This document shows positions 1-64,000 of a stretch of 64,000 nucleotides of DNA, in pieces. Source of the stretch: Ascochyta rabiei (taxonomy: Eukaryota > Ascomycota > Dothideomycetes > Pleosporales > Didymellaceae); the NCBI RefSeq assembly GCF_004011695.2, contig NC_082415.1, positions 744,001-808,000 on the forward strand, read 5' to 3'. The notes beneath the pieces are model-generated. The model was not told the DNA's origin and made no database searches. It worked only from the letters and a program-made list of their open reading frames with translations. Made by a program: the position numbers and the translations under genes. Each line of letters begins with the position of its first letter. Positions within the stretch are counted from its first letter, which is position 1.

Positions 1-135
1 TCAGTATGCAGTGTGTGGTATTCAGTATGCAGTGTGTGGTATTCAGTATGCAGTGTGTGGTATGCGGTATGCAGTGTGTGGTGAGCAGCATGCAGTGTGT
101 GGTGAGCAGCATGCAGTGTGTGGTGAGCAGCATGC
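1..135. repeat. 21-bp tandem repeat at the window edge
   Basis: About six and a half copies of a 21-bp unit built around GCAGTGTGTGG. The first three copies end in TATTCAG-like sequence and the last three in TGAGCAGC, so two sub-variants are arranged in blocks. The array probably continues to the left of the window. Open frames across it are by-products of the repeat. Confidence 0.9.
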
Positions 136-1306
136 AGAATGGGGTCTATGGAGCCAGACGAAACAGCAAACAGGACGCTATGCAGGGCTGGGCGGCCTCT
201 GCGGATACATGTACGAGCAAGAAAGAGGCTGTCAGGCAGGCCAGCTAGCAGGGACTAAGAATGCTATATTTGATTCCTCAAAGCCGTCGCAGATCCGGCG
301 GGCGGTGTCGCAGATGGCCAAAGTTTCGTCATACGCCTGTCCTGTCCTAGCAGCGGTGCGCTAAGCGTGCTAGGCGGCTTTTCTTTGCCACAACGTGAGC
401 TGCACGTGAGCTTCCGTCTGTCACAGCTGAGTCTCTCGCGCATGCGGCGGGCTGCCATTGGCTTGGTGCTCAGCTTTTCGACTTCCTAGGTAGGTATTTG
501 GAGACCTTCTGCGGCCACCCTTGAGCCCCTTCTTGCCTGCAACACGAAGATCTTCCCGGGCGCCCGTGGGCCGTCGCTTTGGGACCTGCGCCCCGCTAGG
601 TGGAGCATGTACAGTCGCAATGCGCCCTGCAAGGGTCGCAGCGGACCCATGCCGCGCTCATGTCTGCCATGTTTCAACGGAAAGACGCTGGAAACCAACT
701 CGTTCGGCCTGTCGACGCCAGCACTGCCACTGCCACTGCCACTGCCACTGCCACTGCCTCCAGGTCCTGCAAGTCCATGCGGCAGGAATCAATATTCGTT
801 GTACGAGCGTAGGGCTGAAGTTCGGTGCTACTGCTGTGCTACCTACTGTTGCTTTTAATACCCGCCCAACAAGCAGAACGATGCATGGGCCGAAGCGCGG
901 TGACGTACACGCTTTCGGCCTCAGCCGTAGCCTCGTGGCCCTTCTGGCAGCGGACATGTCGACGGACAGGGCGCGCTCCGCTGCGTCAACATGAGCAGTA
1001 CCAACCTGTCCCGAGTGTGTCTCTTCATCTGGCAAATGGCTTGGTCGTCTCGCAGCACGTTCTCCTCGCATCTGATATAAGCTGGCCAGCTGGAGCTGCG
1101 CCTCTTCTCACTTTCTCACCTTGTTCTGACGGTGAGCGCCCGACACAGCGCCGCGCACCAGCCACAGCCTCCCGTAAGCGGTTGTTGACCCGTTCACAAG
1201 CAAGTCGACGCGACGCCTGTCCAGCAATCGATAGTTCTCCATCCAACAAACGCTACTCTCCCAGGCAACCAGGCTGCCAGCTGCACGAAATTCCAGAACC
1301 TTGGAA
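136..1306. other. intergenic region upstream of the aminotransferase
   Basis: No recognisable gene. It contains a short hexamer microsatellite (CCACTG units) at about 721-758. The open frames across it are low-complexity and resemble no family I know. The right part is presumably promoter and 5' leader for the gene at 1307. Confidence 0.6.
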
Positions 1307-3325
1307 ATGACAGCCTTCTCCCCGCACAACATCGCCGGGTCGGCGACCAGCACGAAGAAGCTAATCAATCTTCTGAGAGGGCACGTCAGCTCTACTCCCC
1401 ACAACACCTGCCAATTGCATCTTCCCTGCACCGTGCGACACTGCGACTAGACCCTCTTTCAATATGACGCGGCCCACTATCTCGGCATTGTTCGCTGCTA
1501 ACGGCAACGACACAGATGGCCGAATCACACCTTGCTGCCAACGCAGCTGCTTGATAGATCTGCCCATAAAGTGCTCACCAACAACTCCATTGCATTTCCG
1601 GCCTTGGAATACGGCCCGGATCATGGAGACCCACGTTTGCGCAAGCATCTTGCGTCGTGGTTGACGACCTTCTTCGGGCCTCAGGAGCCTATCACGGACG
1701 ATCGAATAGCCATCTCGGGAGGAGCATCGCAGAACCTGGCCGTCTTACTGAACGTCTTCACTGATCCTTCGTACACTCGGAACGTGTGGTTCGTAGCGCC
1801 AGCATACCATCTTTCCTTCCGAGTGGTCCAAGATGCTGGGTTCCACGACAAGTTCCGAGCAATACCAGAAGACGACGAAGGTATAGATATTGAATACTTC
1901 AAGAATGAGATCAAGAAGGTCGAAGAGAAAGCGAATAGTCAGGGCATTTCACAACCCGTAAGCGACCTCGACCGTGAACAATTTTCGATTCAGCTTGCCT
2001 GAACCACATGTCCGAGGAATTTCCCTCGTCGCATATGAGAAGCTGACGGGACGATCAGAAACACAAACCTGCATCACGGCCCTGGGCAAAGATATACAAA
2101 CACGTCATCTATGCTGTCCCCACGTTCTCAAATCCTTCGTCCAAGACAATGAGTCTCAGGCGACGAGAAGAGCTCGTACGGGTGGCGAGGGAGTACGATG
2201 CACTCGTCATCACGGACGATGTGTACGATTTCCTTCAGTGGCCAGCCAGCGTTGCATCCGAGTCCCAGGCTGTGTCTGTAGAGAAGGCTCACCTACCCCG
2301 AATCGTCGACATCGACCGCCACTTGGATGGTGGTGCTGAACGAGCGGGCGCCGATGGCTTCGGTAATGCGGTATCGAACATGAGCTTTTCCAAGATTTCC
2401 AGTCCTGGCTTGAGATGTGGCTGGTGCGAGGGCACACCAAGATTCGTGTCTGGTGTTGCAGAAGTGTAGGTCCTTACAATTTTTCTGACCCAAGACATCG
2501 TCGGGCGATCGACGATCTGCAGCCTTTTCTCCAGCGTTGGTCTGAATCTCAGATATGAGCATCTTCGGCTCGATTTGGAGCCAAGTCTCAGTGCTAGGAC
2601 TGACGATGTGCTATCTCAGCCGCACTGAATACAAAGGCTAACCTCTTCAGGGGCTCCACCCACTCAGGCGGTGCACCCAGCCAGTTCACATCCAACATAC
2701 TGGCTGAGACCATGGAGTCTGGTGAACTTCAACGTCATGTAAAGGAGCGACTGCAACCAGCATACGGCAAGCGGTACCGTTCGATGATCAGGGCTATCAA
2801 CGACCACCTGGTACCACTTGGTGTCCGCCTGCCTCAGACAGATCGCGATATTGTCGGTGGATACTTCATTTGGCTCACTTTACCAGACGGTATGGAAGGT
2901 GGTGCTCTCGTGGAACGTGCTAGAGAAGATGAGAACGTTGTCGTTGCACAGGTAGGTACAAGTCGAGTCGTGGTCATGGGAACAGCTAATAGTAACACGT
3001 ACCTAGGGTGAGCTCTTTGAGGTAAGCTGTCGAATCTTTCGTTCCATTGTTGCGGCTCACTTGCTCACACAGCCAGGTCCCCGGTGACAACATCCACCCA
3101 CGCACGTGTTTCAAGAACGACATCAGAGTTTGCTTCGCAGTAAGTCTTGCTCGTCCAGTACGCTGCTCGCGACTCACGCAATTGTAGTGGGAAGACACGA
3201 ATGCGCTAGTCGAAGGCGTCGAGCGCCTCGCAACTGTCATCCGTGCGATGCAACTTGAGCAGAACACTACTGGCAGCTACAAGATCCGGCTCCGAGTGGA
3301 GCAGGAGGCGAAGAACTTCTGGTAA
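1307..3325 (+). CDS. PLP-dependent class I/II aminotransferase (yeast YER152C-like)
   Basis: Predicted 479-aa fold-type I aminotransferase, spliced from exons 1307-1380, 1516-1957, 2059-2465, 2651-2951, 3007-3021, 3077-3139 and 3188-3325; all phases agree. Family landmarks: INLLRGWPN near the N-terminus, AISGGASQNLAVL in the cofactor phosphate region, VPTFSNPSSKTM, ITDDVYDFL (Asp and Tyr contacting the pyridine ring), and SFSKISSPGLRCGW with the Schiff-base lysine in FSK. These suggest a relative of the uncharacterised yeast YER152C and 2-aminoadipate-type transaminases; the substrate cannot be read from sequence. Exon 1 was placed because INLLRG at its end joins the WPN motif of exon 2 only if intron 1 uses a GC donor (GCACGT, 1381) and the CAG acceptor at 1515. 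Exon 5 is a 15-nt microexon encoding GELFE. No inactivating change is seen. Confidence 0.88.
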
Positions 3326-5104
3326 GCGCACCAACTTAGCTGTGGTCCCGCATTCGGAAGCCATCAGAAGTACAGCGGCACGCCGATCGGAATGAACAGC
3401 ACAGAGTCATCACTTGGCTTCATCGGAGTTGTCCAACGCGTGTCACGGACAGTTCTCAGAGCCTAGAGCCTCCAGCCGGTGCCTGATCGTTCGAGGCCAT
3501 CACCACTACCCGCAGAGCCTGTTGGTCGACTGCCCATCCCCGCAATACCATAGCAATTTAAGAACGTATACCCAGCGACTTCTCACTGTGATTGGCATGC
3601 GCGAAATAAACAGCTTGTTAAGCATAAGTGATCTGCGCGGTCCAGCTTCCTCAAATTTATGCCGACACGCCACACCTGCTCTCAAGAGAGCGATCTTGAT
3701 AACAAGCGGCACCCCAGACCCATGAAACATTTTGGCGTTTGCACTTGACCTCAACACCTTCATCAGGCACCGATTGGTCGACGTCTCCTTTCGCTCTGGA
3801 TTAGGGGTCCTGCCTCATTCGTACGCAACGTGGAGAGACACGCAACCCATCCACACGTTGCACAAAGCCATGTGCACAGCCTTCGAAGCGCTACGGCGCG
3901 AAAGCGCGGGGTGGCAGGTCTTATGAGCGATGCGCAAGATCAAAGTGATGCGCGAGATGTGAAGCCACCCACCATTGAGTCGTTGGTGCATCTGATGCGG
4001 CCGAGTGACACCACCTGCAGACGCCCTGGCCCACCACTGCAGCCATTTGCAGTGCACTCCAGCACGATCTGCCGCGGCCCGTTGCGTACGAGGTGGCCCT
4101 TGGCTGGCGACCAGCGTTCACAAATGCACCGCCGAAGCGCTCGCGAAGAGGCTTTTTGCATGCAGCCACCCAGAGCCTACCGAAGGATCTACGAAGCCAA
4201 TTCGAAACGTTTGTTCTGTTTCAGGCGTGGTCTCGCTTGTCCGGTTGTGGCTGCTGCACCAACCAAGCCCCTGCCGCGTCAGGTACCGGATCGCCAACCT
4301 CAGCACACTCACCGTCACTGACTGGTCCACGACAGCCTGCTGTTTCACTCGCGTAGGTGAAATCTAAACAGACAGGTCTCGTGGTCCCCGCTAGCAACAG
4401 CCCTGGGCAATCTTAAGCGTGGCGCGAGGTCACACACGGTCGCATTCCTAGCTTTGCCTCCGAAGCCCCTTACGGGCAAAGCATGCGGCTCGCGAACATG
4501 GCCACAGGGGCTCCGCATCATGAGGTGGAAGACAGTGACGAGGAGGTATTCGCTTCAGAGACAGTGCAAGACGACGATGAAGCGGCGACAACAGGGCGGT
4601 GGTATCACGCCGCGGAAGCAGGTATAAAGTGGGCATTATCGGCTGGGCATAGCGAGATGAGCACCGCAGAGCGAAGAGGTCGACCCGTCTATTCGAAACT
4701 TGAAACAAGGAGCTCTGCCGAACTTGATAGGCAAGACCCCAACGTTACTACTGTAAGTCCCTACCGTCAATGCTGGGTACTTATACAATGCTGCTCTCCC
4801 ACCTTCTTCACCTCTCCACGCAGGCGCATTGTCAGCTCGCAGCATTGTGTTGCTTCCACTTCAATTCTTATTGTTCTTCATCATTCTTTTATTGAAGAAC
4901 ACTATTCATATATTTTTCGCTTCTGTCACATCCGTTGCTGCGCAACTCTTACACATATCCACCATACCCACCTTCTCTCCATTCCTGAGCCAACCTCAGA
5001 TCACTGCCACGCGTCTTTTGCAGGTCAACTGACAAAGAAACTCGTAGCCTTCGCGCTCACTTCGATCTTTCCGACTACCAAAAAACAAATCTCACATAGC
5101 CATC
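3326..5104. other. intergenic region, possible small acidic ORF
   Basis: No recognisable gene. A frame from about 4483 encodes a short acidic stretch rich in D and E (EVEDSDEEVF, QDDDEAATT) and meets a GTAAGT donor-like site near 4754, so it could be a first exon, but no continuation was found. The last 250 bases before 5105 are T/C-rich, as expected for a fungal promoter and leader of the glucanase gene. Confidence 0.5.
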
Positions 5105-7435
5105 ATGGTGGCGTTCAGCGTTGGTGCGCTCCTATTGGCGCTGCGCGTCTTTAGCGCCGCCGCTCCCTCCACAGCTGCTCCTGTCGCGGCCCCAGCACCA
5201 CAAGCATCGCAGGCCGCTGCCTCTGGGTACTGGCTTGCCGACATCAAGCGTCAGGGTGTAGCTCCCTACAATGCGAACAAGGACGCCTACAAGGTTTTCC
5301 GTAACGTCAAGGATTACGGCGCCAAGGGTGATGGCACCACCGATGATACAGAGGCCATCAATAAAGCTGTCTCCGACGGTGCCCGCTGCGGCAAGGGCTG
5401 CGACTCTTCTACCACTACACCGGCTATTGTCTACTTCCCTAGCGGTGTTTACGCGGTGTCAGCTCCTCTGATCCAATACTATTACACCCAGTTTGTCGGT
5501 GACATCAACAACCTCCCAACCCTCAAAGCCACCGCTGCTTTCGAGGGCATGGCTGTGATTGATGCAGATCCCTACGAAAACGACGGTTCCAACTGGTTCA
5601 CAAACCAGAACAACTTCTATCGTCAGGTCCGTAACTTCGTAATCGATATCTCAGCGGCCAAGGCCACGGCTGGTATCCACTGGCAAGTCTCCCAGGCCAC
5701 CTCGCTCCAGAACATCGTCTTCGAGATGGCCAAGGGCGAGGCTGGTGCCAACCAGAAGGGTATCTTCCAAGACAACGGCTCCGGTGGTTTCATGACCGAC
5801 CTTGTATTCAACGGTGGCGGCATCGGTGCTTTCCTTGGGTCTCAGCAGTTTACCTCTCGCAACATGACCTTCAACGACTGCGGCACTGCCATCTACATGA
5901 ACTGGAACTGGCTATGGACCATGAAGAGCATCTTCATCAACAACTGCAAGGTCGGTCTCGACATGGCCAACAGCCCCTCAAATCAGACCGTTGGCTCTGT
6001 TCTCATGCTTGACAGCAAGCTTGTCAACACTCCCGTTGGTGTCAACACTTCCTTTACTCAGGACAGCATCCCCACCACTGGTGGCACCCTCATTCTTGAG
6101 AACGTCGACTTCACTGGTTCCGAATCAGCCGTTATTGGCGCCGCTGGCAACGTCATTGTTAAGGGTGGCAGCAAGGTCGAGGCCTGGGCTCAGGGTAACG
6201 CTATGGCTGCTGGCTCCGCTCAAGGTCGTGTCCAGGGTGACATCACCAACAGTCCGCAACGCCCTCAGGTCCTTATGGGCGATAACGGTTGGTTCGAGCG
6301 CAGCAAACCGCAGTATGGCGATGTCGATGTCTCCAAGTTTGTCAGCCTCAAGTCCAAGGGCGCTAAGGGTGACGGTTCCACCGACGACACTGCCGCTATC
6401 CAGTCTGCCATCGATGGCCTCCAAGACGGCGAGATCCTTTACGTTGACCACGGTGCTTATGTCATCACCAAGACCGTTGTCATCCCCGCCGAGAAGAACG
6501 TCAAGATTCAGGGTGAGGTCTACCCTATGTTCTTCATCTCTGGCGAGTTCTTCGGCAACATGGACGACCCCAAGCCCGGTTTCCAGGTCGGCGCCAAGTC
6601 CGGTGACAAGGGTACTTTCGAGATGAACGACGCCATCATCGGTACTCAGGGCCCCGCTCCCGGTGGTATCCTGATGGAGTGGAACATCAACGCCGAAGCT
6701 GGCAAGGCTGGTCTCTGGGATGTCCACTTCCGTGTTGGTGGCTACGAAGGCACCAAGCTTCAGTCCTCCAACTGCGCCAAGAACCCCAACGCTACTCACG
6801 ATGCCAACCCTGCCTGCATCGGCTCTTTCATGCAGCTCCACATCACCAAGCAATCCAACGGTTACTTCGAGAATGTTTGGCTGTGGACTGCTGACCACGA
6901 GCTCGACCAGGCCGATCACGGCCAGATCGACATCTACAACGGTCGCGGCATGATTGTCGAGTCCCAGGGCCCTGTCTGGCTTGTCGGTACCGCTTCCGAG
7001 CACTCTCAGATGTCTCAGTACCACTTCCAGGGCGCAAAGGACATCTGGTACGGTGCCATCCAGACCGAGACCCCTTACTACCAGCCCAACCCCAAGGCCA
7101 ACGTGCCTTTCACCAAGAACGACAAGTACTTCGACCCTGACTTCTCTGAGGGTTCCACGTCTGCCTGGGCTGTTCGAGTCATCGACAGCTCCAGCATCTG
7201 GAACTACGGCGCGGGTACCTACTCGTTCTTCAGCAACTACGATCAAGTTTGTGTCACGGGCCAGAACTGCCAGGAGCACATCAACGAAATCACAAACTCT
7301 TCCAACGTCAACTGGTTCGGTCTGTCGTCCAAGGCTTCCGTCAACATGATTACCTCCAACGGCAAGGGTCTGGTCAAGGATGCCGACAACCGCAGCAACT
7401 TCTGCTCTACACTCGCCATCTTTGCGCAGCCGTAG
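5105..7435 (+). CDS. secreted exo-beta-1,3-glucanase, glycoside hydrolase family 55
   Basis: Intronless, 776 aa. Residues 1 to about 25 form a hydrophobic signal peptide followed by an Ala/Pro-rich linker. Two right-handed beta-helix (pectate lyase-like) modules each open with the same signature: VKDYGAKGDGTTDDTEAI at about residue 68 and LKSKGAKGDGSTDDTAAI at about 415. This tandem arrangement and length are typical of fungal GH55 enzymes, which release glucose or gentiobiose from beta-1,3-glucan outside the cell, for nutrition, wall remodelling or attack on other fungi. Third-position bias is strong and pyrimidine-rich, as in a well expressed secreted enzyme. Several N-glycosylation sequons are present (for example NMTF, NQTV). 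A 384-codon antisense frame over the second half is a by-product of that codon bias. GH55 assignment is by resemblance; the catalytic Glu was not individually placed. Confidence 0.95.
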   Translation: MVAFSVGALLLALRVFSAAAPSTAAPVAAPAPQASQAAASGYWLADIKRQGVAPYNANKDAYKVFRNVKDYGAKGDGTTDDTEAINKAVSDGARCGKGCDSSTTTPAIVYFPSGVYAVSAPLIQYYYTQFVGDINNLPTLKATAAFEGMAVIDADPYENDGSNWFTNQNNFYRQVRNFVIDISAAKATAGIHWQVSQATSLQNIVFEMAKGEAGANQKGIFQDNGSGGFMTDLVFNGGGIGAFLGSQQFTSRNMTFNDCGTAIYMNWNWLWTMKSIFINNCKVGLDMANSPSNQTVGSVLMLDSKLVNTPVGVNTSFTQDSIPTTGGTLILENVDFTGSESAVIGAAGNVIVKGGSKVEAWAQGNAMAAGSAQGRVQGDITNSPQRPQVLMGDNGWFERSKPQYGDVDVSKFVSLKSKGAKGDGSTDDTAAIQSAIDGLQDGEILYVDHGAYVITKTVVIPAEKNVKIQGEVYPMFFISGEFFGNMDDPKPGFQVGAKSGDKGTFEMNDAIIGTQGPAPGGILMEWNINAEAGKAGLWDVHFRVGGYEGTKLQSSNCAKNPNATHDANPACIGSFMQLHITKQSNGYFENVWLWTADHELDQADHGQIDIYNGRGMIVESQGPVWLVGTASEHSQMSQYHFQGAKDIWYGAIQTETPYYQPNPKANVPFTKNDKYFDPDFSEGSTSAWAVRVIDSSSIWNYGAGTYSFFSNYDQVCVTGQNCQEHINEITNSSNVNWFGLSSKASVNMITSNGKGLVKDADNRSNFCSTLAIFAQP

Positions 7436-8022
7436 ATTGTTGTTGGTGTTTGTACTGTTTGAGTAGTCGTTTTCTTCGTTCCCACTACTATGGGCCTTCT
7501 TTGAGCATAGCTACCTTGATCTGTGTACTTTTACCACTCGCCGAAAGCGATAGAAAGGCACGATAGCGATGGTTAGCTGAGCATATTATATACCCTGGGC
7601 TGGAGTTTGAATTGATAGTATACATAAGAGGATCTGAATTGATCTGAGTCCTGAACACATACCTCTCCTGCAACCATTTTTGATGACTTTTGGTGGTGAT
7701 GGCGGACGGCATTTTTTTGGTTGTCGCTCTAACGAGAATGTCTGGTGGTCTTGACAGGTTCGTAGCAAGGACTTCGAACAATTGAAAACAGTCGTAGTCT
7801 TCCCATTCACCATGGTCTTGTACGTCGTCTGCAAAGGCATCCTGAGTGCCTCTCTAGATTTGGAGAGAACATCAGCTTGTGACTAGGTGTTCGAGAGAAC
7901 GGGAAGTTGTACGCGAAGCCGTGCGCGCGAAAAACTTCCCCACTACAGCTCTCAACTCGCGCTCTTCAGAACATATGCGACCACGCACCAGCCCTCACAG
8001 CTCACTTTCTACAGCATCAGAG
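7436..8022. other. intergenic between GH55 and PUS7
   Basis: Tandem genes on the plus strand. The segment holds the 3' end of the glucanase gene and the promoter of the pseudouridine synthase. No feature was recognised. Confidence 0.6.
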
Positions 8023-10472
8023 ATGTCAGACGAACGTGAAAACGATGCGCGACCCGCAAAGCGCGCACGTCTCGACGACAGCGCCGCCCACACACCCTCC
8101 GCTGCTGCGACATCACAGGCCGCACCTGGCTCGGCATTGAACGCGCCGTCGCAGATTGAGACCGATTACGACCGTGAAGTGCGTGCGGGAATTACAGAGT
8201 ACATATGTCCGGACAACCTGGGCTTCACAGGCACATTGAAGCAGAGATACACCGACTTCTTGGTCAACGAAATTGGGCTTGATGGGCAGGTGCTGCATTT
8301 GAAGAGCACACAGGTGGAGAAGAAGCAAAAACAACCCAGGACGGAGGAGGATGTTAAGCCTGCAGCGCCGGCTGAGGTGAAGGAGGAGAAGATTGCGATT
8401 GTGGAGGACGACGGCGAAGCTGTTACACCTGTTGCGCCGAAGGAAGAGAAGCCTGCAGAAGCTGAACAACCTGCCAAGGCTGAGGAGACGAACGACGGGG
8501 AGGAGACTTTTGCGATTGCGAGTGCGCCGAAGAAGGAGGTAAAAGAAGAGGTATGTACAAAGCTGAGAGGAATCGTTGCGCTGAGTGCTGACACCCCACC
8601 CCGTAGCTACCTGAAGAGGATGTGAAATTGCTCCACTCCATCTTCGGCGAAGACACAACGAACCAGATCCTAGCTCTCGTGCAAAGCATACGGAACCGCG
8701 AACAAGCCAAAGCAAGGACCTTCAAGGCCGTCACATCACCACCCATACTTGACAAAGAAGTCCGCACCAACGCACACAAATCGCTTCGTCGCATATTTCC
8801 AAATCTGCTCGAGACATCCATGGAGCACGACCAGTCGATAAGGATCAAGGCCAACCCTCCAGCGGAGCGTAAAAGCAAAGGCGGGAGAGGAGACAGGGCA
8901 AACGGAGATCAGGGCAAGCACAGAGGTGGCCAGCTGGTCTGGGAAGAGCTTGGTGGAGAGTACTTGCACTTTTCTCTGTACAAGGAGAACAAGGACACAA
9001 TGGAGGTTGTTGGCTTCCTCGGCAGCAAGCTCAACAGCGGCGCGAAAGCGTTCGCATTTGCAGGCACCAAGGATAGGCGTGCATGCACCGTCCAGCGTCT
9101 TTGCGTCAAGCGTCAGACTGCTGAACGCATAGCCGGCTTCAACCGCGCGCTGTTCAATGCTGCGGTCGGAGATTTCGAGTACCGCCAGAACGATCTGAAG
9201 CTGGGTGACTTGATGGGCAACGAGTTCACCATCACGCTCCGAGACTGCAAGTTCCAGAACGAGGAGGGTATGAATGCTGTGCAAAGACAGGTGTACGCCA
9301 ACGAGGTGGTGGGGAAAGCCATCAAGGACTTCTCTGAGAAGGGCTTTATCAACTACTATGGTCTCCAGCGCTTTGGATCCTTCGCGGCTAGCACAGATCA
9401 AGTCGGTCGCAAGATGCTGCAGGACGACCTGAAGGGTGCTGTTGACGATCTTCTGAACTACAGCGAGGTAGCACTTGCAGCAGCAGAAGGCACCAGCGAC
9501 TCCAACGTGCTCGTCTCCCAAGACGATCGCAATCGCGCCAGAGCGCTCCACCTCTGGCGTACCGAAGGCAAAGGTCCTGCAGCTTTGGAACTGCTCCCGC
9601 GCAAATTCACCGCCGAACGAAACATAATCCAGCACCTTGGCTCCCGCAACAGCAAGTCTGGGCGCCACGACCGCAAAACAGATTGGCAAGGTGCCTTGAT
9701 GACCATCCCCCGCACCCTGCGTCTTATGTACGTCCATGCCTACCAGTCCCTTGTATGGAATGCCGTAGCCGGCAAACGCTGGGCTACACACGGCGACAAA
9801 GTGGTAGAGGGCGACCTTGTCCTCGTCAACGAACACGTCGACAAGAAAGCCAACACCTCATCCGCCGACAATGGCGTCATCGACCAAGATGGCGAGTTCA
9901 TCATCAACCCATCCGGCACCGAGAACGCAAACGCCGCAACCGAGGACTTCGAGCGCGCCCGCGCACTCACCAAGGCCGAGGCCGAGAGCGGACAGTATAC
10001 CGTGTACGACATTGTGCTGCCCCAACCAGGCTTCGACGTCGAGTACCCCAAGAACGCCATCGGCGACTTCTACAAGGAATTCATGGGCAGCGAGCGCGGC
10101 GGCGGTCTCGATCCGCACAACATGCGCAGGTCCTGGAGGGAAGTCAGTCTGAGCGGTGGGTACAGAAAGTTCCTGGCTAGGCCGCTGAGTCCGCTTGGCT
10201 TCGAGGTGCACAGCTACACGAAGGAGGACCAGCAGTTTGTGGAGACGGATTTGGATAAGATTAAGAAGGCGAGGGGCAATGTGAAGAAAGACGGAGAGCG
10301 GGAGAGCGGCGATGTCCAGATGCAGGATAGCGAGAAGGAGGAGGATAAGAAGATTGCTGTTGTGATTAAGCTGCAGTTGGGGAGTAGCCAGTATGCTACC
10401 ATGGCGCTGCGGGAGCTGATGAAGGCTGGTGGCGTTCAAGCGTATAAGCCTGAGTTTATGGGCGGTCGCTAG
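8023..10472 (+). CDS. PUS7: tRNA pseudouridine synthase D family (Pus7)
   Basis: Two exons (8023-8550 and 8607-10472) give 797 aa. The family isomerises uridine to pseudouridine in tRNA (U13 and U35 in yeast), U2 snRNA and other RNAs. Seen in sequence: the TruD motif AFAGTKDRRA, whose Asp is the catalytic residue, at about residue 328; FINYYGLQRFGS at about 422; and the C-terminal RPLSPLGFEVHSY region. The N-terminus (MSDERENDARPAKRARLDD) resembles a nuclear localisation signal. A Lys/Glu-rich insert of roughly 80 residues separates the N-terminal segment (GFTGTLKQRYTDFLVNE) from the catalytic core, which is common in fungal Pus7. The start at 8023 was chosen over the in-frame upstream open stretch because that stretch is not family-like. 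The intron has a GTATGT donor and a TAG acceptor. Confidence 0.93.
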
Positions 10473-10967
10473 ATCAATCTGACGGCTTCTTACATTCCAA
10501 GCAGCGGACCTTTGTGGCCAATATTCTGTTCCCTCGCCTTGCAGTCGTGAGTGACTGTCAAAGATACGAGGTACGACCCAGGATGAATTGTCACGACGAA
10601 GATGCGGAGATGGCCTTGCGTTAGGGATCGATGCCTGCTGTATCTTACCTTGCTTGCAGCTGGTCCCGGAATAGCGAAAGAGGGTGATGCCGATAATATA
10701 TTCACTGGCGGGGACTGTTTGTGTTCATACTAGAAGACGGCTGCTGCGCTGTTGGGACATATGAGAATGAGCATGGAGGGTGGAGCTATGCAAAATGCCG
10801 GCCGGGTACACCAAGTCGTAGCAAGACACTTACCTTCCGAACAGGTGCAAACGACATCTGCAGTGGGCAACAAGATCGGACATGGGGCTTCCTGCCGCTA
10901 GCTCAGCAACCGAATATAGCGTAGCAGTTCGCTTCTTCACCCCACCGTCTTCTCTTGTACACTTCTG
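10473..10967. other. intergenic, no gene recognised
   Basis: Contains the 3' end of PUS7. The right edge may hold the decayed start of the HET gene that follows. Confidence 0.5.
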
Positions 10968-12553
10968 GTGCGCCAAAGATGTTATCTATGGATTCGTTGT
11001 GCAACCATGCACTACACTGCGCTCGATGCATCAAGAAACGAAATCAAGCTATTGCGTCTCGAGCCCTCTTCGAATCGACGGAGAAAGATTGTCTGTCGCT
11101 TTAGTATCGTATCACTGAATGCCCGAGATCAACTCTCCGAGCATGAGCCCTTATCCTACGCGTGGGACGTTGCAGTGTTTGACCGCTCTATCGATTTGAA
11201 AGGAGCCCATTTCCCAATTACAGCGAACCTTCACCTAGCCCCTCGAGCTCTTCAATATGCAGATCAGAGACGCATATTTTGTATCGACGCCATCTGTATC
11301 GACCAACAAATTGTAAAGGAACGATCCCATCAGGTCTCAAGAATGAACGATATATACTCTCGAGCTTCAACGTGGTCGTATGGCTCGGCGGGCCTCGAAC
11401 GGAGGCTGTGTTCGCTTTCGTGTTCCTCGCTGAATTTGGGCACCCCGGCACCGAGCGTCCACCGCCGCCTCATACGGAGCGCAATGTCGAGCAAACAGCA
11501 ATGTCAGTGTGATCTTTCAAGACCAGATCGTGATTGACTCATATAGAGACGGTTCAGGAATGGATCCTTGCTGGGTCCTCGACTTTTCAAAGCGGCCAGT
11601 ACATGCTCAAGGGAGCGGTGCTTCTTCGCTGTCTGGAACATGGTCGCCAGCACGTGAAAAGTACTGACTGTTGCTACATGAGATTAAAATCAGACTTTCT
11701 CTTCAATCTGGCAGATTCGCTTCAGCCCATGTTCGCTCTGGATTCGGTAGGGCAGTCCTAGGCTGGAGAAGACTTCTCATATAGTCTCGGCTTCCTTAGA
11801 ATGCGACAGGCAGCCGACCTACGCGGCAAAGTCTACGTTGTATTAGCTTTAGCAGCAGATCCGATATGCCGGCTTACTACGAGCCGATTACAACCTTCCT
11901 GTAGAAGAGGTGTATGAGCAGCTCACGGTAGCGCTCATCAAGCGTACAGGGCATTTTGATATCCTCAGCCACTTCGCCCCCAACCAGCCGCAGAATCTTG
12001 ACGTGCCATCGTTTGTTCCTCAACGGACGATCGCAAGACTAGAGCGTACTGCAACGAGCTTCTGGATGAGATGTTCAAGATTGCCCAGTCCGTTGAGGAA
12101 GAGTGTTACCACCATCGTCAGCGACAGACAAGGAAAGAAGCTTTCTGGCTCACCATGTGCGCCGGCCTTGAGGACTCCTCAGACCGGGCCACCTCTATCA
12201 GCGAGCGTCGCTTCGACCACTTTCGATACTTCCAAAGTTGGGAAGACTGGTTCAGAGGACCGCGAACGTCTTATCAGACCTTGGATCTCCAGCTTCGCAG
12301 CGTCACGGAGTGCATTTCTTCGGTGAGCAGGGGCGGAACCTTCATCACTACAGAACAAGGTCGCATGAGCTGGGCTCCTGAGAATAGTGTGCTGGGAGAT
12401 GTTGTTGCTGTTCTGACTGGGGGCCGGGTGCAGATTGTGCTTAGACCACACGGTGGGCATTACTATGTCGTGGGTGGCGCTTACTTGCATGGCATCATGG
12501 ACGGCGAAGCAATAGAAGAGACACGCGACCTCGAGTATCTGGAACTGCACTAA
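10968..12553 (+). pseudogene. decayed heterokaryon incompatibility (HET) domain gene
   Basis: HET-domain proteins trigger growth arrest or cell death when genetically different hyphae fuse. The N-terminal HET signature is readable in one frame from about 11030: YTALDASRNEIKLLRL, EPLSYAWD (usually SYxWG), ITANLHLAPRAL, IDAICIDQQ, ERSHQVSRMNDIY. At about 11365 the frame must shift by one for the expected continuation VVVWLGGPRTEAVF. Further breaks follow; recognisable pieces recur at 11820-12030 (GKVYVVLALAADP, VYEQLTVALIKRTG) and 12071-12553 (GGTFITTEQGRMSWAP, GDVVAVLTGG, YLHGIMDGEAIE), the last being the conserved C-terminal region of large HET proteins. I call it a pseudogene because no intron pattern restores one frame. 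Sequencing indels are the alternative. Confidence 0.75.
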
Positions 12554-12909
12554 GCGTCCGTTGTAGAACAGCTTTAGTATGAGTGTGCGCTATTCTAAAG
12601 TTCTAGGAGGCACTCCAAGTGGCTCTGCAAAAGCAATATAAGCTTGTGATTATTTAGAAGACTTCGAACCCTCTTGTCCATCTGGCTCTTTTGGAATGTT
12701 CTGCTGACGGTCTCTTGACTATGCTGTAAGATCCAGATTTGGAAATGCTATCTCCAAGCTGTTCTGCGACATGGCCGCCTCCCAAGCAGGTGGTGCTGAG
12801 AAATAACGACCAAGTTGACGAGACAGAGAGATGTGCAGCAGTTTTCAGTCATTCATTAAGAAACCAGTTTCATGGTCCGCAGCAAACAAGTTCTCGGAAA
12901 CGGGTTGAC

Positions 12910-14730
12910 TCACAGATTCCGAACGGGTATGTTCCTTTCCAAATACCCATACCAGTTCGGCAGCGTCCTCTTCGGCAGACCCTCGGTACTAAGCTGCAAG
13001 TCCTCAATCGCGCTCGCCCACTTCAGCAGCGTGCCCTCGCTCCACGCGGTGCCCATCAGCGCCAGTCCAAACGGCATGCCAGTGCTCGAATGCGCGCCGG
13101 CCGGGATCGTAACCACGGGATACCCGGCCTGTGCCGCCAGCTGGTACGTCTGGCCCACATCTGGAGGAACAAGCAACGCGTCGACAGGCCGTCCGCTGTT
13201 CGCAAGTGCGGCATCGATGCCGTCTTTACGTGTGCTCCGTTGTGTGAACGCGAGGGCTTGGTAGTACGTCTCGTCCATGATGCCCTTTGTGTCCAGCGAG
13301 GCGAGGAAGCCGTCCTGGCCAGAGTAGAACGCTGGGATTCCCCGTGGCCAGGGGTGTCCGCCTTCTGTGCCGTCGTTTGCGTAGTTGTACGCTACGATGT
13401 CTTCCAGAGAGCGGATTTCGGTGTTTTCAAGCTCCGAGAGGTAGGCTTTGATGTTGTTGTAGAAGTCTACTTTGACTACTGTGTATTCGGATTCGTTGGG
13501 ATATCCGCGCGTCGTTCCGAAGTCCCAGTTCCAGCCATTGGGTGATATGGTTTGCTCTCGACTGGGTATTTCGGTATTGTTAACGATCGTGGCTCCTGCA
13601 GCCTCGATTGCGGAGATGATGGACATGAGCTGTGTTTGTTGTTCTTCGTCGGCATAGACCCAGAAGCTCTCCCATGGTATGCCAAACGTAGCGTTTTGAA
13701 GCGCCGCTTTGTTGGTCAAATACTGCATATACCCTCCAGGGGGAGTTTTGCCTTGTTGGGCAGAGGTGTAGTTGTCGCGTGGATCGATGCCATGTATCGC
13801 ATCGAAAGCATATGCGGCGTCGCGGACTGTTCGACCAAACGTGCCCACGGTATCCTGGTGAATGCTTTCAGGCACGACACCAGCTCGCGATGTCAAACCG
13901 ACGGTTGGCTTAATTCCTACCAGTGCATTCCTCTCCGCAGGATTGATGACACTACCGTCGGTCTCTGTGCCTAACGCAAACGGGGCGATATTCGCTGCCA
14001 CGGCTGCTGCACTGCCCGAGCTGCTTCCACCAGGATTCAGTGTGAGATTGTATGGGCTTCTCGCTTGACCCCCTCTTGGTGAGTAGCCCTCAGAGTAGTT
14101 GTTCGATCGCATGTCAGCCCACTCTGACAGAGTTGCTTTGCCCATCAGAAGAGCGCCTGCCTGTCGCAGCTTTGCGACCACATGGGCGTCTCTTGGCACA
14201 ACGTTTCCCAACAGCATCCAGCTTCCTGCTGTTGTCTCCATTTGGTCTTTCGTTGCGATGTTGTCTTTGATGATGAAAGGTATGCCGTGCAGCGGTCCGC
14301 GCACATAGCCAGCCGTTCGTTCGGCATCTAGCGCAACAGCGATGTCCTCTGCGTCCGGATTGAGCTCGATGATGGAATTTGTGTACTCGTCCACTTGTCG
14401 AACACGCCGCAGACAGCAACGCAGCAGTTGCACAGAAGTGAGCGTCCCGTCGCGCATATGACCAGATAGCTGATCTATAGTCGCTTCCTCAAGCGTGATG
14501 CCCTGACACTTGGGCATGGGAAACAAGGCTGGAGTGCCTTCAGCATGTTGGGGCGGGAAGTAGTATGGGTAAGGCTGTTGAAGTGGATCGACATTGGATA
14601 TACTTGACGCGTTCTGGAGCGCCCCGGTGCGTAAGACAAAGCTTAAGGCAACGAAGCCAGCGATCCCGTGATACATGACGGTATACAAGTTGAACAACTG
14701 AGAGAATAACAAGAGAACAACACCAGCCAA
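12910..14730 (-). CDS. amidase-signature family hydrolase
   Basis: Single-exon, up to 606 aa. The amidase-signature Ser-Ser-Lys triad is intact: Lys155 in PFIIKDN, the Ser-rich loop GGSSSGSAA at 234-242, and the nucleophile Ser260 in ETDGSVINPA. Family members hydrolyse amide bonds, from acetamide to fatty-acid amides; the substrate cannot be told here. Residues 19-45 (from the second Met, MYHGIAGFVALSFVL) look like a signal peptide or anchor, so the true start may be that Met and the enzyme may be secreted or membrane-bound. The protein has many NxS/T sequons, consistent with secretion. It is divergent from the broken Zn2Cys6 gene at 15076, an arrangement typical of an enzyme with its dedicated regulator. 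Confidence 0.9.
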   Translation of the reverse strand: MAGVVLLLFSQLFNLYTVMYHGIAGFVALSFVLRTGALQNASSISNVDPLQQPYPYYFPPQHAEGTPALFPMPKCQGITLEEATIDQLSGHMRDGTLTSVQLLRCCLRRVRQVDEYTNSIIELNPDAEDIAVALDAERTAGYVRGPLHGIPFIIKDNIATKDQMETTAGSWMLLGNVVPRDAHVVAKLRQAGALLMGKATLSEWADMRSNNYSEGYSPRGGQARSPYNLTLNPGGSSSGSAAAVAANIAPFALGTETDGSVINPAERNALVGIKPTVGLTSRAGVVPESIHQDTVGTFGRTVRDAAYAFDAIHGIDPRDNYTSAQQGKTPPGGYMQYLTNKAALQNATFGIPWESFWVYADEEQQTQLMSIISAIEAAGATIVNNTEIPSREQTISPNGWNWDFGTTRGYPNESEYTVVKVDFYNNIKAYLSELENTEIRSLEDIVAYNYANDGTEGGHPWPRGIPAFYSGQDGFLASLDTKGIMDETYYQALAFTQRSTRKDGIDAALANSGRPVDALLVPPDVGQTYQLAAQAGYPVVTIPAGAHSSTGMPFGLALMGTAWSEGTLLKWASAIEDLQLSTEGLPKRTLPNWYGYLERNIPVRNL

Positions 14731-15075
14731 TAATGCGGCTGTACTTGTAACTGCATGCGTATGTGCCCTGATTGGACCGCGGACGCTGAGCTATCTACCC
14801 CACCTTCTGGAAGGCCTGATGCCAAGCGGGCGACAAGACGTCGTTTGGAGTATCGAACACATGGATTTTCTGTCGGGTATGTCCAAGAAATCCCTTGGCG
14901 GCTAACTCGAAGATAAGTGATACCAGACGTAGGTGCAAGTCTGCCGCTTCCTGGAGCGACGTGATCCTTTCGGGAGATAAAAGTGGGTCACATTCGCGGG
15001 AGCTCTGCACGGGCGACATCCCCGCAGCAACAACATCGTTGCTCGTCTCTCCGCGCTTGACACACATACGTCACT

Positions 15076-15821
15076 ATGTCTGCGCAAAGGCATCATCTCA
15101 AGTCCAAAACCGGTTGCGCCAACTGCAAACAAAGGAAGATCAAGGTACGTCCGCCGCCCTGCTTGTTGATGTCTAGCAGCGGCGTTTACGTTTGAGGTTG
15201 GTTCTTATAGACCTCAATGTACGCTGATGAACTCAAGTAGTGCGACGAAGCACGAGGCGGCTGCCAAAATTGTCGGGAACGCAGGTACTCGTGCAACCTT
15301 AGTGTCTCCAGGTCAACGTCAACGCCGTCGCTAAATGCAAATCACGTTCGTGTTCTGGCTCAAAAGCCTGACTTTCCTCTGAAGTTGTTATCAGAACCAC
15401 ACTTCACAAGTATCCTCCCCAAACAAGGGACACTGGGTCAATCCTCCGGGCTTGTGCGCCCTCATGCTGCCAGATTTTTAAATTGATTGATACGGCTCCT
15501 TCCAAACCTCTATCAACTGGACCGTATTTCAATCGGACATTGATATTCCATTGGCCGGTACAGTGCTCGCTGACATACATGTGTCTACTAGAGCAACAGT
15601 GCATTGAAGCATGGATACTTCTGGCGCACTATGCGATCTTACAGGCAGAAGTGCAAGGGTTGTGGTGGCTTGAGGGTTCCGCTGCCAACACAGTGACAAC
15701 GGCAGCATTGTTAATTGGCACTAACAACTGGGAGTGGATTGCCTGGCCGGCCGCCAACGTCGGCATTGATCTGGAGAGCTTGCGACTATTGGCTCTCCCT
15801 CGTTTGAAGATCCGCTCGTAA
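15076..15821 (+). pseudogene. Zn2Cys6 transcription factor with the middle deleted
   Basis: Exon 1 (15076 to about 15144) encodes KSKTGCANCKQRKIK. After an intron (GTACGT donor, TAG acceptor near 15239) the cluster finishes as CDEARGGCQNCRERRYSC, giving all six zinc-binding cysteines. That frame stops at about 15485. Immediately afterwards, in another frame (15483-15821), comes the typical C-terminus of DUF3468-type (Upc2-like) regulators: CIEAWILLAHYAILQ, GLWWLEGSA, WEWIAWPAANVG. Such regulators are usually 400-500 aa, so roughly 200-300 residues of the central domain are missing and the two ends are out of frame. Probably an internal-deletion pseudogene. It lies head-to-head with the amidase, which it may once have regulated. 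Confidence 0.75.
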
Positions 15822-16154
15822 GACCTGATGTCGATAGGGATGACACCTTCGTCATTGATTATGCGTCGAGCATAATGGAGCCTAAAGACTCCAGCCAGCC
15901 GTGTGCACTTTGATCTCGTTCCTTGATCAACGCCCATACGCCATTAGCAAGACGCTCCGCCTGAGTGTAACGATCAAGAGCATTTGTAACGACTGGTACT
16001 CTGTTCCGATTACAGCGCTGTCTTCCTAAAACTACGAGCATCATAAAGTCATTAAAGATTATCCTCGGAGCGCGTTTGGTCTTGCCACTCATCGAAGGAA
16101 GGATTCTGATATGTTGATTTGAAAGATGACTCTCATCGTCCACCGAGATCATCC

Positions 16155-16523
16155 TCAACCATACGTAGTATTACTCGCGCTGCGTCAAGTCAGCCTGCTG
16201 CCCACAAACGCGGTGCTCGTTTCAACGTACCTCACACTCTGCCCTTCAAACGGCATATTGACTCGACTCGAGGGGTCGTACTGCTGCCTTCTCGAATAGT
16301 AGTTCGGAAGCTTGCCCCACGTCCTTTCTCTGACCTCTCTCATGTACCGGTCTTGTTCCACAGAGCGATTCATGTAACCAGTGTCCTTCTCCTCGTCGCC
16401 GCCCCAGAAGCGCATCACTGCGAAGCCGCAGACGACAAGGGCGCCGGCGCCGAGGATAACGAGGAAGATGATAAGGGCCGGGGCCATTTGGAAGCCCATG
16501 TTGTCTCTTTTGCCGAGATACAT
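16155..16523 (-). CDS. small single-pass membrane protein, fungal conserved type
   Basis: Short protein starting MYLGKRDNMGFQMAP, with one hydrophobic span (ALIIFLVILGAGALVVCGFA) and a charged tail containing RYMREVRERTWGKLP. It resembles small uncharacterised fungal membrane proteins. Two endings are possible. Unspliced, it ends at 16185 (112 aa). With an intron at 16230-16180 (GTACGT donor, CAG acceptor) it ends at 16155 (105 aa); I prefer this because the tail after MPFEGQS then resembles a short polar C-terminus. The open frame extends upstream to 16619, but that extension is not membrane-protein-like. Function unknown. Confidence 0.6.
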
Positions 16524-18866
16524 GGCTGTGATGGTGTAAGCGCTATCACCGTCGATAACAGTATCGGGTAGATAGAGGTTGGATGTCGCAGCGGTAAAGT
16601 GGTGGCAGAAAAAGCGCAATGTCGCAAAACGCCCTTATCACTCTGGGCAGCTGACGCCTGTATAAATGCGGGGGGCCCGGAAGTCGTGGGCTGAGATTTT
16701 CAAAGCGTAGTAAGCCTCGGGCTTACGCGTATACAAAGCGGGCTTGCTGGCAGCCGTAGAGTCGATATCCGGCCGTACGGCGATAGGTCGAACAGGTAAA
16801 AGAGATCACAAAAACAACAATAACTCAAGCAACCCCAGCAACATGCTTTTTGCAAACATGCACACAAACTCCCGTTCATGAACAACCCTGCGTCTTCCCC
16901 AGGTCCTCCGGGACCCTGCAACTCACATACCAACGTCGGTTTCCGACTCGTGCAACGTACCATCACCACCCCCCTTCTCTAGCATCGCTCGACCACACCT
17001 TGGCTAGGTTGCGCGCAAACACGTGAAAAGGCAACGGCCCAAGATCGCCCTAAGTCGAAAAAACCGCGTTTTTTTCTCTAATGGTGGAGCATTCCTTAGT
17101 GCCAGTTACGCGTAACCGCACTTCGTTAAAGGACGTCGTCGTGTGTTGTTCGCTGCGGATGGTCCGGCGTGGCTGTGCTAGTATCGGAACGGATGCGCGG
17201 ACATGCAGGGACGAGAGCATAATGTTTGGATTGGACTTCTGTTTGTTCTACGCTTTCGACCTTCGTCCGCCAGCCTACCTCTCCGACAGTGCAGTGTCAC
17301 ACATATTCTTCATGGTGATATACTAGTTTCTTGATGCTCAACATCTTTCCACCGAGGCTCGGCTACCCTGACAATGGCTCCTTGATGATTTCGAACTTCT
17401 ATGCATATCAGATCGGGTCGTAACCCCTGCCCTGCCAAATACATGACGCGTTATCGCGCGTTGATGCCTGGCGATATGTACGCACCCACCCCAAATCTGG
17501 AACGCTAATTCATAAACACCGACTATGACGCGAGCCAGTAGATAACTGGCTGGTTTTCTGTGGTTGTCACGTTTTGCCCTGCATGCTGTCCTAACCTGTC
17601 ACCTAACCTGTTACTTTTACTGTTCACCAACTACTGTGGGAGCCGGCGAAAGTATTACGGGTAGAGACATGTGCAGGGATCGGAGACGAGGTTGACTATG
17701 CTCAATACAGTCATGTTTACATGCAAATCTCAGTACCTCGTGTAACTATCCTAAGCTTCAATTACAGCCTGGCAGCGATCAGGCATACTCACAAGTTAAC
17801 TAGTAAACGCAGTAATATCCGTCGGTACTACCATTTAGCTGACCTTGCCGAGATCAAGCATCCCAGGTCTCCATTTACAATACTTTCGCCGGCAACCACA
17901 GTATAGCTGGCTAGTCGGGACCTCTCGCTTGTCCATGACGTAATTTCGATCATAGCCGTGAGGATCCGGGGTGGGCGCGTACAAGGGGGGGTGCCTGAAC
18001 GCAGCAGAAATACGAGCTGCATGCACTGAGCATCCAGTGATCTTTTACAAGAAGAAAACTCCGACTGTAGCAAATCGTATTTCTACTCCGTTCAGGCATC
18101 CCTCGTGTACATTTCGCCAGGCACCAATAAGCTTACCCTGACTGGCATGTAGCACAGGGATCGTCTGCATAGAACTGCCCCACGACGCCTTCGCTTCTGC
18201 GTGACCTCAATCACTAAAATCTTACTCCCAAATTCTGCCTACAGCTATCGAGATGATGCGCAAAGAAGACAACGTACACAAACATCACGCCTATACTATC
18301 CTTGATCCTGCAACAGTTAGCTGTTAATATCTTGCATAGTCATAGCAAGGTTATTGGACTTGACCCTTTTGTTACAGGGTTTATACCTGTAAAGGCGCCA
18401 CAAGATGCGCTTTTAGACAAGTTCTATTCACCCTAGTACAAGGTCTTCCAACAAATTCAATAGGTTTCCAGCGATAAGTGCAGGAGCAACACTCGAGGTA
18501 GTAGAAGAAGCGCTGCTCTTAACAAAGGCTAGGCTTTACATGATAGCAACAATCTTCTAGGCGCTACTTTTGAAACGTCTAGGCTCTAGAATTGCTATTA
18601 GCAAAGGTAAGCTTGCAGAATGACTGCACTAAGGACATACGGGACACTGTAAGAGTGCTGAGTAGCTTGTCAGATACTTCTGGATGCAGTATATGTAACG
18701 CTGCTTAGTGTAAATTCTTGCAGTCTCTTTGGCCATGTAATCAGATTGCTCTTACTTGTGTATTGATTTTCACGCACTCAGGCGTAGGAGATGGCGAAGC
18801 CCGAAGCGCTGTCTGATCTTTCTTGTATGAATGCAGTACCAAGCAGCTCATGCTGCTCTTCTGAGA
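16524..18866. other. gene-poor AT-richer region with a possible mutated coding relic
   Basis: No intact gene. From about 18280 to 18700 the plus strand reads as protein-like stretches (LDPFVTGFIPVKAPQDALL; later LLLKRLGSRIAISKGKLAE) broken by TAG and TGA codons, many of which could come from CAG or CGA by C-to-T change. This resembles repeat-induced point mutation of a mobile-element gene, but no family was identified. The remainder (16.7-18.2 kb) holds nothing I can name. Confidence 0.45.
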
Positions 18867-20164
18867 TCAGCGTAGAAACTCTTTGATCTTGGCGAGGAGT
18901 AAGGGGACGAATTTAGTCGCTTCACCAGACAGTTTTGCCAGCAAGGCGACGACTTGGGGTAGGTAGTCAACCGGGCTTAATTTCATGTGAGTGGTCGACA
19001 CAGATGCAAATGGAAGAACGTCCGCGATAGCACAAGCGATATCGAAAACTTTTTTCGGTCTGACAGATCAGCTTAAAGAGACTGTTACATGATTGATATG
19101 GACTTGCCATGCCCACTCCATGAACTTGCAGGCTCACAGTTGGCAGTTTGATTGCAAGAATGGTCAATTCGGTTGCAAAGGCTATTGGGTATCTGAACGT
19201 CAGACATTCAGTATGACTCTGTCGACAAGAAACTAAAATGTGGGAATAGTTCTCAAGGTTTTGTTCGCAGTCAAAACTAGGAAACACGCAAATTCGCCAT
19301 CGCTTCATTGGATAGCTCAAGGGCGGCCGGCAGAGCCGTCCAAACATCACACTCAAGCTCGAGCAGCCAGTCTTTGCTGCAACCTTTACTCGAACCGTTC
19401 CACACTACGAAGAACACCTCATAAAGTGGCTGAAATACCGCGGCTAGCATTTGGAGGCCGGATGCATGTGTGCTACTAGGCGAAGGACTAGACGACGTGA
19501 CTTGGAGTGTGATAGGTCGATTCCTCCGTACACCATAAGACCTGTTTGCAGTCAGTAAAGTCTCTGCTTATAAGGTTCACCCGAAGTACCTTTCTGAGAT
19601 GAGTAGAACCCAGAATATGCAACTATGTGCCCTCTGATCGTACCAACTGACCGCATCTACCTTCAGCATGGAAAATAGTGTCGTAGCTTCACGAAGATAA
19701 GACCAGCCTTGTTGATAGTCGCCAAGCCCGGCATATGCCCCGTAGAGGAAGAATGGGACGAGCATCGACCTGGGATTCGGATCAGTAATGCGCCCAATGT
19801 TCTGGACCTGAAGCGCGTCTCTCAGAATCTGCCGCCCCAAGTCAGCCCGAACATGGACCTGCTGATCATGCGAGGTTTCCTCGAGAGCATTGCCAAAGTT
19901 CGCAATGTACGCGCAGAAAGCTAGGATGAACTGGTGTAACACAACCGAGGTCTCTGCCAGCTGTAGTTCCGTGTCTAGCGCAAGGAGTGTGAGTATAGGA
20001 ACAATCAGGCGTATGTGATGCATATATGCACCTATGCAAGCTTGCACAAAGGATGTTTCTGGACTGTAGGGCGTCGTTTGGGGGGAGTGAGACGACTTGC
20101 TCAAAGCCGGCACAGGTAGTGCTGCTACAGCATGGCGTATTTGGCTGGTCCTCGTTGGCTGCAA
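18867..20164 (-). pseudogene. MalR/AmyR-like fungal transcription factor relic
   Basis: Reading leftwards from 20164, the middle and C-terminal regions of an AmyR/MalR-type regulator are recognisable: PYSPETSFVQACIGAYMHH, GRQILRDALQ, PFFLYGAYAGLGDYQQGWSY, REATTLFSMLK, then RPITL, FVVWNGSSKGCSKDWLLEL, TFRYPIAFATELT, VSLQVHGVGM and finally ATKFVPLLLAKIKEFLR with a stop at 18867. These lie in different frames (breaks near 19560 and 19260), and the Zn2Cys6 DNA-binding N-terminus is absent. In Aspergillus this regulator family controls maltose and starch use and sits beside a maltose permease gene. Here a sugar-permease fragment lies immediately upstream on the same strand, which supports a dead MAL-type locus. 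Family assignment is from memory of conserved segments. Confidence 0.65.
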
Positions 20165-20261
20165 CTGTACGGGTGCAACTTCGGAGGCTTACTGAGTTGT
20201 CAGCGTCTGGAACCTATTTCACGTCAGAAGCGAACCTGTCCCTCCCCTTGAACCTACTTAC

Positions 20262-20923
20262 ATGCCCCATGGGATGCCACAGAAGACCTCGCCGATGGTT
20301 AGAGTCTGTACGTTGGGAGCAAAGAATAGTATGAAAATGAAGCCTGTCATCGCCACCAAAGCACCGACCATGGTCTTGCGATATCCATAGCGCTCGCTCA
20401 CGAAGCCGTTGATGAGCAGCCCAATCACCTCTCCGGCACGAGCACCGTTGGATGTAATTACAGGTATTAGGAATAATCATGCAGTATCAGGGTCATACTT
20501 ACAGGGCGCTCTGCCAGCTTGAGCGCACGGCCCGCTGCGTCCAGAGCAAGTTGATGATGAAGATAAGCAGCATGCTGGCGGCGGTGAAGATCTGTGCGGC
20601 GATGGCGAAGCGGATATTGCGTGGGTGCATCAAGGAGGACAAGTGGAGAGAGCAGGTTACTATGCGGGACATGCAGAAGCCTGGAGTGCGTTAGTATGGA
20701 GTTGTGTTGGATACAGTTGGTGATTGGGGAAGGGCATACCGAACATCACGGCATTGAAGAGGAATTTGTGGCCCCGCCGGCGGTTGAGCTGAAAGATGGT
20801 CATGTGGATTGCAGCACCGCAGACGTAGAGTGCGAGACAGATTGAGGTGACGGGAATATCAATAGATTTGTTGGGTGAGCCGCCCAGTGCCCAGAATCGG
20901 GGGCGATATGGTCCTGAAGTCAT
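20262..20923 (-). pseudogene. chimera: DUF3112-like membrane protein 5' half joined to a sugar-permease fragment
   Basis: Exon 20923-20740 (MTSGPYRPRFWALGG, GIDVP-like segment, HMTIFQLNRRRGHKFLF) and exon 20680-20503 (FCMSRIVTCSLHL, NIRFAIAAQIFTAASMLL) resemble the first half of a fungal multi-pass membrane protein I associate with DUF3112. The second exon ends SSWQSAL, which fits the sequence before the SNGARAGEVIGL motif of alpha-glucoside/maltose permeases of the major facilitator superfamily. That motif starts the next block (20453-20262), which continues with SERYGYRKTMVGALVAM, FFAPNVQTL and EVFCGIPWG. The intervening intron (20502-20454) starts GTAAGT but ends AC. The block ends at a GTAAGT donor with no permease exon after it. 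The structure looks like a broken fusion gene; expression is unknown. Confidence 0.6.
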
Positions 20924-21735
20924 CAGCAGGTGGTCAAAATGCACTTACAAGAAATCGGGGACACTCACATTGTGTTTGGGAGTTTTAGTTTACCTTGAAG
21001 ACTGATGTAGTCCTGATTGGGTGGCCTGAGACTGTGTTGAAGTTTTTTATGGAACGTGAATGGCACTTCATCGCAGCGCCATGCTGAACATAATTATTTC
21101 TTGCCATGTCGGGGACTCGGTTCCAAGTCTTCAGGGCGACCTTGATTTGAGAGGGAGTTGGGACCAGAAATGGATGATTGGAGGTCTGAAGACCCCGTGT
21201 GGAGAGGGCTGGACTCTGCGGGAGCTCACGAGCAACCTGAACACCGAAGAGCGAGCCGCGAGACTGCTAAGTCACCGCCAGCCTCGACGTAAGTGGCTGT
21301 CTAGTATTTGTTTTCGGGTTGTGCTCTCCAAAGTTGATTTTGTTATGTTGGCGCTGCATACCTTGTGAGCGGGATGGAGGTAGGAAGCCGTGGAAATGAA
21401 CGATGGACAAGGCCGGGGACTCAGAGTCTATCATAGTATTCGTGGAGTAATCTACAGACCAGACAGCCAGCAATGCCGCTCGCCTGTTGGTGCTGGTGCG
21501 GAAAGTACAAGAACGCTCACGCTTGCATCTGGTTTTTCCTGTACTGCGAGAGAGGAAATCGTCCAGGACGAATTAGGCCTTGGAGTCTTGCTTGCGTTGC
21601 TCATCTAGGTGTTTCAAAAGGGCGAACGCTCGACTGCTTGAGTAGATACTTCATATCATGTAAGGAACAAAAGCCTTCTATCATCTCACGGGTATGACTG
21701 CCCTCGTTAGTATTTTAACAACTCCGCTTTGGTGT
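20924..21735. other. intergenic, no gene recognised
   Basis: Segment between the chimera and the 3' end of the CAS1 gene. Short open frames only; nothing identified. Confidence 0.5.
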
Positions 21736-24398
21736 TCATCTTATCAGGTTTGCAAGCCAGATGGCCGCAGCAACGCCGCCTACTCTCCACATCATCTTCT
21801 TGTGCCCGTCGTGCTGGTCATGGCGACCTGTTTCTTTATCGCGTCCGACCTCGCCATCCGCACGGTGCCATCCTGGCAGTTCCATGACATCTCTATCCGC
21901 ACTCTCCCCTTCCTGCGCTTGATGTGCAGCTGGAGCTCGACCATATAGAAGCCACGCCGTAGACACCTTCGTAGCCTCATGTACCTTCCACGACAGCCAC
22001 ACGAATATCGGGGTCAAGATGACCAGATCGCGCCACTTGTCACCCAGGAACGTGCCGCTGCCATACCGAAATCCAACCCGGAGAAGCCCTTTACTGTCGC
22101 CAGCAAGCCAAATGTGCTGCGAGAGGAGATACAATTCGAAAGATATGCGGCCAAGCCAGGCGAACGATGCACTATACCGCGCTTGCAGAAAGCTAGTTGC
22201 GTTGCGGAGAATCACGAAAGAGAGAGCAGGAAGCCAGGCAATGTATGGCATCCACCAGTCGTAATCGTCTTTCCTCTTGAGTCGCCGTGTCATGATCCAG
22301 AAAGTCGGGATGGTGATGATGGCGGCCGCAAGAAGCAGAATCCGGTGGAGAAAAAAGTAGTGCTTCACAACGAAGCCAGCAGGGCCTAACTGTTTTTTCG
22401 ACGTATTAAGCACCAAATGGACTTTGATATGCAGCGCTGAAACAACGACTCCGAGAAAGACGATGTATCTGTTTATACAAAGGTGGTAACGCAGCTCGTC
22501 TACGTTCACATTTGCTCGGAAAGCGATATTGAAGAATGTAGCCAACATCTCAAGGATGCCTTGGACTTGACTGAACATCGTAACGAGCAGGGCCGCCAGC
22601 ACAACCTTGAAGACCAGCAGTCCAAAGCACTCGTTCCAACTTCGGTTGATCCTGAGCGTCAGATATATGATGATGAACCAGAAGGTAACCAAGGGCGCAA
22701 AATGGTAAGACGTATACGGCCTGTCCAGCGCGAGCGCAAGGAGCACGGGAGGGGTATTGAGGCGCAGTACGACGCCTAGAACGCGCTGGTAAGAGAAGTC
22801 GTTCGTTCGCAGGAAGTATGTTGCATGACCATAACCAGAGAGAAAGAGGTAGAGTGCAACAAATACACGAAACACCTTGTAAAAGTCCATGATGTCGGAC
22901 GCGCCAGTGTATGCGTACACGAGGACGTATATCTGCATCCACCCCTTGAACTCATCTGACTGATCTCGTGGTAGAAAAGGTGCCAATCGGACGGCGTTTT
23001 CGGACAAACGTGCCATGTTTTTTCTGACAGGTAACGAGACGTTCCGAATATTCATCAGGCAGACCAAGACAGCCGTACCTAGCATTACCCGGAAGTCGAC
23101 GTTAGCGAACTCTTTCGGAATCTTGTCGAAAATGTGGGTTCTGTCGGCGATGAAGCAATACACTGCAGCAAGCAAGAAGACAGCAAGCGTCTCAGATAGG
23201 AAGCTCAAAGTCCCGAGCTCTTGGAATTTGCGGCAGTAACGACCAAAAGAGACCAGGACGAAAAGGGACGACAAGACGAACGTCATTGTAAGTTGAATCG
23301 AATTCACGGGCCTGTAGGCACTGCAGCAGGTCCTGGTGAACGGATAGCCATGTTTCTGCGCCGCCTTTGCGTTGCATCGATAGTTGAGCACAACGTCAGC
23401 CATCTGGGTTGCAATGCGATCAGTAACATGTAAACCGCTCTCGCCGACCATTTCGGGCCACTTTGCCGTCATGTCCCGGTAGATCCAAGGTACGTTCAGT
23501 CCACGATTAGACCACAGCTGCAAATGGTCGTTCATAGCCCAGATTTTATTTTGCGAGATAGTGACTTCGCGTGACGGACTCAATCGATTGACCAAAGGGT
23601 CGGGAACTGGTGCAAAGAAAATCTGGTCATCCACTCCGTCCTTTCCATGCGCTCGTATGTTTGCTGGGCTTGTGAGGCGGTCGTGGGTGGTAGACATGAC
23701 TGCTGCGACGCGGTCGACTACGCGGTTGAAGGTCGGCAGGTACTCATCGCCCAGATGTCGAGCATGCCACAGTCCTCCGCCAATGAACAACAGCACCGAC
23801 CTCCTCTTGCCGTCGCTTGGCAGCATCTTCTCGCCTGCGCCTCGCGGCTTGTTCCTCTCCATGTACGCCTTCAGCTCTCCACTAAATTCGGTGCTGTTTA
23901 GCAACGGGTCCCATAAGAAAGTCAACCTTGCTCCGTCCTTCTCGAGATGTAGATCCTCATGCTTGTCAAGCTCTTGTTGCCGATCGGAGACCCACAAGCT
24001 GTCCAGCTTCTTCGCCGCAGCCCAGAAGACCTGGCGCACCGTTGTGTCGCCCACAAACAGCATCTGGCCATCCTCACTGCAGTCGGCCAGGTCGGACTTC
24101 GTATAATCGTGCAAGAGGCAGCCAGGCACTTGCCAGTTCTGGAAGGGTTTGCGTTCGGGACTGCGGTCGGGCGAGTCAAGCCATTGGCCCTGGTGGAGGA
24201 GTGCAGAGCACTTGTATAAGTCGGCAGTATCTAAAAGTACGTGAGCTGTGAGGTAGAGCGGACAGTGTGAGTGTGTCATGTACCATGGACCAGTCGTCGA
24301 TACACGTTTGCACAAACGACAGTGAGCAGAAGGAGCGGCGCAACCCTGCCAAGCACCTGGAGCAAGCTCGCAGGCCTCGCCAGCCTAAGTCGAAGCAT
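21736..24398 (-). CDS. CAS1: Cas1-type polysaccharide O-acetyltransferase
   Basis: Two exons (24398-24284 and 24230-21736; intron with GTACAT donor and TAG acceptor) give 869 aa. Exon 1 adds an N-terminal signal anchor (MLRLRLARPASLLQVLG, then PLLLLTVVC). Next comes a lumenal SGNH/PC-esterase-like domain with LFVGDTTVRQVFWAAA carrying the GDxxxR signature, then a Cas1p acyltransferase domain with about ten membrane spans (TMTFVLSSLFVLVSFG, GYGHATYFLRTNDFSY, GRISFELYLLSQHIWLAG). Relatives are Cryptococcus Cas1p, which O-acetylates glucuronoxylomannan, and human CASD1. It likely acetylates wall or secreted glycans in the Golgi. The first exon was placed because it supplies the expected N-terminal anchor and joins in phase to DTADLYKCSALL. 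The short polar C-terminus ends in another hydrophobic stretch. Confidence 0.93.
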
Positions 24399-25080
24399 TC
24401 TTATCGCTCATGTGACCTGTATGGCATCGAATCTCCCCGCAGTCGTCTTATAGAGGGCGGCGTGGTGTTGAAAGCGGTCGCGTGCTCTCCGCAGCGCAAA
24501 CAGCGCAGAAGACATATTAGGCGAAAGAGGCAGGGCAGAGCTGCAGGGGTACGGTGGAGTAACCATGCTGACTGCGTCTCCACTCGTGTGTTGCTTGCCT
24601 TGTCTGTAGGCGTCACTTCCATATTGAAGAAGCTGCCGCTTCCCGAGCCAAGGTGACGCGTGCGTGGGACGTGCTGCTGTGGAGCGCCTCTCAGCGGACC
24701 TGACAGAGATAAGCGGGCCATGAGTGCACCGACGGAAAGAGGCCGTAGGACGCTAGATAGAGCTCGAGCTTCAGTGTGCGAAGAAGCGTGCATGGGCAAA
24801 GGTGCGCGGTACCTGAATCGTGTCATGCATTAAACTGGAATACGAACGTGCCGCCGGGCCGGTGCGGCACGTCAGAGCAAACGCCCTTGCATGCCCTAGC
24901 TCGTTCATGTTCCAAGGCGAAGGTTACTGGTAAAGCTGGGCAAGTGTTCGAAACGCCTGAGATGACATTGAATCTTCACGCTACTCTTTTCCGTTTGTAC
25001 GTCTGGAACACGGCATACACAAAACCCTGCTCCCACATCCAACAACACACCTTTTCACCTCCTAGCACCCTCAGTCCATC
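24399..25080. other. intergenic, no gene recognised
   Basis: Lies between the 5' end of the CAS1 gene and the 3' end of the transporter gene, both on the minus strand. No element recognised. Confidence 0.55.
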
Positions 25081-26756
25081 CTACAACACGTACCTAAAAT
25101 ACCTATTCTCCTTATCCGTCAAGTCCATGAATGCCAGCTTGTCCCTCTCATCTTCATCCACAGGCAAGCCCTCTCTTTTCTTGTTCTCCATCCTGAGCAA
25201 CACATACAGCGCCACAGCTGCCACAATGGTGATACAATAGCAAATGATGAGCCCCGACCACAGTTCCGGGTAATGCTGCGCCTTGGTCTGACTCTTGATG
25301 AGCTGCGGCCCAACGATGTTGCCCACACAGTACGCCACGAAAATGGCCGCTGCCATGGTGCTCTTCTTCGTTGCGCCCGCAACATTGCTCATGCCTATAA
25401 CAATGGTCTGGCTAACAACGGCACCGAACGTGCCGATGATGGAATATCCTGCTACAGGCGTAGCAGCGTGGTGTGTCCATTTGCTTTTCCAGATCATGGC
25501 GCAGCCGGCGATGACAGGGAGGCAGTTGGCAATCAAGAGAACCAAGCGAATGTTGGGGATCTTGCTGGATAGATAGCCGGACAGAAGAATTGTGACAAGA
25601 CAAAGCGCTCCAAGAGGGAATTGCCAGAGGATGGATTCGAGGGTCGACCAGCCAAATGTACTCACAATGAGAGGGCCAAAGCCGGACACGGCGCCGTTGA
25701 CAGTATAGGCAGATGCCATGAGGATGAAAACGAGCCAGAGCTTGAGGTCCAGGACTGCTTCACGGAATTGCGACATTTTGATCTTCTGGCACCGTACGCC
25801 GGTCTGACCTTTACGGAGACGCTCGACAGCCACCATACGTTCTGCTGGCGTGAGGAACCATGCCGAGGCGGGTGAGTTGGGGATGAAGAAGCACCAGATG
25901 CCGAACAGGAAGGTAAGGCAACCGGCAAGGAGGTAGATATACTGCCATCTGCGGAGGGCGCCGCCGGTGATTTGAGCAAACCCGTAGTTGAGCGCACCGC
26001 CGATGATGGTGAACAGACCGGTCGAAGCGAACCACCTGCATGATGATCAGCGAAAGACGCTTGCTATGTTGTGGAGCGCAACATACCACGACTGTCTCAA
26101 AGCCTGTTCCTCCTGGGTGTAGTAGCCACTGACAATACACATGAAGCCCGTTGGAATGATGCTCTCGACAAAACCGAGAAAGAATCTCTGAGCATACAAG
26201 CCTTCATGAGTGGTTACGGCAGCTGTGAGCATACAGATAACCGCCCAGACAACCACTACACCACCAAGGATTCTCCCAATATTGAACCTTTGCAGCGCAA
26301 AAGTCATGGGATACAGGCCAGCCAGCATGCCGAAATAGAACATGGATGTTGCCCAGCTAAGTCGTTGGGTGCTAGTGGTAGGCGGCGTAGTGTGTGTGTT
26401 TACCACAGTCAGATTGAGGTCTTTCGTCATACCAAATAAGACTGCAGAACCGAGGATGGCCTTGTCGTAGTAGACCAAACCGTAACCTGGACATGTACAT
26501 AAATTTTGACTTCATGCACGCATGCTGGGGCCCTTAACATACCAACGATCATAGCTGGGATCAAAAACCAGTCAATTTTCCGAAGCACCTTGGCCTCGAC
26601 CGCAGGGTCCATCTCTCGTGCGTGCTCGCCCGCCAATCCAATAGCAACATCTTTGTCCAGAAAGACAGAGCTGGTGTGCGAGGCTAGAACGTGATCATCA
26701 TGAGGTGGCGAGCCAGATTCATGCACGCTCTTCTCGTGATCGTGGACGAAAGACAT
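25081..26756 (-). CDS. Dal5-family MFS transporter, TPP-riboswitch-linked (probable thiamine-related uptake)
   Basis: Three exons (26756-26543, 26486-26087, 26035-25081) give 522 aa, all phases consistent. It belongs to the allantoate/anion:cation symporter branch of the major facilitator superfamily: VLRKIDWFLIPAMIVGYGL before TM1, SMFYFGMLAGLYP, QRFFLGFVESIIPTGF, and the C-terminal half with GNIVGPQLIKSQ and LWSGLIICYC. Twelve membrane spans are expected and the length is normal. The family takes up allantoate, nicotinate, biotin precursors and pantothenate, so sequence alone does not give the substrate. The TPP riboswitch about 150 nt upstream of the start codon argues for thiamine or a thiamine precursor. 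Neurospora has a riboswitch-controlled transporter gene of this broad type (NCU01977, recalled). The start at 26756 gives the usual acidic cytosolic N-terminus; an in-frame upstream Met at 26831 lies in the leader. Confidence 0.92.
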
Positions 26757-26827
26757 GACTGTTGTACCTGAGTGGATTGAATAACAATCGATGAGCAGTG
26801 ACCGTTGCTCAGCAGAGTCTCGTGATA

Positions 26828-26908
26828 TCAAGTCTTATGGAGTGTCTCTTCGCACGCAAAAAGCCCTGTGCTAGTCAGTAGCAGCCTCCAAACCGGGGCG
26901 CAAAGCAT
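26828..26908 (-). other. upstream ORF beginning at the 3' edge of the riboswitch
   Basis: An ATG at 26908-26906, directly after the conserved 3' portion of the aptamer, opens a 26-codon frame (starting MLCAPVWRLL) ending in TGA at 26828, 71 nt before the transporter ATG. If the leader intron holding the aptamer is retained or only partly removed, scanning ribosomes would meet this ATG first. In Neurospora NMT1 the riboswitch works by exposing upstream ORFs through alternative splicing, so this is a plausible effector element. The peptide itself need not be functional. Confidence 0.55.
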
Positions 26909-26995
26909 GAAGTCCTTTCGCAGGCGTTAACCTGATCAAGTTCCGACCGTATTTCTCAGAACACTGCCCTCGCTCTGCACTTCCGTCTGGGGCTG
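26906..26995 (-). promoter_or_regulatory. TPP (THI-box) riboswitch aptamer in the transporter leader
   Basis: Minus-strand RNA carries, in order, GGAAGUGC (26983-26976), CUGAGAAAUAC (26959-26949), GAACUUGAUC (26943-26934), a P5 stem CAGG/CCUG (26934-26931 with 26924-26921) around UUAACG-like loop sequence, and GCGAAAGGACUUC. These are the conserved pyrimidine- and pyrophosphate-binding elements of the thiamine pyrophosphate aptamer, the only riboswitch class established in fungi. A GGUC/GACU P4 is possible and GAAGU/ACUUC is a candidate P1. A longer helix (26995-26985 with about 26894-26883, 11 pairs and one bulge) could enclose the element. P2/P3 pairing was not settled by eye. High intracellular TPP would be expected to lower transporter expression. 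Confidence 0.9.
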
Positions 26996-27055
26996 ATGGA
27001 AGCGTAGAAGCGATGGACAGCGAACACCGGCCTCATGCGATCGCTTATGAAATAC

Positions 27056-28147
27056 CTTGATCAGGCTGTTGTCTGCTGTGTGACTGCATCTTGGCTACCT
27101 TGCCGTACTTTAGGGATCTTGACAGGACGGTGATTGAGGAAGACAGACGATGGGAGGGTGATGAAAGATTTTCGATGAGTCTTCCGCTCAAGACGGCGAG
27201 CGAGATGTCATTCTTCGCTAGCGTTCGTTGCCAGACGCCTCGAGGCACGAGGCCGCCGAGCGTACTGGGCATCCCCGGTTACTGGTGGGTTTGAACGGGC
27301 AATGCATACACAGTTCCGTCGTTGAGATTCTTGATTGGACGCCTTGAGTGCATGCTCGAAGTTAAGATGGCCGGATTGCTGCGCTAGAGACCAGGATTGG
27401 TTAGCATGGATGATGTAATCTCTCCAGCCTTGAGAAAACTTCGTTGCGAGCTGCGTGGCTTGAGTGCTATCACCACTCGTTGATAATACAATACCGTCAG
27501 CCTGTGCGAACCTGCTGTCATCATGATGAAAGACGGATCGGATGTTCGCGGGGATGATGGCTTTGGTAGACCGGTCTCTTGCCTCGCTCGATCTGCTGCT
27601 GTATCTGCAGACCTTGAGCTGGATGCACTCTTGCTTCTTCATGAAGTAACTGCTGTACGAGACAAGAACAACACCGCGACGATCTTTGAGTGCGGAGCCG
27701 CCTGATCCATGTGTCGGACTTCGCAATTTATCCGTCGAGACATATTTGCTGACCACTGTGGTCTTCACATTCATATAAACACGCCGAGTTTTGTGTGAAC
27801 ATAGGAATGTGTGTATTGATAAAAAATTCAGACAGGTTGTCGCTCTGTGAAAATCCCTTCGCTCCATGTTGCCTCGAACTCCGTAAGGAAACACCGGCCG
27901 TGAAGATACCAACCCTCCGTCCCAGTCGGCCAAGTCCGAATACCATCTGTGCAACAGCGTGGCAATGCTCGCTCGCTTCAAACGCCAACAGCCCGAGCCA
28001 AAGTCGTAGCTTCAAAAGTGCGAACCCCATATGTACATTGCGTTGTCTCTCATACCCAGTTGAGAGGCGATATGCTAAGAGATGGGGTATAGTTAGATCC
28101 ATGAAAACAGGAAACAATATGGTTGGGAAATACAATGATGATGATGC
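27056..28147. other. promoter region; unrecognised 257-codon frame
   Basis: Upstream region of the riboswitch-bearing transporter and 3' flank of the SSH4-like gene. A minus-strand frame at 27208-27981 (257 codons) matches no family I know and shows no low-complexity or membrane pattern; I do not call it a gene. Confidence 0.45.
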
Positions 28148-29868
28148 TCATCGTGGCCCTCCGCGGGGCGTTCGAGACGTCTGCGTGGAGCTTCGCACCC
28201 TGATTGTGGGCGGTCGAATATGTGGTGCAGCAGCGACAGCGGCGTCGTAGCTGGGTAGAGGCCGCGCTGACCCTGGCTCCTCCTGCTGGTTTTGCAAGAG
28301 CGGTGCTTGCTCGCGTTCTTCCCAGTAGTCGCGCATGCGGCGGCCAGCCTCGAGGTTGGGCGACCCAAGAGGACTGGTGTATTCTGGTGGGAATTCCCCG
28401 GGTTGTAGGAATCCGAGTCCACGAGCGGTCTCATGAGCTACATCGTGCACATTGCTGGCCTCTGCACTTGTTCCTTCGCCAATGTCTTCGTTCGAGTCCA
28501 CCAAGCTGAATGCTGCCAGGGAGATGTCAGTGGGGCTGCGTTGAGGACCAGGGCTTGTGGGTTGATTACGTCCAAGACGCACTTGCTGGCTACTAGATCG
28601 TGCATGTCCATAACCCGCGGAAATGTAGTTGCCAGCCATGCCTTCCCTGATGCCGTCACGACCAGAATCCAGGAGAATCGATCCCTGTTCGCTGCCGTAT
28701 GGTGGTGGCGGTGCCAAGCTGCCAGTCTGTGGGGCAAGGCCCCATTTCTTTACGTTGGCCTCGATGAAGACAAAGCCCATCTGTCCGAAGTTGACGTGTA
28801 CCTGGCAAGGTCCTTGAGCGCCGACTGTAGGGAAGAAGTTCTGCGTCTTAAGACCGTGTGCAACATCATCGAGCTTCTTGCCGTTGCGAGTAAAGAAGAC
28901 GGTCCCGGTGCGAGGCCTGTAGCCAACTCCGATAACATCGCCCTGGACGTAGGCTGGCCCGTAAGCGGAGGGTGTGAAAGGCTGGTTGTAGCGTCGGTTG
29001 CCGTTGGATCCGTACGAGATGGAGGACTTGTGGTAGCCTGGACGTTGGTCAGTATGTGAGATGACCAACACGAGCAGTTGCCAGACATACCTGGTAATCT
29101 GAACAGCGGATACGGCTTGGTTGTGACGCCAATCGCAATGCTTGTGTTCTCTGGCTTCTCGTAGATCTTAGCCTCCCAGTAGTAAACTTCGTTCTGCTTC
29201 GGTATCGGTAGGTTGCTTTGGACGCTGCACTCCGAGTCGAAGAACTCAATCTCAGTTCGGCCTTCAACGAAGCAATTGGCAATCTCCAGCTCTGGTTCAA
29301 ACTCCCACGCAGAGACGCCTTTCTCTTGGATGGCGAGGAACTGCGAGAGGGATATGTCGGTTTGCACAGACTCGGGCGGGTTGACCTGTACGAAAGCTGG
29401 AAGGGGTTAGAAAGGGGCTCTTGTCACGCGTCCAACCAAGGCACGCTTACCTTTTGCGCGCAGGTACTCTGCCGCCTGCAGATCGTCCATGTCCTCCAGC
29501 GCCTCGGCCTCCTCCTTGGCGAACTGCTGCTCATCGTCGTACTCGCCCGGCCGTGCGATGCGGTCGAGGAAGATGCGACCCTGTTGCGTGTAGCGGAAGT
29601 AGTAGACAATGGCAAAGACAAGGAAACAGAAGCCTGCAGCGCCGAGGACCGAGAAGACGCCAATCATGATGCCTTTCGCAGTCGACCCCAGGCCGCTGTT
29701 GTCATGGTAGCGCGCATTCCGTAAGGCGTCTCTGGAGGACGAGTGAAGGGCACGTGCGGCGTCGGCGAGCACGGTGGGCGTTGCAGAGGGCGCGTGGTCG
29801 ACGGGAAGGTACGACTTGGATAGTGTCGTCGGCGGCAGGACGACCTGCAGCGGTTCCTGCGGCAACAT
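28148..29868 (-). CDS. SSH4: Ssh4/Ear1-like ubiquitin ligase adaptor with SPRY domain
   Basis: Three exons (29868-29451, 29396-29091, 29037-28148) give 537 aa. Order: short lumenal N-terminus; one membrane span (GIMIGVFSVLGAAGFCFLVF, about residues 67-88); acidic juxtamembrane segment; SPRY domain spanning all three exons (WEFEPELEIANCFVEGRTEI, YYWEAKIYEKPENTSIAIGV, GTVFFTRNGKKLDD, FFPTVGAQGPCQVHVNFG); and a long proline-rich tail with a PPEY motif (GEFPPEYTSPLG) and LPSYDA. Yeast Ssh4 and Ear1 have this same plan, sit in endosome and vacuole membranes, and use PPxY motifs to bring the ligase Rsp5 to transporters for ubiquitination and degradation. The neighbouring transporter is a conceivable type of client, but adjacency alone proves nothing. 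Confidence 0.92.
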
Positions 29869-32164
29869 GGTGGCGTGCGGGGGGTCTGCAGCCGGTGCTG
29901 TTCAACAGCTGAGGAGGGCGACGGGGCAAAAGGCACTGCCAGCAGGCGCAGCGGCGCTCGTGGTGCGACGGGTGCGACGGGTGCGGTGAAGGAGCGCGCT
30001 CGGCGTGGATGCGTCGACCCAGCAGCGGGGATCTATGCTTGGGTTGGTGTGACGCAACGGAGGTCCGCGGGAGTCGCCGGCGACGAGATCAGATGGGACG
30101 GGATGGCGATGTGGGCGGCGATGGACTGGCTGCACTCGCAGGCGAAGGCGGAGGGAGCGCGACGGCGGGGCAGGAGGGGACGGGGGAGCTGGTGGTGCTG
30201 TGTGTTGCGTGTCGTGGTCGTGGTCGTGAATGGCCACTACGTGAGAGTGGAGGTGCCTGACAGCTCTGCTTGCTTGGCTTGCCACCTCCAACTTCTGTCC
30301 CGGCACTACGCCTGAAAGATCCGCAACACTGCCGAAAATCCCGAATCTCGAGCCGCCGTCGATCAGCAAACTGAAGCGGTGCACTGTACAGGACAGTGGG
30401 CGAGAGTGCACGGGAGTCAAGGAACGGCCTCAGCGTGCGAGCCGTCGGCCAACAGGTGTACCTACGTATCCGGGCCACACGAGGCTTGGGCCGGAAGCGG
30501 CGGTTTCGCATGCAACTATAACGTTACGATCCAGGCCTACCCAGCCATGAGCTACTGCGACTGCAACGCGTCTTGAAAGATAACGCAGACACGACTTGGT
30601 ACCTATGGTACGCCTTGCTTTGGATCGCGCAACGCACCTTGCAGCGTGAAATTGCACTTGTGCCACGTGCTGTCCTCTGTCCTCCAACTGCAGACGCGCA
30701 CACGCGTGGGAGCGGCTCGGCCTCGTGCTTTGAAGGCATCCAGTTGTCCAGTTGTCTTACAGTTGCCATGAAATCTGAAACACCGTTTCGCAGAGCCGCC
30801 GAAGGGGCGCTTCCTATGAATAGTCGGTCTGTCAGACTGCCGTTACAGAGCTAAATAGTGGGTATTGCAGACATGCCCGTGCACAGCTGCGCGGATAGAT
30901 ACCTGGACATGCTTGCGCGTGCTGTTACGACTGGCGGTACCTCAGAGCAGGCGCACGTCACTGGCACACTTCCGGGGTCGTTATCGAAGACCATCGAGCA
31001 ACAGCTCCTTGGCCAGGTATGGACAGCAACAGTATATAAGCTGTCCTGCACAGTGCTAAACACAAACGACGTACAGTCTTGCACTGTTTATGTCGGTCGC
31101 CAGCATGAGTGCCTGGTAGATCAGTCAGACGGCCATAGCAACTACCTTTTTCTTCTGCGACGAGTGCCAGAACAGCTGTTGAATGGAAATGGTCCACCCC
31201 AAGTCAAACATTCGATCGAAGGAGGAGTGTCAGAACAGCTGTTGAATGGAAACGGTCCCCCCCAAGTCAAACATTAGATCGAAGGAGGAGTGTCAGAACA
31301 GCTGTTGAATGGAAATGGTCCCCCCCCCCCAAGTCAAACATTCGACCAAAGTCGGAGGGACAATGCAGACGCAGTGCAACGTACAAGGAGCCAGTCCGCT
31401 ACACGTCAGATGTGTCATGGCTGCTCGGTGAGCCCTACACTGCGCAACATGGCAGTGCGTGCATCTCGAGAGACGCCCGAGGCTTGCTGTGCTTGTCAAA
31501 GTCCAGGCAGTGAGTGCTTCGTAGAAACAATGAGTAGCAGCACATGGTCGCAGTTCACTCGACCAATCCGATCAGGGAGGTGGGCCTGATTAGCGCACTT
31601 CACAATTCTACGCCTATCTGCAGTGCATACAGCTCGAGGAAGCCACACGTCTTCGCCTCAGATATCGTCCGTCTGCGCTCTGTTCTCACTTGCTTGCACC
31701 TTTGTCGCACCGCAGCCTCGATTTCTACCGTTGCGCCTCCGCGCCGCACAACAGCCCCAGGGCCGTGTCTCCTTCGTACCCCTCCAAAGCTGCACCTACT
31801 CTACCGTCCCCCGCGTCACTCTACGCAAACTCGCAACCACAACGCACGCCGAATTTCCTAGACAACTCGACCATCGTATGACTTCAAAATGATTGTAGCC
31901 TTGTAAAACGCATCGACACTAGGAGCTGGTACGTCTGCTGTTCGATCGTCCACTCACTCTTTGTGCTGCTTCCCTCGTGCGCATGGCAAGGCTAACCACG
32001 GTTGCACCAACAGAACCAGCTTGAGGCGCCACTACCATCACCCACATCTTCATCTCCCCTCGCCCAAGAGTTGTCCCCTTCCTCCTCTCAGGAGGCGTGC
32101 CATAGTTGCGCAGCCCAACAAACCTCGACCCTTCCCCGCACCACACAGTAATCTGCTTTTCGCC
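29869..32164. other. intergenic between SSH4-like gene and KAP104
   Basis: A 2.3-kb divergent promoter region without a recognisable gene. The part near 29900-30300 is GC-rich and gives long meaningless frames on both strands. It contains the 63-bp tandem repeat annotated separately. The last 500 bases are C/T-rich leader for KAP104. Confidence 0.55.
31168..31345. repeat. 63-bp tandem repeat, nearly three copies
   Basis: Copies start at 31168, 31231 and 31294, each beginning CAGAACAGCTGTTGAATGG and containing CAAGTCAAACATT and GATCGAAGGAGGAGTGT. The third copy has an expanded C run and lacks the last segment. Copies differ by only a few substitutions, so the duplication is recent. Each unit contains the E-box palindrome CAGCTG. 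Confidence 0.95.
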
Positions 32165-35100
32165 ATGTCGTGGCAACCCGAGGAACAGACGTTGAGGCAG
32201 CTGGCGCAGTGCCTCAAGGACTCGCTTGGAAGCAATGAGAATGCACGGAAGAACGCCGAAATCGTAGGTCAACCCCAGTTCTCCTTCTGTATCGAGTTGT
32301 TGAGCGGTTGCGCTGACATTTGGGGCGACACAGATGCTCAAGACAGCCAGGGCTTCGCCTGATTTCGACAAATACCTAGCATACCTCTTCTCGAGTAGCC
32401 ACCCTCCTTCAGGTGTCGATATGGACGGCAGCATATATTTCCAGGCGCGCGCTGCAGCAGCCATCATGCTGAAGAACGACGTGAAGGGGTCCTTGAAGAC
32501 CATGGACGAAGCCACAAAAAGTTATATCAAGAACATCATCATGGTTGGCCTGCAAGACTCGAACAAACAGATGCGTCTGTACGCCGGCAACGTCATCACC
32601 GAGGTCGTGCGCCAGGGAGGCATTATGGGCTGGCCTCAGATCCTCTCAGATCTCGTCAACATCGTCAGCAACACGAGCGGCAACGTCTCCGTCCAGGCGC
32701 AAGAAGGTGGCATGAGCGCGTTGTTAAAGATATGCGAAGACCACAGGAAAGCTCTGGATAAAGAATACCAGGGCCAGCGACCGTTGAGCTTCGTATTCCC
32801 GAAGCTCTTGGAGCTTACTACGAGCCCAATTCCTCGAGTACGCGCTGATGCGATAGCCGCGATCAACATCTTCATCCCCGACAAACTGCAAGTCGTGTTG
32901 TCCAACATTGACACGCTAATGCAACAGCTGTTCTCCATTGCAAGTGATTCAAGCGAGGATGTTAGAAAACAAGTCTGTCGAGCGTTTGTGCATGTCGCAG
33001 ACATTGCGCCAGAAAAAATGGTGCCGCACATGGAAGGCCTGGTTGACTACATGGTATCACAACAGCGCAGTAAGGACGACGAGGAGCTGGCTTTAGATGC
33101 CGCTGAGTTCTGGCTTTGCGTTGCGGAAGACGAAAGGATGCGCGATCATTTGGGCCCCTACCTGGCGAAGATCGTACCCGTGCTTCTGGAGAGTATGGTC
33201 TACAGTGAAGATGATGTCTTGCGACTCGAGGGTGAAGAGGAGGACTACGACGTCGACGATCGAGAGCAGGACATTCGCCCGAACTTTGCTTCAAGTAAAT
33301 CAGGCCGGATGACAACCAACGCCAACGGTGAGACCGTTCTCACCAACGGCGCAACTGCTGCCTTCACGGATGATGATCTCAGTGACGGCGAGATAGAAGA
33401 CTTTGACGATGACGATTCATTTGGCGACCCAGAAGACGCATGGAACCTACGGAAGTGCTCGGCCGCGGCACTGGACGTACTGGCAGGAGTCTTCCATGAG
33501 GCTGTCTTCGAGGCGACGCTTCCCTATCTCACAAGCAACCTCAACCACGCCGAATGGCCCAACAGGGAGTCAGCTGTCCTTGCTCTCGGTGCCATCGCCG
33601 ACGGCTGCATGCATGTCGTGCAGCCCCACCTTCCCATGCTCACTCCTTATCTCATCACGCTTTTGCAAGACCCGAAGCCTGTCGTTCGAAAGATCACATG
33701 CTGGACCCTCGGACGGTACTCTGGATGGGCAGCACGCTTGGATCAGGCTGGAAAGCAACAGTACTTCGAGCCCATCATGGATGGTATTCTGAAGAAGATG
33801 CTCGACAGTAACAAGGGCGTGCAAGAAGCTGCAGCATCAGCTTTCGCACACCTCGAGGAGAAGGCGAACACCCAGCTCGCTGACTACTGTCCAGTCATTG
33901 TTCGTCAGTTCATCCAATGCTTTGCGATGTACAAGGACAAGAACATGTACATCCTGTATGATTGTGTACAAACACTTGCAGAGCACGTTGGACCGGCGCT
34001 GGCGCAGGACGACCTTGTCGTCGTGCTCATGCCGGCACTCTTGCAGCGCTGGAGCAAGGTCTCCGATCACTCCAGGGAGGTAATACCTTTGCTCGAATGC
34101 CTGTCTTACGTTGCGACTGCGCTTGATCGCAAATTTTCTCAGTACGCAAGCGGCATTTTCGCTCGATGCGTCAGCATCATTCATCGAAATCTCCAGGAAA
34201 GCCAAATGGCGACAGAAAACCCGAATCTCGAAGTGCCTGACAAGGACTTCCTCATTACCGCGGTCGATCTCCTGAGCGCCATGATCCAGGCTTTGCCTGC
34301 ACAGGATAGTGCTCAATTGGTCGCTGGAACCCCCAATTTCTTCCAGCTACTGGCCATTTGCATGAGCGACTCCAACAACGATGTACGACAATCAGCATAC
34401 GCTTTGCTTGGTGATTGTGCCATTTGTGTTTTCGAGCAACTGCAACCTTGCCTACCTGCTATCCTGGAGATTCTTATTGTTCAGCTCGAGGCCTCCCCGG
34501 CTCATATTGGCCACGACGAGTCTGGATACTCGGTCATCAACAACGCTTGCTGGTCAGTAGGGGAGATTGCTATGCAGCAAAAGGAAGGGATGCAACCGTA
34601 TGCGGACAGATTGCTTCAAAAGATCGGCACAATACTTTTCGACCGCAAGGTGCCGGAGTCGCTGAACGAGAATGCTGCTATCGCCCTTGGCCGGCTCGGT
34701 ATAGGTTCTGCCCAGTACCTCTCTGTACATCTTGCTCAAATCGCGCCCGCCTTCCTCCGCGCAATTAGCAAGGTGACATGGAACGACGAGAAGGGCCATG
34801 CCCTCACTGGCTTCATGCAGATTGTTCTGGCAAACCCTGGCGCCATGGAACAGTCCCTTCTCGAGTTCTTCAGTTTGATGGCGTCTGCCGACCGAAACTT
34901 CGTCACCGGACCATCTGGTCAGCAATGTCGCGAGACGTTCAAGCAGGTTAGTAGACTTGATTACACTAGTATTGACACCACACTGACACCACCTACAGAT
35001 CATCCAGCAGTACAAGAGCATGATTCCGGACTTTGACAGCTTCCTCGGTGGCCTGCCCGGCGATCAACAAGCCACTTTCCGCGAGCTGTACGCTGTTTAG
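32165..35100 (+). CDS. KAP104: transportin / karyopherin beta-2 (Kap104)
   Basis: Three exons (32165-32263, 32334-34946, 34999-35100) give 937 aa, the usual length. Kap104 imports cargoes with PY-type nuclear localisation signals, such as mRNA-binding proteins, and responds to Ran-GTP. Seen: HEAT repeats throughout; the importin N-terminal region (FQARAAAAIMLKNDVKG); the acidic segment of the regulatory loop (EEEDYDVDDREQDIRPNF and DDDLSDGEIEDFDDDDSF) followed by WNLRKCSAAALDVLA, diagnostic of transportin rather than other importins; and the conserved C-terminal YKSMIPDFDSFLGGLP in the last exon. Exon 1 encodes the N-terminal helix MSWQPEEQTLRQLAQCLKDS. All three exons join in phase 0. No anomaly seen. 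Confidence 0.96.
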
Positions 35101-37486
35101 AAGCCACTATTCAAGGCTGGACAATATGGCGGGTCTATCCCCGTTCCTTGACTTAGCAGAGGTAGCTTTCTATCCCTTCATACGTGGGCCAACGTTGGAT
35201 TGATGATGAAAAGTTAGAGGAAGAGGAGGATATCAAAAGCGGGACAAAATGGGGGGGGGGGGGGGGCATGTACTGCGTGCAGAAGGAAACGAGCAATGAG
35301 CATTTACGAACGACAAGGGAGGTTCCGGCATCTATAGACATTTTCCAGCGACTTTCTGCTACCTAGGCGGGCCTCTCAACCACTTGGAATGGGGCCATGT
35401 TTTCATGCTCGTGGAGGTGGCTTACGTGCAGCAGCGCATCATTCACCGGCGTTCATTCAGCCTGCTGGTTGCAGCACACCACCGTCACCATCACCATCAC
35501 CACCATCCGTAGTCTACAGTCCATAGTCCATAGTATAGCAGTAGATAGAAGTGAATTTTGCACGCTTCCGCATCGCGAGCGGAGATGATCACACACGATT
35601 GGCCAGTCTCTGCATCCCCGCTGTGAGTTTAGAAATGCACGCACAGCTAGCCCACACTTCCTCCCAGTCACTCGAGTATTTGCACAAGTCAACACATGGC
35701 GACGCGGGACGCCGAACACCTACAGACGCCATCTGTCCGTCGTCCTGGCTCGACCGATCCGATCTGATGGGGGGAGGGGGGCACCCAAACGGGACCGAAC
35801 GGCAACGGCGTGCGCTCGGCGCGGTTTGCGCGGGTCCCGAGACGGCGGTTGAACCGGCGGCAGGCAAGCGCCGATACGTTAGCACGTCCCTGGAGAGTCT
35901 GTGCACGCCGGCGGCACCGCACCGCACTATACCTACCTACCCCTGTTTTGTTTGTTTGTTGTACGGGGACAGCCGAGCCGGGTCCGAGGGTTCGTACGTG
36001 GCGAAAGAGCCGGAGACGTTGTACTAACTAGTAGGCAAGGAGGCATTGTTTTGATGGATGCATGCACGCACGCACGCGGCTCCTTTGTTCGCCTCTGGAG
36101 CGTTTGGACATGGATTCGACGGTGCTGGGCGTCTCTGTGGTATTTTTTTTTCTTTTTCTTTTCTAGTGCGCGGGTTCTCTATTGGTCGCTGGCTTTCGCT
36201 CCCCCCCGACTGAGCGTTGGGGTTGTTTTTGTCCAATGGTGATCAGCGCGGTGGAATGTGGGATCAGCAAACTGTGGCGCTGATCTCTTGCGGTGCGAGG
36301 GCGAGTCGTGCGACGGTTGCGAGTTTCCTGCAGATTGGTGCTTTTCGTGCGGGCATGGGAGGGGTCTGCAGCTTGATTTTCGCAATTTGGGGAGGGTTGG
36401 TGGGGATGTTTTTTTCTCCTGGTGTTCGTCTGGTTTGGCTGTCCTGCAAATCTCGGTGAGGCGCTGGGGGGGCAATGTTATGCTAGGATAAGCCGAGGCT
36501 GTTACAGCAAAAGTGGTCGAAGTGGCAAAGCCGGCTCTTTGCTTGACTAGGACGACTGGAAAAATGGAGGCAGTTGGATGGCGGTGTGATGATTTTCGAA
36601 TTGGAGTTTGCTCGTCTCGTGGCTTAGTGTGTTTCCAGTCCGCTCGCATGACCTCTTCATGCATCATCTACATAGTACTCTGCGAGATTCAAGAAGCCTC
36701 GGTGAAATCTCACCGGAGGCCCTTTGTATGCGCGAGTCGGTGGTTGTCCTGCGGCTCATGCGGCCCATGACTGGTTGCAAGGGATCATCCATGCTCGGCA
36801 GCACGCGAGCCATGCAGGTAATGATTGTGCGCATGTACCGGTACAGTAGGCAAGAGGGCTGCTCGACACTGCATGCGGATGCAGGTATGCGTCTTCCCTT
36901 TTGCTGACTGAGCAAGCTCCAGTGCAACCATCCCGATATGGATCGTGAGGATGGAAGCAAGGAAGGGAGGAAGATCCATGCTCCAGTCCACGCGAGGAAC
37001 ATGGAACAAGCGGCTATAAATATACAGCCGCTATGGCGTTCACCGTGACAGACGACCACTCACGGTCAGTCGGCTCGCTCTACATCTGGGGTTCTGTCCA
37101 GGTAGGCCGGCCAAGGATGCGCGTGCAGTGGTGCGGGATGGCCGAAGTTGACTATTAGCGCGCCTCGAATTTTTCATGTTGATGGCAGTGCGCGCAGTGG
37201 AGAATCGGAGCAGCTATCAAGTAGTCGCAGGTAAAGCATTACTATATTCGACTCGACACCCGGGGGTTATGTTTCACGGTAGGAAGGGACGGAGACGGGA
37301 GGAAATACACTGACTGCACGCGCGCAAAGGCGAAAGACGCGCGGTGTGGTCAATGGATGAATCGTGGGAGGACATGTTTTGTGTAGCCTGGCACTGTTCT
37401 GAAAGGTGCAGTTGGCCGCGCCGTCGATAGAGCAGGGTTGCACTTATTTAGAACTGGGCGCTGGTGGATTGGGCAATATCTGGAGA

Positions 37487-37660
37487 TGGATTGATTGATT
37501 GATGGACTGATGGACTGAGTGGCTGAGTGACTGAGTGATTGATGGACTGATGGACTGAGTGACTGAGTGACTGAGTGATTGATGGACTGATGGACTGAGT
37601 GACTGAGTGACTGAGTGACTGAGCGACTGATGGATGGATGGATGGATGGATGGATGGCTG
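37487..37660. repeat. 40-bp tandem repeat ending in a GATG tetramer run
   Basis: Three copies of a 40-bp unit starting GATTGATGGACTGATGGACT and finishing with GAGTGACT-type octamers, followed by about six GGAT units. It is a nested array: GACTGAT and GACTGAGT heptamer/octamer sub-units make up the larger unit. Both strands give long artificial frames (SLSHSVTQS-type) across it. Confidence 0.93.
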
Positions 37661-38185
37661 CTGCTGACCGTGTTGGGCGGCTTACGCGCAGCTGTGTATG
37701 CATTGGTTGCGCTGTGGCTCAGCCATGTCATACCTGCCACGACGAGCTGTCAGCAGGATCCAAGGGCAGACTTGACTTGCGCTGATGCAGTCAACGAGCT
37801 TCAAAGAGTTGATTCCTAAGAATAGGTTGCGCCATCACCTGACTCGTCACTAGCCTACATATTCTGTCGCCTGCACCTACCCGCGCGCACCTGCCATGAC
37901 ATGGCAGAGCATGGTCATCGTACCTCGGTCTTTCTGTGGCATCGTTGAATATTGGCTGTCAACACCCTGTTTCCAAGTGCGGCACGTCGCGCCTCGTGTC
38001 TGCTGCTCACTGCTCCCCTAACAGTCTCATGGCCTAACAGCCCTGTACCAGCAGCAGGAGATGGCTCAGCTGCCTTAATTCGCTCTCACAAACCCGTGCA
38101 TCTACTGCTTCGTGTTGCACGGCACGTTGCGGGCATGTGCAGGTCCAATGCAGTGGCTCGCCTAGGCTCGAATTGTGGCTGCGAG

Positions 38186-38238
38186 GTAGACGACAGGCGA
38201 CAGGCGACAGGCGACAGGCGACGGGCGACGGGCGATGG
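38186..38238. repeat. GACAGGC/GACGGGC heptamer array
   Basis: About seven tandem heptamers; the left part reads GACAGGC and the right part GACGGGC, so one substitution has spread through part of the array. Confidence 0.9.
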
Positions 38239-38453
38239 GTAACCAACTTGCATAGAGTACTCCATGAGCTGGGTGCCTAGTCTAGCGAATCCTTCTGGTA
38301 CTGCCAATTTGGGAGCCTGGAGATGCATGGGCTGGCGGGCAGGCTGCATCGACCATCTCAGGCTATCAGCGCAGGGTGGCAGATCGGCAAGGCGGTGGGT
38401 TGGAGTAGCATTGTCACGACGGACCATGCAGGATATCATGATCAGCAGCAGTA

Positions 38454-38466
38454 GCATCATCATCAC

Positions 38467-38512
<46 letters not shown>

Positions 38513-38513
38513 G
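38454..38513. repeat. ATC trinucleotide microsatellite
   Basis: About 19 ATC units with a single CACCATC interruption near the left end, preceded by an imperfect AGCAGTAGC stretch. Confidence 0.95.
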
Positions 38514-38735
38514 TTGCTTGCAGGAAACATGGCGTGAATGAGGGGCGGAGGCTTCTGGCTGGTGACTGACTATACTTTGTGAGGAAGCGGGCAAGCACGG
38601 CGCACAAGGGGCCAAAAATAGCCTCGAGGCCCCGGCAGTCCCTGTCACCAACGTGGGCCGCTTTTGGGTTTAGCGCCATGCACGCTGCTGCATGGTCCCA
38701 TCGTCTGATTCGCCCACCCCGGAAGGCAGAGTGCA

Positions 38736-38840
38736 TTGCTCGCTGTTGGTCGCTGTTGGTCGCTGTTGCCCGCTGTTGGTTGCTGTTGGTCGCTGTTGCC
38801 CGCTGTTGGTCGCTGTTGCCCGCTGTTGCCCGCTGTCGCT
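38736..38840. repeat. GCTGTTG-based decamer array
   Basis: About ten tandem units of CGCTGTTGGT alternating irregularly with CGCTGTTGCC. It gives repetitive frames on both strands (LLVAVGRCC and NSDQQRPTA types), which are not genes. Confidence 0.92.
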
Positions 38841-40277
38841 GTACACAGAAGCTCTCTTGGGCTTCCATGCAACACCATGGCGAGCGACTCTCCTGGCGTC
38901 GCCACTCGTCAGGCGCCCGCTCCGCCAGCAGCTGGTCCGCTCGTCCTTGTCTTTGCCCATCACTCGGCCCTCTCTCTCACCCTCTCGCTTCTGGGGCCGA
39001 TGGCCTGCACCACACCCCGCATGGCCCGTGGTTTCCGTTTTTGCGCCATTCACTCGCCTCACTCGATTCAGAGCCTCCGCTCTGTACGCTGCTGGTGGGC
39101 ACTTGCTGCTCTTCGGCAGACGCACCCACTGCGAGTGCAGCTTTGGCCCGTGTACCATGGCATCTGCACGCCCCAATAATGACGCCCTTCAAGCTACCGT
39201 CCGTCTCCATACAGACGACAGGGGGGTCGGTCAGAGAGGGGCCACCCCCAGCAGTCGGCCGGCGGCGGGCAGAGGCGTTCACTGCGCGGCCCGGGCTTGC
39301 CCTGCTGCTTGCCCTGCTGCTTGCTTGCTCACGTCCCATGCCTCGAATACATTCATAGCTGCCCAGGGCGAGCAGCAGCCACACCTACTAGGTACACACG
39401 GCTGCTCAAAAGGGAAGGGCCCACGGCTCTGCATACTGCTCAAGCGTTACAGTAGCTACACTACCCGGCTAGCCCACTACCGTGTATGCCACCATGTCAC
39501 TATGCCACTGTGCCATGCTCGCCGAGCAAGCGCCAGAAGCTACAGCCAGAGCCAGCGGTGAATCAGTCCTTCGCTCGCTGGCTGTAGCTCCCGCACCCTT
39601 CACTAGCCTCTCCCGTCACGCCGTCTCTACCGGCTGCCACACTGTTCCCCTTCCGCCGTTCGTGGCGTCACTGCTATTTGTGTGGACGCTACCACTCTCT
39701 AACCGTGGTTGGCTCCGTCTTGACGTCTCAGGGCCTTCTGTTGCGAGCTTGCAACCAAGCTCTAGCCGCTCTAGCGCTTCTGCTTCCGCCCAAGTTCTCT
39801 TTGTCCAAACGCGGTATGGCCCGGCCACCTTGCAGGGGGGCACGTTGCATACTCTTGACCTTTTTCCGCTGTCACTTCATCCTGTCGCACCTCCGCCGGG
39901 GCCTCGCTAGCTCTGCGTCAATACTTCTCAGCCCTAGGTTTGTCTAAGCTTCCTATCTGCGCTCTGTCGTATATATCACCAAACCGGCCCGGCCTCCAGC
40001 GTCCAAAACACCTTCCTGTCACCGGTCTACGACCACATTACTCTCGCTTCAACATCTCGCCTACCAGTGTTGGCAACCCGCATATACTCAGCCCCCCACC
40101 AACTGACCCCCCCCCCTCTCTCTCTCTCTCTTTCCACCGCGTCCAGTATTCTAGGGAAACACTGAATACAACGTTATCAACCCCGGAACACACCACTCGA
40201 AACCAAAAACCCTTCGAGGACACTGCACGGTCCGATTCTCACATTCGCTCAGAAGCTTCAAGTCATCGTTTCACTCA

Positions 40278-42072
40278 ATGGCTGGTCCAGGCGGCGGCCC
40301 TTCGAGGCGCAGTCACACAAAGTCCCGAAAGGGCTGCAAGACTTGTAAAAGGAGACACATTCGCTGTGACGAAACCTTCCCACAATGGTACGTCTTGATC
40401 CTGGCTTCAAGTGTTGGCAGCACTGACTTCTCCGCAGTCGCAATTGCACAAAGCACCAAGTTCGGTGCGATTACATGGACAGCCCCACTGCCATGATGCC
40501 CGAATCTCCACAAGCCCTGCAGCAGCCCAACCTTCTTTGGACCCCAGAGATTGAGGCTACCATCGAGCAGTGGAGGCAGACTGGAGAGTTCCCCTTCCCC
40601 GAACTTCGAATCTATCCACAACCCCAATGGCGTGCCTATGCAAAAACCGACCTCCGTTTGATCCACCATCTCTCTTCCATTACGAACGAAATGTTCAGGA
40701 ATCGAACCTCCAAAATGACGCTGTGGGCTGACATGATGCCGAAGTGAGCAGCCAACAAATCCTCCGCCCCCAACAACTCGAGTGGCTGACAGCTTCCAGA
40801 TTCTTGAGCATCGCGGCCTCTCATCCTTTCGTCATGCACTCCATCCTCGCTTTCTCCGCCTCCCATCTAGCCTGGATCTCACAATGTACCGAAACACGAA
40901 ATCTGGCTTTCCACCACGCAAGCATCGCGCTGAAGGGCTTGCACGACGGCATCTCGAGCTTCACTAAGCTGAACTCGGACGCAGTGCTGGCTTCGTCTCT
41001 CTTACTGGCTTGGCAAGCTACTGACTGGAGAGGTTGGGCTTCACTCGTCACGGGTACCAAGACCGTCATCCAATCCATGCAGTCTTGGAGACACGAGTCT
41101 CTGTTCGCAGACTACATCGCAGAGCACAGCCCAATGCCTAACAGGCACTTCATGAACCCTGTCAGCACACCGGTGTCCCAAGAAGCGCGCGCGCAGCAAT
41201 TGAACACACTCACGGATATCCACAACTCACTGCAACGCATGCAACCATACCTCAGCCGCAACGACCAGGAAACAAAATGGGTTGATCAGTTGAAAGGGTA
41301 CCTCGATCGTTTACGAGCGTCTAGCCAAGCGCAGGCGCCTGAGGAGCAGTTCAACCAGCTTTACGCGCTTCGCAAATGGCTCTTCTGGGTACCCATATCC
41401 CTCCTTTCCGCGAAACGCGGGGACGTCAACGTCCTGTGCGTTCTGGCTCATTTCTATGCAACTGCGCTAGCATTGGAACCCATGTTTCCGGATGTGGCTT
41501 CCGTTTTCGTCTCCCATCTTTCCCTTGTCCCATTAGAGGAGATTGTCACCGTTATACAGGGGTATCAGGATCCTAGGTACGACTCAAGGATTCAGACCAT
41601 GTCCTACTTGGTACAATTCCCCATCGACGTGGTCTCATCCTATAAAACCAGAAGAGAATGGACACAGCAGCACATGACGGCCGTCTCTCCGACGCAACAC
41701 TCATCCTACGCCCTGGAAACAGTCAACCTGGACCTCGAGAACCAGATTGCACAATACAGCTACGGCCAAGCCCATAGCCTTAGCCCAGTCTTTGCGCCAT
41801 CGCCTTTGGGACTCTTGCCGCCTGGGATGGCTTCTACGCCGAGCTCCCCGTTCCTCGACGTTCCACGAACATCGGCAGATGGCTATGGGTCAAGCAGCTA
41901 CGCTACGAGTAGCTACCCACCTAGCAGCTACGCGTCCAGCAATTATGCATCTCCATTAGGCTCACCCGCCAATGTAATACTACCGCCATATGCGGCGCCT
42001 TCAGAACATGCATATCATTATGGAATATCTGGATATACCAGCGGGTTCGTGGCTACACCTATCTGGACGTAA
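40278..42072 (+). CDS. Zn2Cys6 transcription factor, Upc2-like with DUF3468-type C-terminal domain
   Basis: Three exons (40278-40387, 40438-40743, 40800-42072) give 562 aa. The zinc cluster GCKTCKRRHIRCDETFPQC-RNC-TKHQVRC spans intron 1 and keeps perfect CX2CX6CX6CX2CX6C spacing. The middle (DLRLIHHLSS, FLSIAASHPFVMHSIL, FSASHLAWIS) matches the Upc2/Ecm22-like class, often called sterol uptake control proteins, though most filamentous members regulate other things. The last 100 residues are Ser/Tyr/Pro-rich with repeated SSYA-type motifs, a likely activation region. Intron 2 contains an in-frame stop and a clear GTGAGC donor, GCTGAC branch and CAG acceptor; splicing restores PKFLSIA. The long repeat-rich upstream region suggests complex regulation. 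Target genes cannot be read from sequence. Confidence 0.9.
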
Positions 42073-45000
42073 ACGGACGCAGACTGAACGATACCCCAGG
42101 AACAGCAGACTTGCTTATCAGCCTCCCTCCAGCGCAGCGTCTGTGGGCGAGTATGCGACGCACCCAGTACCAGGCACGCAGGTTCCTTCTCAATACAACG
42201 ACGCTGGAAGCTTGTAGGGCCGGCTGAAGGTGATCAAATGATCACGCCAAGCAGAACAACTCTTTACCTACGACGACGACGAAGCTACGGCGGATGCAGC
42301 AGCAGGCACTTCCTGTACATTTTGGCGCGTCTTATCACAACCATCTGGCGGCGAAGCGCAGGCTATAGCAGCAGCCACTTGGATGGTCTCGGCGCCATTC
42401 CATCGGTGCAGTAGCTTCATTTGAAGATTCAGCGAGCGGTCATTCCTCGCAACACACATGGCTCTAGCAGGGTGGTGTCCGCCAATGACTAGGCTAAGTC
42501 AGAAAGCGTTGCCAAACCTTTCGAGCGGCATAGCACATAGGAACAGGAACGGCTCATGCACGCACGCACGCGCATTTGACGAACTTTCACGACGATTTAC
42601 GACTGCATTTCTCGGCGCCGATCCTTTTAGTCTTGACACGAGCGTTTGCACATTTGTTTGAGCGACAGGAGACTCGATTGTAGATGGACTCCCTTGTACA
42701 GAAAGAGCAGGCTAGGAAGCAAGAAACGCCAGGGGTGTGTGCAGGAAGATGCGACACGGGCAGCGGGACAAGAGATTTCCTACCGTAGGCGTGGTGGAAT
42801 GCATGGGCAGGCAGATTTAGGGTGGGCTCCTTTTGAACTGGCAGCGTTCTAGCGCAAACGCTGGCATGTGTTTCCCAGTTTTGCGCTGCAGCGTCGTTGT
42901 GGTCTGATGGAGAAGGATCGGCCCCAAAATAAGCAGCCAATGAAGACTCTCCGCCACCTTTTGCTTCGAAATTCCAAACTCTCTGCCACCACAGACGCTT
43001 ACTTACGTGCGTACGTACGTACCATGACGATTCTGCGATGCGACCCTTGGCGCGATAGGTTGAATCAAGTGCGTCCCCTTTACTGGAGGTTATTTATCAC
43101 CGAAGACGCCTGTCCAGGTTCAGAAGGCTGACGTTCACGCTCACGTTCACGCTCACGCTTACCCTCACGCTCACGCTCACGCTCACGCTCACGCTCACGC
43201 TCACGCTGCTCCCAACGTACGCTACACGGATTACGCGAATCACGCGAATTACGTGCAGCAAACGTGATGTCATTGTATCGTTCCGAGCACCAGGAGCCTG
43301 AATGGTGGCTGGGTACGGCCGTGTGAACGATCGGCAGAAACCAAGTCCTAGTTTCACGCCTTTGTGCCGCTTCGATGTAGTGGTTGTGACTGGAGGGCTG
43401 GAGGGCGCTGGTGGCAGGTATAGCCACAGGTGTAAGCCTGTGGAGATCTGGACCGGTGAGCCACGCGTGGCAGACCCGAGGTTGACAGAGAGGCGCTCCC
43501 AGGCTGTTCCCAGGGCGGCTGCCGCAACTTGTAGAAGAACAGTATCAAGGGTTCCTCGTTTCTGCATCCTTGTGCAAAGCGCTGCTTTTGGGCATGCGAG
43601 GCAGGGCAGGAGCGCGGCCTCGTAGCCAAACGGGGACTCTTCCGCCGATACTAGATCTGCTGCAAAGTAGAGAAATGGACCCGGGTTCGCTCTTGAGGGT
43701 GCGTTCTTAGAGTTTGCGCCCACACACGAGGCAAGCCGGCCGCACTGGGCTACTGGACGACCTGTGTTTCTGAGCAGCTCTCGGCCTACACAGCGAGAGT
43801 TGTCTCCGATATCCTCTCGCAAGCTTGAGCGCTTCCCGCCTAGTCGCACCTTGAGACCGGCAAGTGCCGCAAGCACTAGCGACTCAGCGCACGGCCCTCT
43901 GCATCCGTCTCAAGTTCCGCCAGCTGCGGTTCCCGTCCGCGCCGGCGCTCCACCCCCTCCACCCCCTCCACGACGGCCGCCATCTCGCCTAAAATCCCTA
44001 CTGTGTACGTTCAAATCATCCTGTCCGCTTCCACGGCGTCATGGACAACACGCACACCACCGACGGACCGCTGCGACGCACTGCCGAGCTTGGTCGCTCT
44101 CGCACTCTCGACAATAGCCCCTGACTGACGGGAGCTTTCTAGCTAGCCATCTATCTGTGAGCTTGCTACGGTTGCAGCCACACTTTCACAAGTCCTAGCA
44201 CAGTCCACGTTGTAGCCACATTCTCCGCCCTGCAGACACGCGGACTTTCGACCAATCGCAGGAGCCTTCGCCCGATGCCCGCCAAGGCCCAGAAGGGAAA
44301 CAAAGCCACCGGACCCGCGTCAGCCACCATCCAAGAACCTGTCCGAAATCGACGGATGCACGCTCCTAGCCTCAACACGCTTCCGGTTGTTCCCCTTCCA
44401 CGCAACTCTGACATCGCCGATCCTTCTAGTGCTTCTGGTGCACGGCAATTTCCACGTCGCTCATCATGGCATGCCTTTCAACATCTCGGAGCGAAACTTG
44501 CCTCAGTGCTATCAGTCGTTTCAAGATACGAAACACTGGATGCATGTCCATGGGAGAGTCCAAATCCGCCTCGTGGGAGGCATGTTTGCCCAAGGCATCG
44601 ACGCCGCGCCAACGCTAGCGTCGTAACGCCTAATGATTAGACCTACGTATCCAGGACCCGAGCATGGCGCGGCGTCGACATGTGTCCGGCAGCTTCTTGC
44701 CCAACCTTGATCCACCATGGGTCATCAACGAGCTCTCGCCTGTTCGACATACGTACATTATCGTACGATGCAGCATGACGCTTCGCGCAGCTGCAGCGAG
44801 ATAGAGATACCGGAGAGCGCGCCATTTCCGCCCTGCTTTGGCTGGTGGGTACATTATGAAGTGTCGTCGATCCAGCTCCATGGTCAACGTCTCCTGGCCC
44901 GTCCTGTATAGAACGCCCTAGGGACAGGATGCTCTGGAAAGCTCAAGATTTCGACGATGCGGGAAGCGGGAAGCGGTGTGCACAGCTACGCAACTCTCAA

Positions 45001-45841
45001 ATTCGATTTGGCATGTCCAGCTAAAGGCATTCAGATGAGATAGCTCGTGTACATCCACAGGTGATGTCTAATGCATGTTTGGTACGTAAAGCCAGCACAG
45101 TGCAGTGCTACGCATAGACAGAGTCACCCTAGCCCTCGGCCAGAGCACCGAGACAAACGGCAATACTGCGATTGCGATCAAGGGTTAACATGAGGCTTTA
45201 CGAACGTCTCCTTATCACACAGTCAGCCCGAGCCGAGGTTGTGACTCCACCTGCGATGATGGCAACTGGGCACACACAACGGAGCACTAGCTCTCAGTCT
45301 TGCCGACAAGCAGTATGATCGTTCCTGCCCCAGGTCGTTTTCCTGCATCATCGCCATCTAGGTTCCAGACTTCCTGTAGCGCAAGAGAAACCTTGCGTGC
45401 AGCGTATGTCGGAAGCGGTGTTTTCGTAGAGCTACCCAGGACGTCTTCAACGAGCTGTTTGGAAACAGCACAGAAATGGTTGAACGGCCAAGGAACTGTT
45501 CGGAAATAGCACGGAAATGGTAGAACAGCACAGATGAGTATCGTCCTCTGGCACCCAGTGACCTAACGCTTGTGGATTATACTCGCGTCAGTCTCTTTCT
45601 CTCCCAGACTGAACAGCGCACAAAGCCACATAAAACCCAATTTTTTTCGCTCCATCATTGACGATCCACTGCCTGTGTGGTTGGAAGCACGCCATAGAAA
45701 TCCCCAGTCGCGCAATAAAAAGCGGGGTCCCCGCAGAGCAGCCAGCAAGAACGGCAGAGATGGCAAGAAAATGCAAAATATAAAAACACCATGAAGCCAG
45801 CTTAACGCCAAGTCAAGAAGAACCCCCCAACCACTTCCAAC
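42073..45841. other. 3.8-kb intergenic region, no gene recognised
   Basis: Includes the hexamer array at 43.13-43.21 kb. A 121-codon frame at 44275-44640 (starting MPAKAQKGNKATG) and another at 44387-44626 overlap each other and match nothing I know. No convincing intron-exon structure was found. The final 200 bases precede the sulfatase start. Confidence 0.5.
43131..43207. repeat. CTCACG hexamer array
   Basis: About 12-13 hexamers, mostly CTCACG with GTTCACG and CTTACC variants at the left. The minus strand reads as an Arg/Glu or Val/Ser dipeptide run. Confidence 0.93.
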
Positions 45842-48069
45842 ATGACACCCAGCCAGGCGCTCCTCCTCGCCTCAGCGGGCACAGCCGCCTTGGTCCACTC
45901 CGCCGCCAACGCCAGCACAGCCGGCAAACCGAATTTCATCTTCATCATGACAGACGATCAGGACCTGCATCTGGACTCGCTCGACTACCAGCCCGCGGTC
46001 CAGAAGCACTTCAGGCAAGAGGAGACGTGGTTCCAGCGGCATTTCTGCACCGTTGCGCTGTGTTGCCCCTCGCGCGTCTCGCTGCTCACGGGCAAGGCGG
46101 CGCATAATACAAATGTCACCGATGTGGCGGCTCCTTATGGTACTTGAAATCCCCGACAGCAGAAGAAATGAGGAAGAAATGAGGAAGAAATGAGGAAGAA
46201 ACGAGAAAGAGAAAGAGAGAGAGAGGGGAAAGAGAAAAAGAAAGAGAGGGGAAATGTGAGGCTGAAATTAAGAACTGACGTTTGGCAGGGGGATATCCGA
46301 GGTTCATCGAGGAGGGGTTTAATGACGACTACCTGCCGGTGTGGTTGCAGGATGCTGGGTACAATACTTATTACACGGGGAAGATGATGAATGGTAAGGA
46401 TGTAGAGTGGAGATGTGTTCGGCTGTGTATGTTGTTAAAACGGTACCAGGTCACTCGCTCGCCACGTACGATAATCCTCGTATCAACGGCTGGAATGGGT
46501 CGGACTGTGAGTGCCGCACACATCGTTGTAGTTGCGTCTTCCTGACTAGGCAGTCTTGATCGATCCGGGGACTTATGTGTTTTATAATGCGACCATGTCG
46601 CGGAACCACGATCCGGCGAGGAACTATCCGGGGGAGTACTCGACAGATCTGGTAGCAGCCGCTGCTGTTGGGTTTCTCGACGATGCGATCAAGGACTCTG
46701 AACGGCCGTTCTTCTTGGGCGTCGCGCCTATTGCGCCGCACTCGGAGACAATCACCAGCCCGCGACCCGCCAAGTTCAATCCGCCGGTGCCAGCGAAGAG
46801 ACACGAGCATCTGTTCCCGAACGTGACGATCCCGCGCACGCCCAACTTCAATCCAAACACGGTATGTGTGCCACTGATGTGGGTGGGCGGTGGACTAACA
46901 AGCAGCCGCAGACGGGCTCGGCGTCGTACTTCAAGACGCTGCGCCAGCTGAACCAGAGCGAGATCGACTACAACGACGACTGGTACCGCAAGCGTCTGCA
47001 ATCTCTGCAGTCGGTGGACGAGCTGATCGACTCGATCATCGAGCGTCTTTCCGCCAGCCCTGCGGTTCTCAACAACACGTACCTGATCTACACCACCGAC
47101 AACGGCTTCCACATGGGCCAGCACCGCCTGCCGCCGGGCAAGAGCTGCAACATCGAAGAAGACGTCAACATTCCCTTTTTCATCCGCGGACCGGGCGTGC
47201 CCAAGGGCGCGGTGCAGAGGATTCCCTCGTCGCACACGGACATGGTGCCGACTCTGTTCTCGCTCGCGGGGATCCCGCTCCGTGACGACTTTGACGGCGA
47301 GCCCATACCGGTGACGAGCGAGCTGCTGGCCAAGAGCGAGAAGAGCGAGCACGTCAACATTGAGTTCTGGGGCGATTACCTCGTCGAGGGGAATACCTTC
47401 TTCGGGGCTTCGCAGTTCCCGAACAACACGTACAAGCACGTGAGGGTGGTGGGCGGGGACTACGATCTCGCGTATGCCGTGTGGTGCACGAATGAGCACG
47501 AGCTGTATGATATGACGGTATGTCGTTTTTATTCCCATTTACCAAAACGAGACGACGGTGTTCCCATTCATCAAAACGAGACGACGACGATGTTCCCATT
47601 TGCCAAAACGAGACAACGACGTCGTCAATATTCCCATTCACCAGAACGAGACAACACCGGCGTCCCTGTCGTGGCGGTCCGCCCTGTTCATCCAAAGGAA
47701 AAGAACCATGTCGATGCTAACTCACACGCACAGACGGACCCCTACCAACTCACGAACCTGCACGGCACCAACGCAACGGTCAACACGTGGGCCGTGGGGT
47801 CGCTAGCCGCCCGGCTCAACGGCCTGCTGCTCACGCTCAAGCGCTGCAAGGGGCGGGTGTGCAGGCGGCCGTGGGAGACGCTGCATCCGTGCGGGGACGT
47901 GAAGACGCTGCGGGACGCCATGGACAGCAGGTTCGATGCGTTTTACGAGCAGCACCAGCACGCGGTGAGTTTCTCCGAGTGTGCGCCGGGGCAGCTGCTG
48001 GATGTCGAGGGCGCGTTGGAGCCGGTGGTTTGGCGGGACGAGTGGGATGCGTGGAGTTACAGTACTTGA
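45842..48069 (+). CDS. secreted sulfatase (arylsulfatase / glucosamine-6-sulfatase type)
   Basis: Six exons (45842-46139, 46289-46393, 46450-46506, 46554-46861, 46912-47517, 47734-48069) give 569 aa. Signal peptide at 1-25. FIFIMTDDQD is the metal-binding Asp pair. LCCPSRVSLLTG holds the CxPSR motif whose cysteine (second of the CC pair) is converted to formylglycine in active sulfatases. IYTTDNGFHMGQHRLPPGK is the second metal site with the Asp-Asn pair and Lys. Many sequons agree with secretion. Likely role: release of sulfate from organic sulfate esters for sulfur supply. Fungal sulfatases are usually controlled by sulfur limitation, but no site for this was identified. The last intron (216 nt) is four times the normal length, contains tandem repeats and has no stop in frame, so retention would add 72 residues. 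Confidence 0.92.
47525..47660 (+). repeat. imperfect repeats inside the last sulfatase intron
   Basis: Four imperfect copies of a roughly 30-40-nt unit with TTCCCATT(T/C)(A/G)(C/T)CAAAACGAGACRACG, spaced through the intron. The copies have diverged but keep the AAAACGAGAC core. The repeat explains the intron's length. Confidence 0.85.
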
Positions 48070-48328
48070 TCGTGCTCGTGGTGTTGGTGGATGTGCGTGT
48101 TGAGATGAAATGCGCAGTCTATACGGAGTATAGGACCACTGCTATATCTAGTCTCAAAACGCCTTGTTTGGTGCTGGTGTTAAGAAAAGGTGCACAGTCT
48201 GCACAGGACTGTTCTTCTATGATGATGAAATGCGTGGTCTGTATAGAGCTACTGCTGTGTTGAGATGGAATGCGTAGTCTGCACAGAGCTATCACGTGTC
48301 TAGTCTCGTGACGCCTTGTTTGTGCTGC

Positions 48329-48402
48329 TGTCGAGGCTGGTGAGGCTGGTGAGGCTGTCGAGGCTGGTGAGGCTGTTGAGGCTGGTGAGGCTGGTGAGGC
48401 TT
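48329..48402. repeat. GAGGCTGGT nonamer array between sulfatase and UCH37 genes
   Basis: About eight tandem copies of GAGGCTGGT with GAGGCTGTC and GAGGCTGTT variants. It lies 125 bases upstream of the UCH37 start. Just to its left (48110-48300) three diverged copies of a segment containing GAAATGCG(C/T)(A/G)GTCT and a GAGCTA-type stretch also repeat. Confidence 0.88.
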
Positions 48403-48526
48403 GTTCAATCACGACCCCACTACTTCCGCATCGGAACAGTCTCGGAACTGCCGTGACTAAGCGGGCCGGCCCCGTGGCGCCGCAGAAGTGGTGGCGGGCA
48501 ACGCTTCCCACCGACACACGGCAAGC

Positions 48527-49857
48527 ATGTCTGGAGGCTGGAACACGATCGAGTCGGACGCGGTAGGACAGACAGGCGGGGGCGGCATGGCGAGCGTGCA
48601 GGGCTGACACGGCGCAGGGTGTCTTCACGTACCTCATCGAGAAGCTCGGGGTCAAGGATGTGCAGTTTGAGGAGCTCACGACGCTCGACGCCGACGAGCT
48701 GCGGGCGCTCGGCGACGTGTACGGCGTCATCTTCCTGTTCAAGTACCCGACGGGTGAAGAGGCGAGCTCCGTGCCCAGGGACGGCAGGTACGACCACGAG
48801 GCCGCCCGCGAGCTCTTCTTCGCGGCGCAGACGATCCAGAACGCGTGCGGGACCCAGGCGCTGATCTCGGTGCTGCTGAACAAGGAGGGCGAGGTGGACA
48901 TTGGCAAGGAGCTGAGCGAGTTCAAGGCGTTTGCCGGCGAGTTCCCGCCCGAGGTGCGTGGTGCTGCATCCCAGGTCATGTCTGTCGTGTGTGAGGGCGG
49001 GTGGCTAACGTGCGCATCATCTGACAGCTGCGCGGCGAGACGCTGTCCAACTCGGACCTGATCCGCGAGACGCACAACTCGTTTGCCCGCTCGTCGCCCT
49101 TTGTCGACGAGACGCAGCGCACGGCGACCGAGGACGACGATGTGTACCACTTTATAGCGTGCGTGCGACCGTCCCTACCGTCACTGACGTCGGTTATGTC
49201 ACTGACGTCGGTTATGTCACTGACGTCGGTTATGTCACTGATGTCGCCCATGTCACTGATGTCGGTTATGTCACTGATGTCGCCAATGTCACTGATGTCG
49301 GTTATGTCACTGATGTCGCCAATGTCACTGATGTCGGTTATGTCACTGATGTCGCCAATGTCACTGATGTCGCCCATGTCACTGATGTCACTGAGGTCCC
49401 CACCAGCTAGCTAACCAGCCACAGCTACACGTCCATCAACGGCAAGCTCTACGAACTCGACGGCCTGCAGCCCGCGCCCATCCTGCACGGCGCCTGCACC
49501 AACGACGAGTTCCCGTCCAAGATCATCCCCGTGCTGCAGCGCCGCATCGCGCGCTACCCGGCGACGGAGATTCGCTTCAACCTCATGGCGTGCGTGCGCG
49601 ATCTGCGGCTGCGCGCGCGCGAGCTTGGCGACGACGAGGGGCTCGAGGACCAGGAGGACAAGCGGGCACAGTGGCTGTGGGAGAACTCTCTGCGGCGCCA
49701 CAACTTTGTCGGCTTCGTGGGCGAGCTGCTCAAGGGCGTGGTCAAGGCCAAGCTCGAGCAGGGCGGCGGCGCCTACGACAAGTGGGTCGACGAGGCCAAG
49801 GGCCGGACCAAGAAGCGGAGGGAGGACGCGAGGAAGCAGGGCGTGGCGGTGGAGTGA
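48527..49857 (+). CDS. UCH2: ubiquitin C-terminal hydrolase UCH37/UCHL5 (Uch2)
   Basis: Four exons (48527-48562, 48618-48953, 49028-49158, 49425-49857) give 311 aa. This cysteine protease edits ubiquitin chains at the 19S proteasome and in chromatin complexes. Seen: start [20 protein letters not shown]; catalytic Cys in [15 protein letters not shown]; catalytic His in DDDVYHFIA; catalytic Asp in KLYELDGLQ; and the UCH37-type C-terminal extension ([14 protein letters not shown], then a Lys/Arg-rich end) that binds Rpn13-like adaptors in relatives. The first exon encodes only 12 residues. Intron 3 (266 nt) is expanded by a minisatellite. It separates the catalytic His from the catalytic Asp, so correct splicing is essential for activity. 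Confidence 0.95.
49180..49397 (+). repeat. 18-bp minisatellite filling UCH37 intron 3
   Basis: About 12 tandem copies of GTCACTGAYGTCGGTTAT. The first three are identical (TGACGTCGGTTAT). Later copies have TGATGTC and alternate between GGTTAT and GCCAAT or GCCCAT endings, making a 36-bp higher-order pattern. The array fills nearly the whole intron. Confidence 0.96.
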
Positions 49858-49865
49858 GTAGCCGA

Positions 49866-49965
49866 GAAAGGACGGTCTTGGACGGTCTTTCAAGATGGCA
49901 GTTTCTGAGAATGGCATGGAAGGACGGTCTTGGACGGTCTTCCAAGATGGTAGTTTCTTCAGAAA
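49866..49965. repeat. direct duplication downstream of UCH37
   Basis: A roughly 42-bp segment (GAAGGACGGTCTTGGACGG start, AAGATGG middle, AGTTTCT end) occurs twice in tandem about 50 bp apart with a few differences. It begins 9 bases past the UCH37 stop codon and so lies in the 3' UTR. A TTGAATG heptamer run (five units, 50090-50122) follows. Confidence 0.88.
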
Positions 49966-50525
49966 GTTTCCGTTTAGACATGTGTTTCGTAAAGTGCCTA
50001 TTGCAGCATGATCTAGATTGACCATTCTTCTCACCTGCCTGCCCAGCGTAATACCTGTCTTTACACATGCAAGTAGCGAGGACCTTTGTTGAATGTTGAA
50101 TGTTGAATGTTAAATGTTGAATGTGTGAAGTAGTATGTATAAGTGTTCTGTCAGGTATTCAGTATAAATATTCTGTACAGTTCTGTACAAGTATCATGTG
50201 CATGGTTCGTCCACAGTTCGGTTCCTCCACAAATGGACCGTGGCTGATCGGCTACAGGCCAAGCACAGACAGGACCCGGGAGTGTGGTTCATGCATGACG
50301 TGTAATGGCCGTGCCGTGCCGTGGAGATGGCTTTGTGCGGATTATTAGCTGGAGAACAAGGTGGACATGCTGCACTTCTGACACGGACACGTCCAACGCC
50401 CGGTTGACGTTGAGGGGCAGATACCAAACCACTGTGGGGCACTCACAGCCTGGGGGGCGTCTTTGTAAACCTCAGTGCACACCCACCCAAGGCCGGTTGG
50501 TAGCTGCACGCACTCACGGCACGCC

Positions 50526-52076
50526 ATGGCCTCACAGGTTGGCTCCATGTCGTCGCACCCCGACTCGTCCTCGCAACCCGCGCACGCCCGCTCGATACAG
50601 TCGTCACGCACCTCAACACCCCGCTCGCGCTCCTCGTCGGCCAGCAGCGCCTCGTCCGACACGACGATGCTCGATGCGCCCACCCACCTCCCCCTCGCAC
50701 CCGCCCGTCCACGCCAGGCCTCGGTCTCGCTGCCCCAGAGCGCGCCGTCCGCCTCCTCGTCCCCTTCCTCTTCTTCCTTTTCCTCTTCCGCCCAGCCCCC
50801 GCCCGCCGACCCCGCCTTCTCGCTGCTGCTCTCCCTGCCCCGCGAGCTGCGCGACCGCATCTACACCTTCGCCCTCACGGCGGCCTACCCCTTCTGGTGG
50901 CCCAGCCATGCGCCCGCCAAGCACGACGTCGCCGTCTCGCTGCTGCAGACGTGCAAGCAGCTCCACGACGAGGCCGCCCCCGTCCTCTACACCGCCAACA
51001 AGTTCCTCTTCACCCACCCGAGCGACTGCAACATCTTCCGCGTCGTCGCCTCGCCCCACGCCGACCGCATCCACAGCGTCTGGTTCCGCATCCGCGAGAA
51101 AGACCTGCGCCTGTGGACCGCCTACCTGAGCAGCAAGAGCGCTGACCGCAGCCTGAAGGCCGACCTGCCCCGCCTGAAGAACCTCTGCATCTTCATGCGC
51201 TGTCTGAGCCTCGGCACCCCGCGCTTGCTGGGCCTGCTGGGCGTCCAGGGTGCAGGCGGTGCAGGCGGTGCAGGCGGTGTGGCCGTGCTTCCGCCGCCCA
51301 TGGCCGTGCAAGTCCAGGCCGTGCAGAACGCCGTGGGCCAGCAGGTCGCCGCCCTCCACCAGCAGTTCCACCACCTGGCCCACGCCGTGGCCGCCACAGG
51401 CCCGCCCGTCATTGTCCCCACGGGCGCCCACCCCGGGCAGCACCTCCCACCCATCCCGCCCCACACGCCCGCCGCCGCACACGCAAACACAGGACCGCAC
51501 CACCACGCTCAGCCCCCACCCCCGCCCCCACCTCCCCCTGCAGTCCCCTTTGCTGCCTTCGCCGCTGGCGCAGTCCCACACCACCACCCTCAGCCTCCTG
51601 CCCCGGCCGCCGCCCAAGGACACCCGAACCTCAACGTCCTCACCACCTTTCTGCGATTCGAGCGCGAGCTGGGCATTGAATCCCTCTGCATGAGCTTGCG
51701 CGAGACACTGCACGACCCCTCACACAGAGTCGTGGCCCATCAGCCCACAGCCCCAGCAGGCGCCGACGCACGCGGCGGGCATCGCGAACGGCGGCGCCAA
51801 GACCGCGAGCGCGAGCAGGAGCGAGACCGGCGGAACGCCCAGAGCGAACACGGCGAGCGAGACAAGTCCGGCGACACAGACACGCCGCGAGAAATCCCCG
51901 ACGTCAAGATTGTCTGCATCATGCGCGTCCCCAAGCCCGAGGTCAGCCGCCTGGTGCGCATGTATCCCGAGGAGCTGAGCGTGGACCGCAACGGCGACGC
52001 CCGCACGCGCTTTCGCCGCCTGCGTGGCGCCGACGTGTGTGTCGAGATTAGCGGCTTCGAAGGCGTGCAGGGCTGA
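50526..52076 (+). CDS. hypothetical fungal protein with an F-box-like (DUF7730-type) domain
   Basis: Single exon, 516 aa from the second in-frame Met (MASQVGSMSSH); a Met at 50475 is also possible. Residues 1-90 are Ser/Pro-rich and disordered. Then comes LLLSLPRELRDRIYTFALT, followed by VAVSLLQTCKQLHDEAAPVLYTANKF and DRIHSVWFRIREKDLRLW, the pattern of a large fungal family of F-box-like proteins with unknown function. The second half has a Gly/Ala run (GAGGAGGAGG), His/Pro-rich stretches and an Arg/Glu-rich segment (RERRRQDREREQERDRR) before a conserved-looking end. Base composition is very GC-rich with C-ending codons, which makes long antisense frames. Function unknown. Confidence 0.78.
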   Translation: MASQVGSMSSHPDSSSQPAHARSIQSSRTSTPRSRSSSASSASSDTTMLDAPTHLPLAPARPRQASVSLPQSAPSASSSPSSSSFSSSAQPPPADPAFSLLLSLPRELRDRIYTFALTAAYPFWWPSHAPAKHDVAVSLLQTCKQLHDEAAPVLYTANKFLFTHPSDCNIFRVVASPHADRIHSVWFRIREKDLRLWTAYLSSKSADRSLKADLPRLKNLCIFMRCLSLGTPRLLGLLGVQGAGGAGGAGGVAVLPPPMAVQVQAVQNAVGQQVAALHQQFHHLAHAVAATGPPVIVPTGAHPGQHLPPIPPHTPAAAHANTGPHHHAQPPPPPPPPPAVPFAAFAAGAVPHHHPQPPAPAAAQGHPNLNVLTTFLRFERELGIESLCMSLRETLHDPSHRVVAHQPTAPAGADARGGHRERRRQDREREQERDRRNAQSEHGERDKSGDTDTPREIPDVKIVCIMRVPKPEVSRLVRMYPEELSVDRNGDARTRFRRLRGADVCVEISGFEGVQG

Positions 52077-52148
52077 CTGAACAGCTGCTCGGCCATGTAG
52101 TCGGATTTACACAGTGGAGCGTTGTCGCACAGCATAGCGTAGTGTAGT

Positions 52149-52262
52149 ATGAAGAAGAAGAAGAAGAAGAAGAAGAAGAAGAGAAGAGAAGAGAAGAGGA
52201 AGAGAAAAGAAGAGAAGAGGAAGAGAAGAGAAGAGAAGAGAAGAGGGAGAAGAAGAAAGGAT
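52149..52262. repeat. purine-rich GAA/AGAAG array
   Basis: A (GAA)n run of about 13 units passes into AGAAGAGAAG and AGAGGAAGAG variants. The purine/pyrimidine strand asymmetry is complete for more than 100 bases. It starts about 70 bases past the stop of the F-box-like gene. Confidence 0.93.
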
Positions 52263-52344
52263 ATGATAGCAAGGGATAGAAAGGGAGTGGAAATGAAGAG
52301 AACGGATGATGGAGAAAGCAGAGGAGGAAGCAATATGAAACGAT

Positions 52345-52770
52345 AGAAATCTACTATTAGATGTTTACTAATAGCTATTTTAAGAGAGTTAAACTACATA
52401 CATTTATCTATCTCTATATTATACATATACTTTATTACCTCTTATAAAGTGCGTTGTAGGTATTTATTCCAAAACAGGGAAATCACATGGATTATGTAAA
52501 GAAAAAGAAAGCGAGGTAGAGAATTACAGTTTCAGTCTCAAGAAAGAAATAGTGTAAGATCTTTTTCTATCTTAAATACCTTTAAATGTCTTAGCTATTA
52601 TACGGTACTACTTCATTATTTACTACAAAGCTAAAAAGAAAAGACATGAAACTAAAACACTTATAGTTAGTAGAAAGAAACTGTACAAAACTCCCATCTA
52701 AAGCTTCTATTCTTCCTTGATTACTTTAAAATGTCTTGGCTATGGTATGGTTACTACTAGAGCTACCTCC
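52345..52770. other. AT-rich island with diverged internal repeat
   Basis: Abruptly AT-rich compared with GC-rich neighbours. Two diverged direct copies of a segment with AAATGTCTTRGCTAT and a following ACGGTACTACT-like stretch occur at about 52545-52615 and 52675-52757. No gene. Composition and decayed repeats suggest a mutated mobile-element remnant, but no element ends were found. Confidence 0.55.
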
Positions 52771-53040
52771 AGAACGCCCTGTTGTCCATCAAGTCCCTGC
52801 TAGTCCTTGCAAGCAAAGTACATCCTTCTCACGGCGACCATCCTCATGACCGCATTGCTGCTGAAGCCCGACTTGCAGCCTCAGACGCAACGGGGTTCAT
52901 TACGAGCTTCTCAGTAGCGCTGGGTAGTATGGTATCTACCTTTAGGTCTACGCCTGTCATTGCGTTCACGGCGGTAACAAACTTATATATCTTAATAACT
53001 CAGTAACGCTCGCGCTGACATCGTTTCGTATCTTCCACCT

Positions 53041-54115
53041 TCACTGCTGGCTAACGAACACGACCAGCACAGCAGCATACGCGGCCGTTGCTGCGATGAC
53101 ATCCTTCCTCTGCGCTGTCGTCAGGAATCCCAGCCAACCGGCGAAACCAACAACGAACCCGGTCACGGTCGCGAGCTTGGCAATCATGTCGTTCTTCAGT
53201 CGCCACAAAACCCACATGGCCGCTATCAGGAAGCCGATTGCGATTACGGTGCCGATGACGGTGACGAAGCGCTGCAGCTTTTGCTCATTCACGTACTTTG
53301 CACCTTTGGTAGATTCGGGGGTCTGCAAGATGGAGTAAGCGCACAAAGACGGAAAAAGTCAAGGTAAGAGAGTCGAGACGGAGGGAGAGTGGTTGGGTGA
53401 GGAGTTGTGGGAGTGGGTGCTGATCAGGGAAATTGCAAACCCAAAGTGGAATACGTACTGTGAATAAGAAGTACAAGAATTTGTCGACACCCCTGGATAT
53501 ATAATCGTTCTCGGCCGGAGTGAACAAGCTAACGAGGTCGGGAAAGGTTTGGGTGGTTTCCTGGCCACGCAGCTTGTACCGCAGCCTGTGTCCCCACCAG
53601 TCTTGGCCGTGATGGAGTTTTGGATTGATGATGTGTCCATCGATGGCCTCGACTGTTCTGTCTGCCGGGGGCTCAAGATGCAGAACCTGACTATACGCAA
53701 TCAAGAGATCGTCCGTGACATCTGTTAGCTGCGTTGCCTGCCATCAGGGTGCGAGTAGACTCGTACAGTAATGCTTGAGGGATTCATCGACCCTCCCATC
53801 AAATCCTGCATGATTCTCAACATCTTCTGGATAGAATCCATCCTTCACGAGCTCGTCGTGCTCGTGTTCCAACGCCCTCAGTTCCTGGCTCAACCCCATG
53901 ATCCGGTACATGGCAAGCTTGTCATACCTTCGAAACACGGCTGCAGACTTGCTGGAATTTTGCGCGAGGTATTCGGAAATGTAGTGTAGATCCTCGATCC
54001 GATGTTGTTCACTGGGTCGAAAGTCCCCTGTTGAGGCAGGATCTAGGTTGGAACGGCCCATCTCCAGATTAATTCGTCTCTCAGATCTCGGCATATCAGA
54101 TAGTGTAGTCGACAT
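53041..54115 (-). CDS. DUF6594-type fungal membrane protein
   Basis: Three exons (54115-53767, 53721-53459, 53322-53041) give 297 aa with consistent phases. The cytosolic part has RIEDLHYISEYLAQ, RYDKLAMYRIMGLSQELRALE and VTDDLLIAYSQVLHLEPP, then LVSLFTPAENDYISRGVDKF. The last exon encodes three close hydrophobic spans (VTVIGTVIAIGFLIAAMWVLW, LATVTGFVVGFAGWLGFL, VIAATAAYAAVLVVFVS). This helical region plus a C-terminal three-span plan is typical of the DUF6594 family, which is large in Dothideomycetes and Eurotiomycetes and has no known function. An upstream in-frame Met at 54163 is possible. Confidence 0.85.
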
Positions 54116-55656
54116 ACTTGAGTGCAAAACTGAGGTGATGGCGAGAGTGACAAGTGGTACCAAAGGCGTTGAAGGTCCTGCTGAGAAGTCAAGGTTGGTC
54201 TAAAGCTTTGTCGTCGCAGCTGCGGGGATGTCGTCTACCCTGGTCTCTTCCCATGTCCGGTGAGAATGCATTCTCAGCTTCAGAAGAAGAATAGAGCTGG
54301 TCGTCAGCCTGCATGAGGTTGTTCGGGTAGAGTTTGGGTGCACGACAGCTGGTGGCGCAACTCAGCTGAACGCTCAGCCTCCCAATTTCATGACTCGATC
54401 GCCACCGACTTCTCGCATCTGATCGTTGAAAGCTCAGGCTGAACATCCCTCACGACAATCGCCTTCGTCCTGGACCTCATTTCTCAAGCCGCGGGTTTTG
54501 TGCACCAAGCCCTAGTTCGCGCTGCAAGCTTCATAATCGACGCCAGGCTTCGGTCCTGACCCCTTGCGAACCCTATGAGTTATCCCCCACAGATATCAGC
54601 TGCGCAGATGCAGAGAGTTCTCGCAACGCAAACTCCGCTGCGCAGAGAAACATCGTGGAACGCGTATGGCCCTTCTGATAACTTCGAAAGAAATCCAGGG
54701 GGCCTACATTTTGAGCGACCGCACCCAAACCACGGAAAGGCGAAACTGAAAAGATTTCTTCTCTTTTGGAGGAAACCAGACGACAGGTAGTGGATGATCA
54801 ACAGTAGAGGTGGACAGAAACTCACGCAATTTGTAAGATCTCCAGAGTGTCTCTTGCCAACGTGCCTTGTCCATCTCTCGACAGGAAAAGCTGATGAACA
54901 TTAGCACCTTGTTTACAGCGCGAACCGAGATCATCATATCTGAGCATGGATCTATGTGGGCTAACCGGCCTCGCAATAGATCGGTAGTGCAACTCACGAT
55001 TTCAAGCGATATCGACTCGCAGACGACTTGTGCCCCTTGATATCGCAGACAGCAGCAGTCTCAGGTCTCCGACCGCATGGTCTTGTCGTGCTGGATTTGC
55101 TCACTCTAGTAGCTGTTGTACTGGCGCGGCGTAACAAATAACTGTCTGCGCTGTTTTTCGGACCGTGTACGTACTAGCAGAAGATGGTGGTCTGGTTCAT
55201 GAGTGCATCTCTGCTGAAGGTGTTCGCCTGTCTGGGTTCTACTTTTGTCTTCCGCTCTCTTTTGGGAGGACGTGTTGGCGCTTTTTCTCGCCCGGGAGGG
55301 GTAAGCTTGACGGTGTAATGCTGCGAATATCAGGCGGCTTATTAACCATATGGAACCAAACAATGTCATGGTGTTTTGGACAAGGGTTGAAGTGGATATG
55401 GTTACTTTGGTTGGTGTGGACATGTACATTTTCTTCTATCCATGATTACTGCTAATGCTACCCAAAGGTGGTGTGGCATATTGAGACATTAACCGGAATC
55501 GGACTAGGAATCGTCTTCTCGCGTTGCTGGTATTTACTTGTGTACAGGCCGGTTCCTGCAAAATAGAAACGGAAATGTACATACCCGCACTTGCGCAACA
55601 TGGACGGCGTGGGCTGATGATACTAGCCAGATCACCGTGTATTCTCCACCATGTTC
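54116..55656. other. intergenic, one possible small ORF
   Basis: A 71-codon plus-strand frame at 54575-54790 (starting MSYPPQISAAQMQR, ending KRFLLFWRKPDDR) is the only candidate. It has no recognised relative and could be a decayed exon. Nothing else was found. Confidence 0.4.
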
Positions 55657-58177
55657 TTACAGCTCTTCCTCCGTTTCCAGATCGAGCGTTTCTTCGTCTT
55701 CAAGGTAATCCTCATCGGTTGTGTGGGTCTCGTGCCGCCACTGCTCATCATTCGCCTCATCTCCAGCGCACTCAGCACGAAGCTGGGCGTAAGCGGCGGG
55801 GTTGCTGTACGCTTCCACAAGCATATGAGGATGTGATTGTGCGTACTCAAAGGGTTCCAGATCACCGAGCACACCTTTCGTCTGAGATGCGGTCTCGAAC
55901 GCTGGACCCAGATCAACGTCCACGCCTAAGCCGTACGGGTTAGCCACAGGACCATGTCCACCCAAGCCTGGCACGTCCGCTTCGATGTCGTCCTTGGTCC
56001 AGTTTATCCTGAAGTCTACTTGCCGTGCCATGTTCCAGCCATTCTTCCTGTCCTTCTCAGCAAACTCTTCCTCGTTGCGGCAGTACTGACACACGAAAGT
56101 GCCCCATCGGGCCTTCCCCTTCTCCGACAGGTTCAGACAAGCGTAGTGATACCATCTGAAACGGCAGTCACGATTCACACATTGCGTAATCTGGGATAGT
56201 TCACTCTTCTTGAAAAGCCCGTACGATGCAGGTTTATTGCATACACATATCTTGGACATGGGCGCCGGATGATCATTCTGGAAAGCTGCGTATGCCAGTG
56301 CGACTACCCCATCAGGGATGTTTGTGTCCAGGGGACGCTTTGCGAAGTGTACAACGAACTTCGCAGGGAGCGGTAGGACTACAAGTTGGGGCTCAGGCGA
56401 AAACCGAAGTCCCGCAGTAGAATTGATGTAGGGTTTGGATCCAGTGGGGTTGGGTTCTCCAGTGACAGTCTTTCGCACCATCTTCTGCTTGCATGTCTGA
56501 AGGTCGGTAGGTGCATTCTTCCTTTTCTTTGTCTCCTTTATCAGAACCCTTGCTTTCTTGAACCGCTTCAAAGGTTTCGATGGCCTCAAAGGCTCCATAG
56601 GCTGTATTGAGGCTCCTTCATGTGTTGATGCTTTCCCGATGTGTTTACACGGTGACCTTCTTACTTGGACGAGCGGGATTGTAGAGTTGGTGTCAAGTTC
56701 GCGCCCAAACTCGCGCTTCGCCGCACGGGGTGGAGGCGTCTGGACTTTGACACGGAAACCGTACTTGTTCGTGGTGTAAACCCTCTTTGCGCACTCATTG
56801 CCGCGCGCAATGCTGTTGGTCTGAGGTACAGTTGAGATTGGTATCTGTACGGGGGGCTGATGCCTGTTAATTGGGAGAAAGTTGTCCGAGCTCCTAGGCT
56901 TGACAGGTGTCATGCGCAAAAGGAGAGTCAAAGAGTTTGAACGTGACGACGACCTCATGCGTTCACAATGCTCATCTACATCTTCACTTTCAGACAGCTC
57001 CCATACTGCATCAACGCCCTGATTTTTGGTGGTATGCGGAATATGAGATTGGGCGACGTCGAGGTAATCAGAAGTGCCATCAAGTAGACATGGTGCCTGA
57101 AGACAGGTCAGCTTGTCTTGCTAGAAAACTAACGGTGTGTCTTCACTAACCATGCGGACCTCATCATACATTTCGGTCTCGTCCGCCTTACCTTGATACG
57201 CTGTTGAATCGACGCTCTCCAATACGCTGGCGCCAAAAGTAGGGCTAAATCCCCCGGGCATCTGGCCGTTTGCTGTTCGGTGTGCCAAACGTGAGCTGTA
57301 TGTCGAGATTTGTGGCATTGTATCTTCAAGTCGTCGGATGATACCCCAAGCTTCTGTGCGCTTGCTCCATAGGTATTCCAAACAGTCGAAACAGTAAGTC
57401 GGTGTGTTTGCATCGATCGAGTTTCTGACAATTTGTTCGTATGCGGGAATCTGCATGAGACTGCCATTACGGCGGAAGCTGGCCATGAACTGAAAAGCTG
57501 TTGCGGGTATGACTGTGCCCCAGTGGACCAGAGGCTCGATTCTGAAAATTTGCGAATGGCAGACACGTTTTGTGGTCTCTGGAGAATCGTTCGAGTAGTG
57601 GCATATGGCGTGCTCGGTTTCGCTCAGCACGAAAAGATGGTTCTCTACGTTGTGTTAGGTTCTGTAGAGAGGGGTAATTTTTGCATGAAATACCTTCCAA
57701 GAACCGAGAAATCCTTGCAATATGACCTGACATCAGTGTTTGGGCTCGAGAAGGGCGAGAAACTGTTGTCTTCACCGGAGAGCGGCCGCTAAAGGTCTTA
57801 GTCCATATCTTCGTTTGCAGAACAGCAAGGTGGTCGTTGGAGATTTCAAACATCTTGCACACATTGCCATAACCGTCGACAACCTGGTGGGCTTGCAGGT
57901 TCTTGAGGAGGTAATCGCGGAGCGCATTGACAGTGGCCTGGCCGGGCATCGTGAACTTCGTGTGAGAACTGGACGTGTCGTCTTGCAATACGTACGCTTG
58001 ATCTTCACCTTCGGAGGGATCCACGTGCTTATGGCCCTGGAAATCAAGCACCAGCTCAGCTCCATCTTCGGGTCCCGCTAGGACTGGCGATACAAAGCTC
58101 TCGTCACGCTGCGGATGTACAGCTATGAGATCGCCGCTGTGGCCCGACGACGGAGCAGCGAAAACGCGAGACGGCAT
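55657..58177 (-). CDS. PHD-finger chromatin-type protein
   Basis: Four exons (58177-57776, 57726-57694, 57642-57151, 57096-55657) give 788 aa. A further in-frame Met at 58303 is possible. The recognisable domain is a PHD zinc finger near the C-terminus: ICVCNKPA, ITQCVNRDCRFRWYHYACLN, GTFVCQYCRNEEEF, giving a C4-H-C3 pattern. It is followed by a fungus-conserved-looking tail (PGLGGHGPVANPYGLGV) and an acidic end. The N-terminal half (DYLLKNLQAHQVVDGYGNV, CFDCLEYLWSKRTEAW) was not identified. PHD fingers usually read histone H3 tails. Exon 2 is only 33 nt and was inferred because it restores the frame (GFLGSWK joined to NHLFVLSETEH); this part is less certain. The shorter frame starting at MRSSSR (56958) is internal, since coding sequence continues upstream to 57096. 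Confidence 0.75.
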
Positions 58178-58947
58178 TTGGGAATACTCGGGTAGGTCGT
58201 TAGAGTGGAGAGAACGAGTCTTCGAAAGCCAGGGGGGCTCGAAGAGAAATAGAGACAAGTGTCGCTGTTGGGGGGCGCTGTCGAGATTGCTGGCGGCGCA
58301 CAATAGAGAAGCGCAGAGGTCAAGGACCTGGTACTATTTAATGCCAAGATTCCTTTGGGAGCAAAGAGAAGATCGAAAGATGACGGGACAGAATTTGGTA
58401 CGGATAGGAGACACGATGGCAGCAAAAGAACACGGTCTAAATCTCCAGCCCCGTTGCGTAAACAACGCGCAAAGAACGCGTGACACGTGTCAAACACCAC
58501 CATCTTGAAGTGAAAGCAACTGTAGATGGAAGAAATGAAATCACCGATTTGAGACGGTGAAGGCGAATGGGAACATGGACAGGCCTCCAACAATGCATGG
58601 CCGGACAGCATATGGACGCTGATTTCAACTACTGATGTTACTGTAAAAAATACTGAAATGCTGAGATGTTGAGATGCTTTTGTTCTGGTGTATGTGATCG
58701 TGTGTTGTTGAGGAAGGGCAAACTGTAGCGTGGACTGTGATGAAGTATCTTACATCATCACTTTCCAGCATCTGCTCCGCCCTTAACACATCGAATACAG
58801 GAAGTGTATGAACATGAAGAAACATGTTTACAAAAGCAAATAAAGCTATATTCGGGTAATGTGCTTGCTTTTACTTTTTTGGTTCATTCGAGTCGTAACA
58901 CTAGCTAGTCTTAGGTAGCGAGAAGCTTTAGAATAGACCGCAGTGCT
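58178..58947. other. intergenic, no gene recognised
   Basis: 5' flank of the PHD gene (which may begin at 58303) and 3' flank of the next gene. Nothing identified. Confidence 0.5.
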
Positions 58948-59613
58948 CTACCTGCTAGTATTCACCTGCGCGGCTTGCTCAGGCTCCATTTCTTGGGCCG
59001 CCTGTCCACCAACGTTACCCCTTGTTCCCGCCTCAGGACGGTTCAAGTTCCTCTGCTTGGCATGTGTTGGGTCGTCCTTCAGATCCGCAACATTGCCCTG
59101 ACCATAGTTCTCCTTCAATCCTGCAAGACCACCGCTACCGCCACTCTGCTTAGATTTGTCGTGGAGTTCAGAGCTCGACTGTCCCTGACCTGGGTGGCCA
59201 AGACCAGTGTGTACGGAGCCGGAGTCGGCACCGACCAATGTCGACGAGGCACTGGTGAAGGTCTTCTGGTTGTTAATGTCAGGGTTGGGTGTGTATGTGT
59301 CAGCCTTGGGGGCTGTGCCGGCAGGAAGGGTCTCAGCATGGAACTCAGGAGCGCGGTCCGCCTCTGAGACGATCTTTCCGGGCTGGTGCTGTGGGGTTGT
59401 TAGCGATACTCAGATAAGTCGTGGAGCTCTGCACAGCCATTGAACTTGCAAAATAACTGGACGTGCACTCAAACAGGAAGCAAACGCATTCGTGGATACT
59501 ATTGGGAACTCAAGGGGACATCAACTTACTCCACCTGTCATGAGGGGCTCACTCGGCCTGACGTGTCCGGCGAACTCGCCCTGGTTGGAAACAGCATCGG
59601 GGTTCTGAGACAT
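58948..59613 (-). CDS. small hydrophilic fungal protein
   Basis: Two exons (59613-59530 and 59388-58948) give 174 aa. Begins MSQNPDAVSNQGEFAGHVRP and continues after the intron with HQPGKIVSEADRAPEFHAET. It is strongly hydrophilic, rich in G, Q, N and S, with no membrane span or signal peptide, resembling small stress- or spore-associated proteins of filamentous fungi. The donor (GTAAGT) and acceptor (CACAG) are good and the phase is 0. The function is not known. Confidence 0.72.
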
Positions 59614-60783
59614 TTTGATGTAGATAAGAGTATGTGAAGAAGTAGGGCAATGGGATTGGTATAAATACGTTGTTTGTGTGTAGGGATTGCGTTGTCTGAG
59701 GAAGCTATGGTAGCTCTACCAGAGCTTATATGACAGCGTCATGTACTTTGACATCGAAAAGACGTCATCACAACCATTCGCAATGAGGCTACTATGAGCG
59801 CATTGGAGGGGTTGAACATCATCCAGGTACCCCATAGTCTATTCGCGTGATATCGCGCTACCGTGAGAGCCTTGCATATCTGCAAAAAGTGTGCAATACT
59901 AAAAGTGGTTGCCCGGCCACGTGATTCTTGGCACTGACAATGCAGATGTGTAGTATGTACATACTGTTTGCGTGCGTGCACGCACTTACCCATTTCAAGT
60001 GACTTGGGAGACTGGTCTCGCCCTGACTCCTGTATTCCTGAATCTGTCGGTTATACCTTTGCGGAATCGTGGACAACAAGCTGGCGGCAGTTTCGAGTTT
60101 CGAGGTTCGATGTAGGCACCTATAATCGCTATTTCACTGGAACAAGGTCGCCACTGTCTTGCCCAAGACTGGATTGCGATGAACAAGCCGACGTCAACAG
60201 CACATGAAGCTGTACACCGACTAGGTAAAATCACTTGAATCTGTCACTATGTCAGGAACAACAATGATCGACGGAAGAGGTCAAACCATAAACACTGCAA
60301 TATTACCACGCAACAAAATCAACGTCCATCGTCCACCACGCTGAAACAGAAGGCTGCGAAAGCAGATAAATTCATTCTGTAGAAATTCGTCCAAGTAAAT
60401 GATAAGCTGGCCCTATGTACTATTAGTAGCTCTGTCGCCATCGCTAACGGGGTAATTGGCACTCCGTAAGCCATCTGTGGCATCCTGGAGAGTGCGTTCA
60501 GTGAAATTTGGGCAAGCCTTGCCCACTCACGAAACGTACCGAACGGCTTTTCCGTCCTCGTTTTGGTCCTGGCCTTCTTCCTGAAAACACGAAACACTTC
60601 CGTTGTCGAAGACTTCTCCCGTCCTATGCGAATCTGTGCACCAAGTAAAGTATGGCTCCAGTCCAATACACTCCAGTCTGAGCCAAACGCTTCCAATAGT
60701 GACAACACAACGCCAGCCAACATCCGTCATGCGAAAGCAACCTGAACTATAAGAACGTACCATTGGAGTCCGAGTTGCGGTGT
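59614..60783. other. intergenic, no gene recognised
   Basis: Short frames only (for example 60319-60723 minus). The right part is likely the 3' UTR of the splicing-factor gene. Nothing identified. Confidence 0.5.
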
Positions 60784-62633
60784 TCAGAACCTGCTGGCAG
60801 CGGCGCCCCAAAGCGAGTTGTAGATCTTGTCGACAACATAAGAGGCCATGATCGTACGATGGTTGAAACTGCGCCCGTTAAGACCTTGCAGAGCTTTCTC
60901 ACCGCCAGATACCGAGTCGAATTTGACGTAGATATCGCCTTCGGTATTTGGGTCGACAGCGATGTGAACAACTTTGCCGTACTTTTTATCACACTCGACT
61001 CTGACTTCTGACTCTAGGTCCTTAACCCAGCTGTTGCCCCAATTCTTCTGCTCCCTAGTCTCATGTAAGCCGAGAAGCCCAAAAGTTATGTAGATACTGG
61101 TACTTACTCGTCAGCATCGAATGCGTTCTCGATTTTGATGCACTTGGAAGCCATAGGCTTGTCGACAACAGGCGCACGAGGCTTGCTGATAACCGGTGCA
61201 GCACCCTGCTTCGCAATCTCTGCTGGATCACGACGAGCTAGCGCGTCCATTAGCTTTGAACGATCGTAGGTCTTGAAATTGACTCCAGCAACATCGGTGT
61301 CGTCAAGAGCAGAAGCACCGCTAACGCCACGATCATCCTTGCTGTGTGTGCGATCAAAAACGCCACCAGAACCACCAGCATAAGCACCACGGCCGCCGGC
61401 GCCACTGAAAGCGGAACCCTGGTAGCTTTGCGCTTGTTGGTTGAAGGTGCGGAGTAGGGTTGCAGTTGATTCGGGAGTAAACTTGTCGTTGCCGAGTCCG
61501 ACTCGAATCTGGCGGCCAGCGAGCTCAAAGCCGTTCATCTCTGCTAAGGCATCTTTAGCGTTATTGGGATCAACGAACCTGGAGTTTACGTTAGCTTGTG
61601 TGTGAATCTGACAAGAGATTGTCTTACTGAACGAAACCGTAACCCTTCGATCGACCGGGGTTCATCTCATCACGCTGGAGGATGACCTGTTCAAGCTCAC
61701 CGTAAGGCTCGAAAATCTCTTGCAAATCCTTCTCAGTAACGCTAAAGTGAATGTTACCGACGTAGAGACGATGAAATGGTGCGCCATTAGCGCCTGGTGC
61801 AGCGCCTCCTTCAGATGGCCGAGCAGCGCGGTTCTTCTCAGCTTCTGTAAGCTGCGCAATGATAGGAACACCTTTCAGCTTCTGTCCAGTCAGCTCCAAT
61901 GCCTTAGGAACAGACTCTTCGTCCTTGAACTCAACATATCCAACGCTACGACTAGAGTCAGCTTGCGTTCATTCTGCCATATGAAAAATTTTATTTACCC
62001 TTTCGAGCGGCCAGTGACTCGATCCTTGACAATCTGGGCCTCGACAACGGGTCCAATGGTCTCGAAGAAGGAGCGGAGATGGCGTGTCTCGGCACGCTGG
62101 GAAATCTGCTGGACGAAGATAGTACGCTTGTCACGATCGTCTTCTGTAGCTTCTGGGGTAGCGGTCTTCTCACGACGGCCTCCCTTGCGCTCCTCACCAC
62201 CACGTTGGCGATCGCCAGACCTTTCTCGCTCGCGACGGGGCTTGTCGCCTCGATCACCGCGCGGGGAGCGTGAGCGAGCACGTCCTCCACCACTGTAGTA
62301 GTCGCCGCCTCGGTCCCTGCGTCCACCCCGGTATCGGTCGCGCGAGCTGCTGCGGCGGTATCTGTCATCAGCGTCACCGCCTCTGCTTGAACGGGGGCGG
62401 CTGTCATCTAGTCGGCGTTGGTCTCGGTCGCGGCTTCTGCGCCTATCGCCTCGGCGGTCACCGCGATCTCTGCTGCGGTCGCGACGGTCGCCTCGGTCAC
62501 GGCGGTCACCATTTCGGTCGTCCTTGCGGGCGTCTGAATCGCGTCCCTCGTCGTTGGCGGCCTGCTCGCGGTTCTTCTCCACGTCGCGGGCGGCCTCGTC
62601 GAGGAGTGCTTCGATGTCGTTGACAGCAGACAT
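60784..62633 (-). CDS. RBM39/Rsd1-type splicing factor with RS domain and three RRMs
   Basis: Four exons (62633-61999, 61945-61628, 61578-61108, 61054-60784) give 564 aa. Order: N-terminal helix (MSAVNDIEALLDEAARDVEK); Arg/Ser/Asp-rich domain (DRSRDRGDRRGDRRRSRDRD type) to about residue 155; RRM1 (RTIFVQQISQRAETRHLRSF, GVGYVEFKDEESV); RRM2 (HRLYVGNIHFSVTEKDLQEI, KGYGFVQFVDPNNA); and a third RRM-like UHM domain in exons 3-4 (CIKIENAFDADE, then VVHIAVDPNTEGDIYVKF and GRSFNHRTIMASYV). This plan matches human RBM39/CAPER-alpha and fission-yeast Rsd1, which link U2AF-type factors to splice-site choice. The last exon was recovered by splicing with the TAG acceptor at 61055, which gives FDADEEQKNWGNSW. 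No anomaly. Confidence 0.94.
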
Positions 62634-63266
62634 GTTGGTGCGAGTCCTAGCTCTCGATAAGTTGCGTCGGTTGGGGTGCTGGGCGCAGTCACAGTGCAGG
62701 CGAGGTGCGATGTACGAAGTAGTCGCGGCAAGCCTTGAGGATGAGATATTATATTGCGGACTGAGTGTGTGCGGAAGGCAGCTAGTACTTGAAGCACTTT
62801 TTCGATGACAATTGGTCGTATGGAACCCTGTCACGGTCGGTAACTAAGCCTGGCGGTGCGCGCAAAACCTGCAGTCGGTGGTGAGGTGCAGGTGGGAAGA
62901 GGCTGGGCAGGCATTTGAGTTGGTGTCTGGACCGTTCGCAACTAGCGTGGGTGGCGACCGAAACCTGGAAAGGGCCCTTGAGCGAGCAGCCAGATATGGA
63001 CACGTGAAAACAACATTCCCCACTGACGGAGACGACAACTTCACTCATAAAGGCCCAGCAAAATCACAGCTGATTTGAAACGAACGGCGTGCGCTGATAC
63101 GCACATTAACATTACTATAGCTATACATACATACGTAATCGTAAAATAGGATCTGCTCCCAACCAGAGACGTGCCCCCAGTGTGTCATAAATAAGTCTTA
63201 CAGAACCCCAGCGCCAATCCAACGTTGTACGTGCAGAAGAATCGCCCTTGCCTCTGAGTGTGGCGT
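62634..63266. other. intergenic between the splicing-factor and SCS7 genes
   Basis: Promoter of the splicing-factor gene and 3' flank of the fatty-acid hydroxylase gene, both minus strand. No further feature. Confidence 0.6.
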
Positions 63267-64000
63267 CTATGTCGTCTTGATGACCTTCGGCGATCCCATC
63301 TCCAACTCAGTCCCAAAAACCCAGTCCCAAAAGCGGCTGGTGACGCCGAAGCCATTTTGGTAGTCCGCAAAGTGATGCTTGAGGTGGTACTTCTTTAGCT
63401 CCTGGTACCAGGGGGGAAGCTTCTGGTGGTGAAGGAAGTAGTGAGTCAGGTCGTAGAGCGTGTAGCCAAAGACACCGCCGCAGTACGCAGCTGTTGCCGC
63501 GTACCAGTTATGGAAGAACACAGTGTGTGCAAATTTCCAGAATGGCGCCGCAAGCGCTGCAAACAGTGTGGGAGGCATGACTAGCCTGTACTTGTCCATG
63601 GGAAGGTAGTGGTGGATGCCATGGAGGAGGAAATGTAAAGTGAGGGCGGCGCGGTTGTTAGGTAGATGGCTATCAAAAGCTTAGCAACATTATCAAACAG
63701 TCGTCGGGATGTGCTTACTCGTCAAGATGGAACAAGCATCGATGTAGGACGTATTCGATAATTGTCCAGAACGCCAGTCCAAACACCCAGTAACCTGCAA
63801 GAGCGGGAGTACTCAGGTCGCCTTGAGAAGCAATGTACGTCACACCTGTAACCACGGGCCACCATAGTGTAGGTACTACCCACCAAGGCGTCTTGCTCAA
63901 TGGCTCCAGGAAGTTGCCAAACAGTGGAGCCGAGTCACCTCCCTTGTAGTGGCGTGGTCGGTGGACCTGCTCGAGGTAGAAGTCCTTCTCAAACCCGCCA
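63267..64000 (-). CDS. SCS7: sphingolipid fatty-acid 2-hydroxylase (Scs7), 5' end outside the window
   Basis: C-terminal two-thirds of the enzyme in two exons (64000 or beyond to 63719, then 63669-63267; intron GTAAGC to TAG). Scs7 adds the 2-hydroxyl group to the very-long-chain fatty acid of ceramides in the ER, using a di-iron centre. The histidine boxes are present: EYVLHRCLFHLDDHLP, HFLLHGIHHYLPMDKYRLVMPP, YDLTHYFLHH and KKYHLKHHFADYQNGFGV. The segment HYKGGDSAPLFGNFLEPLSKTPWW and several hydrophobic spans (WPVVTGVTYIA, WVFGLAFWTIIEYVL) fit the family. The N-terminal cytochrome b5 domain expected for Scs7 would lie to the right of the window, so its presence cannot be checked. Confidence 0.94.

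Follow-up and report, generated by a model that had tools for sequence, protein, structure and literature searches.

In Neurospora crassa, regulation of NMT1 by its TPP riboswitch is described, in the accessible part of the source, as driven by pairing of the P4/P5 strand of the aptamer with a stretch adjoining the proximal donor, and the layout of two donors around the start of an upstream open reading frame (uORF) is there assigned to Type I (PMC5882874). A second N. crassa gene, NCU01977, carries a validated TPP riboswitch and encodes a Dur31-type sodium:solute symporter (PMC5997356, accessible text). In this Type II case, which works by long-distance pairing, the riboswitch is carried by a long intron of the coding region and makes use of a P1' strand (PMC5882874, PMC5997356). 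The fungal targets named in the accessible portions of the literature are THI4, NMT1, DUR31/urea, nucleoside/NCS1 (the Aspergillus nidulans AN4526.2 group), THI9/amino acid, MCP and sugar (sources including PMC5882874, PMC5997356 and PMC11683625); the MCP group belongs to the MFS family and comes from two yeasts, and a further 12 sequences are given with unclassified targets (PMC11683625). Nothing in these portions, nor in literature searches on the subject, joins a TPP riboswitch with Dal5 or allantoate. We therefore regard Dal5, provisionally, as a new target family of the TPP riboswitch. The riboswitch class and its mechanism are already known; what is new here is the target gene and the intron-exact copy that precedes it.

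Saccharomyces cerevisiae THI73 is a Dal5-subfamily transporter repressed by thiamine, and we know of no riboswitch in this gene. It is called a low-affinity thiamine transporter in the accessible text of PMC4260697. Its likeness to the gene described here lies in the Dal5 type and in thiamine control, and we make no claim of orthology between the two.

The locus lies in a window of 64,000 nt (the whole stretch of Ascochyta rabiei DNA analysed), in the leader of a minus-strand gene for a Dal5-type MFS transporter. A sequence-only reading had placed a eukaryotic TPP riboswitch there, a proposal that sequence and predicted structure both support. The core strings it relied on are present on the minus strand (CTGAGAAATAC from 26959, GAACTTGATC, the CAGG/CCTG of P5, then GCGAAAGGA), and the CUGAGA junction motif is thus found together with the P4/L5/P5 core. 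The spacing of about 150 nt to the start codon also holds: from the end of the aptamer at 26905 to the transporter ATG at 26756 it is 148 nt. The interval proposed, 26906..26995, does lie within the aptamer but misses its 5' half (P1, P2 and the 5' arm of a long P3), which reaches 43 nt further 5'. Likewise, the appeal to a Neurospora transporter is valid as a precedent for the riboswitch but not for the gene, since NCU01977 is a Dur31-type sodium:solute symporter and no relative of Dal5 (PMC5997356, accessible text).

The expectation of a covariance-model score well above the gathering threshold was not borne out. The full-length RF00059 alignment at 26984-26896 (minus strand) reaches 37.8 bits, with E 6.4e-5 when 5 kb was scanned and 1.2e-4 genome-wide, against a gathering score of 54.3, and an Rfam scan of the window returned no TPP match at that threshold. 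Searching the 40.9-Mb genome with RF00059 at E 0.001, with 49 of 1528 first-look candidates scored, gave five matches, every one below the gathering score: NMT1 (50.6 bits), SSF (45.8), NCS1 (39.7), the Dal5-type gene of the window (37.8) and THI4 (36.8). The lowest score of the genome therefore belongs to THI4, a classic target. The frames downstream of the other four hits match NMT1 (PF09084), an SSF sodium:solute symporter (PF00474), an NCS1-type permease (PF02133) and Thi4 (PF01946), so that, with the MFS gene of the window, all five matches adjoin gene kinds that fit a thiamine regulon. The gathering score is a detection cut-off rather than a defining property of a TPP riboswitch; a long P3 is reported to cause poor detection, and RF00059 to truncate the fungal P3, in the accessible text of PMC11683625. 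A core pattern occurs at exactly five places in the genome, the same five as the RF00059 matches, with 0 matches for a reversed control, a result that speaks for rarity and not for independent discovery because these five sites were themselves the source of the pattern. Collections of prokaryote and virus contigs gave 0 and 0 matches to the core pattern, and protein scans of them for relatives of the transporter gave 28 and 12 pattern matches respectively, none of which was confirmed; as these collections hold prokaryotes and viruses, such searches are uninformative on fungi.

The full aptamer, delimited by the RF00059 match, by folding and by pair comparison with the copy at the NCS1 gene, occupies 26905..27038 of the minus strand. 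The short-P3 Rfam model misplaces the 5' half, and the well-folding 5' strands of P1, P2 and P3 begin at 27038. P1 joins 27038-27032 to 26912-26905 (GCAUGAG with CUUCAUGC), P2 joins 27031-27028 to 26949-26946 and the long P3 joins 27022-26995 to 26987-26962; the CUGAGA junction segment (26959-26954) is followed by P4 (26940-26938/26917-26915) and P5 (26934-26930/26925-26921). Folded without constraint, the 134-nt aptamer reaches -56.4 kcal/mol, with a z of -4.08 against 200 dinucleotide shuffles, none of them as stable. This minimum-energy fold pairs CUGAGA, which counts against the aptamer reading. When CUGAGA is kept free all five helices, P1 to P5, form at -53.9 kcal/mol, 2.5 weaker than the minimum. 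The NCS1 aptamer lies 3.55 sd below its shuffles (0 as stable) and that of THI4 2.93 sd below (1 as stable). Of the 48 gap-free pairs in the window structure, the NCS1 copy can form 45 as well. Among the 42 pairs common to the two folds, 33 are unchanged, 5 have changed on one side and 4 on both sides, all of these last in P3; as a control, shifting the partners against each other by 1 to 4 positions leaves only 18 to 27 pairs. These counts come from an alignment with two gaps, one set by hand and the other by MAFFT, and two sequences are few for covariation. On the combined grounds of sequence and modelled structure, we classify the element as a eukaryotic TPP riboswitch that would be expected to bind TPP.

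The aptamer sits within a predicted 5'UTR intron of 243 nt (26866..27108, minus strand), with GT at 27108 and AG ending at 26866, and this is the stretch held in common with the intron of the NCS1 gene. Its putative distal 5' splice site, S1 (27107..27108), reads AA/GTACGG, where the slash marks the splice point; GTACGG is also found in NCS1, and GTATGG stands at the like position of the THI4 leader. We take GTACGG to be an imperfect match to the donor consensus, which counts against the splicing reading, as does a second donor-like GTAGCC at 27098. The uORF starts with the ATG at 27089 and, spliced from the proximal donor S2 to 26866, would read MQSHSRQQPDQGLFACEETLHKT and stop at 26828 (26828..27089); in the NCS1 copy the uORF reads MQTSSRTSPDQGPS. 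The putative S2 (27054..27055) reads CAAG/GTATTT, and S2 is a site that the NCS1 copy shares. Towards the 3' end lies CTACTGACTAG (26871..26881, with CTGAC at 26878-26874), identical in NCS1, which we label branch-site-like on what we take to be the branch consensus, followed by the predicted 3' splice site CACAG/GGC (26866..26867; CATAG/GGC in NCS1).

Splicing from S1 is predicted to remove the uORF ATG, and splicing from S2 to retain a 23-codon uORF ending 71 nt before the main ATG. The leader of 109 nt between acceptor and transporter ATG contains no ATG, and in the 150 nt examined before S1 there is one, at a distance of 103 nt. An alternative 3' splice site, CACTCAG/GTACAAC (26768..26769), is a further candidate by sequence, and its predicted use with S2 would join the uORF in frame to the main ORF and yield an N-terminally extended transporter. 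Judged by its sequence, then, the leader has the Type I layout, with two donors flanking the uORF start and an acceptor downstream of the aptamer.

The Type I likeness extends to the proximal donor. The last 10 exon bases before S2, CCTGATCAAG (27056..27065, minus strand), are an exact complement of the P4/P5 strand CTTGATCAGG of the aptamer. When 770 upstream start positions were compared as partners for the 16-nt P4/P5 strand, the S2 complement came out strongest for the window gene, at -19.4 kcal/mol (mean -4.6, sd 2.6), and likewise for the NCS1 gene, at -18.6 kcal/mol (mean -4.3, sd 2.5). In a wider scan, which tried 40-mers across 3.4 kb as partners for a P4/P5 strand of 45 nt, the top position again went to the stretch that ends at S2, at -34.2 kcal/mol (mean -17.0, sd 4.0), although the strongest of the unrelated places came to -30.2 kcal/mol. 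In the NMT1 leader of the same genome a GTATTT donor follows about 20 nt after the end of the best P4/P5 partner (-14.7), in agreement with the published NMT1 mechanism, and for the SSF gene, taken to be DUR31-like, no strong partner was found among the upstream positions, the best reaching -8.8. The best partner in the THI4 leader (-16.6) lies about 425 nt before CUGAGA, about 220 nt on the 5' side of the candidate S1 rather than at the candidate S2, so that a masking model is not simply transferable to every leader of this genome. In the THI4 upstream region an 11-nt stretch exactly complementary to the THI4 P4/P5 strand, ATCCAGATCAA, occurs at sense position 1104 of the extracted sequence (L005), on the 5' side of the candidate donors and about 420 nt before CUGAGA; it may be either a chance occurrence or a distal control element.

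The window gene thus resembles N. crassa NMT1, as given in the accessible text of PMC5882874, in its 5'UTR intron, its two donors around a uORF start and its P4/P5 complement at the proximal donor, and differs from it in its target gene and in being a switch predicted from sequence. With NCU01977 it shares a TPP aptamer at a transporter gene. It seems likely that the element is a TPP riboswitch in the 5'UTR intron of a Dal5-type gene that follows the alternative-splicing logic of Neurospora NMT1. In this model, the P4/P5 strand CUUGAUCAGG would pair, in the absence of TPP, with CCUGAUCAAG at S2 and mask that donor, resulting in use of the distal S1, loss of the uORF start with the intron, and production of the transporter. 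Conversely, with TPP bound, the P4/P5 strand would be locked within the aptamer and S2 left free; its use would retain the uORF in the mRNA, and translation of the transporter would drop. Transporter production would accordingly stop at sufficient vitamin B1, which suggests a thiamine-linked substrate. Against such a switch, a modelling study questions, in its accessible part, whether the aptamers of nucleoside transporters retain a response to TPP (PMC8786325).

The closest described group is that of the nucleoside/NCS1-type riboswitches (TPPsw-NUC), exemplified by A. nidulans AN4526.2, to which, by its family, the NCS1 gene of this genome (contig C4) probably belongs. The introns of the window gene and of this NCS1 gene are identical at 202 of 254 aligned positions (80%), nearly equal in length from S1 to acceptor (243 and 242 nt), and alike in aptamer, uORF start, S1, S2, branch-like site and acceptor. 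The window copy differs in preceding an unrelated gene, NCS1 permeases and MFS proteins being different families, and in standing 109 nt before its ATG as compared with the 7 nt that separate the NCS1 acceptor from the first ATG of its open frame. The introns align with a local score of 235 against a shuffled maximum of 27. For the 100-nt flanks the scores are 13 (upstream) and 12 (downstream), where shuffles average 15.4 and 13.7 (278 and 267 of 300 letter shuffles as high), and global alignment of these flanks finds identity of 37/100 and 23/100 just outside the splice sites. Within the intron, identity runs at 16/19 from S1 to the uORF ATG, 24/34 from the uORF to S2, 12/17 from S2 to P1, 16/17 over P1-P2, 36/61 in P3, 54/55 from CUGAGA to the P1 3' strand, 18/23 on to the branch site and 15/16 on to the acceptor.

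BLASTN of 9.9 kb around the NCS1 gene against the whole window gave a single match at E <=0.01, at 27110-26860, and a DNA search of the organism's own genome for further copies of the intron returned the window itself and the NCS1 locus only. In a search for a former common neighbourhood, the window showed no match to NCS1, nor did the 9.9 kb around the NCS1 gene show one to Dal5. The 5' part (S1 to before CTGAGA) was also compared among the four Type I-like introns, of which Dal5 and NCS1 are the paralogous pair: the Dal5-NCS1 pair scores 84 (shuffled maximum 27) and NCS1-THI4 35 (maximum 25); Dal5-THI4 is marginal (25, with 1 of 300 shuffles as high), and NMT1 is indistinguishable from chance against each of the other three (12 to 25 of 300 shuffles as high). 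All six intron pairs exceed all 300 shuffles once the aptamer core is included; given the 5'-part scores of the THI4 and NMT1 pairs, we do not claim that the four introns share descent outside the aptamer. As a separate observation, positions 1-900 of the sequence upstream of the NCS1 gene (L003, contig C4) have a G+C content of 0.42-0.44 and TpA/ApT ratios of 1.7-2.2, as compared with ratios of <=1.0 over 24001-30000 of the window. Repeat-induced point mutation leaves a bias of this kind, and the region upstream of the NCS1 gene may contain a decayed repeat.

We infer from these comparisons that copying carried a riboswitch-bearing intron from one transporter gene to another, unrelated one. 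The direction would most likely be from NCS1 to Dal5, on the single ground that the nucleoside/NCS1 group is a known riboswitch target. We tentatively propose, at somewhat under an even chance, that the complete switch (donors, uORF start, aptamer, branch site and acceptor) was copied, from one splice site to the other, out of the NCS1 gene into the Dal5 leader as a self-contained spliceosomal intron, which would have given vitamin B1 control in one step. To judge from titles and the beginnings of abstracts, the papers found on riboswitches and intron transposition concern other subjects. Both introns could instead descend from one larger duplicated stretch of promoter and leader, whose flanks decayed as selection kept the intron, a possibility that we also place a little short of even. 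Under such a duplication the splice-site-exact boundary would be an effect of selection and not of the way of moving; the less constrained parts of the intron have indeed diverged as well (P3 and the stretch from the uORF to S2), and the age of the copies is not datable from one genome. However, these diverged parts still align, whereas identity falls away immediately outside the splice sites, and at E 0.01 the window has nothing else in common with the 9.9 kb around NCS1. On the 3' side the NCS1 open frame starts so soon after its acceptor that there is little flank to decay.

The contrast between the almost invariant segment from CUGAGA to the P1 3' strand and the divergent P3 would also be expected if the riboswitch were ancestral to the Dal5 gene and had come to resemble the NCS1 intron through later gene conversion. 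The transporter group does look old, relatives of about 70% identity or more being found in many Pezizomycotina (among the best 120 of 758). Constraint on the ligand pocket yields the same identity pattern, however, and no Dal5 target is among those named in the accessible literature on TPP riboswitches; we consider gene conversion unlikely. Still less probable, in our estimation, is that the window copy is a decayed relic which no longer binds TPP or steers splicing. Its RF00059 score below the gathering threshold would fit such a relic, as would the report, in the accessible text of PMC9544697, that diatom thiamine genes are not thiamine-regulated despite predicted riboswitches. Against this, the core has a single difference from the NCS1 copy in 55 positions, P3 contains compensatory changes, and the splice signals and the S2 complement have been kept.

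The gene downstream (25081..26756, minus strand) is modelled as a Dal5-type MFS transporter of 522 aa with introns at 26542-26487 and 26086-26036. A further coding intron at about 26404-26357 was considered and rejected: of four donors tried, the one that keeps the frame lacks a GT start, and the stretch is read as coding because most of the relatives listed have similar protein sequence there. The closest of the relatives listed, P0001 from Ascochyta lentis, also has 522 aa and is 94% identical. The search scored only the 7998 candidates sharing most words, and the best 120 of its 758 relatives are 69 to 94% identical, with 'allantoate' in the visible part of at least 16 names. MFS_1 matches P0001 at 113.5 bits and the last exon of the window gene at 48.4 bits. 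Dal5 belongs to the TIGR00893 (2A0114) class of anion:cation symporters; TIGR00893 is the only NCBIfam model to match P0001 at E 1e-5, at 144.2 bits and so below its cut-off of 395, and we therefore do not assign a substrate by family. The best-scoring paralogue within the genome is 32% identical, and a search of solved structures gave no sequence match to the transporter at E 0.001. The neighbouring minus-strand frames match a Cas1p-type 10-TM acyltransferase (PF07779, 21736-24315) and a SPRY domain (PF00622, 28148-29071); on the opposite strand, about 460 nt upstream of the riboswitch intron, lies the H/ACA snoRNA snR36 (RF01242, 27572-27745, 52.6 bits against a gathering score of 43).

Through this analysis the predicted vitamin B1 regulon of a Pleosporales fungus gains a Dal5-type transporter, and thiamine or a precursor becomes a candidate substrate for a transporter group that is widely conserved. 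The intron-exact likeness before unrelated genes provides a testable case of eukaryotic riboswitch control spreading through intron copying. If true, such copying would explain the presence of the TPP riboswitch in many unrelated families of fungal transporters.
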